Source of the DNA: Candidatus Bathyarchaeota archaeon
Lineage (GTDB): Archaea > Thermoproteota > Bathyarchaeia > 40CM-2-53-6 > RBG-13-38-9
Length of the DNA: 48,958 bases
Direction: 5' to 3'
NCBI GenBank assembly: GCA_018396915.1
Contig: JAGTRD010000009.1
Coordinates: 1-48,958, forward strand
The notes under the pieces are model-generated. The model made no database searches. It worked only from the letters and a program-made list of their open reading frames with translations, and had not been told where the DNA came from. This document shows, piece by piece, positions 1 to 48,958 of the stretch. Numbering within the stretch: the first letter of the stretch is position 1; each line of letters begins with the position of its first letter. The position numbers and the translations under genes were made by a program.

Positions 1-175
1 CGCAGAGTACACAGATGCCTTTTATTGTAGGCCTCTCATCTTCAGCTGGAATCAGAACGTTTACAGGACATGCTGCTATGCATGTTCCACAGAACATGCA
101 TAGGCCTGTGTTCACAACCTCCTTGAGGAGGGTACCCCACACCTTAAGTTCAGGTTTAGCCAATCCCGAAAGCAC
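1..175 (-). CDS. FrhB/FdhB-like coenzyme F420 hydrogenase/dehydrogenase beta subunit, 5' end only
   Basis: Only the N-terminal ~58 residues are in the window; the gene runs off the left edge. On the minus strand the protein reads a stretch ending in GLCMFCGTCIAACP, a C-x2-C-x2-C-x3-C-P [4Fe-4S] signature, followed by KGICVLC. This is the layout of the FrhB/FdhB family, which passes electrons between F420, flavin and iron-sulphur centres. The frame is open back to a stop near 255 with no ATG. I chose GTG at 173-175 because a TATA-like CTATAAAT lies about 27 bp upstream (204-211), which would give a leaderless start. The partner subunit cannot be told. It is divergent from trpS. Confidence 0.72.
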   Translation of the reverse strand, partial: MLSGLAKPELKVWGTLLKEVVNTGLCMFCGTCIAACPVNVLIPAEDERPTIKGICVLC

Positions 176-311
176 CTTTAGAGACTCTAAACCGCCGAAC
201 TTAGATTTATAGGTTAACCATACAGCCTCTCCCTTAAACTTTTTAAAACCATGAAGTTACAGAAGATGCGGCGGGGCCGGAATGCTTCCGATGGAGACTG
301 CAAGTTAGTGG
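176..311. promoter_or_regulatory. Divergent promoter region between FrhB-like gene and trpS
   Basis: This 136-bp gap contains two oppositely directed AT-rich boxes. CTATAAAT reads leftward at about 204-211 toward the FrhB-like gene, and CTTTTTAAAA reads rightward at about 238-248 toward trpS. Both are TATA-like and suitably placed for archaeal TBP/TFB promoters. Seen by eye only. Confidence 0.45.
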
Positions 312-1487
312 ATGGTGGACGGTTTGGCTAGTGAGGAGATGGTTGTCACACCTTGGGAGGTTGCGGGGGAGATCGACTACTCAAAGTTGATAGAGCAGTT
401 TGGAACACAGCCATTGACCGATGATCTGCTCGAGGAGCTGAGGGAGCATACTGGAGAGTTGCATATGCAGTTGAGGAGGAGGATCTTCTTCTCCCATAGG
501 GATCTGGACTGGCTCCTCGAGAAATATAGGATGGGGGAGAAGTTTGTACTGTACACTGGGAGGGGACCTTCAGGAAACGTTCATCTTGGCCACGTCATAC
601 CTTGGATATTCACAAAACACTTGCAAGAGAAGTTCGACGCCAAACTCTATTTCCAGTTGACAGACGACGAGAAGTTTCTAGTGAGCCAAAACCTAACCAT
701 AAGAGACACACTCAGACTCGCCTACGACAATGCCTTGGACGTCTTGGCTACGGGTTTCGATGTGAAGAAGACTTTCTTGATCTCGGATGTGAGGAATGTT
801 CAGACCCTTTACAAGGTTGCTGTTGAGGTTGCGAAGCATGTCACCTACTCGACAGCTAAGGCTGTCTTCGGATTCAAGGAGAGTTCAAATATTGGAATAA
901 TCTTCTTTCCAGCGATGCAGGCTGCGCCATGTTTTCTCGAGTCGGCCTTATCTGGCAGGAATGTTCCATGCCTGATCCCTGCGGCTATAGATCAAGATCC
1001 CTACTGGAGGATAACTAGGGATGTGGCTCCGAAACTCAACTATTACAAGCCCGCCCAGATACATTGCAAGTTTCTCCCAGGACTCGGTAAGGGTGGGAAG
1101 ATGTCCTCCTCGATGCCTGAGACATGCATATTCACAACAGATGATCTTGAGGTCGCTGCGGGTAAGATAATGAATGCTTACACTGGAGGTAAGGCTACTG
1201 TTGAGGAGCAGAGGAGACTTGGAGCAAACCCCGACATATGCCCAATATACTATTATGAAATGTTCCTCTTCGAGCCGGACGATGTGAAACTCGTCGAGAT
1301 AGGGAAGAGATGCAGGAGCGGAGACCTCCTATGTGGCGAGCATAAAGCCTCCCTAGCCCCTAAAGTAGAAAGGTTCCTGAAGGAGCATCAGAATAGAAGG
1401 GAGAAGGCGAAGGACATAGTATCTGAATGCTTCATAGATCCTTGCGATAGAGACATCCAAGCATCCCTTGGACTTGAAATGTTTTGA
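312..1487 (+). CDS. trpS: Tryptophanyl-tRNA synthetase (archaeal type)
   Basis: Charges tRNA-Trp in the cytoplasm. The 391-residue product has the class I signatures: TGRGPSGNVHLGH (HIGH-type, residues ~82-94) and GGKMSSS (KMSKS-type, ~261-267). An N-terminal extension of about 75 residues precedes the Rossmann fold, as in the archaeal/eukaryotic form. The length suits archaeal TrpRS. The last codons overlap the downstream priS in the four bases TTGA, so the two are probably translationally coupled. The ATG at 312 follows a GTG at 308 in another frame; no better start is visible. Confidence 0.95.
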   Translation: MVDGLASEEMVVTPWEVAGEIDYSKLIEQFGTQPLTDDLLEELREHTGELHMQLRRRIFFSHRDLDWLLEKYRMGEKFVLYTGRGPSGNVHLGHVIPWIFTKHLQEKFDAKLYFQLTDDEKFLVSQNLTIRDTLRLAYDNALDVLATGFDVKKTFLISDVRNVQTLYKVAVEVAKHVTYSTAKAVFGFKESSNIGIIFFPAMQAAPCFLESALSGRNVPCLIPAAIDQDPYWRITRDVAPKLNYYKPAQIHCKFLPGLGKGGKMSSSMPETCIFTTDDLEVAAGKIMNAYTGGKATVEEQRRLGANPDICPIYYYEMFLFEPDDVKLVEIGKRCRSGDLLCGEHKASLAPKVERFLKEHQNRREKAKDIVSECFIDPCDRDIQASLGLEMF

Positions 1488-2260
1488 AGTATATTCTACC
1501 TGAAGGGTTGAGGTATTCAACCCTCAGCGAGAGGAGAAACTTCTACAGGGATGAGTTCAACCTCAGTAAGGTTTCCAAATGGATCAGTAGACGTGTAGGC
1601 CACAACATATTCGCAGTGATAATTGGCCGGCATACAAAGATCTATATGAAAAGGTTCAGTCGGCATTTCTCCAAGACCATCATCATAGACGACTATAGAG
1701 GTTTGAACGATGTCAGAAGCCTCATCCTGAAGTTTCTACCTGAATCTGTCTATTATGATAGGAATATTTACAGTCGGGTCGGTGGGCAGTTGAGGGTTTT
1801 AGGCCAGGAATTGGCCTTCGACCTGGATCCTGAAAACATAGTATGTCCGATCCATGGATCGTTAAAGGATAAGATGTTGCGGGGTCAGGGCTTGAGTTTC
1901 TGTGCCTTAGAGTTTAAGATGGTTAGGATGAAGACCGTAGAACTGTATGAGAGGCTCAGCAGCCTCTTCACAGATATTTCAGCGGTGTATTCAGGTAGGG
2001 GTTTCCACCTTCACATATTCGATCCTGAAACCTTGACTTGGAGTTTCCGTGAGAGGAGGAGGTTGGCCTCGAAGATTAGACGAGAGGGCTACCCTATCGA
2101 TGAGTGGGTTACGGCAGGCGGGATGCGACTTATCAGGCTACCGTACTCCCTCCACGGCATGGTCTCCAGAATAGTGACTCCGCTGACTCTTAGGCAGCTG
2201 GAGTGCTTCGACCCAGTCAAGAGTCGAATATGTATTCCAAAGTTTATCGGTAAGGGTTAA
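1484..2260 (+). CDS. priS: DNA primase small (catalytic) subunit, compact form
   Basis: Synthesises RNA/DNA primers for replication together with PriL. The signature elements of archaeal/eukaryotic primases are present: FDLD (residues 112-115, supplying the D-x-D metal ligands D113 and D115), SGRGFHLHI (170-178), IDEWVT with D206, and RLIRLPYSLHG with H224. D206 lies 18 residues before H224, the spacing I recall for the third catalytic Asp and the conserved His. C121, H124 and C140 may be a reduced zinc knuckle. At 258 residues it is shorter than the usual 330-400. It starts with TTG overlapping the trpS stop. No priL gene is in the window. Confidence 0.88.
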   Translation: MKYILPEGLRYSTLSERRNFYRDEFNLSKVSKWISRRVGHNIFAVIIGRHTKIYMKRFSRHFSKTIIIDDYRGLNDVRSLILKFLPESVYYDRNIYSRVGGQLRVLGQELAFDLDPENIVCPIHGSLKDKMLRGQGLSFCALEFKMVRMKTVELYERLSSLFTDISAVYSGRGFHLHIFDPETLTWSFRERRRLASKIRREGYPIDEWVTAGGMRLIRLPYSLHGMVSRIVTPLTLRQLECFDPVKSRICIPKFIGKG

Positions 2261-2460
2261 CGTCGACGTGCAGTGCTCTTACGTCTTGCAACCTTCTTCT
2301 TAGGCTTAGCCTTCTTCTTAGCGACCTTCCTCTTCGGCTTCGCAGCTGGCTTAGCTGGGACTTCAGGTGCTCCGGCAGGTTTAGCCTCCCCTAAAACCTC
2401 ACTCGCCTTAACCTCTTCCTTACCATAATAGTATTTCTTCTTCTCCTCTGAAGACTCCAT
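2257..2460 (-). CDS. Small protein with a histone-H1-like Lys/Pro/Ala-rich basic tail
   Basis: A 67-residue protein. The acidic/tyrosine N-terminus (MESSEEKKKYYYGKEEVKAS) leads into a proline/alanine hinge, then a C-terminal half of repeated KPKRK/KKK/ARRK motifs. This composition is typical of nucleic-acid-binding tails such as the H1 C-terminus, so a chromatin or RNA-binding role is plausible but not shown. ATG 2458-2460 is preferred over an in-frame TTG just upstream. Its 3' end overlaps the convergent priS by four bases. An inverted repeat TCCATCA/TGATGGA (2456-2462 and 2473-2479) spans the start region. Confidence 0.6.
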   Translation of the reverse strand: MESSEEKKKYYYGKEEVKASEVLGEAKPAGAPEVPAKPAAKPKRKVAKKKAKPKKKVARRKSTARRR

Positions 2461-2518
2461 CAAATATACCTCTGATGGATATAATATGTTGGCACTTCAA
2501 TAAAAGAGTGAGGATTCT

Positions 2519-3544
2519 TCAGATTTCAACACCATCGATCTCCACACCACATTTAGGACACTTCGAATCTGCAATCTTGTTCTCCAGAATCTCGTATCCA
2601 AACCTGCGTATCAGCCTCTCCCCACAATTGTAGCAGTAAGTGTTCTCACCCTCATCGCCCGGAACATTCCCCACATATACGTATCTGAGGCCGGCCTCTA
2701 AACCTATTCTCCTCGCTTTTTTGAGGGTTGAGATCGGGGTTCTTGGCAGGTCGAGCAGCCTATACATTGGGTAGAACTGTGAGACATGCCACGGAATCTC
2801 CTCACCCACACTCTTGATGAAGTCTGCTATGCTTCTAAGCTCATCCTCTGAGTCGTTCATGGTTGGTATGATGAGGGTTGTAACCTCAACCCATATCCCA
2901 AGTTCCCTGTGGAGTCTGATATTGTCCAGGACGGGTTGGAGTCTAGCCCCACAGTTCTCCCTGTAGAAACTGTCTGAGAAACTCTTCAGATCTATGTTTG
3001 CCGCGTGCAAGTATGGCTTTATGGTTTTAAGGGCGTCCTCTGAAATGTATCCGTTCGTCACGAATATGTTCTTCAAACCTTCCCTACTCGCTATTCTAGC
3101 GGTCTCGTAGGCATATTCGTAGAATATTGTCGGTTCAGTGTATGTGTAGGATATGCTCTCGCACCTGTAACGTTTAGCAGCATCGACAACTTCCTCTGGC
3201 GGAAGGTCCTCTCCAAATATTCTATTGTGGTCCCTCGGCATCTGGGATATCTCGTAGTTCTGGCAGTTTCTACATTTGAAGTTGCAGCCTACCGTCGATA
3301 TGGAGTATGTAGATGAGCCTGGATGAAAGTGGTATAGGGGTTTCTTCTCGACAGGGTCTATTCCAGTCGCGGCGGCCTTACCGTATACCATGCTGTATAG
3401 TCTTCCGGCCTCATTTATTCTTACTCCACATATTCCGGTCTTTCCATCTAATATTGTGCAGTAATGGTTGCATAATTCACACTTTACTTTAGACCCCTCT
3501 ATGGGAGTATAGAACATCGCCTCCCTTCTATTGGGATCAATCAT
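2519..3544 (-). CDS. amrS: AmmeMemoRadiSam-type radical SAM enzyme (AmrS), paralog 1
   Basis: A 341-residue radical SAM protein. The cluster-binding C-x3-C-x2-C is CNFKCRNC at residues 87-94. It is preceded by an N-terminal Cys set (C22, C25, C29, C39) and followed by a C-terminal zinc-ribbon-like pair (CYNCG, CPKCG). The order, GIDPVEKKPLYHFHPGS and the TEPTIFYEY segment match the AmrS family, related to pyruvate-formate-lyase-activating enzymes. The substrate is not established to my knowledge. A second paralog lies at 5652. The usual Memo and AMMECR1 partners are not in the window. Confidence 0.88.
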   Translation of the reverse strand: MIDPNRREAMFYTPIEGSKVKCELCNHYCTILDGKTGICGVRINEAGRLYSMVYGKAAATGIDPVEKKPLYHFHPGSSTYSISTVGCNFKCRNCQNYEISQMPRDHNRIFGEDLPPEEVVDAAKRYRCESISYTYTEPTIFYEYAYETARIASREGLKNIFVTNGYISEDALKTIKPYLHAANIDLKSFSDSFYRENCGARLQPVLDNIRLHRELGIWVEVTTLIIPTMNDSEDELRSIADFIKSVGEEIPWHVSQFYPMYRLLDLPRTPISTLKKARRIGLEAGLRYVYVGNVPGDEGENTYCYNCGERLIRRFGYEILENKIADSKCPKCGVEIDGVEI

Positions 3545-3584
3545 GTCTTAACCCTTCCCTTTTCGATTGTGAAATGAGATTTAT

Positions 3585-4049
3585 TCATCCTATCGTCTTC
3601 TTCTTGAAGAAGAGCCAGTTCTTAGGGTCTGTTCCAGGCCTGAGTTTTATGAGGCAGTAATCTCCCTTCAACTTCTCTCCATGTATTCTGAATATTATCT
3701 TGTTCTCGTCGACCTCTATCGGTTCGAATGTCCCTCTATCCCAGACCTCGACCTTTCCAGCCCCATACTCTCCCTCAGGAATAACCCCTTCGAAGTCGGC
3801 ATACTCTATTGGATGGTCTTCGGTTTGGACGGCGAGTCTCTTCAGGTTCGGCTGGGTTGGTGGGCCTTTCGGTAAAGCCCAACTCTTCAGAACCCCATCC
3901 ATCTCAAGCCTGAGGTCATAGTGTAGGTGGGTTGCCTGATGTCTCTGGATGACATATATGTTGCCGCCTCCGGATGGGGATTCGGATCCCTTGGGCTCAC
4001 CTGACCTTTCCAGGCGCCTCTTCGACCGGTACTCTTGCAGACTCAACTT
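3585..4049 (-). CDS. LigD-type DNA 3'-phosphoesterase domain protein
   Basis: Stand-alone phosphoesterase (PE) domain as found at the N-terminus of bacterial LigD, which trims 3'-phosphates and ribonucleotides at DNA ends. Recognisable blocks are [42 protein letters not shown] and [13 protein letters not shown] longer reading frame extends upstream to 4178 inside nth. The canonical family start ([10 protein letters not shown]) corresponds to a TTG at 4047-4049 preceded by AAGGGG about 8-10 bases upstream, so I start there. It overlaps nth by about 7 bases, suggesting a repair operon nth-PE. Confidence 0.87.
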
Positions 4050-4717
4050 TGAGGCCCCTTGCCGCATATTGATGCTGATGGGCATAACTTGTTTAGGTTG
4101 CATTGGCTGCATAGGGGTTTCCTTGCGTTGCAGACTCTTCGGCCATGCTCTATGAGTTGGTATGTGAATGGAAACCACAGGTTCTTCGGTATCTTACTCA
4201 TCAGGTCTTGCTCGATCTTGTTCGGGTCGTCTGATTCAGTCAGGCCCAGCCTCCTGCTTACCCTTGCCACATGGGTGTCAACAGCTATTCCTTCGATGAT
4301 GCCGTAGGCGTTCGACAATACTATGTTGGCCGTCTTCCTACCTACACCTGGTAGGGATGTGAGTTCAACCATGGTCTTCGGAACTTGTGAGTTGAATTTC
4401 TCAACTATGATCCTGCAGGCGTCTCTGATTTTTTTGGCTTTGGCCTTATAGAATCCTGTAGGCCTGATATCCTTCTCAAGCTCCTTCAAGTTACTCTTCG
4501 CATAGTCCTCTGGACTCCTATATTTCTTGAATAGGGTTTCTGTGACCTTGTTCACCCTCTCGTCTGTACATTGGGCTGAGAGCATTGTTGCAATAAGAAT
4601 CTCAAGTGGGTTCGTGAAGTTCAGGGCGACTTTTGCGTCTGGATATGTTTTGGATAGGATACTGAGGATCTCACTCAGCCTCCCACCCTCCCCCCCAGCC
4701 TGTCGACTCTCCGACAT
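4043..4717 (-). CDS. nth: Endonuclease III (DNA glycosylase/AP lyase)
   Basis: Base-excision repair enzyme that removes oxidised pyrimidines and cleaves the abasic site. The helix-hairpin-helix LPGVGRKTA (residues ~122-130) carries catalytic K128, and VDTHVARV carries catalytic D147. The C-terminal [4Fe-4S] ligands C196, C203, C206 and C212 have the C-x6-C-x2-C-x5-C spacing. The 224-residue length is normal. It is first in a leftward pair with the 3'-phosphoesterase gene. A TATATATG run overlaps the start. Confidence 0.95.
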
Positions 4718-4822
4718 ATATACCAGTTAAATGGTAGGTTGAACTTCTCTATCAAGCTTCTGCAGGAAGGCAGAACTTAGATTCATATTGATTCCTGTAT
4801 CTTTGGGTTCCAGCACCTCGAC

Positions 4823-5215
4823 TCATAGGTAACTGTTCAGGACGCTCTCTATTCTACTTTTAGGCGCTACGCCAACTATCCTGTCCACTATATTTGAGTC
4901 CTTGAATATCAAGAGTGTTGGGATACTCATCACTCCGAATTTTTCTGTGGCAGCTGGGTTCTCATCGATATTAAGCTTGGCGAACAATACCCTCCCAGCA
5001 TATTCCTTTGCAAGCTGATCTATCACCGGTGAGAGGACCATGCATGGTCCACACCATTCAGCCCAGAAGTCAACGACTACCAGCCTATTCCTCCTTATAG
5101 TCTCATCGAAGGTCATATCTGAAACCTTTATCGGCCCCGGCGGCGACCTAGCCATCTCCAGGAGTCTCTCCATTTTCTTGGCTTTTATAGCCTCCAGCTC
5201 ATCATTCTCCTCCAT
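4823..5215 (-). CDS. trxA: Thioredoxin with N-terminal extension
   Basis: A 130-residue thiol-disulfide protein. The active site WCGPC is at residues 54-58 in the normal context VVVDFWAEWCGPC, and the cis-proline loop is SIPTLLIFK. About 30 extra N-terminal residues, rich in Glu/Lys and probably helical, precede the thioredoxin fold. It lies 105 bp upstream of nth on the same strand with its own intergenic space, so co-transcription is possible but unproved. No signal peptide, hence cytoplasmic. Confidence 0.92.
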   Translation of the reverse strand: MEENDELEAIKAKKMERLLEMARSPPGPIKVSDMTFDETIRRNRLVVVDFWAEWCGPCMVLSPVIDQLAKEYAGRVLFAKLNIDENPAATEKFGVMSIPTLLIFKDSNIVDRIVGVAPKSRIESVLNSYL

Positions 5216-5396
5216 TCGAAAGGCACCTCAACTAAACGTGGACCCTCTAGGATCGTCAATAGACAAATTTAAAGTCGATGCTTACCGACATAAATTCTTA
5301 AAGATGATCTGGATGGTTGAGTGTAGATTTATCTCTGAGGTCTGAAAAACTTTTGATGAGGCGACTCAGCTTCTGAGTCAAGGAGGTATTGAATGG

Positions 5397-5630
5397 TTGC
5401 CTGAGAACTATGAAGGATTCATAATAATAGGTTTGATCCTGATAGTGTTAGGATTCGTTTTGATAATGTTTCCCTTCATCTCGAGACTCATCCCAACAAT
5501 TGGTAAGCTCCCACCTATAATATGGTGGACATATAGGACAGACAACTTCTACTTCGCCACATCACCGATCCTCATCATAATATCTGTGATCTCGATACTG
5601 CTCTTCATCCTCCAAAGATTCCTCAGATGA
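5397..5630 (+). CDS. DUF2905-like two-TM membrane protein
   Basis: A 77-residue protein with two hydrophobic segments (about residues 8-28 and 55-74) flanking IGKLPPIIWWTYRTDNFYFATSP. This arrangement resembles DUF2905, whose members have a G-x-LPGD-type loop between two helices. Function unknown. The start is TTG 5397, supported by AAGGAGGT about 9 bases upstream; an overlapping ATG at 5393 hits a stop after two codons. It is followed closely by amrS paralog 2 on the same strand. Confidence 0.72.
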   Translation: MPENYEGFIIIGLILIVLGFVLIMFPFISRLIPTIGKLPPIIWWTYRTDNFYFATSPILIIISVISILLFILQRFLR

Positions 5631-5651
5631 TTAACCTATGGATGTCGCCTA

Positions 5652-6713
5652 ATGGAGACACTATCGGGTCAGCTGCAGGATCTGCTTGAAAGACCTAATG
5701 TGCGTGAGGCCAGCCTATTCACCGTTGAGGGTGGGGCGACCAGATGCTTAACCTGCGAGAGGAGATGTATAATTTCCCTTGGCAAGGTTGGATACTGCCG
5801 GACGAGGATAAACATTGAAGGGCGCCTCTACACCCTGATCTATGGGGACATATCCTCCATCTCAATAAACCCAATTGAGAAGAAGCCTTTATTCCACTTC
5901 TGGCCTGGAAGCAAGGCCTTGACTTTCGGCTCATGGAGTTGCAATTTTCCATGTCCATGGTGTCAAAACAGTGAGTTGAGTAAAAGGCCACCGAACCCAC
6001 AGAAAGCAGAATACATCAGCCCGCAGGACCTGCTCAAGATGCCTAAAACAAGATTTCAAGGAACGTCCATCAGCTTCAACGAACCTACGTTGACGCTTGA
6101 GTATGCCCTAGACCTCTTCCCCCTGGCCAAAAAAATGGGCCTATACAACACCTATGTCTCGAACGGTTACATGACAACTTCAGCCCTACGCAAGTTGAAG
6201 GATGCTGGACTAGACGCTGTGAAGTTCGATGTCAAAGGCGGCTCGAAATCTGTCAGGAAGTATTGTGAGGCTGATGTTGGATTGGTTTGGAGGAACGTGA
6301 AGTCCTCGATAAGTATGGGGATGCATGTTGAGATTGTTACTCTCCTCATTCCTAGGATCAACGATGACGTTGAAGCCGTTACTGAGATTGTTAGGGAGCA
6401 TTTAAGATACGCCGGCCCTGAGACACCCCTACACTTCTCAAGATTCTATCCGAGCTACATGATGATGGATTGGGAGGCCACACCTATTGAGTCTCTGGAG
6501 AAGGCATACTCAATAGCCAAGAGGGAGGGTGTAGAATATGTTTATCTTGGCAATTGCCCAGGGCACAGGTATGAAAACACTTATTGCCCCAGGTGCGGGG
6601 AACTCTTGATTGAACGTTACCTCTTCGACATAGTCGATTACAGACTCAGCGCAGAAAATTCTTGTCCAGCCTGCGGTGAGGATATTCCTATCACTGGACG
6701 GTTCGTAACCTGA
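5652..6713 (+). CDS. amrS: AmmeMemoRadiSam-type radical SAM enzyme (AmrS), paralog 2
   Basis: A 353-residue paralog of the protein at 2519-3544. It shares CNFPCPWC (radical SAM cysteines 97, 101 and 104), an N-terminal set C32, C35, C39, C49, SINPIEKKPLFHFWPGS and two C-terminal CPRCG/CPACG pairs. In the substrate-side region NEPTLTLEYALDLF replaces TEPTIFYEYAYETA, and the tail is longer, so the two copies look diverged rather than recently duplicated. Substrate unknown. It lies between a small membrane protein and pepQ. Confidence 0.87.
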   Translation: METLSGQLQDLLERPNVREASLFTVEGGATRCLTCERRCIISLGKVGYCRTRINIEGRLYTLIYGDISSISINPIEKKPLFHFWPGSKALTFGSWSCNFPCPWCQNSELSKRPPNPQKAEYISPQDLLKMPKTRFQGTSISFNEPTLTLEYALDLFPLAKKMGLYNTYVSNGYMTTSALRKLKDAGLDAVKFDVKGGSKSVRKYCEADVGLVWRNVKSSISMGMHVEIVTLLIPRINDDVEAVTEIVREHLRYAGPETPLHFSRFYPSYMMMDWEATPIESLEKAYSIAKREGVEYVYLGNCPGHRYENTYCPRCGELLIERYLFDIVDYRLSAENSCPACGEDIPITGRFVT

Positions 6714-6739
6714 AGTTTGGGTAAGGGGGGTCTCAAATT

Positions 6740-7849
6740 ATGATTGATAGAAGCATATTCGAGGAGAGGTGCCTTAGGGCTAAGAAGATGATGGGTTCGA
6801 AGGGGGTGGATGCCCTATGCTTAACCCCCTCACCAGATATGTATTATCTGACAGGATTTTGGGCAAGCCCCTCCGAAAGGATGACCCTATGTATAATCCC
6901 AAGACTCGGTGAGCCGTTGATCGTCACTTCCAGACTATATGAGGGTCAGGTCAAGGCAACTTCTTGGATAGAGAATGTTGAGGTCTGGAGTGAGAGATTG
7001 AGGCAGCAAGTCCAACTCAAAAATATTTTGAAAAAGCTCAGACTATTGACTGGAAAGTTAGCGGTCCCTGAAAGAATATGGATGAGCCACTATAAAGTTT
7101 TATGTGAATCTGCGCCAAGGGCAACTTTCACTTCAACATCTAAGATTCTCAGCCCTATGAGAATCTTAAAGTCTGACCTTGAGGTCAAACTTATGGAGGA
7201 AGCAGCTAAACTTGCTGATGACGCCCTGGAGAAAGTTATGTGTGAGGTCAAGGAGGGTGTTAGGGAGTTTGAGCTCGCCGCTAAGGTTGAGTATTTTATG
7301 AGGGTGGGGGGGTCTGAGGGAGCACCCTTCGAGACCATAGTAGCCTCAGGCCCAAACAGCGCCCTCCCACATCATGGATGCAGCTCAAGAACAATATGTG
7401 AAGGGGACCCTGTCACCCTTGATATCGGTGCCACGTATGGCCGATACTGTTCAGATATAACTAGAACTCTCATTGTGGGGAGGGTCGAGCCTAGATTAGA
7501 GGAGGTTTACAGAACGGTCTATAAGGCCCATCAGGAAGCCTTGGAGGCTATCAAGCCTGGGGTTGAGGTTGAAGCTATAGATCTGGCGGCTAGAAGAGTC
7601 ATCGGTGATTGTGGTTACGGTGAATATTTTATTCATAGGACAGGCCACGGGGTAGGCTTAGATATTCATGAACCACCCTACATCCAAGTGGGTAGCCACG
7701 TCAGACTGAGACCTGGAATGGTCTTCACCGTTGAGCCTGGAGTATATATTCCTGGAGTGTTCGGTGTGAGGATAGAGGATGTTGTGGTTGTTAGTAAAGA
7801 TGGGTACAGGCTACTAACCAAACATCCTAGGGACCTAACCTGTGTATGA
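6740..7849 (+). CDS. pepQ: Xaa-Pro aminopeptidase / M24 family metallopeptidase
   Basis: A cytoplasmic proline-peptide hydrolase of 369 residues. The N-terminal creatinase-like domain (PDMYYLTGFWASP) precedes the pita-bread domain. All five expected metal ligands are visible: LDIGATYG, CSDITRT, HRTGHGVGLDIHE, TVEPGVYIPG and RIEDVVVV. It starts at ATG 6740, 26 bp after amrS2, and GTAAGGGGGG a short way upstream can serve as a ribosome binding site. Whether it is a prolidase or an aminopeptidase cannot be decided from sequence. Confidence 0.92.
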   Translation: MIDRSIFEERCLRAKKMMGSKGVDALCLTPSPDMYYLTGFWASPSERMTLCIIPRLGEPLIVTSRLYEGQVKATSWIENVEVWSERLRQQVQLKNILKKLRLLTGKLAVPERIWMSHYKVLCESAPRATFTSTSKILSPMRILKSDLEVKLMEEAAKLADDALEKVMCEVKEGVREFELAAKVEYFMRVGGSEGAPFETIVASGPNSALPHHGCSSRTICEGDPVTLDIGATYGRYCSDITRTLIVGRVEPRLEEVYRTVYKAHQEALEAIKPGVEVEAIDLAARRVIGDCGYGEYFIHRTGHGVGLDIHEPPYIQVGSHVRLRPGMVFTVEPGVYIPGVFGVRIEDVVVVSKDGYRLLTKHPRDLTCV

Positions 7850-7881
7850 AATTTTGAACTCTCTAGAGTGGGACGAGCCTG

Positions 7882-8580
7882 TCAAAGAATATTCTTCAAC
7901 TCACTCAGGGACCTTAAAACAAGGTCCGGCTTGGCATCGAAACCCCAGTCACGGCGATAGATCAGAATCGTCTTCATCCCAGCCTTTCTAGCGCCCTCAA
8001 CATCTGCGAAAGGCTTATCGCCAACATAGACACACTCCCCAGGCTTAACTCCAAGCCCTTCAGCCGCCACCAAGAAAGGTTCAGGGCTAGGCTTCGTCTC
8101 CTCAGTATCCTCACCGGCGACAAGGGTTAAGTCAAATAAATTTTTGAAAGGTTGAATCTCTATCCTATATCTCTTCATCCCAGGCAGCCTATCAGAGTCA
8201 GATACTAAACCCAGAAGATAACCCCGCTCCTTAAGGTAGAGAAGCACCTCCTCAGTGTCAGGGTAAGGCTTAGCTGCTTTAGCATAAGCCAGCCAGTAAC
8301 TTCTAGTCAACATTTTAATCAGATTGTTGGGCAGGACCAATTTTGGAGCAAACTTCCCTACAAGAATTGGCCACCACATATCCCTATCATACATGAACCT
8401 CTTATTCATCTCATCATCCAATCTCGATAACTCAAAGAGAATGCGGCCTTCGTCGACATCGAAACCGTTCTCAGAGAGAAACCCTTTAAGGATTCTACAT
8501 ACCTCAGCGTGAGCTCCGATATGACCTTGAAAAGAGTCTATCAACGTCTCATCCAAGTCGAAGAGGACAGCCCTAACCAT
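7882..8580 (-). CDS. HAD-superfamily hydrolase (subfamily IA type)
   Basis: Phosphatase-like protein with HAD motif I FDLDETLID, motif II VSDSD, Lys in ETKPSPEPF, and motif III/IV VYVGDKPFADVEGARKAG. A helical cap lies between motifs I and II. The frame stays open to 8661, but the family begins right before motif I, so ATG at 8578-8580 (MVRAVLFDLDETL) or ATG 8587-8589 is more likely. The substrate is not identifiable. It is convergent with pepQ, leaving about 30 bp between them. Confidence 0.86.
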   Translation of the reverse strand: MVRAVLFDLDETLIDSFQGHIGAHAEVCRILKGFLSENGFDVDEGRILFELSRLDDEMNKRFMYDRDMWWPILVGKFAPKLVLPNNLIKMLTRSYWLAYAKAAKPYPDTEEVLLYLKERGYLLGLVSDSDRLPGMKRYRIEIQPFKNLFDLTLVAGEDTEETKPSPEPFLVAAEGLGVKPGECVYVGDKPFADVEGARKAGMKTILIYRRDWGFDAKPDLVLRSLSELKNIL

Positions 8581-8798
8581 AGACCACATGTCAGCCTTCG
8601 ACACAAACTCCACCTCAGCCTTAATTTGCATCTCAGCATAAGAATTCAACCTCTTAAACACTACCGTGAAACATCCAACCGCAACATATCACATGATGCT
8701 GATACGAAACATTCAAAAACAGAATAGAAACCGTGAAAGGTAAGGTTATGTTAATAAGATGAGAAGTATACAAAAGATAATTGCTAACAATTATAGAT

Positions 8799-8876
8799 GG
8801 GTCGGTAGTTCAGCTGGGCTAGAACGTCCGCCTTACACGCGGAAGGTCGGGAGTTCAAATCTCCCCCGGCCCACCA
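8799..8876 (+). tRNA. tRNA-Val (anticodon UAC), no intron
   Basis: Complete cloverleaf. The acceptor GGGTCGG (8799-8805) pairs with CCGGCCC (8866-8872) with one G-U. The D-stem is GTTC/GAAC. The anticodon stem TCCGC/GCGGA holds loop CTTACAC with anticodon TAC. The T-arm is GGGAG-TTCAAAT-CTCCC. The discriminator is A at 8873, and the CCA tail is encoded at 8874-8876. Continuous, unlike the tRNA-Tyr and tRNA-Arg of this window. Confidence 0.96.
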
Positions 8877-9047
8877 TGACTTAGCTTGCAACATCTTTAT
8901 TCTACAGGATATCTTTCATCGTCGGCATAGATGTCAGCCTGAACATTTCATCGGATGATTACAATTTGCAAATTTGTTATGAGAGAACTTTCCTTTGCAT
9001 TGTGTGCAGACTTGTGTCGGATTAATGTTTTACCATCAATCTGTTCC

Positions 9048-9458
9048 TTATAATGCATCTTTCGGTTCGAGCCTCTTGATGCTGTAGATTCTGTCAAAAT
9101 CTTTATCGAATGAGACTATTTGATCAACCTGCGTTCTATTCATCGCTTGATATGTAGTTGAGTCATCATAGTCTAGATCTGATCTTTGCATATGCTTTGT
9201 AGCTTCGATCCGGTCACGTATCGATAGAAAGTATATCTGGAGGGATTTGTAGCCTAGCAAGGATAATAGAAACAGTGAAAGCTCAGATGGGCTCTTACCT
9301 TCTCTTTCCATAATGAGGAGTATGCTGTCGATTATGAAGTCAGTCGTCAAACCTTCAATAGAACCTTTACATACATGTTCTAAGAAATTCTCACACTCTG
9401 CAGCCCGCTCCTGGTCCAGTAAGAGTTCGAGGAAGATATTTGCGTCGATGAAGTACAG
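9048..9458 (-). CDS. vapC: VapC-like PIN-domain toxin with a CTG start
   Basis: A PIN-domain endoribonuclease, the toxin of a VapBC pair. From CTG 9456-9458 the product is 136 residues. It begins LYFIDANIFLELLLDQE (first Asp and nearby Glu) and ends with DQIVSFDKDFDRIYSIKRLEP, a typical VapC C-terminus; acidic residues in DLDYDDS fit the remaining metal ligands. The first ATG-like start (9350) would delete the FIDAN motif. No ATG, GTG or TTG lies between the upstream stop (9465-9467) and the conserved N-terminus. AAGAGG about 10 bases before the CTG may be the ribosome binding site. Confidence 0.8.
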   Translation of the reverse strand: MYFIDANIFLELLLDQERAAECENFLEHVCKGSIEGLTTDFIIDSILLIMEREGKSPSELSLFLLSLLGYKSLQIYFLSIRDRIEATKHMQRSDLDYDDSTTYQAMNRTQVDQIVSFDKDFDRIYSIKRLEPKDAL

Positions 9459-9464
9459 TCTGTA

Positions 9465-9737
9465 TCAGCCTCTTATTTTATTCGCTCTGATATCAGCCGC
9501 TTCATGTTGGAGTTCTACGCTGCCCTTCTTGACGTGACGCAGCATTCCCCTTAGTGCCTTAACTGGTTCGCTAGGAATCTCCACTTGAACCGTGGACTCT
9601 TGCATCTGTATCCATTGTCTGATAGCTTCAGTCGCCGCCCTACTCATTGAGCCTCTGGAATATCCGTAGCATTCCATCGATGCTTTCCTAAACTTTTTTT
9701 CAAGCTCCTCTGGAATGTATATCCTTATCGATTTCAT
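9465..9737 (-). CDS. vapB: Ribbon-helix-helix type antitoxin of the VapBC pair
   Basis: A 90-residue protein beginning MKSIRIYIPEELEKKFRKAS, a beta-strand plus helix pattern typical of ribbon-helix-helix antitoxins, followed by RAATEAIRQWIQ. The C-terminal half should bind and neutralise the toxin. It is immediately upstream of vapC in the same frame, separated by its own stop codon. An inverted repeat lies over its promoter at 9754-9777, as expected for autoregulation. Confidence 0.78.
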   Translation of the reverse strand: MKSIRIYIPEELEKKFRKASMECYGYSRGSMSRAATEAIRQWIQMQESTVQVEIPSEPVKALRGMLRHVKKGSVELQHEAADIRANKIRG

Positions 9738-9753
9738 ATGTTAAAAAAATGAG

Positions 9754-9777
9754 CTTAAAGGTATTTAAGCCTTTAAG
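9754..9777. promoter_or_regulatory. Inverted-repeat operator candidate upstream of vapBC
   Basis: CTTAAAGG (9754-9761) and CCTTTAAG (9770-9777) form a perfect 8-bp inverted repeat with an 8-bp spacer. It starts about 17 bp before the antitoxin ATG and overlaps the AT-rich TATA-like core (TTAAATACC read leftward). This is where a VapB-VapC complex would repress its own transcription. Confidence 0.55.
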
Positions 9778-9980
9778 TCTAAAAGTCCTGCCATGATTTT
9801 GAAAACAAAAATTTAACCCAAAAATGATTTAAAACTCTGGAAAATCTTAAGTATAACAAGCTGCGATAGATCAACCATCCACCCATGTTAACTCCGGATT
9901 GTAGATGTCTCCGATAGATTCGCTGAGCATTAGTCTTTTATGGAATCCATTCATATTTAGATGGAGGGTGGAATGGCGGT

Positions 9981-10349
9981 TTGAGAGGGGCCATAGTGTT
10001 TCTGGCCGTATTCATAATAACGCTACTGGCGACTCTCCAGTATAGCAGTCTACCTCCTGGAAGAACGCTCTATTCGCTCTTGAATGTTCCTGAGACGACT
10101 TATCCTGTCTTAGGGTTCCCTGCGACACTTCTAGTATGCGCGGTTTTCAACGGGGTCGCTTATGGGGTGGTTGCTTGGCTGGCCTATACGATCGTTGAGA
10201 GGTTTAGGAGTGTGAGGGCTCATCCGGAAAGAGTTGAGGCCAAGCCGAGGGAGATACTCCATGCCAGAAAGTTTTGCATAAACTGTGGTTCAGAGATCTC
10301 TGTCGAAGCCAGATACTGCCCCAAATGTGGAAAGGCCCAGCAAGCATAG
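9981..10349 (+). CDS. Membrane protein with C-terminal zinc ribbon
   Basis: A 122-residue protein of unknown function. Two hydrophobic helices (about residues 3-21 and 47-70) flank an extracytoplasmic-type loop. A linker then leads to a C-terminal zinc ribbon with C-x2-C and C-x2-C (FCINCGSEI, YCPKCGKAQ). The start is TTG 9981, preceded by GGAGGGTGG; the overlapping ATG at 9972 meets a stop after two codons. Stands alone. Confidence 0.7.
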   Translation: MRGAIVFLAVFIITLLATLQYSSLPPGRTLYSLLNVPETTYPVLGFPATLLVCAVFNGVAYGVVAWLAYTIVERFRSVRAHPERVEAKPREILHARKFCINCGSEISVEARYCPKCGKAQQA

Positions 10350-10414
10350 AACAAAGTATGCAACGCACAAAATAGGGTTAGGCTGGCTCTAATATTCAGA
10401 TCAGATAGTATCCG

Positions 10415-11407
10415 TCAGCATGCTTGTAAAGTTCGATGTCTCCTCGCGAATAATATTCTCTGCTCTCGAAATTTCTTATTTATCAGTCCTTTATCGTCGA
10501 GGTATTTGAGGTGGGATAGGGCTTCTGCTGTTGCAAATAGTTTCTGTGTGGCTGGGAATTGATCCCAAGACTCATAGGTCATATCCCACTTCATCTCGGA
10601 GGCTATTCTGAAGGCGTCCTTACCATCACCGTCCAGTAAAGACAGGATCTCTTTGAGTCTCTCCTGATGGTGGTTCTTCAACTCAAAAATTCTACCCTCG
10701 AAGTCTCTGATGAGGCTTCTATGGCCTGGTAGGGCCAGTTCCACTTCAAACCCAAGAATCTTATCCAGACTATCCAAATATTTCTCTAGGGGGTTCCATT
10801 CATACTGCCATAATGCGATGTTTGGGGTTATGTCGTTGAGAACATGATCCCCACATATGAGCAGTTTCCTCTTAGGCTCGTAAAGGCACATGTGACCTTT
10901 ACTATGGCCAGGGGTCTCAACACATTGTAGGAGGTGATCTCCAATCTTTATCTCGTCACCATCCTCAACTATGGTGAATTCAGGGGTTTTGCCTTGATGG
11001 AATCTTCTGGGAGAGTGTCTCTCAATAATCTCTTGGAGAACATCCTCTGGGAGGCCACTTAACTTGGAGAACAGGTTTCTACTCTCCTCCCACCTCTCGC
11101 TCGACTTCACAGTCTCAACATCAGGCTTGCTGAGGTATATCTTTGAAGAATCTGATTGTAGGGACCAGACCAGGTCAAGATGGTCTGGATGCATGTGTGT
11201 TATGAATATATCTGTTAGATCTAGAGAGACTCCTAGTTCCCTCAAGCCTTGAAGCAGCGCAGCCTTACACTCTGGCAGATTGTAGCCTGTATCAACTATC
11301 AGATTTCTATCCTCACCCTTGATGATGTAGGAGTTTGTTGCTTTCAGTGGGCTCTGGGGGAGAGGAATCTTCACCATGTAAATGTTTGAGGTTACCCTCT
11401 CGATCAT
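10415..11407 (-). CDS. Metallo-beta-lactamase fold hydrolase
   Basis: MBL-fold protein with the metal motif THMHPDHLD, GHSKGHMCLY, the distal CGDHVL and GHR. About 100 C-terminal residues look like a helical/winged domain (FATAEALSHLKYLDDKGLI), as in the MBL plus winged-helix family related to LACTB2. The frame is open to 11443, but MIERVTSNIYMVKIPLP from ATG 11405-11407 is the natural beginning. Substrate unknown; hydrolase of a thioester or phosphoester is the usual range. Confidence 0.85.
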   Translation of the reverse strand: MIERVTSNIYMVKIPLPQSPLKATNSYIIKGEDRNLIVDTGYNLPECKAALLQGLRELGVSLDLTDIFITHMHPDHLDLVWSLQSDSSKIYLSKPDVETVKSSERWEESRNLFSKLSGLPEDVLQEIIERHSPRRFHQGKTPEFTIVEDGDEIKIGDHLLQCVETPGHSKGHMCLYEPKRKLLICGDHVLNDITPNIALWQYEWNPLEKYLDSLDKILGFEVELALPGHRSLIRDFEGRIFELKNHHQERLKEILSLLDGDGKDAFRIASEMKWDMTYESWDQFPATQKLFATAEALSHLKYLDDKGLINKKFREQRILFARRHRTLQAC

Positions 11408-11565
11408 GCGTGATCCACCACTGCTGAAAGAGGCTTTTGACATCCCATGTAATAATCGTTCTTAAACTCGCACACCGGTTATTAAGGATAGGAGGCGAAT
11501 AGTTTAAGATTTGAACGCAACGCTATGAAGTCTGGTGCCTCTGTGAGAGAATCTGGTGAAGGTCT

Positions 11566-12861
11566 GTGCTAAATTTTTATGGTGGGGTAGGCGAGATAGG
11601 TGGCAACAAGATCCTTCTAGAAGATAGGGATACCAGGATACTGCTTGACTTCGGGATGAGCTATTCATGCAGGAGGAGATTCTACTTTGAGCCTTACCTT
11701 TCACCTAGGGATGAGAGGGGACTCCTGGAGTTTGGGATCCTCCCCCATCTGCAAGGGGTTTACAGGTTCGACGACTCTGAACCTTCAATAGACGGGGTCT
11801 TCCTATCACACTCTCACAGCGACCATGCTTCATGCATATCTTTCATCAACAGAAGGATCCCGATCTATTGTGGAGAGACCACGAAAACCATTCTGGAGAG
11901 TCTGAGCGAGACTAGGGCTAGAACATTCGAGACCGACATTGGAGGCTTGAAAATAGAGACATTCAAGACTGGGGATAAGATTAAGATCGGCGGATTAGAG
12001 GTTGAACCTATCCATGTCGACCACTCAGTACCAGCGGCATACGGATTCATAATATACACCTCAGAAGGCGCCGTCGCATACACTGGAGACCTGAGGACCC
12101 ACGGTGCGAAGGCCGAGTTGACCCAAGACTTCATCGAGAAATCTAAGGAAGCAAAGCCTACAATCCTGATCTGTGAAGGTACAAACATCAGCGGCGCAGA
12201 CGTCTCGAGTGAAGATGAGGTGAAGAGGAAAGTTGGAAAGGTCATAAGTGGAACAGATGGACTAGTCATGGCAACATTCTCCTATGCGGATGTAGACAGG
12301 TTCAAAACATTCTATGAAGCTTCGAAGACCAGTAAGAGAAGGTTGGCTGTATCGATGAGGCAAGCATACATCCTCGACAGGCTGAGATGTGATGGAAAGT
12401 TGAAATTGCCTGAGATAGATGATGAGAGCCTCATCATACTCCAGAAGATGAAGAAGAGATATTCACCTTGGGAGGAGGATATTCAATCTCACCTCAACGT
12501 CAAGAGCCCAGAGGAGATAAAGAATATGCAGGACAGTATCGTTATGGCTTGCAGCCTCTTCGACGTCAAGGAGCTGATAGAGATAAGGCCGAGGTCAGGG
12601 AGCAACTTCATACATTCAGCCTCCGAACCTGTGAATGAGGAGGGTGAGATTGAATTCACGAAACTTCTAAACTGGCTTGACCATTTCGGCCTACCGATGT
12701 ATCAGATACACTGCTCAGGACACATAATGCCCAACGAGCTCAAAGACATGATCATGAGAATCCAACCCAAGAAGGTTTATCCAATACATACTGAGCATCC
12801 TGAGCTCTTCTCGAAGTTTCTCTCCAGATATGTCAAGGTTGAAATTCCAAGAAGGGTTTAG
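11566..12861 (+). CDS. RNase J-like beta-CASP ribonuclease
   Basis: A 431-residue MBL/beta-CASP protein. The N-terminus LNFYGGVGEIGGNKILLED and the metal motif SHSHSDH are typical of RNase J-type enzymes. Further motifs are HVDHSVPAAYGF, YTGDLR, and the C-terminal HCSGH and PIHTEHPE, corresponding to beta-CASP motifs. A 5'-3' exonuclease or endonuclease role in RNA turnover is likely. It starts at GTG 11566, where GGTGAAGGT just upstream can act as a binding site. Divergent from the MBL gene at 10415. Confidence 0.88.
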   Translation: MLNFYGGVGEIGGNKILLEDRDTRILLDFGMSYSCRRRFYFEPYLSPRDERGLLEFGILPHLQGVYRFDDSEPSIDGVFLSHSHSDHASCISFINRRIPIYCGETTKTILESLSETRARTFETDIGGLKIETFKTGDKIKIGGLEVEPIHVDHSVPAAYGFIIYTSEGAVAYTGDLRTHGAKAELTQDFIEKSKEAKPTILICEGTNISGADVSSEDEVKRKVGKVISGTDGLVMATFSYADVDRFKTFYEASKTSKRRLAVSMRQAYILDRLRCDGKLKLPEIDDESLIILQKMKKRYSPWEEDIQSHLNVKSPEEIKNMQDSIVMACSLFDVKELIEIRPRSGSNFIHSASEPVNEEGEIEFTKLLNWLDHFGLPMYQIHCSGHIMPNELKDMIMRIQPKKVYPIHTEHPELFSKFLSRYVKVEIPRRV

Positions 12862-12939
12862 CTGAAACGTTCAGCCATAAACATATAAGATCTATGAACA
12901 AAATATATCTTGAAACTCACCTTTGAAGGAATGGGTGAA

Positions 12940-13431
12940 ATGAAGTATCTTAAAAGTCTACTTGTACTTTCAACGCTTCTCTTTCTTCTAGTATCCACAC
13001 CTATGTTTCTCGTGAACGCTGAAAATTATGGGGACGAGTATGCTGTCAGGAAGGTTGTTTGGGATTATGTCAAAGCAATGAACCGCAGGTCTGTCGAAGA
13101 TATTCTCTCCCTATACACGGTCGATGGTGAGTTTGTCGACATGACCTTCGACATAAAATTCTCAGGACCAGACCAGCTCCGTAACCTCTACAGAGATATC
13201 TTCAATATAAATCCTAGACTGACCTTCACCGCTTTTCCATGGGAGATCTATATCAGCGGCAACCAGGCCTCGCTCACATGCTCTTGGAGTCTAGTGGGTG
13301 AATACGGCGTATACAACGGGGTCTACCTGATCACTATGAGTTGGTCAAGTGGCGCCTGGAGAATATTGAATATAACAGCTTACATAACAGTGATACATTA
13401 CTATCATCCGCCAAATATACTTATCCGCTAG
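12940..13431 (+). CDS. Secreted SnoaL-like (NTF2-fold) protein
   Basis: A small exported protein. MKYLKSLLVLSTLLFLLVSTP forms a signal peptide, probably cleaved near VNA-EN. The mature ~140 residues carry the pattern AVRKVVWDYVKAMNRRSVEDILSLYTVDGEFVDM, typical of SnoaL/NTF2 folds that bind small ligands. The frame begins at TTG 12910; ATG 12940, just after GGGTGAA, gives the cleanest signal peptide. Ligand or enzyme activity unknown. Confidence 0.7.
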   Translation: MKYLKSLLVLSTLLFLLVSTPMFLVNAENYGDEYAVRKVVWDYVKAMNRRSVEDILSLYTVDGEFVDMTFDIKFSGPDQLRNLYRDIFNINPRLTFTAFPWEIYISGNQASLTCSWSLVGEYGVYNGVYLITMSWSSGAWRILNITAYITVIHYYHPPNILIR

Positions 13432-13525
13432 ACCTCCAAACATGTTTTAAGAAGGGTTGCCGTAGAATTTTAGTTGGATAGCTTCTAGAGATCGACAATC
13501 TTAAACCACCGATCTCCACTGTGAA

Positions 13526-14854
13526 TTGAGTGAAGATTGCAGGCGAAATATTTTGGATATGGTCGAGGTTGCTAAACGGGCTAGAACCGCATCGCTGAGA
13601 CTAGCAAACATTAAAGGTGAAGATAAAGATAGGGCTATTCTAACCATAGCCGAGGAGATAGATAGACGAAGGTCTAAGATCGTTGAGGTTAACAGTCAGG
13701 ATGTTGAAGATTCTGTAAAGAAAGGCGTCGCACCGCCTCTGATAAAGAGGCTCAGACTAGATAATTCAAAGATAGATGAGATGTTGAGGGGGTTGAGGGC
13801 TCTTGCTCAATTAGAAGATCCTGTCGGCAGAACAATCTTATGTATGGAGATGGATGAGGGCCTCGAACTCTACAAGGTGACATGCCCCATAGGTGTCATA
13901 GGGGCCATATTCGAGGCTAGACCTGATGCTCTCGTCCAAATATCGAGCCTATGTCTAAAGTCTGGAAACGCCGTCATCCTTAAGGGTGGGGTTGAAGCCT
14001 CAAGGACAAACAGCTCTCTGACAGAGCTCATAAGGGATGTGTTGAGGAGACTTAAGATCCCTGAAGATTCTGTTCAACTCGTCGAGACGAGGGAGGATGT
14101 CGCCGAACTCCTCAAGATGGATGATTACATAGACCTACTCATCCCCAGAGGCTCAACCGACCTCGTGAAATATATTAAAGAGAACAGTAAGATCCCTGTC
14201 CTAGGCCACACTGAGGGGATATGTCACGAGTATGTAGACGAGTATGCGGATCTGGAGATGGCTGTCAACATATGCTACGACGCTAAGGTCCAGTATCCAG
14301 CAGTATGCAACGCCATGGAGACACTGCTCGTCCATAAGAATATTGCCGAAAGATTTCTGCCGGTGATGGCTGAGAAATATAGGCAAGCCAACGTCGAGTT
14401 GAGAGGAGACAAGAAGACCAGAAAGATCCTGCCGGAGATTAAGGAGGCGACCGATGAAGATTGGAGGACGGAATACCTAGACCTCATACTCTCCATAAAG
14501 GTTGTTGACTCGATCAAAGAAGCCATAGACCACATAAACATCTACGGCTCACACCATACGGATGGAATAATTACGATGAGTGAGGAGAACGCTAGAAGGT
14601 TCCTGATGGAGGTCGACTCAGCAGTCGTTCTACACAACGCCTCAACAAGATTCAGTGACGGATACAGGTTCGGCCTAGGCGCTGAGGTTGGGATAAGCAC
14701 CGGGAAGATCCATGCCAGGGGACCAGTCGGCCTCGAAGGTTTGGTGATATACAAATATATTGTGAAGGGGAACGGTCAAGTGGTCTCAACATATACTGGA
14801 GAGAACGCTAAACCATACACCCATAGAAAGTTGAGTAAGGTCTGGCCGACATGA
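13526..14854 (+). CDS. proA: Gamma-glutamyl phosphate reductase (proline biosynthesis)
   Basis: Converts glutamyl-5-phosphate to glutamate semialdehyde using NADPH. The 442-residue aldehyde-dehydrogenase fold shows TCPIGVIGAIFEARPDALVQ, SGNAVILKGG, LIPRGS, and the catalytic Cys in QYPAVCNAMETLLVH. The C-terminus SDGYRFGLGAEVGISTGKIHARGPVGLEGL is the ProA signature. It starts at TTG 13526, with ATG 13559 as an alternative. It overlaps proB by the four bases ATGA, the reverse of the common bacterial gene order proB-proA. Confidence 0.95.
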   Translation: MSEDCRRNILDMVEVAKRARTASLRLANIKGEDKDRAILTIAEEIDRRRSKIVEVNSQDVEDSVKKGVAPPLIKRLRLDNSKIDEMLRGLRALAQLEDPVGRTILCMEMDEGLELYKVTCPIGVIGAIFEARPDALVQISSLCLKSGNAVILKGGVEASRTNSSLTELIRDVLRRLKIPEDSVQLVETREDVAELLKMDDYIDLLIPRGSTDLVKYIKENSKIPVLGHTEGICHEYVDEYADLEMAVNICYDAKVQYPAVCNAMETLLVHKNIAERFLPVMAEKYRQANVELRGDKKTRKILPEIKEATDEDWRTEYLDLILSIKVVDSIKEAIDHINIYGSHHTDGIITMSEENARRFLMEVDSAVVLHNASTRFSDGYRFGLGAEVGISTGKIHARGPVGLEGLVIYKYIVKGNGQVVSTYTGENAKPYTHRKLSKVWPT

Positions 14855-15981
14855 TTGAGGTGGAGACTTTGAGGAGGGATTTCAGCCGAGTCAAGAAGAT
14901 AGTTGTTAAGATTGGAACATCAGTTCTTACAAAGCCAGACGGCTCCCTCGACGAGGAGTATATGCAGGACATAGCGAGACAGGTCTATGAGTTGACCAGA
15001 AGAGGGATCGGGGTCATCATTGTGAGTTCAGGAGCCATAGGTTCAGGGGTTAAAGAGTTAGGTTTGAAGGATATGCCGAGGGACATACCTACAAGGCAGG
15101 GAGCTGCAGCTGTAGGCCAGAGCATACTCATCGAGACTTGGAGATGCGCCTTCAGAAGATATGGTTTGAAGGTAGCTCAGATACTCTTGACTTATGAAGC
15201 TTTCTCAAATAGGAGAACATACCTTAACCTGAGGAATTCTATGGATATACTGGAGAAGTATGGTGCCATACCGATAATCAACGAGAACGACCCTATATCG
15301 GTCCATGAGATCGAGGCGACATTCGGCGACAACGATAAACTCTCAGCCTTGGTTGCAAGCAAGGTTGATGCTGAGCTGCTGATCCTTCTGACAGATGTCA
15401 ACGGTCTATATGACAGGAACCCCAGACATAAAGATGCTAGGCTGATAAGCGAAGTTTCCGAGATAACCCCTGAGATAGAGAGGATTGGAGGCGAACCTGG
15501 ATCATGGAGGAGCAAGGGTGGTATGAAGACAAAGATCGAGGCCGCTAAGATAGCTATGAAGTCTAACTGTTGCATGGTTATTGCAAACGCTTGGGAGAAT
15601 AACGTTCTCCTCAGAATCGTTGACGGTGAAATGTTAGGAACCATATTCAAGCCTTCGAAGGTGGGCTACACGAACAGGGAGAGGTGGATAAGATATTCTA
15701 AGAGTCATGGAGTGATCATGATAGACGATGGGGCTAGGGAAGCTCTGCTTAAAGGAGGAAGTCTCCTACCCTCAGGCATAATAGGTTTAGATGGGGAATT
15801 CGATTCGAACGAGGTGGTATCTATAGTCCACAGGAATAAGGAGATAGCTAAGGGGATAGTCGACTACTCCTCAGAAGAATTGAAGAAGATAAAAGGTAGA
15901 CATACGGATGAGATAGAGAAGATCTTGGGTTACAAGAACTATGACAATGTCGTAAGGAGAGAGAATATGGTCTTCATATGA
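14851..15981 (+). CDS. proB: Glutamate 5-kinase with PUA domain
   Basis: Phosphorylates glutamate for proline synthesis. The amino-acid-kinase domain has VVKIGTSVLT, VSSGAIGSGVKELG, INENDPIS and FGDNDKLSALVAS. Residues ~280-376 form a PUA domain (SHGVIMIDDGAREALLKGGSLLPSGI). The 376-residue length is standard for the PUA-containing form. Translational coupling with proA is expected from the ATGA overlap. The stop codon sits inside a long palindrome (15960-15995). Confidence 0.95.
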   Translation: MIEVETLRRDFSRVKKIVVKIGTSVLTKPDGSLDEEYMQDIARQVYELTRRGIGVIIVSSGAIGSGVKELGLKDMPRDIPTRQGAAAVGQSILIETWRCAFRRYGLKVAQILLTYEAFSNRRTYLNLRNSMDILEKYGAIPIINENDPISVHEIEATFGDNDKLSALVASKVDAELLILLTDVNGLYDRNPRHKDARLISEVSEITPEIERIGGEPGSWRSKGGMKTKIEAAKIAMKSNCCMVIANAWENNVLLRIVDGEMLGTIFKPSKVGYTNRERWIRYSKSHGVIMIDDGAREALLKGGSLLPSGIIGLDGEFDSNEVVSIVHRNKEIAKGIVDYSSEELKKIKGRHTDEIEKILGYKNYDNVVRRENMVFI

Positions 15982-15995
15982 AGGCCATATTCTCT
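15960..15995. terminator. 36-bp near-perfect palindrome between convergent proB and radical SAM gene
   Basis: The sequence centred on CATATG (15975-15980) is its own reverse complement except for one T/G pair (15971 with 15984), which still pairs as G-U in RNA. It covers the last six proB codons and the stop of the convergent gene. It would fold into an 18-bp hairpin in either transcript, so a bidirectional terminator or mRNA 3'-end stabiliser is likely. Confidence 0.6.
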
Positions 15996-17118
15996 ATGGG
16001 ATTATTTCGCAACTGTTGAATCTGCCATAGTCGAAGTCTCCAACTTCAACTTTACCTTCTCGCATCGCCGACCTGACCCTCCACTCAACCCTCCTCAACG
16101 AGTTTATCAAGTCCATTACAGTCTCACAGACCATTCTGAAGCCTTCGTCACCCCATAGCTTAGTTACGTTTGCGAATAGGCATCTTCCACCACACAGATG
16201 TTGAACTTCACATTCACTGCACGGTTCACCTACGAAGGTTGAATCTGCAAGGTCGAGTGGGTTAGAATCCCATATGTTGCCCAGATAGAAGTCTAGCATA
16301 CCAGACATGACGGGGCATGGTGTAATATTTCCATCGGTCTGAATGTTGAACGTGTTCCATCCTGAACCACATCTTAACTTGCACTTTTCACCGTTCAGTA
16401 GGGAGTACATGATTGCTACCAGAGGATATATTCTGAGAACTTCACCGGCCACCTCGATCCTTTCAACCCAAGTCTCGATGAGCCTCCTCACCCCTGGCAT
16501 ATATACTCTTTCAGACCAGTCTCCGAAAATTTTCTTGTCAAAGTCGTTCTCCCAGAAGAGGGCGTCGAGCTGCCAGTGTACCGACTTGAAGGCGAAGTCT
16601 CTGTTTGAGAGAAGCCACATCACCTGCTTATCTATCTCTGAACCTACAGTAACTGTCATCCTCGCTATGAGTTCACCTTTGAACCCTCTCTCTTCAATCA
16701 GCTTCAAATTTTCGATAACTCTCCTGTAAACGTTCTCCCCCCTATTCCTATCTGTCACAGTCTCGTCGCCGTCGAGAGATACGAGAAGAGTATTCAACCT
16801 CTTGATATACTTGGATTTGAGTTTGTCAAGGAGTAAGCCGTTGGTCTGGATGATGTATCTCTCAGCTGGTATGTTGTCCATGATCTCTTCAACCTTCTCA
16901 ACCTCAATCAAGGGCTCTCCTCCGTAGAATATTATTGTCGGAGAGGGATCCTTACGGATGAATTTGGCCAAATCATGGATATCGTAGCTCATTCTAGTCG
17001 GAACCGAATAGTCTATCTTTAAACCTTTGAAGTCGCTCCCGAAGTCTAGACAAGATTTTCCATAGCAGTATGAGCATTCGAGGTTACATTTCGTTGTAGT
17101 CGTTACGTAGAAGTTCAC
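15994..17118 (-). CDS. Radical SAM/SPASM enzyme, AF1577-like putative peptide-modifying family
   Basis: A 374-residue radical SAM enzyme. The core motif CNLECSYCYGKSC lies at residues 11-23 directly after a short MNFYVTTTTK strand, as in the AF1577-type family. FYGGEPL and QTNG follow. The C-terminal SPASM-like region (CGSGWNTF, TPCPVM, CSECEVQHLCGGRC) should bind auxiliary clusters. Such enzymes usually modify ribosomal peptides, but no obvious short precursor lies beside it. It begins at GTG, preceded by GAGAAGG, and sits 16 bp after the glycosidase gene, so they are probably one operon. Confidence 0.82.
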   Translation of the reverse strand: MNFYVTTTTKCNLECSYCYGKSCLDFGSDFKGLKIDYSVPTRMSYDIHDLAKFIRKDPSPTIIFYGGEPLIEVEKVEEIMDNIPAERYIIQTNGLLLDKLKSKYIKRLNTLLVSLDGDETVTDRNRGENVYRRVIENLKLIEERGFKGELIARMTVTVGSEIDKQVMWLLSNRDFAFKSVHWQLDALFWENDFDKKIFGDWSERVYMPGVRRLIETWVERIEVAGEVLRIYPLVAIMYSLLNGEKCKLRCGSGWNTFNIQTDGNITPCPVMSGMLDFYLGNIWDSNPLDLADSTFVGEPCSECEVQHLCGGRCLFANVTKLWGDEGFRMVCETVMDLINSLRRVEWRVRSAMREGKVEVGDFDYGRFNSCEIIP

Positions 17119-17133
17119 CTTCTCAGCCCTCTC

Positions 17134-18189
17134 CTAAGTTATGCTTTCGATAGTGTCGCCGAGGGCTTCGTAGCATCTATACCATAGGGCTGCTGACCAT
17201 AATTGGTTTCTACTCCCTTTAGGCTCACCGGTTTCAGGGTCATACCACTCGTTGAATCCGACCCACATGCACATCCTTCTAAATTGCTCTGCAGCCTCAT
17301 CTATCAATCCTAGATGTAGAAGGGCTAGAACCATATGGCCTTGAACCAGACCCCATACTCCGCCGTTCTGGTAGAGGTTCCCAGGTATAAGCCGCCAGAC
17401 CCCACATGCACCCTTAGGGTATCTCGGATGGATATTGACGTATCCATGAGGTGTGAGGGCCTTACTCATGCTTTTCATAACAGTGCCGATCTTGCCCTCC
17501 GGTATCAGGTTGGAAAGGATTGCGGTGGCATGGCCTAAAACGTCCAAATGTTTAGACTTGAGGCCTTCTCTACTCACATAGTCTGCGTAGTGGCCCATTT
17601 CAGGTAGCCAGAAGACCTCCTCAACCCTTTCTTTAAGTTTCTGCTTGAATTCGTCCGGGCACACCTTGTACAGTAGAGCTTGATTGTTGAATGTTGCCTT
17701 TCCAACATATATTTTCATCCCATCACGCCAGTCCCTTCCATATATGAATCCATCTTCTCCAATCTTGGATTCTATGTAGTCCCATATCTCTCTGTAAAGA
17801 TCCATCATCCCCAATTTTCTGAGGACGTCGAGGATCAAAAGTTCATTGTCAACCTGATCAGTATATTTGACTGGCGACGAGAATATTCTTGGGTATTTGA
17901 GGATCAATGTTGGGATCTGGCCTCTCCTCCTCAATCTCACCACCATCTCTACATGTCTCTTCACGTAGGATTCTAGATTGAGGTTGAGTAGGGCATCGAA
18001 GCTATAGCATAGGTCCCTGGTCCAATACTCATAATTGTAGCTTGAGGACGCTCCACTTGCGTATACGCCTTCGGGCCCCAAGCATGATCTTATAATGTTA
18101 ATGGCCTCCCGCCTTTTAGATTCCAGGATCTTACCGAGGTTTTGAGATACCCATCTCTTAGGTTGCTGGTCTGAATTCAATTCGGCCAC
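17134..18189 (-). CDS. Six-hairpin (alpha/alpha)6 glycoside hydrolase, GH63/GH15/GH100-like
   Basis: A 351-residue protein with the hallmarks of six-hairpin glycosidases: YEYWTRDLCYSFDALL, YTDQVDNELLIL, YGRDWRDGM, QNGGVWGLVQGHMVLALL, and FNEWYDPETGEPKGSRNQLWSAA. The last is the E-x-Y-x-P-x-TG-x-P-x-G block seen in glucoamylases, invertases and glucosylglycerate hydrolases. No signal peptide, so it acts inside the cell. Because the window also encodes a GpgS-like synthase, glucosylglycerate is a candidate substrate; this is inference. Starts at GTG. Confidence 0.78.
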   Translation of the reverse strand: MAELNSDQQPKRWVSQNLGKILESKRREAINIIRSCLGPEGVYASGASSSYNYEYWTRDLCYSFDALLNLNLESYVKRHVEMVVRLRRRGQIPTLILKYPRIFSSPVKYTDQVDNELLILDVLRKLGMMDLYREIWDYIESKIGEDGFIYGRDWRDGMKIYVGKATFNNQALLYKVCPDEFKQKLKERVEEVFWLPEMGHYADYVSREGLKSKHLDVLGHATAILSNLIPEGKIGTVMKSMSKALTPHGYVNIHPRYPKGACGVWRLIPGNLYQNGGVWGLVQGHMVLALLHLGLIDEAAEQFRRMCMWVGFNEWYDPETGEPKGSRNQLWSAALWYRCYEALGDTIESIT

Positions 18190-18283
18190 GTCTCAGCAAG
18201 GTTCTTCTGAAATTTTTCTATACTCTTATAACGCTTTTCCCCATTTATCCGATGTGTGTTGCATGGTTTAGGGGGTGGCGGTT

Positions 18284-21091
18284 CTAGTCAAACTCTCTAA
18301 CCCTCTCCCATTCTCCCTTCTCCAACATCTCCTGTTGAAGGATCTTCTTGAGAAACTGGCCTGTATATGAATGTCTCACTTTAGCAACGTCCTCAGGTGT
18401 TCCTGTGGCTATGACGTATCCACCATCATCTCCACCTTCAGGTCCAAGGTCTATGATGTAGTCGGCTGTCTTTATAACTTCCAAGTTATGTTCGATAACT
18501 AGGACTGTGTTTCCTGCGTCGACTAGCCTCTGCAGAACGTTTAGAAGTTTCTGGACGTCTGCGTAGTGGAGGCCAGTTGTTGGCTCATCGAGAATATATA
18601 CTGTTCTTCCTGTGCTCCTCTTCACAAGTTCGGCGCTCAACTTGACCCTCTGAGCCTCTCCACCTGAGAGGGTTGTAGCACTCTGACCTAGGGTTATATA
18701 TCCTAAGCCTACGTCCACTATGGTCTGCAGTTTCCTCGCTATCTGGGGTATGGCTGAGAAGAATTCCAGGGCTTCCTCAACTGTCATGTCGAGTACGTCG
18801 GATATCGACTTTCCCTTATACCTGACTTCTAATGTCTCCCTCCCATACCTCTTCCCTCTACATACTTGGCATGGTATATGGACATTTGGTAGAAAATGCA
18901 TCTCTATTGTTATTGTTCCAGCTCCTTGGCATGCTTCACATCTTCCACCTTTGACGTTGAAACTGAATCTTCCAGGCTTGTATCCTCTGACCTTGGACTC
19001 TGGAAGCTTCGCGAAGAGTTCTCTTATATGTGTGAAGACGCCTATGTAGGTTGCTGGGTTGCTACGTGGGGTTCTGCCTATGGGCGACTGATCGATTATT
19101 ATCACCTTGTCGATGTTCTCGACACCCAATATTGCCTTGTGGGCTCCAGGCTTCTCCTTCGAACCATATATTCTCTGGGCTAGGGCCTTATAGAGGATCT
19201 CGTTGAGGAAGGTGCTCTTGCCTGAGCCTGAGACCCCTGTAACACAGATGAAGGTTCCTAGAGGTATCCTGACATCTATATTCTTCAGGTTATTCTCTGA
19301 GGCACCTATGACGGTGAGGTATTTTCCGTTTCCAACCCTCCTCCTTGGAGGTATGGGTATTGAGAGTTGGTGGCTGAGATATTTGCCTGTTATCGAGTTT
19401 GGGTTCTTCATTATCTCTTCAGGTGTGCCTGTTGCTACTACGTAGCCTCCATGTCTACCAGCTCCAGGACCTAGATCTATCACATAGTCAGACTCAAGTA
19501 TGGTCTCCTCATCATGTTCGACGACGAGAATTGTGTTTCCCAGGTCCCTCATTCTACGTAAGGTTTCAAGAAGTTTACGATTGTCTCTCTGATGGAGACC
19601 TATGCTAGGTTCATCTAGGACGTAAAGGACACCTGTTAGGCCTGAACCTATCTGAGTTGCAAGTTGGGTCCTCTGGGCTTCACCTCCTGAGAGGGAGCTC
19701 ATTCTCCTGTCGAGTGTGATATATCCTAAACCTACGTCTACGAGGAAGTTGAGTCTCTGATTGAGTTCCTTCAATATTCTGGAGGCTACCATCCTCTCCC
19801 TCTCTGTTAGTTGGAGGCTCGACAAGAACCTGAGCGCCTCGGCCACAGACATTCTCGAAACCTCCGCGATCGATTTTCCACCTACCTTCACAGCTAGGGA
19901 TTGGGGTTTCAACCTCTCACCCTTACATTTCGGGCATATGGTCTCACTCATGAATTTCTGATACCACTCCTTCATAGACTCAGACTTCGTCTCCCTATAT
20001 CTCCTCTCAATAATGTTGATCACACCCTCGAAGGTTTGACCCCAATCTGTCGGCGGCGTTCCATATAGGAGTATGTTGAGCTGCTTCTTCGTAAGGTTCT
20101 TTATTGGTGTGTAGAAGTCGAAGCCATACTTTTTAGCTATGGGTTCAAACTCAGAGAGGACCCACCTATCTACTGGACCGAAGAAGGGTTTTATTGCCCC
20201 TTCAGATATAGACTTCTCCTTGTCTGGCAAGACAAGCTCAGGGTCTATCCCTATCTTTACACCGAGACCCGTGCACTCCTCACATGCTCCGTATGGACTG
20301 TTGAATGAGAACATTCTAGGTTCAAGCTCCTCAATATTGACTCCACATTTCGGACATGCAAGTTTTTCACTGAATGCAAGCTCTGAACCTTCACTCTCAA
20401 CGGTGACCACCCCACCTGAAAGTTCGAGTGCTGTCTGTATGGACTCTGCCAGCCTAGACCTCTCATTCTGGTTCAGCTTCAAATGGTCTACAATAACCTC
20501 AACCGTATGTCTCTTGTACCTCTCGAGTCTGGGGGGGTGGTCTGTCCTAACCTCCTCACCGTCAACTCTAGCGTTTAGGAAACCTTTGAGTCTGAGGCTC
20601 TCAAGCAGATCCTTATACTCACCTTTCCTACCCCTAACTATTGGGGAGAGTATCTTTATCCATGAACCGTTCTTCTGACTCATAACCGAATCAACTATCT
20701 GCTCAACTGTCTGTCTGGATATTCTTCTTCCACATATGTGGCAGTGAGGTATCCCTATCCTCGCGAATAGGAGCCTCAGGTAGTCATGGATCTCTGTTGC
20801 TGTAGCGACTGTTGAGCGGGGATTTGCAGCCGCCGTCCTCTGCTCTATCGCAACGGCTGGAGAGAGATTCTCGATATAGTCGACATCCGGCTTGTCCAAC
20901 TGCCCTAGGAATTGTCTGGCGTATGCAGATAACGATTCAATATATCTTCTCTGGCCTTCAGCGTAGATTGTGTCGAAGGCTAGGGATGACTTCCCTGAGC
21001 CGCTCAATCCAGTTATGACTACCAGCCGGTTTCTAGGAATCGCCACAGTTATATTCTTAAGGTTGTTCTGCCTTGCACCTTTAACTATTAT
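18284..21091 (-). CDS. uvrA: UvrA excinuclease ABC subunit A, probable ATA start
   Basis: DNA damage-recognition ATPase of nucleotide excision repair. Two ABC modules are visible: Walker A GLSGSGKS and GVSGSGKST, and two LSGGEAQR signatures. Zinc modules are CHICGR, CPKCG...CEECTG and CEACQG...CQVCRG. The conserved N-terminal [21 protein letters not shown] lies upstream of the first normal start (GTG 21044-21046). No ATG, GTG or TTG covers it. The best candidate is ATA 21089-21091, overlapping the uvrB stop as ATAA and giving 935 residues, the usual length. Confidence 0.93.
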
Positions 21092-23097
21092 GTTGCCGTC
21101 GAAGGTTTCTCACCCCTTCTTAGGGTCCTTATCTGGTCCCTTATGGCTGCAGCCTTCTCAAATTCAAGGTTCCTAGCGGCCTCGAACATCTCCTCCTCCA
21201 GACTCGCTATGAGAGCCTCGAACTCATGTCTAGATCTGAATCTTGGTCTTGGCCTTACCTCTCCAGCATGAGGCTGGGCACCGATATGTGCCTTCTGGGT
21301 TGCAGATATTATCGCCCTAACCTCTTTCTTCACGGTCTCAGGAACTATTCCATGCTCCCTATTGTAGGCGATCTGGATTGCACGTCTGCGATTAGTCTCT
21401 TCTATAGCCCTTCTCATTGAACCTGTGATGTTGTCAGCATACATTATAACTTGGCCCGAAACGTTTCTCGAGGCTCTACCTATTGTCTGTATCAGTGACG
21501 TTTCAGATCGTAAAAAGCCTTCACTATCAGCGTCTAGAATGGCGACCAAGGATACTTCAGGCAGGTCCAGACCCTCCCTTAGAAGGTTTACTCCCACAAC
21601 CGCGTCGTAGATGCCTAAACGGAGATCCCTGAGTATGTCGACCCTATCCAAAGTATCTATCTCCGAATGTAAATAGTGAACATTTATACCGTTCTCCTGT
21701 AAGTATTCGGCGAGGGTCTCAGCCATCCTCTTCGTGAGAGTTGTGACAAGACTCTTCTCCTTCCTCTGGGCCCTAGCCTTAATCTCCTTGATCAAATCTT
21801 GGATCTGACCTTGGACAGGTCTGACTATGATCTCGGGATCCACAAGTCCTGTAGGCCTGATTATCTGCTCGACAACCCTCTGGCTAATCCGTAGCTCATA
21901 TGCTCCTGGAGTGGCCGACATATAGATGACTTGGCCTATCCGCTCATTGAATTCTTCAAATGTTAGGGGCCTGTTATCTTTTGCAGAGGGGAGCCTGAAT
22001 CCATGTTCTATCAGGATCTCCTTCCTAGTGAGGTCGCCCCCATACATTCCTTGGAGTTGGGGTATAGTCACATGGGACTCATCTATAATGGTCAGGAAGT
22101 TTTTGGGGAAATAGTCTAGGAGGGTTTGTGGTGGTTCACCTGGGGCTCGACCGTCAAAGTGCCTGGAGTAATTCTCGATCCCCGGACAGTATCCTATCTG
22201 ACTTATCATCTCAAGATCGTACCTCGTCCTCTGCTCTAGCCTCTGAGCCTCCAGAAGTTTTCCGGCAGCCCTCAAATATCGAAGCCTATCCTCGAGTTCA
22301 GCCTCGATAGACTCTATTACACCCCTGAGTTCCTCCTTTGGGGTTACGAAATGTTTGGCTGGAAATATGAAGGCTGACTCCTTCATGGACCTCTGCAAGC
22401 CAGTCACAGGGTCGAGTTCAAAGATCTCACTTATCCTATCGCCTATGAGTTGGAACCTCAAGACAGTCTCCTGGTTTACTGGGCACACCTCAATGATATT
22501 CCCCCTTGCCCTGAACCGTCCTCTGCTGAGGTTGATGTCGTTCCTCTCATACTGCATATCGACAAGTCTTCTCAAAATATCCTCCCTACTCACTGACTGA
22601 CCTCGACTAAGATGTAACACAACCTTCAGATACTCTTGGGGGGAACCTAAACCGTAGAGGCATGACGAACTCGCAACAACTATTACATCCCTCCTTGAGA
22701 GTAGGGATTGGGTCGTTGAATGTCTGAGCCTATCTATCTCATCGTTTATAGAAGTCTCTTTAGCTATGTAGGTGTCTGTTTGGGGAATGTATGCTTCAGG
22801 CTGATAGTAGTCATAGTAACTCACAAAGTATTCTACTGCATTCTCTGGAAAGAAGGCTTTAAATTCACTATAGAGTTGAGCGGCCAAAGTCTTATTATGT
22901 GAAATAACCAATGTTGGCCTCTGAGTGTTAGCTATCACATGAGCTATTACGAAGGTCTTACCTGTTCCAGTTGCACCCTTGAGGGTCTGATATATCAGAC
23001 CAGCCTCAACACCTTCAGAGAGTAACCTGATAGCTTTGGGTTGGTCGCCCTTGGGCTCATAATCGGTTACAAGCTTGAAAAACTTTCCAGCAGACAA
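21088..23097 (-). CDS. uvrB: UvrB excinuclease ABC subunit B
   Basis: Damage-verifying helicase-like subunit that works with UvrA and UvrC. It has Walker [31 protein letters not shown] from the beta-hairpin region, DESH, SATPG, and QTIGRASRN. The C-terminal UVR motif for UvrC contact is [21 protein letters not shown]. An ATG at 23119-23121 exists, but TTG 23095-23097 has GGAGG nine bases upstream and gives the usual N-terminus ([19 protein letters not shown]). uvrC is not in the window. The system is bacterial in origin, so acquisition by an archaeal ancestor is likely. Confidence 0.95.
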
Positions 23098-23282
23098 TCT
23101 TAGAAGCCTCCAACTATACATGTCGAGTGTAAATGATGTGGCCCTGTCCTTTTCGTTTCATGGTAGTATAGACTTGACAAGCCATCTGAATAGTTTGGAG
23201 CTGACTTGGACGATATTAACCTATTCCCATACTGAATATCGAGCTGAACCACTTTAATACATGAAACGTTAATATTTTGATC

Positions 23283-23900
23283 TTATGTGGAGGCCCCACT
23301 GAATATCGTATCCATAAAATTCTTTAGGATCCTTGCGGTGGCGCCCCAAATGATATGTTCAGGAAGTTCATAATAATATACTGGATAATGTTTTCCCTCA
23401 CGTACGATATAGCCGACCTTGGGTGGAGACGTCAACTCTTCAACTGGAACTATTATAAGGTCAGCGACTTCCTCTTTGTTGACTTTGAAGTTATATGGGT
23501 ATGGGATGCTCCCCACGAAAGGAGATATTAAGAAGCCGGTTGTAGTTGCATAATCATCGAGTTCACCTAAGAATTTTATGTCGCCAACGTCTACACCAAG
23601 CTCCTCATGCATCTCACGTATAACCGTGCCTTTCAGGGTCAGGTCACGCTCCTCAAATATTCCACCTGGAAAAGAGATCTGGCCTGGATGATGTTTCATA
23701 TTCTTAGGTCTCTTCATGAATAGAATGCAATATTCACCTGACCTCCTGATGATCGGAACCAGAACCGCTGCCCTCACGAGATTCTCTGGTTGGAGAGTTA
23801 ACTTTCTTCTCCCTGCAAGGATCTCAAGGATCCTTGACTCCAAATCGTTTACCGACAAATCTTTCAGCCGCCCCTGCACCGTAAACATCTTCGAGATCAT
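23283..23900 (-). CDS. Nudix hydrolase, CoA-pyrophosphatase-like
   Basis: About 205 residues from ATG 23898-23900. The block FMKRPKNMKHHPGQISFPGG followed by REMHEELGV combines the UPF0035 signature and the Nudix box spacing of the NudL/NUDT7 coenzyme A diphosphatases. The reading frame stays open to 24041, but that would run into the divergent hisG coding sequence, so an internal ATG (23898 or 23886) is preferred. Hydrolyses a nucleoside-diphosphate-linked substrate, CoA being likely by family. Confidence 0.85.
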   Translation of the reverse strand: MISKMFTVQGRLKDLSVNDLESRILEILAGRRKLTLQPENLVRAAVLVPIIRRSGEYCILFMKRPKNMKHHPGQISFPGGIFEERDLTLKGTVIREMHEELGVDVGDIKFLGELDDYATTTGFLISPFVGSIPYPYNFKVNKEEVADLIIVPVEELTSPPKVGYIVREGKHYPVYYYELPEHIIWGATARILKNFMDTIFSGAST

Positions 23901-24005
23901 CAAGTGGCCATGGCATATTTCAACTATTATGCGACGTATGGTTTGAGCTTTTACAGTAGAGAAATATTGATGAGTGACCTTCCTTATTCGTATCTGTGAT
24001 GAATC

Positions 24006-24920
24006 ATGCCGAGTCTTAAGATGGCTCTTCCGAAAGGCCACCTATGGGAGGCTGTCAAAAGCCTTCTTGATCAGGCTGGCTACAACCTTTCAGTGAAGGG
24101 AGAGCGATCGTATAGGGTTGAGTCGAGAGACAGAGACTTAGAGATAAGGATCCATAGGGCACAAAACATAAGTTTACTCGTCGAACAGGGAAGGTACGAT
24201 GTTGGGGTAACCGGGTTGGACTGGGTTCTCGAGCCAAATGCAGATGTCGAGGAGCTTGCAGATCTCAAGGTTGGGAGGGTTGATGTGGTGGCGGCTGTTC
24301 CTGAGAGGTATGGAATAGATGAGCAGATCGGCCCAGGAGTCTTCAAGAGATTTGAGGAGAAGCTTTATGAGGAGAAGAGGGGCAAGGCGGTAGTCGCCTC
24401 TGAATATGAGAATCTTACAAGGAGCCTATTCGAGAAGCATATGCCCAGTATACCATACCGATTCATACGATCATACGGGGCTACAGAGACCTTCATAGAG
24501 GTAGCTGATCTCATAGTCGACTGTACTGAGACAGGTGCAACTCTCAGGGAGAACGGTTGGAGGATAATATATAGGCTATTTGAATCTACAGCCCGCATAA
24601 TAGCAAATAGAGATAGCCTGAAAGACCCTTGGAGGAGGGAGAAGATCGCCGGGTTAGTATCCTTGGTTGAGGGCGCACGGGACGCAAGGGGTGTGAGGCT
24701 GCTCAAAATGAATGTTCAGGAGGGCTTTATGGGAGATGTTATGAAGATCCTTCCAGCGATGAAGAGCCCAACCATCTCCAAACTTTATGGTGGTGAAGAG
24801 GCAGGATATGCTGTCGAAGTTGCCGTGAATGAGGATCAGGTTGTCCAACTGATACCTAAACTGAAGAAGGCTGGTGCAACAGACATTCTTGAATTGAAGA
24901 TAGAGAAAGTTGTTAGGTGA
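24006..24920 (+). CDS. hisG: ATP phosphoribosyltransferase, long form (histidine biosynthesis)
   Basis: First enzyme of histidine synthesis, joining ATP and PRPP. The catalytic domain has LKMALPKGHLWEAV, GVTGLDWV, and the PRPP-binding DLIVDCTETGATLREN. Residues ~225-304 match the C-terminal ACT-like regulatory domain (HisG_C) that mediates histidine feedback, so this is the HisZ-independent long form. No other his biosynthesis gene is in the window. Divergent from the Nudix gene. Confidence 0.94.
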   Translation: MPSLKMALPKGHLWEAVKSLLDQAGYNLSVKGERSYRVESRDRDLEIRIHRAQNISLLVEQGRYDVGVTGLDWVLEPNADVEELADLKVGRVDVVAAVPERYGIDEQIGPGVFKRFEEKLYEEKRGKAVVASEYENLTRSLFEKHMPSIPYRFIRSYGATETFIEVADLIVDCTETGATLRENGWRIIYRLFESTARIIANRDSLKDPWRREKIAGLVSLVEGARDARGVRLLKMNVQEGFMGDVMKILPAMKSPTISKLYGGEEAGYAVEVAVNEDQVVQLIPKLKKAGATDILELKIEKVVR

Positions 24921-25338
24921 AGATTTCGTCTGAATTTTTCTGGGTCGAGGGGCTTAACATTACATCTATCTTCGGAGGATTCGTCAAGGTATTATGAATT
25001 GTGCAGTGTCTTACAAATCTTAAAATAGAATTTGCTGATGTCGAATCTATCTCGCCAGCAAATTTTATCTCCACTTTGACCTGACCTACCCTATTTGGGC
25101 TCTCAGCCATCTCCCACTCAATATGGACCGCCATGCCTTCAGATGGTATTTTGTGTCTATCGCAGAAGAGTTTGGCGTAGACCCCTATGCAGAATCCTAT
25201 TGAGGCGATGAATAGTTCCACTGGTGTCATAGCAGTGTCTCCACCGTCTTCTTCAATAGGCTGGTCCGAGAACACATGGTGGCTTCTACACTCAGCCTTA
25301 AAACGCCAACCGTCAAGGTGAATTATCTCCATACCCAT
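24913..25338 (-). CDS. OsmC-like protein (1)
   Basis: A 141-residue OsmC/Ohr-fold protein. The two redox cysteines lie in FIASIGFCIGVYAKLF and FVRHCTIHNTL, and MTPVELFIASIG is typical of the family, whose members reduce organic peroxides or act on small thiols. ATG 25336-25338 follows GGTGAT at a good spacing; a GTG further up is in frame. The 3' end overlaps the convergent hisG by 8 bases. Confidence 0.85.
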   Translation of the reverse strand: MGMEIIHLDGWRFKAECRSHHVFSDQPIEEDGGDTAMTPVELFIASIGFCIGVYAKLFCDRHKIPSEGMAVHIEWEMAESPNRVGQVKVEIKFAGEIDSTSANSILRFVRHCTIHNTLTNPPKIDVMLSPSTQKNSDEIFT

Positions 25339-25406
25339 TACACATATCACCTTCCCACCAAGAAGATGGTGGGGTTTAAAGCGTTAACTCCTCCAGGTAG
25401 TTTGGC

Positions 25407-26144
25407 ATGAAACACCGAGACTCCCCCGCTCAGTCTAAGGAAGATATTAGGATGTCTGTCTGGCGTCTCATGGAGGAGAATAATGTAGCAAGACCTCCTA
25501 GACCTGTGTATGGTCGCATACCCAACTTTGAGGGAGCAGAGAAAGCTGCTGAGAGAGTTCTTGAGATTGACGAATTTGCGAAGGCTGATACTGTGAAGGT
25601 TAATCCGGATTCCCCTCAGAGGCCTCTCCGAGAATTGGTCCTGAAGGCTGGAAAGAACTTGTTGACACCGACACCTAGGTTAAAACATGGATTCCTGCTG
25701 ATTAAGCCAGGAAAAGTTCATGAGAAAAATTACGGATTCGCCTCGACCATAAGAGGCTCCTTCAAATACGGGGTAAGGGTTGGGTTAGATGAGATTCCGA
25801 AACCTGACTTTATCATAGTCGGATCCGTAGCAGTCACTCTTGAGGGTAGCAGGCTCGGTAAGGGGAGCGGATACAGTGAGTTGGAGTGCGCTGTGCTGGC
25901 TGAGTTGGGACTCATCGACGAGGAGACTCCTATTGCAACGACTGTCCATGAACTACAGATAGTTGAATATATGCCTAGAGAAGTCTATGATATCAATGTC
26001 GATTACATATTGACTCCTGAGAGAGAGGTTAGAACCGACTCGGAGCCTACCGGTCGAAAAGGTATAATATGGAGTATGGTGACAGAGGAGATGATGCGGA
26101 GGATGCCTCTACTTGAAAACCTATATAGGATGAGGAGAGTATAA
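25407..26144 (+). CDS. 5-formyltetrahydrofolate cyclo-ligase family protein
   Basis: A 245-residue protein of the 5-FTHF cyclo-ligase (MTHFS-like) fold. It has VWRLMEENNVARPPRPVYGRIPNF, VKVNPDSPQRPLRELVL, LLTPTPRL, PDFIIVGSVAVTLEG and the phosphate-loop-like RLGKGSGYSELECAVL. Archaeal members carry the TPRL and GKGSGYSD blocks but are usually uncharacterised. A role in C1-folate or tetrahydromethanopterin metabolism is inferred from family only. Confidence 0.82.
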   Translation: MKHRDSPAQSKEDIRMSVWRLMEENNVARPPRPVYGRIPNFEGAEKAAERVLEIDEFAKADTVKVNPDSPQRPLRELVLKAGKNLLTPTPRLKHGFLLIKPGKVHEKNYGFASTIRGSFKYGVRVGLDEIPKPDFIIVGSVAVTLEGSRLGKGSGYSELECAVLAELGLIDEETPIATTVHELQIVEYMPREVYDINVDYILTPEREVRTDSEPTGRKGIIWSMVTEEMMRRMPLLENLYRMRRV

Positions 26145-26165
26145 GACTAGGATGGTGATGAGTAA

Positions 26166-26381
26166 ATGAGTTACTATGATCCAAACTATTGGAGGCAAGT
26201 CATGCGGCAATACCCATACCTTCAGACGCCTACTACACCAGTGATGTCGACCGATCCCCTTGAACAATTGGGTCTGGGTAGGAGAGAGACTTTAGTCTTA
26301 ACTAATTGTCCATACTGCGGCGTCTTTATCCCAGCGAACACGAACTTCTGTCCGAGATGCTGGTGCCAGATAAGACTCTGA
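26166..26381 (+). CDS. Small zinc-ribbon protein
   Basis: A 71-residue protein. A tyrosine/proline-rich N-terminus (YYDPNYWRQVMRQYPYLQTP) precedes a C-terminal zinc ribbon with C-x2-C and C-x2-C (NCPYCGVF, FCPRCWCQI). GGTGATG precedes the ATG, and the gap from the cyclo-ligase gene is only 21 bp, so the two are probably co-transcribed. Function unknown. Confidence 0.7.
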   Translation: MSYYDPNYWRQVMRQYPYLQTPTTPVMSTDPLEQLGLGRRETLVLTNCPYCGVFIPANTNFCPRCWCQIRL

Positions 26382-26578
26382 GAGGCGTTATTTATGGCAG
26401 CGTATCTTAAGATGGTTGAGATCAATGGCAGACTACACATTTACGAGCAGGTAATATACAAGCCTGAATGAGAGAATTATAGAGTAATCTGAAACTAGTG
26501 TAGGCTATGTCAGGACCAGCCTCCTCAGAGGATTTATATAGATAGGGGAGGCCCATCAACCCACCCAGGATGCAACAA

Positions 26579-26590
26579 ATTTATTTATAA
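26579..26590 (+). promoter_or_regulatory. TATA-like box of the tRNA-Tyr gene
   Basis: ATTTATTTATAA lies about 33-44 bp before the mature tRNA 5' end. A start site about 25 bp downstream falls near 26610, giving a leader of roughly 10-13 nt. The 240 bp between the zinc-ribbon gene and this tRNA hold no other recognisable gene. Confidence 0.55.
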
Positions 26591-26610
26591 CATTGTTCGA
26601 GTGAGATTTG

Positions 26611-26622
26611 GGTCCCGCGGAT
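26611..26622 (+). other. tRNA-Tyr leader duplicating the acceptor strand
   Basis: The leader contains CCCGCGG (26614-26620), an exact copy of tRNA positions 1-7 (26623-26629), two bases before the real copy. GGTCCCGCGG (26611-26620) is complementary over 10 bp to CCGCGGGACC (26831-26840), which is the whole 3' acceptor strand plus discriminator and CC. The leader can therefore compete with the true acceptor stem. Confidence 0.6.
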
Positions 26623-26631
26623 CCCGCGGTA

Positions 26632-26654
26632 AGATGTATGTGAACATCCCGTAA
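26632..26654 (+). other. tRNA-Tyr intron 1 (23 nt, position 9/10)
   Basis: Central helix: exon GCGG (26626-26629) pairs with intron CCGT (26649-26652). The bulges are TA^A (26630-26632) and AA^G (26653-26655), cut after the second base. The inner stem is GATGT/ACATC with a 6-nt loop. Bulge-helix-bulge geometry; the outer helix is weak. Confidence 0.88.
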
Positions 26655-26676
26655 GCTCAGCCTGGTAGAGCTTCCG

Positions 26677-26700
26677 ATCACGTGTAAGACGTGAGGAGAC
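26677..26700 (+). other. tRNA-Tyr intron 2 (24 nt, position 30/31)
   Basis: Central helix: exon CTTC (26671-26674) pairs with intron GGAG (26695-26698). The bulges are CG^A (26675-26677) and AC^G (26699-26701). The inner stem is TCACG/CGTGA with a 7-nt loop. Its removal is needed to complete the anticodon stem. Confidence 0.9.
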
Positions 26701-26707
26701 GCTGTAG

Positions 26708-26755
26708 AGTTGCACCCACGGTGCAGCCATCCAGCCTATCAGGCTAAAAGTAGAA
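26708..26755 (+). other. tRNA-Tyr intron 3 (48 nt, canonical position 37/38)
   Basis: Central helix: exon CTGT (26702-26705) pairs with intron GTAG (26750-26753), two pairs being G-U. The bulges are AG^A (26706-26708) and AA^A (26754-26756). The interior carries two hairpins, TGCACC/GGTGCA (26711-26725) and AGCCT/AGGCT (26733-26745). A one-base shift of the borders would give the same mature sequence, but the helix fits 37/38 best. Confidence 0.83.
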
Positions 26756-26771
26756 ACCGGAGTGTCGCTGG

Positions 26772-26794
26772 AGGGGCCATATGGACCCGGCGAA
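26772..26794 (+). other. tRNA-Tyr intron 4 (23 nt, position 53/54)
   Basis: Central helix: exon CGCT (26766-26769) pairs with intron GGCG (26789-26792). The bulges are GG^A (26770-26772) and AA^T (26793-26795). The inner stem is GGGGCC/GGACCC with one G-A mismatch and loop ATAT. It must leave before the T-stem can form. Confidence 0.87.
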
Positions 26795-26800
26795 TTCAAA

Positions 26801-26824
26801 ATAGGCACATGCAGCCTATGAAAC
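26801..26824 (+). other. tRNA-Tyr intron 5 (24 nt, position 59/60)
   Basis: Central helix: exon TTCA (26795-26798, the T-loop itself) pairs with intron TGAA (26819-26822). The bulges are AA^A (26799-26801) and AC^T (26823-26825). The inner stem is TAGGC/GCCTA with a 7-nt loop. The outer helix is the T-stem, available only after intron 4 is gone. Confidence 0.9.
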
Positions 26825-26961
26825 TCCGGCCCGCGGGACCATACTAAACCATGCTTCAATATTGAATACTCGATTTCATCTCTGCTCCTTCTTTGGGGCA
26901 TGTTTAATATTGTGTTGCCGACAGATATTTGGGCTGTCCCTGCACTTCAGGATGTGATGAA

Positions 26962-27309
26962 ATGCCTAGGTATAGGTGGTGTTGGCGTAGAGGAGTGATC
27001 TCAGGTCCTGGCAGGCCGATGAAGCCGCGGCTCATAGGTTTGAGGCCGAGTATAAATCGTTTTGTTCCAGTATTACCGGATTTGGAGGCGGCTGATAAGG
27101 AGCCTATAAGGATTACATATGATGAGTTTGAGGCCCTCAGGCTCATAGACTACAAGGGTCTCACTCAGGAGGAGGCGGCTGATAGGATGGGGGTTTCGAG
27201 GGGGACTGTCTGGCGTTGTCTAGATAGTGCGAGAAGGAAGATTGTTGCAATGTTGGTGGAAGGTAGGAGTCTCATAATTGAGGAGGGAGACTTCTCCTTA
27301 GAGAGTTAA
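26962..27309 (+). CDS. DUF134 family protein with HTH domain
   Basis: About 115 residues. The N-terminus MPRYRWCWRRGVISGPGRP precedes the DUF134 core ITYDEFEALRLIDYKGLTQEEAADRMGVSRGTVWRCLDSARRKI, a sigma-factor-like helix-turn-helix. An upstream TTG at 26929 is in frame, but the family starts at MPR, so ATG 26962 is preferred. DUF134 genes commonly stand next to NifX/NifB-type proteins, as here, and are thought to regulate or assist them. Confidence 0.85.
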   Translation: MPRYRWCWRRGVISGPGRPMKPRLIGLRPSINRFVPVLPDLEAADKEPIRITYDEFEALRLIDYKGLTQEEAADRMGVSRGTVWRCLDSARRKIVAMLVEGRSLIIEEGDFSLES

Positions 27310-27351
27310 ACTTATTAGTCTTTATGTGCTATTGCACATAAAGGTGATGAT

Positions 27352-27687
27352 ATGCCTAACGGTTGGAGAACAAATAGATGGTGGAAATGGAGAAGCTTAA
27401 TCCCCATAGGATATTATTATTTGGGGCCTTGCAGATGCGGTTTCGGCCCAAACGCATACTATGGGACAACCGACGGAAGAATCCTGCATGCATCCCAGAT
27501 TCCATTCGCACCACCGCCAACGTTGAGACCTGAAGAGGAATCTAAACTCCTAGAAGAGGAGGCCAAGAACCTTCGATATGAACTCAGCCGAATTGAAGAG
27601 AGACTGAATGAACTGAAAGGTAAAAAAGGAGTAAAAACGGTTGAGTCAAGACATGCTGAAGATAATAATACCCGTCGAAAGATTTGA
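27352..27687 (+). CDS. DUF5320-like coiled-coil protein
   Basis: A 111-residue protein. The Gly/Trp/Tyr-rich N-terminus (PNGWRTNRWWKWRSLIPIGYYYLG, then PCRCGFGPNAYYG) is followed by a C-terminal coiled coil (EEESKLLEEEAKNLRYELSRIEERLNELKGK). This resembles the short DUF5320-type proteins found in DUF134/NifX gene clusters; the assignment rests on architecture. It overlaps the next gene by roughly 35 bases. Confidence 0.62.
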   Translation: MPNGWRTNRWWKWRSLIPIGYYYLGPCRCGFGPNAYYGTTDGRILHASQIPFAPPPTLRPEEESKLLEEEAKNLRYELSRIEERLNELKGKKGVKTVESRHAEDNNTRRKI

Positions 27688-28045
27688 AGGTAAAGACTCA
27701 CTTATATCAAACCATTTCGGCAGGGCACCTGAATTTGCACTCGTAGAAATTTTTGAGAACCGTTCCTTAAGGAACATCTCACCCGTAAAAAATGTCGAAG
27801 AACATTTTGGAGGTCACGGCACCGCAGAGAGGATTGTATCAAAGCTGAAGCCTGACATCATCATAGTTAAAGGGATGGGGCCGAGAGCCATGCAAATCAT
27901 CCAAAGCATGGGCGTATCAGTTTACACAGGAGATTGCATGACAATAGGGGAAGCTATCGAAGCCTACTTTGCTGGAAGACTATTCAAACTGAATGAGCCA
28001 TGCAAGGAGGCAGGGCATGGATCAAGCCAGTGCTACCATCCATGA
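27653..28045 (+). CDS. Dinitrogenase iron-molybdenum cofactor (NifX/NafY-like) domain protein
   Basis: About 130 residues. MLKIIIPVERFEGKDSLISNHFGRAPEFALVEI, VKNVEEHFGGHGTAERIVSKLKPDIIIVKGMGPRAM and GVSVYTGDCMTIGEAIEAYFAG are the conserved parts of the NifX/NifB-C-terminal fold. A C-terminal C/H tail (PCKEAGHGSSQCYHP) could bind metal. An in-frame TTG lies at 27641. No nitrogenase genes are visible, so a general Fe-S/metal cluster carrier role is likelier than nitrogen fixation. Confidence 0.85.
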   Translation: MLKIIIPVERFEGKDSLISNHFGRAPEFALVEIFENRSLRNISPVKNVEEHFGGHGTAERIVSKLKPDIIIVKGMGPRAMQIIQSMGVSVYTGDCMTIGEAIEAYFAGRLFKLNEPCKEAGHGSSQCYHP

Positions 28046-28119
28046 AAGATCCAACTTGTTAGCATCATGAAGGTAATCTAAGAATTGTGGTAAGTGGCCC
28101 AGAAATCCACAAATATATA

Positions 28120-28566
28120 CTATAAATTTATTGTTCGTATCTCTTCAAGAATTCTTATTGGAAAAGCCTTTTCAAGAGTTCTTGTGATATGACAATACTT
28201 TCTAGTTAACTCGACGCACCTCCTCAAATTTGCCTCGTCAACATCTCTAGATTCTATGAAGAGGTGAGCATCCACCCTCTCCACTTCATAGCCATCTGCT
28301 CTCACACCTAAGATTCCTTCGACTGAGACCTCAAACTTTTCGACTTGAACGTGGAGCTTAGCCTTGAAGTATAGAAAGGTTGTAAGTAAACATCCGGCTA
28401 TGCTCGACAAGAAGATCTCGTCAGGACATGGATATTTACCTCCACCCCCAAAATCGACGGGCATGTCCAACCTCAACCTAGGCCTACCATCTATATACAC
28501 CGTCCCACCGGTCTTACCGTCCCAACGCAATTTGACCCTGAAGTCAAGGTCCCCATCATCAGCCAT
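28120..28566 (-). CDS. OsmC-like protein (2)
   Basis: About 148 residues from ATG 28564-28566. OsmC fold with the two expected cysteines, FLSSIAGCLLTTFLYF and TRKYCHITRTL. It has a Gly-rich VDFGGGGKYPCPDEIFLSS segment and differs clearly from the other OsmC protein at 24913. The frame is open upstream to 28635, but those residues are not family-like. Probably a peroxide- or thiol-active protein. Confidence 0.8.
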   Translation of the reverse strand: MADDGDLDFRVKLRWDGKTGGTVYIDGRPRLRLDMPVDFGGGGKYPCPDEIFLSSIAGCLLTTFLYFKAKLHVQVEKFEVSVEGILGVRADGYEVERVDAHLFIESRDVDEANLRRCVELTRKYCHITRTLEKAFPIRILEEIRTINL

Positions 28567-28652
28567 ATTCAAACGCCTACCTGACAACCTTTCAAAAATA
28601 ACAACTGTAATGTATATGTCAATATTTTTTAACACCTATAATAGTTTGTATA

Positions 28653-28847
28653 ATGTGGCAATCAGCTATGAAGGCAGAATCTAAATCGAGGAGACTATAC
28701 AGATGCCCAAGATGCGGCTTCGAATTTGACATAAGCTATGCCAGAGTCTTCGCATGTTCAGGTTGTCCCTCAGCATCTCTAGGAGACTGCGGAATGATAA
28801 AGTGCCCGGCATGCAAACATGAGTTTCAGTATGAAAGAAGCTTTTGA
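28653..28847 (+). CDS. Small zinc-ribbon protein with four CxxC-type knuckles
   Basis: A 64-residue protein dominated by cysteines: RCPRCGFEFD, FACSGCPSASLGDCGMIKCPACKHEF. Two zinc sites are probable, the first and last C-x2-C forming a ribbon around a central Cys cluster. The start is ATG 28653 or the in-frame ATG at 28668. Divergent from the OsmC gene. Function unknown. Confidence 0.68.
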   Translation: MWQSAMKAESKSRRLYRCPRCGFEFDISYARVFACSGCPSASLGDCGMIKCPACKHEFQYERSF

Positions 28848-28873
28848 GCATATTCAGGTCTTCACATCTGATT

Positions 28874-29734
28874 CTAAAGTTTAACCGTATCTCCAGTACG
28901 TATTGGTGTACATCGGTTTTCGAATCTCTCAAGCAGAAAGCTTATGGCCTTGAGTCCTGTGCAATGGCAAGGATAAATCACCTCGGGAGCAACCCGCTCT
29001 ATCTCATCCACAGACTTCCTGATCCTCTCATCATCTGATGTTGAAAGATGTAGACCTCCAATAATTGCATATATCTGATTCAGACCAGATATTTTCTTGG
29101 CTTGTCTGATAGTGTTCACGATTCCAGCGTGGGCACACCCAGATATTATGACTAGGCCTTTTCCTTCGACTTTGACGTATAAAGCTTGGTCGTCAAGCAT
29201 CAAGTCCTTAACCAGTCTTCCATTATCCAATGTCCAGAATCCACTTACCGTTTCGAAAGGCGTCTCCCTAATTATCTCACCACTGGTTGAAACACCGTCC
29301 ATAATATCTACAGGATCACGAGAGAGAACAGGCACCCCACCATTAGCCTTCAGAGTTGACCCATCAAAATTTGGACCGACATATCTCAACTTCGGTTTTA
29401 ATATCAGTTTAGGATGAAAGATTTGTGGATGGGCGACTACCGGAGTTGGATGATCGTTAACCTTTAAGATCTCTGGCAATCCACCTACGTGATCGTAATG
29501 TCCGTGAGTTATAAATATGGCATCTATATTCTTCAGGTCGATACCCATTGCATATGCATTCTTTAGAGCCGAGTCGATAGGTGGACCTGCGTCTATAAGA
29601 ATCTTCAGTTTTAAACTACCTCTCTTAGCTTCGGCCAGTAATGATAAGCCGTGTTTAGCGGTGAGATGGAGGTTCTCATTGTTTTTAGAGTCTTCAACTA
29701 GAACTGCCAGTTTTAGTTGGCTTACACCGTTCAT
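28874..29734 (-). CDS. Metallo-beta-lactamase fold protein, dihydropterin-phosphate synthase-like
   Basis: A 286-residue MBL protein. It has an N-terminal VLVEDSKNNENL segment, the metal motif THGHYDHVGGLPEI, SGCAHAGIVNTIRQAKK and IIGGLHL, then PCHCTG. This order matches the archaeal family annotated as 7,8-dihydropterin-6-yl-methyl-aminobenzene-phosphate synthase (MptE-like), which is implicated in tetrahydromethanopterin synthesis. The exact reaction is inferred from the family. Confidence 0.82.
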   Translation of the reverse strand: MNGVSQLKLAVLVEDSKNNENLHLTAKHGLSLLAEAKRGSLKLKILIDAGPPIDSALKNAYAMGIDLKNIDAIFITHGHYDHVGGLPEILKVNDHPTPVVAHPQIFHPKLILKPKLRYVGPNFDGSTLKANGGVPVLSRDPVDIMDGVSTSGEIIRETPFETVSGFWTLDNGRLVKDLMLDDQALYVKVEGKGLVIISGCAHAGIVNTIRQAKKISGLNQIYAIIGGLHLSTSDDERIRKSVDEIERVAPEVIYPCHCTGLKAISFLLERFENRCTPIRTGDTVKL

Positions 29735-29765
29735 TTTTTCACACCAGATTTTAAATTAATGGTTC

Positions 29766-30341
29766 TCAGAATGGGCCTTCATAGAACTTTGTTGACGGGC
29801 AGCCCAGACATTGCTTGTTAAGGAGGTTATCGCAAAGACTACATTTTGAACCACATGGTGCGATTTCAGCTTCTTTAAGTGGAACGACCCTCACTGGCAA
29901 GAATTGGGGGTGAATAGGTGTGCTCCCGATGTAGACTTCTGAACGCCTTATCCCTTTCTGAGCCCTTAGTGAACATATTCCTATGACGCTTTCTAGTGTC
30001 GAGAGGTTTTCGCCTATGATTATTGTTAGGAGATTCGATGCGCTGAGTCCGGTCATGAATATGGTTCTCGGACAGTCTTTGAATATGTCTATAAGTTCTC
30101 TCAGACGCCTTGAATTTTCAACTTCTACGAGTATAGCAGCTATTCTTGATTTTATAGTCTCAACGTTTATGTATGTTGAAATGCTTATCAGGTTCTCTCC
30201 AAGGAGCCTATCTAGACGTTTTCGAACTGCCACATGCGATATTCCTGTCTTTTCGCCTATGTGGGATAGGGGTGTCCGACCGTCGGCCTGCAAGATCGAT
30301 ATGATAATCTTATCGAGGTTATCTAGCACATTCCTTGACAT
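29766..30341 (-). CDS. Lrp/AsnC-type regulator with C-terminal cysteine cluster
   Basis: A 191-residue regulator. The N-terminal winged helix (LDNLDKIIISILQADGRTPLSHIGEKTGISHVAVRKRLDRL) is classic Lrp/AsnC. The middle could be the alpha-beta effector domain. The C-terminal ~25 residues carry C-x3-C-x2-C-x7-C-x2-C (CGSKCSLCDNLLNKQCLGC), absent from ordinary Lrp proteins and able to bind zinc or an Fe-S cluster. A 19-bp inverted repeat 22-40 bp before its ATG may be its own operator. Confidence 0.82.
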   Translation of the reverse strand: MSRNVLDNLDKIIISILQADGRTPLSHIGEKTGISHVAVRKRLDRLLGENLISISTYINVETIKSRIAAILVEVENSRRLRELIDIFKDCPRTIFMTGLSASNLLTIIIGENLSTLESVIGICSLRAQKGIRRSEVYIGSTPIHPQFLPVRVVPLKEAEIAPCGSKCSLCDNLLNKQCLGCPSTKFYEGPF

Positions 30342-30363
30342 TATGTAACTCCCTGAGCTCTTC

Positions 30364-30382
30364 AGGTTAAAATTTTTAACCT
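30364..30382. promoter_or_regulatory. 19-bp inverted repeat in the Lrp-dtxR intergenic region
   Basis: AGGTTAAAATTTTTAACCT: 9-bp arms around a single T. It lies upstream of the Lrp-type gene's ATG (30341), overlapping where its TATA box should be. The half sites AGGTTA/TAACCT match those I recall for bacterial DtxR boxes, but with 7 rather than 3 bases between, so either regulator could bind. Confidence 0.5.
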
Positions 30383-30460
30383 CTCTAACTTAAACCTTAG
30401 CGAATTCAATCGAACTAACATAATGAGCAGACTATGGAGGGCAGGTCATCTAAGCTTATT

Positions 30461-30480
30461 AACTACGAGATCTCGTAGTT
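30461..30480. promoter_or_regulatory. Perfect 20-bp palindrome before dtxR, operator candidate
   Basis: AACTACGAGATCTCGTAGTT equals its own reverse complement. It ends 5 bp before the dtxR-like ATG (30486) and directly follows an AT-rich TATA-like CTTATTA. A repressor bound here would block a leaderless or short-leader dtxR-feoA-feoB transcript, consistent with iron-dependent autoregulation. Confidence 0.65.
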
Positions 30481-30485
30481 TAATT

Positions 30486-31154
30486 ATGGTAAAAGCCGTA
30501 GAGCTCTCACCTTCGATCGAGGAATATTTAGAGAGCATATATCGACTACAAGAGAGAGACGGAGTTGCTAGAACAAAGAAGCTCGCAGAGATGACAAACG
30601 TAACCCTCGGAACTATAACGAACACCATCGAAAGTTTAGAGAGGAGAGGCTTCGTGAAACATTTACCGTACAAAGGTGTCAGACTCACAAAAGAAGGAGA
30701 GACGATAGCGATCGATGTGATAAGGAGACATAGACTCGTCGAGCGTCTCTTGACAGACATATTGAAGATGGAATGGAGTAAAGTACATGAGGCTGCATGT
30801 AAACTCGAACACGGCCTCACCGAAGAACTTGCAATGTTTATACGTAAGAGTCTAGGATACCCAAAGACTTGCCCTCATGGAAACCCAATCCCAACAATAA
30901 AAGGAAGTATAGTGAGAGACAAATCTAAGCCTTTGACGAGTTTAAGACCAGCCGATGAGGGTAGAATAGTCAAGATAGTTGAGGAGAGTAGCAGCTTTCT
31001 AAAGTTTCTTAGCAGGCAGGGATTAGTGATAGGTGCTAGAGTGAGGGTCAAGCATATATTCCGTTCAGGCAACTCAGACACCATCCTCTTGGAAGGCATA
31101 GAACATCCTCTTGAGGGCGAGATGGGTAGAAAAATTTGGGTGGAGAAGACTTGA
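30486..31154 (+). CDS. DtxR-family metal-dependent transcriptional regulator
   Basis: About 222 residues. The N-terminal winged helix (SPSIEEYLESIYRLQERDGVARTKKLAEMTNVTLGTITNTIESL) is DtxR type, then the metal-binding/dimerisation domain (RRHRLVERLLTDIL, HEAACKLEHGLTEEL, CPHGNPIP). The C-terminal SH3-like FeoA domain is RPADEGRIVKIVEESSSF. The frame runs back to 30423, but ATG 30486 right after the palindrome is the family start. It is first in an operon with feoA- and feoB-type genes, so it is likely an Fe(II) or Mn(II) sensor. Confidence 0.9.
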   Translation: MVKAVELSPSIEEYLESIYRLQERDGVARTKKLAEMTNVTLGTITNTIESLERRGFVKHLPYKGVRLTKEGETIAIDVIRRHRLVERLLTDILKMEWSKVHEAACKLEHGLTEELAMFIRKSLGYPKTCPHGNPIPTIKGSIVRDKSKPLTSLRPADEGRIVKIVEESSSFLKFLSRQGLVIGARVRVKHIFRSGNSDTILLEGIEHPLEGEMGRKIWVEKT

Positions 31155-31801
31155 ATCAGAGGACACCGAACCGAATTATGTCGGAATTGCTGGAACTGAT
31201 AGGGATCTCAGAAGCTAAGAATATGCCTTTTAGAATCGATGAGCTGGCACTTAAATTGGGATATTCCAAAGATATTGTTGAGGATCACCTGAAGTTCGCT
31301 TTAAAGGAGGAGTTGATCGAATATTCAGATGGCAAATACAGGCTGACCGATAAAGGAAGATCTGAGGTCCAGAAGCATAGGGAGAGCTACATCCACGAGA
31401 TGTACGCTCACAGGCCAGGTCTGTTAGGCCGCTTAGCTAGACTCTTTGAAGGAAATATCGAAGACTGGCGGAGTCACTGGCGACGCAGACACGGTATAGA
31501 CGACAAATCCCTGAAAGGATTCTACATGAATATTCGTGATTTGAATGAACGTGTAGAGGAGACCTCCAGCCTAGCAGATCTTAATCAAGGTGAGAGAGGC
31601 GTAGTGGCCTTCGCGCTGGGTGGATATGGACTCGTGAGAAGACTTTCAGAGATGGGGCTCACACCTGGAACGGAGGTGAAAGTAATTCGAAGCGCACCAT
31701 TTCATGGTCCGATAGAGATCTCTGTGAGAGGAGTCTCCCTTGCCCTTGGCCGAGGTGTAGCCTCTAAGATCTATGTTAGAAAGACTGGGTGGCGGAATTG
31801 A
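31151..31801 (+). CDS. feoA: Winged-helix-FeoA fusion protein
   Basis: About 216 residues. An N-terminal winged helix (PFRIDELALKLGYSKDIVEDHLKFALKEELIEYSDGKYRLTDKG) and a basic middle segment (RPGLLGRLARLFEGNIEDWRSHWRRRHG) precede a C-terminal FeoA domain (LNQGERGVVAFALGGYGLVRRLSEMGLTPGTEVKV). The TTG start at 31151 overlaps the dtxR stop as TTGA and follows GGTGGAG; an in-frame TTG at 31136 is less likely. It abuts feoB. The fusion suggests the FeoA accessory also has a DNA-binding or sensing role. Confidence 0.84.
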   Translation: MNQRTPNRIMSELLELIGISEAKNMPFRIDELALKLGYSKDIVEDHLKFALKEELIEYSDGKYRLTDKGRSEVQKHRESYIHEMYAHRPGLLGRLARLFEGNIEDWRSHWRRRHGIDDKSLKGFYMNIRDLNERVEETSSLADLNQGERGVVAFALGGYGLVRRLSEMGLTPGTEVKVIRSAPFHGPIEISVRGVSLALGRGVASKIYVRKTGWRN

Positions 31802-33808
31802 TTGGAGCATAAGAGAATTGTAAAAGTAGCCTTGGCTGGAAACGCCAATGTAGGCAAGTCATCTGTATTCAATCAGCTCACAGGCTCAAGCCAGACTGTT
31901 GGCAACTGGCCCGGAAAGACTGTTGAGAGAGCTGAGGGTAAACTTCACTTCGCCGGATACACTATAATGATCCTTGACCTCCCAGGAATATATTCCCTAT
32001 CAACATTCTCCATAGAGGAGATAGTCTCAAGAGACTACATCTCTATCGAACGTCCAGACGTAATAGTCAACGTCGTCGACGCCTCAGCCCTAGAGAGGAA
32101 TCTATACTTCACAATCCAACTCTTGGAACTACAAGCACCAGTAGTCATGGCTCTAAACCAGGTTGACTACGCTGCGAGGAGAGGTATAAGGATCAATGTA
32201 AATCTACTTTCTAAAACACTTGGCATACCTGTCGTGCCAACAATAGCGATCACAGGTGTAGGAATCACTGAACTGTTGAACACTGTAATCAATGTCATTG
32301 AAGGGAAGATCAGACCCTCAGGTTCGAAGATTGAATATGGAAAGGAGATTGAAGAAGAACTTGAAATATTGGAAAACATAGTCAGAGAAAAGTTGCCTAA
32401 ACTGGTCGAGAATTATCCTGCAAGATGGATTTCAGTCAAGCTCATTGAGAGAGATGAGGATATAACCCATAAAATTAAGGAATTGCCGAGTGGTGATGAC
32501 GTCCTAGCCGCAGCAGATGATGCTATAAGACGTATAGAGAGGATCCATGGGGAACCTGCCCCAGTGGTGATAGCATCTGAGAGGTATGGGATGGCAAGTC
32601 ACATAGCGAGAGAAGTAACTGAGGTTGTCTCACCTCCAAGAGTGACAATCGAAGACAAGTTGGGTAGTCTGACAGCCCACAGATTCCTAGGCTATCCGAT
32701 ACTGGCCGCTATCGCAACCTTGATGTTCACCCTGATCTTTATTCTGGGAGGGTACGTGGTAAATATACTAGAAACATTCTTTCAAGAAATGTTTATACCT
32801 ACTATAGATGTTTACCTATCAAGGTTCTTGCCACAATTCATTGTGGAGATAATATGTGGCGGATTCATCTCGGGGATAGCTGCTGGTGCAACGATAGCCC
32901 TGCCCTACATAGTTCCATTCTACATTCTTCTGGCCATCCTCGAGGATAGCGGATATCTACCTAGGGCAGCCTTCCTTATGGACAATCTTATGCATAAGAT
33001 AGGGTTACACGGAAAGGCCTTCATGCCTTTACTGCTAGGTTACGGGTGCAATGTCCCAGCATGTATGGGCTGCAGAATAATGGAGACCGAACGTGAAAGA
33101 TTCTTGGCGGGCTTCGTTGTTGTTCTGGTTCCTTGCTCCGCCAGATCAGTAATCATACTAGGTTTGGTTGGAAGATATCTGGGCTTACATATAGCCCTAA
33201 CCTTATACGTATTCGACCTAGTCCTCATATTCGTTTTGGGCAGGATCGCTTATAGGTTATTGCCTGGGGAACCTATCGGCCTAATAATGGAGATGCCGCC
33301 ATACCGTGTACCTTCACCATCACTTGTGTTGAAGAAGACTTTGGTTAGAACAAAAGACTTCATATATGTAGCTCTTCCACTAATCGTTACGGGAAGTATC
33401 GGTCTACAATTCTTGACTTCGAGCGGTTTGATCTGGCCCATCGCTGATCTCATGGAACCATTAATAAGCGGTTGGCTCGGCCTACCAAGTCTGAGTGGCA
33501 TACCTCTCATCTTCGGTGTTTTACGGAAAGAGTTGACACTAATTCTTCTAGCCGAACTGGCTGGAACGACAAGTTTCGAGCAGATTCTAACACCTATACA
33601 GATGATCGTCTTCACCCTGGTAACGATGATCTATATTCCATGCATAGCCACGATAGCCGCCTTGGGGCATGAGTTTGGATGGAAAAAGGCCGCTGGTGTA
33701 GCCGCCGCAGATATATCGTTGGCGATACTGCTCGGAGGTATAGTTTACAGGACCATGCTTATTTCAAACCTTTTAGTTTCACTCAGGTTTATATGGTATC
33801 ACGCATAA
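31802..33808 (+). CDS. feoB: FeoB ferrous iron transporter
   Basis: A 668-residue Fe(II) uptake protein. The N-terminal G domain has GNANVGKSSVFNQLTG (G1), LDLPGIYSL (G3) and NQVD (G4). A GDI-like helical region follows, then the membrane domain with paired Gate motifs (GYGCNVPACMGCRIMETERERF; IYIPCIATIAALGHEFGWKKA). The start is TTG 31802, directly after the feoA stop. With dtxR and feoA it forms a three-gene iron-responsive operon. Confidence 0.95.
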   Translation: MEHKRIVKVALAGNANVGKSSVFNQLTGSSQTVGNWPGKTVERAEGKLHFAGYTIMILDLPGIYSLSTFSIEEIVSRDYISIERPDVIVNVVDASALERNLYFTIQLLELQAPVVMALNQVDYAARRGIRINVNLLSKTLGIPVVPTIAITGVGITELLNTVINVIEGKIRPSGSKIEYGKEIEEELEILENIVREKLPKLVENYPARWISVKLIERDEDITHKIKELPSGDDVLAAADDAIRRIERIHGEPAPVVIASERYGMASHIAREVTEVVSPPRVTIEDKLGSLTAHRFLGYPILAAIATLMFTLIFILGGYVVNILETFFQEMFIPTIDVYLSRFLPQFIVEIICGGFISGIAAGATIALPYIVPFYILLAILEDSGYLPRAAFLMDNLMHKIGLHGKAFMPLLLGYGCNVPACMGCRIMETERERFLAGFVVVLVPCSARSVIILGLVGRYLGLHIALTLYVFDLVLIFVLGRIAYRLLPGEPIGLIMEMPPYRVPSPSLVLKKTLVRTKDFIYVALPLIVTGSIGLQFLTSSGLIWPIADLMEPLISGWLGLPSLSGIPLIFGVLRKELTLILLAELAGTTSFEQILTPIQMIVFTLVTMIYIPCIATIAALGHEFGWKKAAGVAAADISLAILLGGIVYRTMLISNLLVSLRFIWYHA

Positions 33809-34117
33809 AAGCTTCAAAGTAGACGAACCGGTATTCTTGAGTGGATGCTCCTCATTCGGCGGAATGAAGATGGCGTCGCCTTGCCGGAATCTCCTATCCT
33901 CCTTACCGTCGGTGACGATACCTTCCCCCTCCAAGATAAAGACCTCATGCTCCCAAGGGTGTTTATGCAAAGGACTGAAACCCCCAGGCGTTACCTCAAA
34001 GAATCTCATCGCGAAATTTTCGGCACCCATATCCTTAGTTATTAACCATCTGATTGTTAGGCCGGATCCTTCCTCAGGCTTCTTGGCCTCAACATCTCTA
34101 TAATTTACTACCTTCAC
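33779..34117 (-). CDS. Small cupin-domain protein
   Basis: A single-domain cupin: PLHKHPWEHEVFILEGEGIV (motif 1: H, H, E) and GDAIFIPPNEEHPLKNTG (motif 2 with H). GTG at 34115-34117 gives the usual MKVVNYRDVEAKKPEEG start; ATG 34127-34129 is four codons upstream. The 3' end overlaps feoB by 30 bases on the opposite strand. Metal-binding; substrate unknown. Confidence 0.83.
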   Translation of the reverse strand: MKVVNYRDVEAKKPEEGSGLTIRWLITKDMGAENFAMRFFEVTPGGFSPLHKHPWEHEVFILEGEGIVTDGKEDRRFRQGDAIFIPPNEEHPLKNTGSSTLKLLCVIPYKPE

Positions 34118-34253
34118 ACAACCACCCACTATGGTAGATTCTCAGGCTTATATCAATAGTTAAAATATTGTAACTGGAAGATTTATATTTATTCATTTAT
34201 TTTTGTAACCTGTTCGGCTCCGAAAGTTATAGATTTTAAGAGGGGGGTTTCAG

Positions 34254-35129
34254 ACGGAGTGCAACAGAAAATGCGATACCTGCGAGACTTACGATGAGTG
34301 TAAAGACGCCGAGAAGAAAATGTTCGAAGAAGATAGCCTGCTAAAAATCAGGATGGGAAAAGTGAAACATAAGATAGCTGTCGTAAGCGGAAAAGGAGGG
34401 GTTGGCAAGAGTGTCACAACCGCAAACCTAGCCATCGCCCTAGCATCTCAAAATCATAAGTTGAAGGTTGGAATCCTAGATGCCGACATACATGGCCCAT
34501 CTATCCCGAAGATGCTTGGAATGAAAGGTGAGAGAATTAGGGCAGGACCGCCGGGAGTCTTCCCAGCCGTAGGACCATTAGGTATAAGGGTTATCTCAAT
34601 GGATTTCCTCTTGCCCAACGACGAGACTCCAGTAATTTGGCGTGGACCACTGAAAATGTCAGCTATACGACAATTCTTATCGGAGATAGTTTGGGGGGAC
34701 CTTGACTACCTACTCATCGACCTCCCACCAGGCACAGGAGACGAATCTTTGAGCATAATGCAGCTTCTACCAGAAATGGATGGAGTAGTTATAGTTACAA
34801 TACCGTCCGAGGTATCCCAGATGGTTGTCAAGAAAGCAGTCACCTTTGCCAGACAGCTGAAGATTCCAATAATTGGGATAATTGAGAATATGAGTGGTTT
34901 CATCTGCCCAAGATGCGGCATCAAGTTGGAAATATTCAAGACCGGTGGAGGAGAAAAGATAGCGGAGGAGATGAGTATTCCATTCCTGGGGAAAATTCCT
35001 CTAGACCCAAGAATATGTGAAGACTCAGACGACGGAAGACCATTTATAATAGAGCATGCAGACTCACCAGCAGCAAAATCTTTCATGAAGATCGTCAGCA
35101 ATATAGAGACGCATCTAAAAAGGGAATAG
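34254..35129 (+). CDS. Mrp/NBP35-type iron-sulphur cluster carrier ATPase, probable ACG start
   Basis: P-loop carrier that assembles or transfers Fe-S clusters. It has the deviant Walker A GKGGVGKS, DADIHGPSIPKMLG, LPPGTGDE, and the C-terminal C-x2-C (FICPRCGIK). Upstream of the first ATG (34320) the same frame encodes CNRKCDTCETYDEC, the N-terminal C-x3-C-x2-C-x5-C motif of NBP35-like proteins. The frame opens after a TAG at 34230. No ATG, GTG or TTG lies there; ACG 34254 sits six bases after AGGGGGG (34241-34247) and is the best start. Confidence 0.88.
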   Translation, partial: TECNRKCDTCETYDECKDAEKKMFEEDSLLKIRMGKVKHKIAVVSGKGGVGKSVTTANLAIALASQNHKLKVGILDADIHGPSIPKMLGMKGERIRAGPPGVFPAVGPLGIRVISMDFLLPNDETPVIWRGPLKMSAIRQFLSEIVWGDLDYLLIDLPPGTGDESLSIMQLLPEMDGVVIVTIPSEVSQMVVKKAVTFARQLKIPIIGIIENMSGFICPRCGIKLEIFKTGGGEKIAEEMSIPFLGKIPLDPRICEDSDDGRPFIIEHADSPAAKSFMKIVSNIETHLKRE

Positions 35130-35367
35130 GCTGAGATCTTGAGTTGAAAAATTAGACAGGCAACCTAGATACATATCTTCACCTACTCAGTATCACCACC
35201 TCACTCAACCATATCGAAACCGTCTAAACGATACTTAGGTGTCACGTATATCTCAATAGATGATTCTTGAAATCTCTATTTACGCCGGGGAATTTAATGC
35301 ATGAATTTATAATGTTAAACGGTTATTCATTACCATTGCGAAAGAGTAACGCACGGTCTGAGTAAAC

Positions 35368-36507
35368 TTGAGGGTAGCCATGATTAGGACAACTCTGCAT
35401 AGAGGCTCAGGTCAAGTTGTGCATATCCGTGAACTTTCAAAGAGGCTCCTCAGAAGAGGAGTTGACGTAAGAGTCTTCACATTTAAGGCGACGGAAGATA
35501 TCTCACAGGTTGAAGTGGAGGCCGTTAGATTCAAAGGTTCAAACATACCTTTAATTAGGAACTTAGGATTCACGGCAAGATGCGGAATACTCATAAAAAG
35601 TTTCGACCTGATTCATACCCAGTATCACCCCGCAATAATTACAGGAAATTTAGTCCACGCATTGAGGGGGATACCTCACATATTTACATTCCATGGTTAC
35701 GCCCCAATCCGGAGTTGGAGGAATCCAGTCCAGAAGTTAAAGATGATAGACCATACATTAGGGACCCTAATTGCCCTACGTTTAGGGGTGACAAGAGTCA
35801 TAGCTGTGAGCCACTATTTGAAGAGGATACTTATGAAACGTTACAGGTTGGATGAATCGAGAATATCCGTCATCCATAATGGGGTTGACCTCGAAATGTT
35901 CAAGCCGAGAATGGACGTGGAAGATTTGAAAAAGAGGTATGGGATCTCAGACTCACCGTCAGTTCTATATCTTGGAAGAATGGACCCCTATAAGGGCGTT
36001 GATTATTTCCTAAGAGCTGCCCATATAGTCATTGAGCAAATTCCAAAAGCCAAATTTATTATTGCCGGAGGATCTAGATTTGACAGATTAAAGGTTCAGG
36101 ATTATCTGACCTCCAGTAAGATTCGCAGATCAATAATAGTTACAGGATACTTGCCTGAAAGCGAAATTCCGCTACTATATTCTGCATGCGAAGTTTTCTG
36201 TTATCCGAGTATGTGGGAAGGTTTTGGCTTGACACCTGCAGAGGCCCAGGCGACAGCTAAACCGGTGGTGGCCTTCAACCACTGTGCTATACCCGAAGTT
36301 GTAAAGCATGGCGAGACAGGAATCCTTGTAGATCCTGGTGACTATAATGGTTTGGCTGAGGCCATAGTCAGGTTGCTGCGAGATCATGACCTCAGAAGAA
36401 GGATGGGTGAAGAGGGTAGAAGAAGGGTTGAGAGACTATTCAACTGGGACGAGGCTGCAGATAAGACTGTTGAAGTATACAGGCATGTCGCAGAATCTAG
36501 AAGGTAG
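35368..36507 (+). CDS. Family 4 glycosyltransferase (GT-B)
   Basis: A 379-residue GT4 enzyme. The N-terminal half has RGSGQVVHIRELSKRL and HTQYHP. The C-terminal nucleotide-sugar half has SVLYLGRMDPYKGVDYFLRAA, VTGYLPESEIPLLYSACEVFCYPSMWEGFGLTPAEAQATAKPVVA, including the E-x7-E motif. It begins at TTG 35368 after a 240-bp gap that holds only AT-rich promoter-like sequence. It heads a run with the phosphatase and GpgS-like genes, with 5 and 13 bp gaps. Confidence 0.88.
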   Translation: MRVAMIRTTLHRGSGQVVHIRELSKRLLRRGVDVRVFTFKATEDISQVEVEAVRFKGSNIPLIRNLGFTARCGILIKSFDLIHTQYHPAIITGNLVHALRGIPHIFTFHGYAPIRSWRNPVQKLKMIDHTLGTLIALRLGVTRVIAVSHYLKRILMKRYRLDESRISVIHNGVDLEMFKPRMDVEDLKKRYGISDSPSVLYLGRMDPYKGVDYFLRAAHIVIEQIPKAKFIIAGGSRFDRLKVQDYLTSSKIRRSIIVTGYLPESEIPLLYSACEVFCYPSMWEGFGLTPAEAQATAKPVVAFNHCAIPEVVKHGETGILVDPGDYNGLAEAIVRLLRDHDLRRRMGEEGRRRVERLFNWDEAADKTVEVYRHVAESRR

Positions 36508-36512
36508 TTCAC

Positions 36513-37160
36513 ATGGCCTTTGGCTTTGCTGTTCTGGATATGGATGGAACCTTACTATCAAAGAGGTCTATAGACATCATATGTGGAAGGTTTGGCTTGG
36601 CGAGGAGGCTAAAGGAGATAGACCGGAGATACATAGATGCGCCAAGATACTTGGTGACTGAGAAGATAAGTGAGCTCTTCGCTGGGATGAATTTAAATGA
36701 TCTTATGGAGGCCTTCGACTCCATACCTCTCAACAATAATGTTGAAGAGTTTATAGCCTTCCTAAAGGATAGGGGTTTCATAGTAGCTGTGGCGACTGAC
36801 AGCTACAAGTTTCTGGCAGACCTACTCAAGAGCAGAATGAGGTTAGACCTCACATACGGGAATATTTTAGACGTGAGCGGAAAAATCATTACGGGTAAAG
36901 TATCTAGCAAACTTGGGTGCCTGAAGATACTAGGATGTAAACAATACTCAGTATGTAAACTTCGAGTTTTGAACTCCCTTAAAAATGAATTTGGAGGGGT
37001 GAGTATCGCTGTAGGCGACGGAGACTCCGACTACTGCATGTTCAGAGGATCTGATATCTCAATAGCGTATAGGCCTAAGACAGAGAGATTGATGCACAAT
37101 GCATCAACTACGGTCCAAGAATTCAGCGAAGCGATCAAATTTCTGAAGGCGAGGCTTTAA
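36513..37160 (+). CDS. HAD phosphatase, SerB/glucosyl-3-phosphoglycerate phosphatase-like
   Basis: A 215-residue HAD protein. It has motif I AVLDMDGTLL, motif II VATDSY, and motif IV AVGDGDSDYCMFRGSDISIAY, an SerB-like arrangement. It lies immediately upstream of a GpgS-like synthase, so it may remove the phosphate from glucosyl-3-phosphoglycerate to yield glucosylglycerate. This is inferred from context. The residues around motif III (KVSSKLGCLKIL) fit the family loosely. Confidence 0.78.
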   Translation: MAFGFAVLDMDGTLLSKRSIDIICGRFGLARRLKEIDRRYIDAPRYLVTEKISELFAGMNLNDLMEAFDSIPLNNNVEEFIAFLKDRGFIVAVATDSYKFLADLLKSRMRLDLTYGNILDVSGKIITGKVSSKLGCLKILGCKQYSVCKLRVLNSLKNEFGGVSIAVGDGDSDYCMFRGSDISIAYRPKTERLMHNASTTVQEFSEAIKFLKARL

Positions 37161-37173
37161 AGAGGCTAAAGAT

Positions 37174-38571
37174 ATGCATGATGTTGTTTGCCTCGGCTCA
37201 TACAGTAGACTTGACATATCCAAATGCATTGATAGGAAACTTGAGACCTTCGTCAGTGATGAGGCTGATCTGAAGAGGCCCATACTCATATCTTTGGTGA
37301 TACCTACAAAGATAGATGTTGGAAAGGCGACACGTGATCTCGAAATCGAAGTTTTGAAGAGAACTCTATCCGAATGCAGTAAACTGGTCGACCTGGGTTA
37401 CATAGATGAGATAATTATAATAGACGGCTCCCTAGACGCGCAAGGTAGGATAGACTTCTCAACTCTGATAAAGGTCGTTGAGACGGCATATGAGGAGCTG
37501 GACCTCTTCAGAAGGCAGGTGGGTTTAATCAGGGAGAACCGTACAGAAGCCATGCATGCCAAGAGGGGATTCTTCGACTTCATTGTGAGGGTTATCCACC
37601 AGTTTGACCCAAACCTCTTCCATGTACTGAAGAGGCTGGGAGTTCAGGAGAAGACAGGTTTAATCGACTTCCCGCCTGGTAAGGGTGCAGCATTATGGTT
37701 GGCGGTACCCATCAGTGAAGGTGACATAGTATGTTTCCTGGATTCAGACATCATAAACTTTCAGAAAGAATTTGTAGTAGCTCTATGTAACCCTATTGTT
37801 GAAGGGTTGAATGGGAAGAGCGGAAGTGTCGTGATGACTAAAGCCTGTTATAACAGGCTTACATTCACTTATGAGACTCCTAAAGGAACATATACCCTTG
37901 GCGGCAGAGTTACCAGACTGTTCGCGATTCCCCTCCTGAAGGTCCTTACAGAAGAGTTTCCGGAGACCTTCAGAGGGCTCGGATCTTTGAGATACCCATT
38001 ATCTGGGGAATTTGCCAGTAGGAGGGAACTTTTGGAGAGCATATTTTTTCCGAGCGATTACAGTATCGAATTCTCAATTCTGAACCAGTCTTTGAGGAGG
38101 ATGAAACCTTCGGCGATAGCTCAAGTAGACCTTGAGACATTCTGCCATATAGGACAGACTGCGAGAGGCTTGGATGCTATGATAGCCCAGATCACAAACA
38201 GAATATTAAGAACCCTTGAGAATGACGGGGTGATCCTGAGTAAGCAGAGGAAGAGAGAAATAATATCGACATATAAGGAGTTGGCTCTATCCCTCATACC
38301 AAAATACTGGAGAATCTTCAGCAAACTCAAGAGGCAGATATCGCTGGCCGGGAGGTTACACTACTCAAAAAAGTTAGATATGCACAGGTTTAATAGATTC
38401 TACAGACACTTCAAACATAATTTTCTGCATGATCCGAAGCCTAAACAGCTAATCCTACCATCGTGGATGGAACTTGCATCTAACATAAACTATTTCACTT
38501 TGAGCTCGATACTCAGAAGGAGAAGTAACCAGAGTACATTCTCAAGATTGGTCAACGCAGGGCTGATTTAA
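37174..38571 (+). CDS. Glucosyl-3-phosphoglycerate synthase-like GT-A glycosyltransferase (GT81-like)
   Basis: A 465-residue GT-A enzyme. It has LVIPTKIDVGKATRDLEIEVL, EIIIIDGSLD, GKGAALWLAVPISEGDIVCFLDSDI (metal-binding DSD), and RYPLSGEFASRRELLESIFFPSDYSIEFSIL. These match glucosyl/mannosyl-3-phosphoglycerate synthases, which transfer a sugar nucleotide to 3-phosphoglycerate in compatible-solute synthesis. The 60-80-residue C-terminal extension is basic and atypical. A terminator hairpin follows directly. Confidence 0.8.
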   Translation: MHDVVCLGSYSRLDISKCIDRKLETFVSDEADLKRPILISLVIPTKIDVGKATRDLEIEVLKRTLSECSKLVDLGYIDEIIIIDGSLDAQGRIDFSTLIKVVETAYEELDLFRRQVGLIRENRTEAMHAKRGFFDFIVRVIHQFDPNLFHVLKRLGVQEKTGLIDFPPGKGAALWLAVPISEGDIVCFLDSDIINFQKEFVVALCNPIVEGLNGKSGSVVMTKACYNRLTFTYETPKGTYTLGGRVTRLFAIPLLKVLTEEFPETFRGLGSLRYPLSGEFASRRELLESIFFPSDYSIEFSILNQSLRRMKPSAIAQVDLETFCHIGQTARGLDAMIAQITNRILRTLENDGVILSKQRKREIISTYKELALSLIPKYWRIFSKLKRQISLAGRLHYSKKLDMHRFNRFYRHFKHNFLHDPKPKQLILPSWMELASNINYFTLSSILRRRSNQSTFSRLVNAGLI

Positions 38572-38612
38572 AGAGGAAAGATTATTGGCGGCACTACCGC
38601 CTCTTTTCCTCT
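38572..38612 (+). terminator. Hairpin terminator after the GpgS-like gene
   Basis: GGCGG (38587-38591) and CCGCC (38597-38601) form a 5-bp GC stem with a 5-nt loop. AGAGGAAA (38572-38579) and its complement TTTCCTCT (38605-38612) extend the structure. It starts one base after the stop codon region and includes a TTTT run. Confidence 0.6.
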
Positions 38613-38651
38613 TCCTTGGTTCTTGCATACCCATGATCAAAAGCTTTCAGA

Positions 38652-38771
38652 CTATTTAGCAACTCTCCAATGAGACTCCCATTTCAACATTCTCTGCAAC
38701 ATAAGCTGGCTCCTAAGAAATCCCCCGGCCAAAACGTTACCTATAACATCAAGTGAGACCGCGACTTTCAT
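38652..38771 (-). CDS. Possible 39-residue small protein
   Basis: Within the 304-bp gap between the GpgS-like gene and the nucleotidyltransferase, the minus strand encodes MKVAVSLDVIGNVLAGGFLR followed by 19 residues ending HWRVAK and a TAG stop. The start looks protein-like and a GTATATG box lies upstream, but there is no family match and no strong ribosome binding site. Otherwise this gap holds only the terminator. Confidence 0.25.
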   Translation of the reverse strand: MKVAVSLDVIGNVLAGGFLRSQLMLQRMLKWESHWRVAK

Positions 38772-38875
38772 TTTACTACTATTGTATATGCTGTCAGCGA
38801 TGTTCTAAATATTAGACGGCTAGCCAATTTATTTCCTATAAAAACCATTCAGAATGGTTCAGCGCAGGATCATAA

Positions 38876-39733
38876 TTATAAACTGTAAGCGCCTTTCACA
38901 AACCTCTCTATATTCATATCAAATACTCGCTCAAGATCTTTCTGGAACTTTATGGATATTATGTCCTCAGGAGAGATTATGTATGCTCCAAGCGTATTCT
39001 CCCTCAACCATTTTGGCACCAGTTCCTCCTCAGGATTTGAGGGAACCTTTCTGATTTTCTTGAAATCCTTCAACCTTCCATGTGTAACATAGCAGGCCGT
39101 GTTTGCTAAGCTGCGAAATAGTGGTTTCTCTTTGAAGCTGGTTACTTGGGATGTTGAATAGTTAACTTTGCCTATACCATATTGAACCCTGAAACCTGAA
39201 GTATAGACTTGTGTAACCTCGAAACCGTAGTATGCCTTAAGCCATAGGTGGTGCCTGACGAGGCCCCTAAGATTCACCCTTAGGATATCTGAGGCATTGA
39301 AAATTATGGCTGGCTTATCAGGGTCTATTATGCCTTTCTCGATACCGTATTTGATGCAGCCTGCCCTTCCCAGAGGCTCAGGCTCCTCAACGTAAACTAT
39401 TTTTATCTCCCTACCAAACCTTCGACTGAACTCCTTTCCCGTACCTACCCTCCTCCTTATCTTTGCAGCCCCATGCCTGACGCCTATTATGAAGTGAGAG
39501 ACACCTCCAAGAATCATAGGCAGCATACTCCAGTAGATGAGAGGCTGCTTTGGGGAGCCTACTTCAATAAGAGGCTTTGGCTGCTCAATCGTTATGGGCC
39601 TCAACCTTAAACCTTCTCCACCAGCGCTGACTATTCCACACATCTCATCTATGAAAAGACTTACTTTCTCATCCACAATATGTCTAATATCCTCTGTCGC
39701 GGACTCCAACCTTCTAACGGACATCTTTATCAA
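38876..39733 (-). CDS. Sugar nucleotidyltransferase (NTP_transferase family)
   Basis: A protein of up to 285 residues. GIVSAGGEGLRLRPITIEQPKPLIEVG is the nucleotide-binding signature, YWSMLPMILGGVSHFIIGV follows, and FNASDILR sits where the metal-binding GD usually is. YGFEVTQVY and FKEKP are also present. The family start would be at MCGIVSAGGEG (ATG near 39643), leaving ~30 extra N-terminal residues of doubtful reality. Probably activates a hexose-1-phosphate for the neighbouring glycosyltransferases, though on the opposite strand. Confidence 0.8.
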   Translation of the reverse strand: MIKMSVRRLESATEDIRHIVDEKVSLFIDEMCGIVSAGGEGLRLRPITIEQPKPLIEVGSPKQPLIYWSMLPMILGGVSHFIIGVRHGAAKIRRRVGTGKEFSRRFGREIKIVYVEEPEPLGRAGCIKYGIEKGIIDPDKPAIIFNASDILRVNLRGLVRHHLWLKAYYGFEVTQVYTSGFRVQYGIGKVNYSTSQVTSFKEKPLFRSLANTACYVTHGRLKDFKKIRKVPSNPEEELVPKWLRENTLGAYIISPEDIISIKFQKDLERVFDMNIERFVKGAYSL

Positions 39734-39943
39734 CCTTGAGACGTGTTAACATTATGGAATCTGAAATGGGTAGGTTTCAGATACGATCCTTCCAACATAG
39801 GGTTACCTACACAACTGCAACGTTCATAAATATACATTATGAGGTTTAACTTCACTTAAATATATGGATAGAACATTATTGTGAGAGAGACGTATTACAA
39901 GAAACATTTAAAGAGAGAATTTGCTTCATTCAAGGTGAAGAGC

Positions 39944-40156
39944 ATGCCTGACCTTTACACAATCAGCCCACCGATTGCGCTCCTGCTAGTTTCTTTGGCT
40001 ATCTGGAGCTTTTTCTGGAAGATCCCTGGATTGTGGTTTACAGCTAGGAGGGGAGAGAAGGTGTGGTTTATCGTAATATTTTTTGTAAACTTGGCGGGGA
40101 TACTTGAGATTTACTACCTACACTCTAGAAAGTGTTGGCCTTTCAAAGGTAGTTAA
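39944..40156 (+). CDS. DUF5652-like two-TM membrane protein
   Basis: About 70 residues. MPDLYTISPPIALLLVSLAIWSFF (first helix), KIPGLWFTARRGEKVWFIVIFFVNLAGILEIYYL (short amphipathic stretch and second helix). The W-x-AARRGEKVWF-type segment is the DUF5652 hallmark. ATG 39944 follows AAGGTGAAG; a GTG at 39881 is in frame, but a TATA-like ATTTAAAG lies between them. Function unknown. Confidence 0.7.
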   Translation: MPDLYTISPPIALLLVSLAIWSFFWKIPGLWFTARRGEKVWFIVIFFVNLAGILEIYYLHSRKCWPFKGS

Positions 40157-40222
40157 GTTACTTGACCTTTATGATTGCTAATACTTTATGTTCAGCCTAT
40201 AGATGTAAGAGTCCATCTACAT

Positions 40223-40678
40223 ATGATAATTCTGGAAGAGGGTACGTACGACGGCTGGGTTGAGGCTTTATCCTACAAGCGGTGAAAGGTCATTATAGCT
40301 CATGAGAAGATTAGTCAACCATCAGACTTAATATATCGGGAGAAGGAGCCTGTTCTATCATATGTAGATGATCTTCTGTTCTTCCCTGGAAATGAGTCTC
40401 ACACCACCAGAACTGCGCCTACTATGAGAGTGCCGACGCCTCTAAGTGGCGGGTTAGGGTAATTCCAAACAAGTTTCCAACCTCGAATCTGAAGAATTCG
40501 TCTGAGAAGAGACGTGCAGAAAGATAATTTGAGGGAGTCACCCAGACTACAATCACATATTCACACAGCATTGAAGGGAGATGTTAAAGATCGGCCTATA
40601 TACTGGTATATACAGATAGTGCCTAGGATACCGGTCATAGGTGGATTCGAGGCGGCTCAGGAAAATATATCAATCTAA
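40223..40678 (+). pseudogene. galT: Decayed galactose-1-phosphate uridylyltransferase (galT) remnant
   Basis: Three GalT-like pieces in order on the + strand. The first reads KVIIAHEKISQPSDL and DDLLFFPGNES (GalT: VVIAPERAKRPSDF, CPGNE) with an in-frame TGA at 40283-40285. A frameshift then gives KWRVRVIPNKFPTSN (GalT: WRVRVVPNKFPAL). After a large deletion, IHTALKGD and YWYIQIVPRIPVIGGFEAAQENI match the C-terminal HWHIEIIPRL/GGFEWGTG block. The HPH active-site region is lost. The 480 bp from 40679 to 41161 are AT-rich and hold no recognisable gene. Confidence 0.82.
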
Positions 40679-41161
40679 TCCTTCCAGAATATACAGTCAA
40701 ATTGATGGGGAATTTGCGACCAATCAGAAACCGCATTCTAAATGAAGGATAAACCATATAATTGAAAGTGTTAATACTATAAAGTGCCAAATAACACTCT
40801 TCTAGATGCATATTTCAAATTTTAACAATCCAATCCAAGAAGCAGGACGTGTAAAATATTATAAACAAAACTTTCGCACAAACTAATAAGCCTACATTTT
40901 CACATCGTTAAAATCATAGAAACTTGTAAATATCTAACAGGTGCGATGCCAATAGGATGATCTAAGATGAATAGACAAAGATCTAATTGTCGATCCGATA
41001 AAGCCCCGATATACTATAAAAGAACAAGTGCTGAAAAACTAGAAAATATATCTAAGAGTTCTTTACTCGCTGCAATCACATCATATAACCTACCATAAGA
41101 AACATTAATAGGTACGAAAGATTCTATCGCATAGAATGCCAAAGAAGTAGAGGAAAATCTC

Positions 41162-41872
41162 TTGGATACTTCACATATTTTAAAAATTGATGATGAACAC
41201 AAAATTATCTTCAATGATTTTCGAAATGTGAAATTGGATGAAAAAGCCGATTTGATTTTTGTAGATCCGCCTTTTGGAATTGGGTTTAAAGGAAATCTTC
41301 AAACTTATAATAGAACTCCTGATGCTCTATCCTATGTTGATGTGCCTAGAGATGAATATTCAGAATTTATTAGAGACCTTGCCGATTGGTCGTATAACAA
41401 TCTTAAGAATTCCGGAAGCATGTGGTTACTCTCAGGATGGAATAATTTGAGGTTAGTCTTGGATGCTGTTGAAGAAGTAGGTTTCAAACAGGTCAATCAT
41501 TGCATATGGAAGTATCAGTTTGGTGTTTTCACGCGGAGAAGATTCACAACCTCCCATTACCACCTCTTACTCCTGGTGAAAGATGAGGATAATTATGTTT
41601 TTAATAAACCTGAACATTACTCTGAGGATGTATGGTATATTAAGAGACCATACCACCGTGGCGAGAAGACTGCGGGCAATGAATTGCCAGAAGAACTGGT
41701 TGAGAGATGCGTAAAAACATCCTCTAACGAGGGAGACTTGGTTGTAGATCCATGTCTAGGCTCAGGAACCACAATGAAAGTAAGCATAAAAACTGGTAGG
41801 AGATGCATAGGCATCGAGATAAATTCAGCTCTTGAGGAACGTATAAAAACAAAGTTGAGCTCTGTCCTGTAA
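41162..41872 (+). CDS. DNA methyltransferase (N4/N6, beta-class motif order), orphan
   Basis: A 236-residue site-specific DNA methylase. VDPPFGIGFKGN (motif IV, DPPF) comes first and VVDPCLGSGTTMKV (motif I) near the C-terminus, the beta-class order. No nuclease gene adjoins it. Its surroundings are more AT-rich than most of the window, and it follows the galT remnant, suggesting acquisition by transfer. The start is TTG 41162 with AGAGGA upstream. Confidence 0.86.
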   Translation: MDTSHILKIDDEHKIIFNDFRNVKLDEKADLIFVDPPFGIGFKGNLQTYNRTPDALSYVDVPRDEYSEFIRDLADWSYNNLKNSGSMWLLSGWNNLRLVLDAVEEVGFKQVNHCIWKYQFGVFTRRRFTTSHYHLLLLVKDEDNYVFNKPEHYSEDVWYIKRPYHRGEKTAGNELPEELVERCVKTSSNEGDLVVDPCLGSGTTMKVSIKTGRRCIGIEINSALEERIKTKLSSVL

Positions 41873-41931
41873 AGGGATACATAACGATGTGAACAGGCAA
41901 TCCTCAAACATACAGATCACAGTCGCTTAGG

Positions 41932-42023
41932 TGGCGGGCCCGGTGGGATTCGAACCCACGATCTCCGGCTATCCTCCATTTGACCGAAGGCCAGCATCTT
42001 AATCCTGACTAGACCACGGGCCC
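41932..42023 (-). tRNA. tRNA-Arg (anticodon UCG) with a 13-nt intron
   Basis: Minus strand. The acceptor GGGCCCG pairs with CGGGCCC, discriminator G, CCA encoded (41932-41934). The D-stem is GTCT/AGAT, the anticodon stem CTGGC/GCCGG, and the T-arm GTGGG-TTCGAAT-CCCAC. The mature anticodon loop is CTTCGGA. The intron (41971-41983) lies at 37/38. Exon CTTC pairs with intron GAGG to form the central helix; with only 7 nt left the inner stem is almost absent, a relaxed bulge-helix-loop. Confidence 0.92.
41971..41983 (-). other. 13-nt intron of tRNA-Arg (position 37/38)
   Basis: TCAAATGGAGGAT on the minus strand. Bulges GG^T and AT^A are cut after the second base, as in the tRNA-Tyr introns. Confidence 0.82.
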
Positions 42024-42231
42024 AAACTATTCTAGAGGCACACCCTCACCCTTAAATCTTGCAAGTTTGATGCTCCATCCGGATGCCTAGCAGCTAAGAA
42101 TATTTGAATGCGGTCTTCGGCTTCATATCGTGGTAATTTTTGAATGAACAGTGAATTTGTGTATAGGGGGTCATTGGAAAAGTTTAAGGGATGAATAGAC
42201 ATTTCTCCGAGTCTCCGGTAGAGGTTTGCGG

Positions 42232-42720
42232 ATGGCGCTCTCAGACACTACTATAAGAAGGCTGGTTGCGGAGGGTAAGTTGAAGATAGATCCTTTCGAT
42301 GAGGGAAACCTGAATCCTGCAGGTTACGATCTAAGATCTGCTGGGGAGGTTGTTCTAGAACCTGGCCAGCATGGGCTTACATCCACGTTGGAGTGGATTT
42401 CTCTTCCACCTGATCTTCTTGGAATATTGCATGTGAGGTCATCATTCGCTAGGGAAGGTCTGTTTGCAAGCTTGGCTTTGGTCGACCCAGGATTTAGGGG
42501 GCAATTGACCGTATCCATCTTCAACGCTGGTAAGGGTCTGTTGAGGATTGGTTGTAGGGAGCGTTTTATACAGTTGACTCTTGTTCAGCTCTCCGGTGAG
42601 GCTGAGAGGCCTTATGAGGGTAGGTATCAGGACAGTTCAGGGGTTATTGAGAGTAGGAGAGGTCTGAGGCTTCCCGTAAGCTTATGGAAAGAATTATACA
42701 GTTTAATGTTGAAATTATAG
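42232..42720 (+). CDS. dcd: dCTP deaminase / dUTPase-like protein
   Basis: A 162-residue trimeric dUTPase-fold protein. NPAGYDLRS, LHVRSSFAREGLFASLALVDPGFRGQLTVSIFN and RFIQLTLVQL are Dcd motifs; the RSSxAR and the DPGF/Y-G blocks bind the nucleotide. It makes dUMP precursors or detoxifies dUTP. ATG 42232 follows GAGGT by six bases, favoured over the in-frame TTG at 42226. It is followed directly by the GfcR-like regulator, linking it with nucleotide metabolism. Confidence 0.9.
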   Translation: MALSDTTIRRLVAEGKLKIDPFDEGNLNPAGYDLRSAGEVVLEPGQHGLTSTLEWISLPPDLLGILHVRSSFAREGLFASLALVDPGFRGQLTVSIFNAGKGLLRIGCRERFIQLTLVQLSGEAERPYEGRYQDSSGVIESRRGLRLPVSLWKELYSLMLKL

Positions 42721-42737
42721 GGAGGGAAGGTTTCTTA

Positions 42738-43481
42738 TTGGCAGGCTCGAGGATATATGATCTGAAGTATAAGTTGATGGTTACTGAACTCCTCAGTCTA
42801 GCCAAGAAGTATTACACTTACAGGGAGCTCTCGCAGCTTACGGGTTTGCCTGAGACTGTTCTGAGTAGGTATGTGAAGGGTCATGTCCTCCCGACGATAG
42901 ATAGGGCCCATGAGATCAATAGTAAGCTTGAGGCGGTTATGAGGTTGGAGACTGAGATTCAACGTAGGATAAGGTTCGATGATCTTGGTTACTTTGACAA
43001 TACTAAGGTGATATCTGACACTATGCTCCTTGAGAGGGCTGTTCAGCAGGCAGTCGACAAGTTTGCTGGGCAGAGGATAAACAAGATATTGACGCCTGAA
43101 ACGGATGGTATACCGTTGGCGACGTTGATGGCTCATAGACTCTCTGTTCCATTGGTTGTGGCCAAGAAGAGTAGGGAGGTTGGTGTCGGAGAGTTCATAG
43201 AGGAACTTTACATACCTTCAAAGTCGGCTATGGTGATGTGTTTCTATGTTCCGAGGAGCATGTTCAGGAGGGGTGACTGCGTCTTGATAGTCGACGACGT
43301 TATAGATAGTGGGGAGACCCAGAGGGCCCTGATAAAGATCATCAGGAAGGCAAGAGCTGAGGTTACAGGGATCTATGCCCTGATGTCTATAGGTAAGGAG
43401 TGGAGGAAGAGAATAGAGGAAGTGGCAGGATGCATTGTGGAGGTTGCATATGAAGTTCCAATAAAGTCAAGGCATGAATGA
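42738..43481 (+). CDS. HTH-phosphoribosyltransferase fusion (GfcR-like purine regulator)
   Basis: About 247 residues. An N-terminal helix-turn-helix (YYTYRELSQLTGLPETVLSRYVKGHVLP) is fused to a type I PRTase domain with the PRPP loop VLIVDDVIDSGETQRAL. This is the architecture of GfcR and PurR-like regulators that sense PRPP. The frame reaches back to 42684 inside dcd, but TTG 42738 has GGAGG 12 bases upstream and lies after the dcd stop. ATG 42777 is an alternative. Probably regulates purine or folate genes. Confidence 0.8.
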   Translation: MAGSRIYDLKYKLMVTELLSLAKKYYTYRELSQLTGLPETVLSRYVKGHVLPTIDRAHEINSKLEAVMRLETEIQRRIRFDDLGYFDNTKVISDTMLLERAVQQAVDKFAGQRINKILTPETDGIPLATLMAHRLSVPLVVAKKSREVGVGEFIEELYIPSKSAMVMCFYVPRSMFRRGDCVLIVDDVIDSGETQRALIKIIRKARAEVTGIYALMSIGKEWRKRIEEVAGCIVEVAYEVPIKSRHE

Positions 43482-43482
43482 T

Positions 43483-44538
43483 TCATCGACCTATACCCTC
43501 CATAAATTTTGATAGGCTCTCTTGATCTGGACGGTGAATCACCCCCCTCTCAGTGATTATTGCGTCTACGAGGTTTATTGGGGTCAGGTCGAATGCTGGA
43601 TTCAATACATCGACGCCCTTTGGAACGATCCTGACGTTCAGTATGTGAGTCACCTCCTTCGGATCTCTCTCCTCGATCTTAACCGATTCAGCTCTTCTTG
43701 AAGGATCGAAGGTTGAGATTGGGGCGGCGACATAGAATGGGATGTTGTGGTGTTTTGCAGCTATGGCTATCGTATATGTTCCAATCTTGTTGAAGACACC
43801 GTCTACGACTATTCTGTCGGCTCCCACTATGACCTTCCTGATCAGGCCTCTGGACATTGCGTAGCCGACCATACCGTCGGTTATCAATGTGACAGGTATC
43901 TTATCCATTAGAAGTTCGAAAGTGGTGAGTCTCGCACCTTGGAGTCTGGGCCTCGTCTCGGTCGCATACACTTTGACACTCTTACCTTGGCTGATAGAGG
44001 TTCGGATAGGTGCGAGGGCTGTTCCATAACCGACAGTCGCCAAGGCACCTGCATTACAGTGGGTGAGGACGGTATCTCCGTCAGATATCAATGTTGAACC
44101 ATACTCGCCGATCCTCATGTTGGCTTGAACATCCTCCTCAGCCATTTGGATAGACCTCTTGACGATAGCCTCCTTCACCTCCTCAACCCCACCTGGAGAT
44201 GCCCTCGCAACCTCCATGATCTCCGATATGGCCCAAAAGAGGTTCACAGCCGTAGGCCTCGTAGACTCGAGTAGGGCTGAGGCCGACTCAAGATCCACCA
44301 GAAGAGCATCCCTAGATTTTGCCCTGCTCCTATAAGCTGTTAGGGCGAGACCCATAGCGGCGGCTACACCTATGGCTGGGGCCCCTCGAACAACCATGGA
44401 TTCGATGGCTCTGGCAACGTCTTTGACGGTCCTACATTTCACGTAGACGATTCTTCCAGGAAGTTTCGTCTGATCAACCATTGAGACGACGCCCCCACAC
44501 CATTTTACAGTTCTTAAATTGAAGAATCTCCTCGTCAT
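43483..44538 (-). CDS. mtnA: Methylthioribose-1-phosphate isomerase / ribose-1,5-bisphosphate isomerase family
   Basis: About 351 residues from ATG 44536-44538. RTVKWCGGVVSMVDQTKLP, VRGAPAIGVAAAMG, catalytic Cys in THCNAGALATVGYGTALAPI and catalytic Asp in GADRIVVDGVFNKIGTY are the MtnA signature. It acts in methionine salvage. Archaeal relatives include R15P isomerase and aIF2B-like proteins, but the Cys/Asp pair favours MtnA. The frame is open to 44580. Convergent with the GfcR-like gene, with one base between stops. Confidence 0.9.
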   Translation of the reverse strand: MTRRFFNLRTVKWCGGVVSMVDQTKLPGRIVYVKCRTVKDVARAIESMVVRGAPAIGVAAAMGLALTAYRSRAKSRDALLVDLESASALLESTRPTAVNLFWAISEIMEVARASPGGVEEVKEAIVKRSIQMAEEDVQANMRIGEYGSTLISDGDTVLTHCNAGALATVGYGTALAPIRTSISQGKSVKVYATETRPRLQGARLTTFELLMDKIPVTLITDGMVGYAMSRGLIRKVIVGADRIVVDGVFNKIGTYTIAIAAKHHNIPFYVAAPISTFDPSRRAESVKIEERDPKEVTHILNVRIVPKGVDVLNPAFDLTPINLVDAIITERGVIHRPDQESLSKFMEGIGR

Positions 44539-44594
44539 GGGTAAATTCACCTTCAAACGGCTCCGAACATCTCCAAACATATACTATTAAGAAG

Positions 44595-45173
44595 GTGTAT
44601 AAGCACCCTAAATATGAGTATCTGCCTCCGAGAAATGTTATCGGTGAGGGAATGTTGATAGAGACCTTCGACGCATATTACCGTAATGGTACAGTATATA
44701 TCCCATATGTTGAGGGTGCGACGGATCTTCTTGAGAGGGGTTTCGGAACCCTCAAAGGGAAGAAGCTCATCCTCTCACCATACGAATGTTTCTTCTTGAG
44801 AGAGAAGGGTCGGATAAGTGTCGTCGAGAAGGATACAGGTAGAAGCCTGAGCCTGAAAGAGCTAGTCAGAAGATATTCGAGGAAGAGGAGGGAGATATGG
44901 ATAAAATATTTGGTTTACAGGGATTTGAGGGAGAGGGGATACATTGTCAGGGAAGCATCTAAGGTTGACTTCGAGATCCACGGAAAAGGCGCCGAGAGGA
45001 GACTGATATCGATAGTGTATGAGGGTGGTGAAGCAAACATTAAGGAGCTGGAGAGCCTCCAGCGATATGCAGCTGAGCAGAGGAAGGAGCTTGTTCTGGC
45101 GGTTATAGATAGGAGAACAGACCTGGTATACTATTCTGTTGAGGAGATGACTTTCAATAAGAATCAGGTCTGA
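44595..45173 (+). CDS. endA: tRNA-splicing endonuclease EndA-family subunit, probably structural
   Basis: A 192-residue protein with both EndA parts: an N-terminal domain (LSPYECFFLREKGRISVV) and the nuclease-fold domain (KYLVYRDLRERGYIVREASKVDFEIHGKG, RYAAEQRKELVLAVIDRRTDLVYYSVEEM). The catalytic Tyr expected after F-x-V is replaced by His (FEIH), and the catalytic His about ten residues on is missing (ERRLIS). The Lys (QRK) is kept. It therefore looks like the non-catalytic beta subunit of a heterotetrameric endonuclease. It is 11 bp from hisS, so co-transcribed. Confidence 0.83.
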   Translation: MYKHPKYEYLPPRNVIGEGMLIETFDAYYRNGTVYIPYVEGATDLLERGFGTLKGKKLILSPYECFFLREKGRISVVEKDTGRSLSLKELVRRYSRKRREIWIKYLVYRDLRERGYIVREASKVDFEIHGKGAERRLISIVYEGGEANIKELESLQRYAAEQRKELVLAVIDRRTDLVYYSVEEMTFNKNQV

Positions 45174-45184
45174 GGGTTTCAGAT

Positions 45185-46519
45185 TTGAGTGTTGAGAAGC
45201 ATACATTCACCCCTCCAAGAGGCATGAAGGATATAGAGCCTGAAGAGATGGCTAGAAGAAACTGGATGTACCGAAAGATCTATGATGTTATGAGGCTCTA
45301 CGGCTTCCAGATGGTTGAGCCTACCCCTATAGAGAACCTGGCTACATTGGAGGCGAAGGCTGGACCTGACATAAAGAATGAGATATACTGGTTTGAGGAT
45401 AAGGCCGGTAGGAGGTTAGGGTTGAGGTTCGACCTCACCGTAGGAATGACGAGGATGGTGGCGAACAGGCTTGAACTGCCTGAGCCTATAAAGTTCTGCT
45501 CAATAGCTGGTATGTGGAGGTATGATGAACCACAATTTGCAAGATACAGAAACTTCCACCAGTGGGATGCGGAGATATATGGGTCGGAGAGTCAGGAGGC
45601 GGACGCAGAAGTCATCTCTCTAGGAATAGATATTCTGGAGAGTCTGGGTTTGAGAGAGTATGAGGTTAGAATAAGCAACAGGAAACTTACTGAGGGGTTT
45701 CTTAAGGAGAAAGGCTTGGAGGAGAAGGGGAAGATTGAGGATACTATAAGGGTTATGGATAAGATTGGTAAGATGCCTAGGGAAGATTTGAGGTTGGAGT
45801 TCATGAGGGTTGGGATGGATGAAAGATTGATAGATGATGTGATGGATTTCGCAGGTTTGAAGGGTCGACCTGACGATGTGCTGGCGCAGATACCGAAGAT
45901 GAAGAGTGTGGAGGGTCAGAGGGGGCTTGAGGAACTCTCGAATCTGACTGAGGCCCTGGAGGCTTTCAGAAAGATAGACCGTTGCATAATAGATTTGGGA
46001 ATAGTGAGGGGGATAGGATACTATGACGGAATAGTCTTCGAAGCCTACGATAGGGGAGGGGAGGATATAGGGGCGATATTTGCAGGTGGAAGATACGACG
46101 GGTTATGCAGGGTTTACGGTAAGAGAGATATGCCGGCTACAGGAGTTGCGGGTGGTGTGGAGAGACTCATCATATCGATGGAGAGGAACAGGCTCTTCCC
46201 AAGTTTAAGATTTAACCCTGAAGTCTTCGTAGCCGCAGTCAACGACCAGGTGAGGAGAACATGTATAGATGTGACGGTGAAGTTGAGGGTCAGGGGTGTA
46301 CCGGCCATATTCGACCTTAAAGGTCGAACACTAAAGAAGCAACTCGAATATGTAGACTCGACAGGCATACCATACGTTCTGATTGTTGGCCCGAAAGAGT
46401 TTGAGGTGGGGAGGGTGAGGCTCAGAGACATGGTGAATAGGAGGGAGGATGAGCTCGGCTTGGAGGAGGCTTTCAATAAACTCGTCGATTCATGCTCAAT
46501 ATTTGGGGGAAACAGTTGA
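45185..46519 (+). CDS. hisS: Histidyl-tRNA synthetase
   Basis: Charges tRNA-His. The 444-residue class II enzyme has motif 1 (GFQMVEPTPIE), motif 2 (GMWRYDEPQFARYRNFHQWDAEIYG), the histidine-A motifs (RGIGYYDGIVFEAYD) and motif 3 (GVAGGVERL). The C-terminal anticodon-binding domain starts near VFVAAVNDQ. It begins at TTG 45185; the frame is shifted from endA with a short 11-bp gap. Confidence 0.95.
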   Translation: MSVEKHTFTPPRGMKDIEPEEMARRNWMYRKIYDVMRLYGFQMVEPTPIENLATLEAKAGPDIKNEIYWFEDKAGRRLGLRFDLTVGMTRMVANRLELPEPIKFCSIAGMWRYDEPQFARYRNFHQWDAEIYGSESQEADAEVISLGIDILESLGLREYEVRISNRKLTEGFLKEKGLEEKGKIEDTIRVMDKIGKMPREDLRLEFMRVGMDERLIDDVMDFAGLKGRPDDVLAQIPKMKSVEGQRGLEELSNLTEALEAFRKIDRCIIDLGIVRGIGYYDGIVFEAYDRGGEDIGAIFAGGRYDGLCRVYGKRDMPATGVAGGVERLIISMERNRLFPSLRFNPEVFVAAVNDQVRRTCIDVTVKLRVRGVPAIFDLKGRTLKKQLEYVDSTGIPYVLIVGPKEFEVGRVRLRDMVNRREDELGLEEAFNKLVDSCSIFGGNS

Positions 46520-46657
46520 AAGATGGTGAATAGATGGTTTAAAGAGGTTTTGATGTTGAAAATTTATAGATTGAGATGTTTGGATGTTATTATTATGAAG
46601 TTTGGTCTGGATTCAAGCGTTTTCTTCAAAAGAGTATGTGTGTGAGTTGAGCTGAGA

Positions 46658-46690
46658 CCCCCCACCCCCCTACCCCCCCTTTGGGGGTTT
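46658..46690. terminator. C-run/G-run element downstream of hisS
   Basis: Three C runs (6, 6 and 7 C, 46658-46679) separated by single A or TA are followed by TTT, five G and TTT. The last C run and the G run form a CCCCC-TTT-GGGGG hairpin followed by T, like an intrinsic terminator. The minus strand carries three G runs of 6-7. The 256-bp gap from 46520 to 46775 shows nothing else. Confidence 0.45.
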
Positions 46691-46775
46691 CAATATTTAA
46701 GCCTGAAGATTGGCAGGTGGTGTTGCAAAAATTTATTTCCAGAGAGCGAGTAATGGACCTAACCTGGATCTTTGA

Positions 46776-47045
46776 TAGGTGTTGAAGTTGCAAGTCTCAC
46801 CAAACCTCAAACATGAGGTAAGACTCTTCCTGAGAAGTTATGTAGGCTACTTGGAAGGGACGAAGATAAATGACCTCTACATATCCCTCGTAGAAAAATC
46901 AAGAGACCTAGACGAGCTCGATAGAAACGTTGAAAGAGCTTTAGCAGAGGCTGAGGAGAACGGGATGGCGAGGAATGCTGAAACCTTGAAAAGCTTACAT
47001 GAAAATATGAAGAACAACTATTTCAAGTCGTATCTTAAGAGATGA
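46776..47045 (+). CDS. Hypothetical small helical protein
   Basis: About 89 residues, not recognised. It is charged and probably all helical: LKHEVRLFLRSYVGYLEGTKI, VEKSRDLDELDRNVERALAEAEENGMARNAETLKSLHENMKNNYF. The frame opens at a TAG followed by GTG 46776 and TTG 46779, either of which can be the start. No transmembrane segment or cysteine. It stands alone, with AT-rich gaps on both sides; 47046-47260 contains only promoter-like TTTATATAG. Confidence 0.5.
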
Positions 47046-47260
47046 ATAGACCATCGACCCCTCAGGCTCGAAACAGCTTTTGAGAATATGGCTGTCTAAG
47101 GATTCATATATCGTTTATATAGTTTCTCCTGTAATTATTCAATTGTAATCGGGTAAACAAATAATACCGATCATCCCGAATATCGAGCATGATTTAACTA
47201 TGGAGACTGCGTTCACCATGGAAACTTCTTTAAAGGTAAGAGAATAGGGGTTGTTGGGAA

Positions 47261-48184
47261 ATGGCGTTTAGAATAAGGAGGAAAAGTGGAACCAAGACGA
47301 GCAGTTTTGGGGTAAAGGGCAGGGAAGCCCACGATTCCTCCATTTTTTACTCTAGGAAGCTTTACGGTGAATGCAAACTGCCTAAGCCTAGCCATGAGGA
47401 TTTGATTGAAAGAAGTATTCCAAATGAACTTTTAGACCAGGTGTTGTTGGGTGATGCAAGAGAGATCTTAAAGAAGTTTCCATCTAACTGTATGCATTTG
47501 ATGGTGACATCTCCACCGTATAATGTTGGGAAAGAATATGATGAGGATTTGACACTTTCCGAGTACCTTGACTTTTTGGGTCATGTCATGGAAGAGGTCC
47601 ATAGAGTGTTAGTTTGGGGTGGAAGGGTTTGCTTCAATGTTGCCAATCTTGGAAGGAAGCCGTATCTCCCCCTACACAAATATCTAATTGATGTTTTTGA
47701 GGAAATTGGTTTCCTCATGAGGGGAGAAATCATTTGGTACAAAGGCGATGCTGTGGCGGGTTCATCTACTGCTTGGGGAACTTAGTCTGCTGTTAACCCT
47801 ATACTCAGAGACACACATGAGTACATACTCGTTTTCTCCAAAGGAACGTTCGAGAGAAGAAAGAATGAAGGCCGAGAGGACACCATTTCAAGGGGCGAGT
47901 TTATCGAGTTCACTAAGAGTGTCTGGAATTTTGCTCCAGAGTCAGCTACAAACGTTGGGCATCCAGCACCATTCCCCATAGAACTTCCATACCGTTGCAT
48001 ACAGCTATACACTTTCAAAGGCGACGTAATTTTAGACCCTTTTGTGGGAAGCGGAACAACATGTTTAGCAGCGGCTATGGCAGGTAGACATTACGTTGGG
48101 ATTGATGTAGATGAAAACTATGCGAGACTAGCCAAGAAAAGAATTAGTGATTATGTTGCGCAGAAGCAGCTAACTCAGTTTTGA
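47261..48184 (+). pseudogene. N4-cytosine-type DNA methyltransferase interrupted by an amber codon
   Basis: Full-length beta-class methylase frame of 307 codons. TSPPYNVGKEYDED (motif IV) lies in the first half and DPFVGSGTTCLAAAMAGRHYVGID (motif I) at the end. A single in-frame TAG at 47783-47785 splits it after SSTAWGT. The frame resumes directly with SAVNPILRDTHEYILVFSKG, as expected for this family. TGG (Trp) to TAG is a one-base change. TAG is an ordinary stop elsewhere in the window. Convergent with, and overlapping by 15 bp, a frameshifted restriction gene. Confidence 0.85.
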
Positions 48185-48813
48185 CAATTTTTTCCTTATA
48201 ATCTCTACCATCTCTTGTAATTCGAAGAAGCTTGTTACATCAACTATCTTATCGACTATGTCACCCTCTGCCAAGTCGCACATGCATTTAGCGTTACCCC
48301 CATAGGTTTATGGCCTGTCACTATAAAGAATAGAGCATCTGGATACGCCCTTGAGACTTGATAAGCGTTGCATATGGCTTTTTTAACTGTGTCAGTCCTC
48401 AACATACCTGGACGGGGTAACTCTATAAGTTTCCCATTGCAAATAATGTGGTCGGCAGCTCCTTTAGCCTCTATGACGGCAATTATTTTTCTCTCGAGTA
48501 ATTCGTCGCTGATAACTGCGAAGTCAGCCTCACCTCCTGTAACCATACATGCCTTTGGGAGATTAACATCGGGTGTTAACGGTATATCCGGAAACAGCCT
48601 CTCCATGATAATTTTGAAGCACGCCTCAAAAGCTTCACCGAACTTAGCCGCTCTTGCCTGATAGTCTCGACATAGATTGTATGCCAACGAAACCTCTTCA
48701 AAAACTACATTTAAAAATTTTCTCAGATTACCCTTGTTTAACTTCACTTTTTCAGCTACTCTTCCTACTAAATCCTCTGTGGAACCGAGCTTAGTATAGC
48801 GGGCTAGATCCAT
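48170..48813 (-). pseudogene. Type II restriction endonuclease, frameshifted in a G run
   Basis: A PD-(D/E)xK-type nuclease: GGEADFAVISDE then KIIAVIEAKGAADHI supplies the acidic residues and the E-x-K. The first frame ends at 48256 in an atypical tail (TLNACATWQRVT). One extra G in the run of five near 48297-48301 would continue it as GGNAKCMCDLAEGDIVDKIV and on to a TAG at 48170-48172. This restores a natural C-terminus, TdeIII-like to my recollection. Together with the neighbouring methylase it forms a convergent R-M pair in which both genes are broken. Confidence 0.78.
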
Positions 48814-48958
48814 GATGTTTTAACGGTTATAATACCTAATAAAGACATCATAACATGCAAGACTCGCATTGATAAACCCACAAAAACTGCTCAATGGGTT
48901 ACACCGTGATCCTTATAACATCTTATGACTCATCAATCTTCCTCCCATTCAGAGTAGG

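Follow-up and report, generated by a model that had tools for sequence, protein, structure and literature searches.

A five-intron tRNA-Tyr(GUA) gene in a family of Bathyarchaeota and the cis strands that may stage its splicing

Analysis of a 48,958-nt stretch of Bathyarchaeota DNA (hereafter the window), contig 9 of a draft genome (1.63 Mb, 42 contigs, about 96% complete), revealed a tRNA-Tyr(GUA) gene interrupted by five introns. It is a confirmed member of the known class of multi-intron archaeal tRNAs and a record-setting one, because the maximum number of introns per archaeal tRNA is stated to be three (PMC4033280, PMC8450103, PMC3218864, PMC3293823) and five are thus beyond the described range. 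To judge from sequence comparison, the locus is very probably the functional, and apparently single-copy, tRNA-Tyr(GUA) gene of this species, since seven related genomes share this architecture, with exons that are conserved and introns that co-vary. An earlier note, made from the letters of the window, had called five introns exceptional and had put the upper range at three or perhaps four, usually in Thermoproteales; the exception stands, three is the figure that the cited papers bear out, and the host here is a bathyarchaeote. The gene architecture claimed in that note also stands, and to it are now added a leader strand complementary to the tRNA 3′ end, a pairing between D-loop and intron, and the weakness of one splicing motif.

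Exons, introns and their junctions

The gene lies on the forward strand, with a TATA-box-like element, TTTATA (26584-26589), 39 nt upstream of exon 1. Its exons (9, 22, 7, 16, 6 and 17 nt) and introns (23, 24, 48, 23 and 24 nt) alternate as follows, the bulges of each bulge-helix-bulge (BHB) motif being given in brackets and the cuts by a caret. Exon 1 (26623-26631, tRNA positions 1-9) is followed at 9/10 by intron 1 (26632-26654; GCGG[TA^A]GATGT...ACATCCCGT[AA^G]), and exon 2 (26655-26676, positions 10-30) at 30/31 by intron 2 (26677-26700; CTTC[CG^A]TCACGT...ACGTGAGGAG[AC^G]). Exon 3 (26701-26707, positions 31-37, with the anticodon GTA at 26704-26706) precedes intron 3 (26708-26755; relaxed BHB CTGT[AG^A]...GTAG[AA^A]) at 37/38, the only canonical position of the five. 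Exon 4 (26756-26771, positions 38-53) is separated by intron 4 at 53/54 (26772-26794; CGCT[GG^A]GGG...CCCGGCG[AA^T]) from exon 5, the six nucleotides TTCAAA of T-loop positions 54-59 (26795-26800), and intron 5 at 59/60 (26801-26824; TTCA[AA^A]TAGGC...GCCTATGAA[AC^T]) leads to exon 6 (26825-26841, positions 60-76), in which CCA is encoded.

Joined, the exons give without mismatches a 77-nt tRNA-Tyr(GUA) with a full cloverleaf, 21 of 21 stem pairs intact, the anticodon GUA, the pair C1-G72, A73 and CCA; ARAGORN calls the spliced sequence tRNA-Tyr(gta), 77 nt. Coordinates, lengths and intron positions had all been given in the earlier note, as had the non-canonical placement of four introns and the six-nucleotide exon in the T-loop, and all of them were recovered by an independent dynamic programming parser that combines a tRNA-Tyr template with a BHB score (threshold lowered at 37/38). 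The five-intron parse scored 141.5, with 53.6 as the next best value among 80 bins sampled from the two strands of the window; loci read on the wrong strand, which served as a null, gave scores of at most 54.5. Shifted intron borders that would yield an identical product have worse BHB scores and were rejected. The exons are collinear, so that the gene is not permuted (no 3′ half upstream of the 5′ half), and all are on one strand within 219 bp, so that it is not a split, trans-spliced tRNA.

The note had further assigned to every intron a 4-bp helix between two 3-nt bulges. This is correct for 9/10, 30/31, 53/54 and 59/60, where the helix is strong and the BHB score was reached by 0 of 5000 intron shuffles each with the exons fixed; at 37/38 the motif is relaxed and its score was reached by 202 of 5000 such shuffles. 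The warning that an ordinary tRNA scan may miss the gene proved justified: run on the whole window, ARAGORN called two other tRNAs and missed the unspliced gene, and within 2.3 kb spanning it the Rfam tRNA model had no match at E ≤ 10. Elsewhere in the window (41932-42023, minus strand), what ARAGORN calls a tRNA-Glu(ttc) reads, from its anticodon stem-loop, as a tRNA-Arg(UCG) with a short 37/38 intron. In the genome as a whole, many of the tRNA loci catalogued (L143-L168) carry non-canonical introns and RF00005 gives 20 matches only, so that much of the tRNA set would escape standard annotation.

Leader complementarity and early introns

The leader of the tRNA-Tyr gene contains a segment, GGTCCCGCGG (26611-26620, plus strand), which is complementary to the 3′ end of the tRNA at 26831-26840 (CCGCGGGACC) and which we propose to be a surrogate acceptor strand, or decoy. 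With a decoy defined by at least 7 Watson-Crick pairs between leader and tRNA 3′ end, for which shuffled leaders give a chance rate of 2.2%, one was found in 15/15 non-redundant tRNA-Tyr genes with the 9/10 intron versus 5/81 without it (P = 1e-13, kinship ignored). In this genome and its relatives, the corresponding counts for tRNA-Lys are 8 of 11 genes with a 9/10 intron, three having the intron and no decoy, versus 0 of 14 without (P = 1.5e-4, kinship ignored), and 21 of the 22 tRNA-Asn genes with an 8/9 intron have a decoy. The P values overstate independence because the genomes are related; yet three isotypes and several families agree. The genome under study itself provides illustrations: a tRNA-Lys(CUU) on contig 29 has a 9/10 intron and a tRNA-Asn(GUU) on contig 34 an 8/9 intron (isotypes read by hand), and in both the leader is complementary to the gene's own 3′ end. 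The strongest TATA-like site has its median at -41 where the 9/10 intron is present and at -29.5 where it is absent, in what is a noisy scan; such a shift upstream is consistent with the decoy being transcribed.

The decoy may be required because the BHB of the 9/10 intron needs exon 1 positions 4-7, which are otherwise paired with positions 66-69. In RNAfold predictions for this gene, the probability of the central helix at 9/10 is 0.98 when the leader is included and 0.00 when it is left out, and a leader of at least about 10 nt is needed for the motif. Removal of the leader lets the acceptor stem take over in all 15 tRNA-Tyr loci with the 9/10 intron; with it, the probability of the central helix ranges from 0.11 to 1.00 across these loci and is below 0.35 in three. 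The leader of tRNA-Asn is predicted to displace the acceptor stem, but no rise of the central BHB helix is predicted there.

We lean, with some reserve, towards the view that cis decoys stage splicing in Bathyarchaeota, the leader holding the 3′ end for the 8/9 or 9/10 introns of tRNA-Tyr, tRNA-Lys and tRNA-Asn, and the 37/38 intron of tRNA-Tyr clamping the D-loop. In the tRNA-Tyr precursor, the 10-nt leader would pair with the tRNA 3′ end in place of exon 1, and exon 1, freed in this way, would form the BHB of the 9/10 intron rather than the acceptor stem. According to RNAfold, exon 1 would lose to the decoy even once splicing is complete, so that one has to assume that the leader is removed or the strands are actively exchanged; RNase P, a helicase or tertiary folding would have to resolve the pairing.

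Another possibility, which concerns the leader decoy only and which we hold to be rather unlikely, is that the leader pairing blocks premature end processing (by RNase P or 3′ trimming) or is the passive relic of a tandem duplication that took place at the 5′ end. Bacterial RNase P is inhibited by leader pairing with the 3′ RCCA (PMC9433436), and a short TGGT that pairs with ACCA is found in the leader of many genes that lack early introns. Five tRNA-Tyr genes, moreover, have a decoy and no 9/10 intron; these decoys are possibly relics of intron loss or put to some other use. Neither version readily accommodates the tight tie of the decoy to 8/9 and 9/10 introns in three isotypes, its absence from tRNA-Lys genes without the intron, its conservation while the surrounding leader diverges, or the dependence of the 9/10 BHB of tRNA-Tyr on it in the folding predictions, and it is this evidence that makes us prefer a decoy that assists splicing. 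That the leader copy is an alternative exon 1 was rejected: the junction cannot give U8, and the copy is incomplete in two loci (L040 and L047).

The canonical intron, relatives and copy number

The helix at 37/38 is formed by CUGU and GUAG with two G.U pairs, the intron-side helix is almost absent, and in none of the splicing intermediates tested does RNAfold give the central helix a probability above 0; one locus, L015, also has a mismatch in this helix. With so poor a BHB it could be argued that the gene, though genuine, contains four introns and a differently bounded 37/38 region, with an alternative acceptor or a non-standard cut. We find this very improbable: only the present boundaries restore the 7-nt anticodon loop and the 5-bp stem, and an intron is located at exactly 37/38 in nearly every parsed relative. 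We accept these boundaries because the exons are invariant and in many relatives the intron ends with ACAG, a perfect partner for CUGU, and two further bases. The idea that the 37/38 intron stands in for the Psi35 enzyme is not supported, and the genome has a TruD/Pus7 homologue.

Inside the same intron, the segment CTATCAGGCT (26736-26745, plus strand) is complementary to the D-loop and can pair with the D-arm segment AGCCTGGTAG (26659-26668, plus strand), with covariation across the class. This pairing is a new feature. Over 95 loci, the pair of D position 17 with intron 3 is C-G in 42, U-A in 47, U-G in 5 and broken in 1; where it is U-A, the hairpin that the intron forms by itself is weakened while the D-loop pairing is kept. 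As a guess, the 37/38 intron may keep the D-loop clamped until its own removal. A partnership of this clamp with the 30/31 intron was rejected, as the pairing is equally present with and without 30/31.

Comparison with related genomes, proposed as a check in the earlier note, showed the five introns at the same positions in seven genomes of one Bathyarchaeota family, this one included, i.e. the members where a tRNA-Tyr gene was found (two others, 74-80% complete, gave no locus). Between any pair of the seven, the exons are identical at 75-77 of 77 positions, whereas the identity of the introns goes down to about 55%. On either side of the bulges, the helices persist through compensatory changes of both strands, such as GATGT/ACATC to GGTGG/CCACC, GGG/CCC to GAGC/GCTC, and TAGG/CCTA to TAAGG/CCTTA.

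The exact exon-2 pattern occurs in 113 of 257 genomes of the class, and the tRNA-Tyr loci parsed class-wide have between one and five introns, which occupy six positions in all (9/10, 30/31, 37/38, 44/45, 53/54 and 59/60). An intron at 37/38 is present in nearly all of them, and among loci with a clean parse the 53/54 intron is seen only alongside 59/60, the two together producing the six-nucleotide T-loop exon; this co-occurrence suggests ordered intron gain. Four loci (L015, L030, L031 and L032) were mis-parsed at one intron or more, and the parse of L015 was then mended manually. When a collection of 84,980 species genomes was scanned with a pattern, 12 tRNA-Tyr loci bearing the 9/10 intron came up, four of them in genomes labelled Thaumarchaeota, Nitrososphaeria or simply archaeon.

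A second, intron-poor tRNA-Tyr, the absence of which the earlier note had wanted ascertained, was not found in this ∼96% complete genome by the exact exon-2 pattern, by BLAST with the locus or by a tRNA-Tyr covariance model. A candidate on contig 17 (position 23354), with a loop containing TGTAC, was rejected after hand reading as a tRNA-Thr(UGU) with 30/31 and 37/38 introns. Ordinary housekeeping genes flank the tRNA-Tyr gene, with UvrB, HisG and a 5-FTHF cyclo-ligase family protein encoded on its upstream side and OsmC on the downstream side. While a draft in 42 contigs might hide the true tRNA-Tyr elsewhere, perhaps in its missing 4%, and leave here a decayed or unspliced pseudogene, we judge this most improbable in view of the nearly invariant exons amid diverged introns, the intact stems, the lack of another tRNA-Tyr in the genome and the multi-intron orthologues throughout the class.

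Splicing and relation to known systems

The window also encodes a β-like (structural) subunit of the tRNA-splicing endonuclease (192 aa; 44595-45173, plus strand), next to the histidyl-tRNA synthetase gene HisRS; it is degenerate and, by eye, without the motifs of the catalytic subunit. An α-like subunit of 183 aa, closest to the solved endonuclease chains of S. tokodaii and A. pernix, is elsewhere in the genome (match at contig 8, 22818-23075). At gene level, catalytic and structural subunits are thus on two separate genes, as in an (αβ)2 host. This would fit the α2β2 type, which is associated with non-canonical introns (PMC4090602). Such a two-subunit endonuclease would cut each of the five introns at its BHB, and the presumed tRNA ligase RtcB would join the six exons into the 77-nt tRNA. 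Maturation of the precursor is probably staged; we infer cleavage, ligation, their order and the final displacement of the decoy.

Multi-intron tRNAs of Thermoproteales (Pyrobaculum, Thermofilum) have at most three introns per gene according to Sugahara 2008 as relayed in PMC4033280, PMC8450103 and PMC3218864; the Bathyarchaeota gene has five, conserved within a family of another lineage, and leader decoys in addition. The Asgard Atabeyarchaeia and Freyarchaeia are likewise intron-rich, more than half of their tRNA genes being multi-intron and often non-canonical (PMC11291895, 2024); the main text of that paper gives no per-gene maximum, and more than three are possible in that different lineage. 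In Thermofilum pendens, tRNA-Tyr(GUA) is, as here, disrupted at 59/60 and has a canonical intron (PMC3218864), but the gene is permuted, with its 3′ half upstream, whereas here the exons are in order and 59/60 holds an ordinary intron. The split tRNAs of Nanoarchaeum equitans (PMC3491384, PMC3293823) likewise use extra complementary flanking RNA to aid assembly for BHB splicing; there it joins two transcripts, whereas the cis leader described here pairs with its own 3′ end and competes with exon 1. A search of the open-access literature, where absence is no proof, gave no prior report of Bathyarchaeota tRNA introns, of a five-intron tRNA or of such leader pairing.

With this gene, five replaces three as the number of introns described in one archaeal tRNA, and the condition is stable and family-wide; since living relatives have one to four, both gain and loss of introns can be followed one position at a time. 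As ordinary tRNA finders miss such genes, the tRNA sets of these genomes may be under-annotated. As a cis feature, the leader decoy is new and open to test; it may account for the splicing of early introns, and its presence in three early-intron tRNA families suggests a general answer to the problem of a motif that has to form against the mature fold. If this is true, placeholder strands would account for the formation of several BHB motifs in an RNA that would otherwise fold straight into the cloverleaf.
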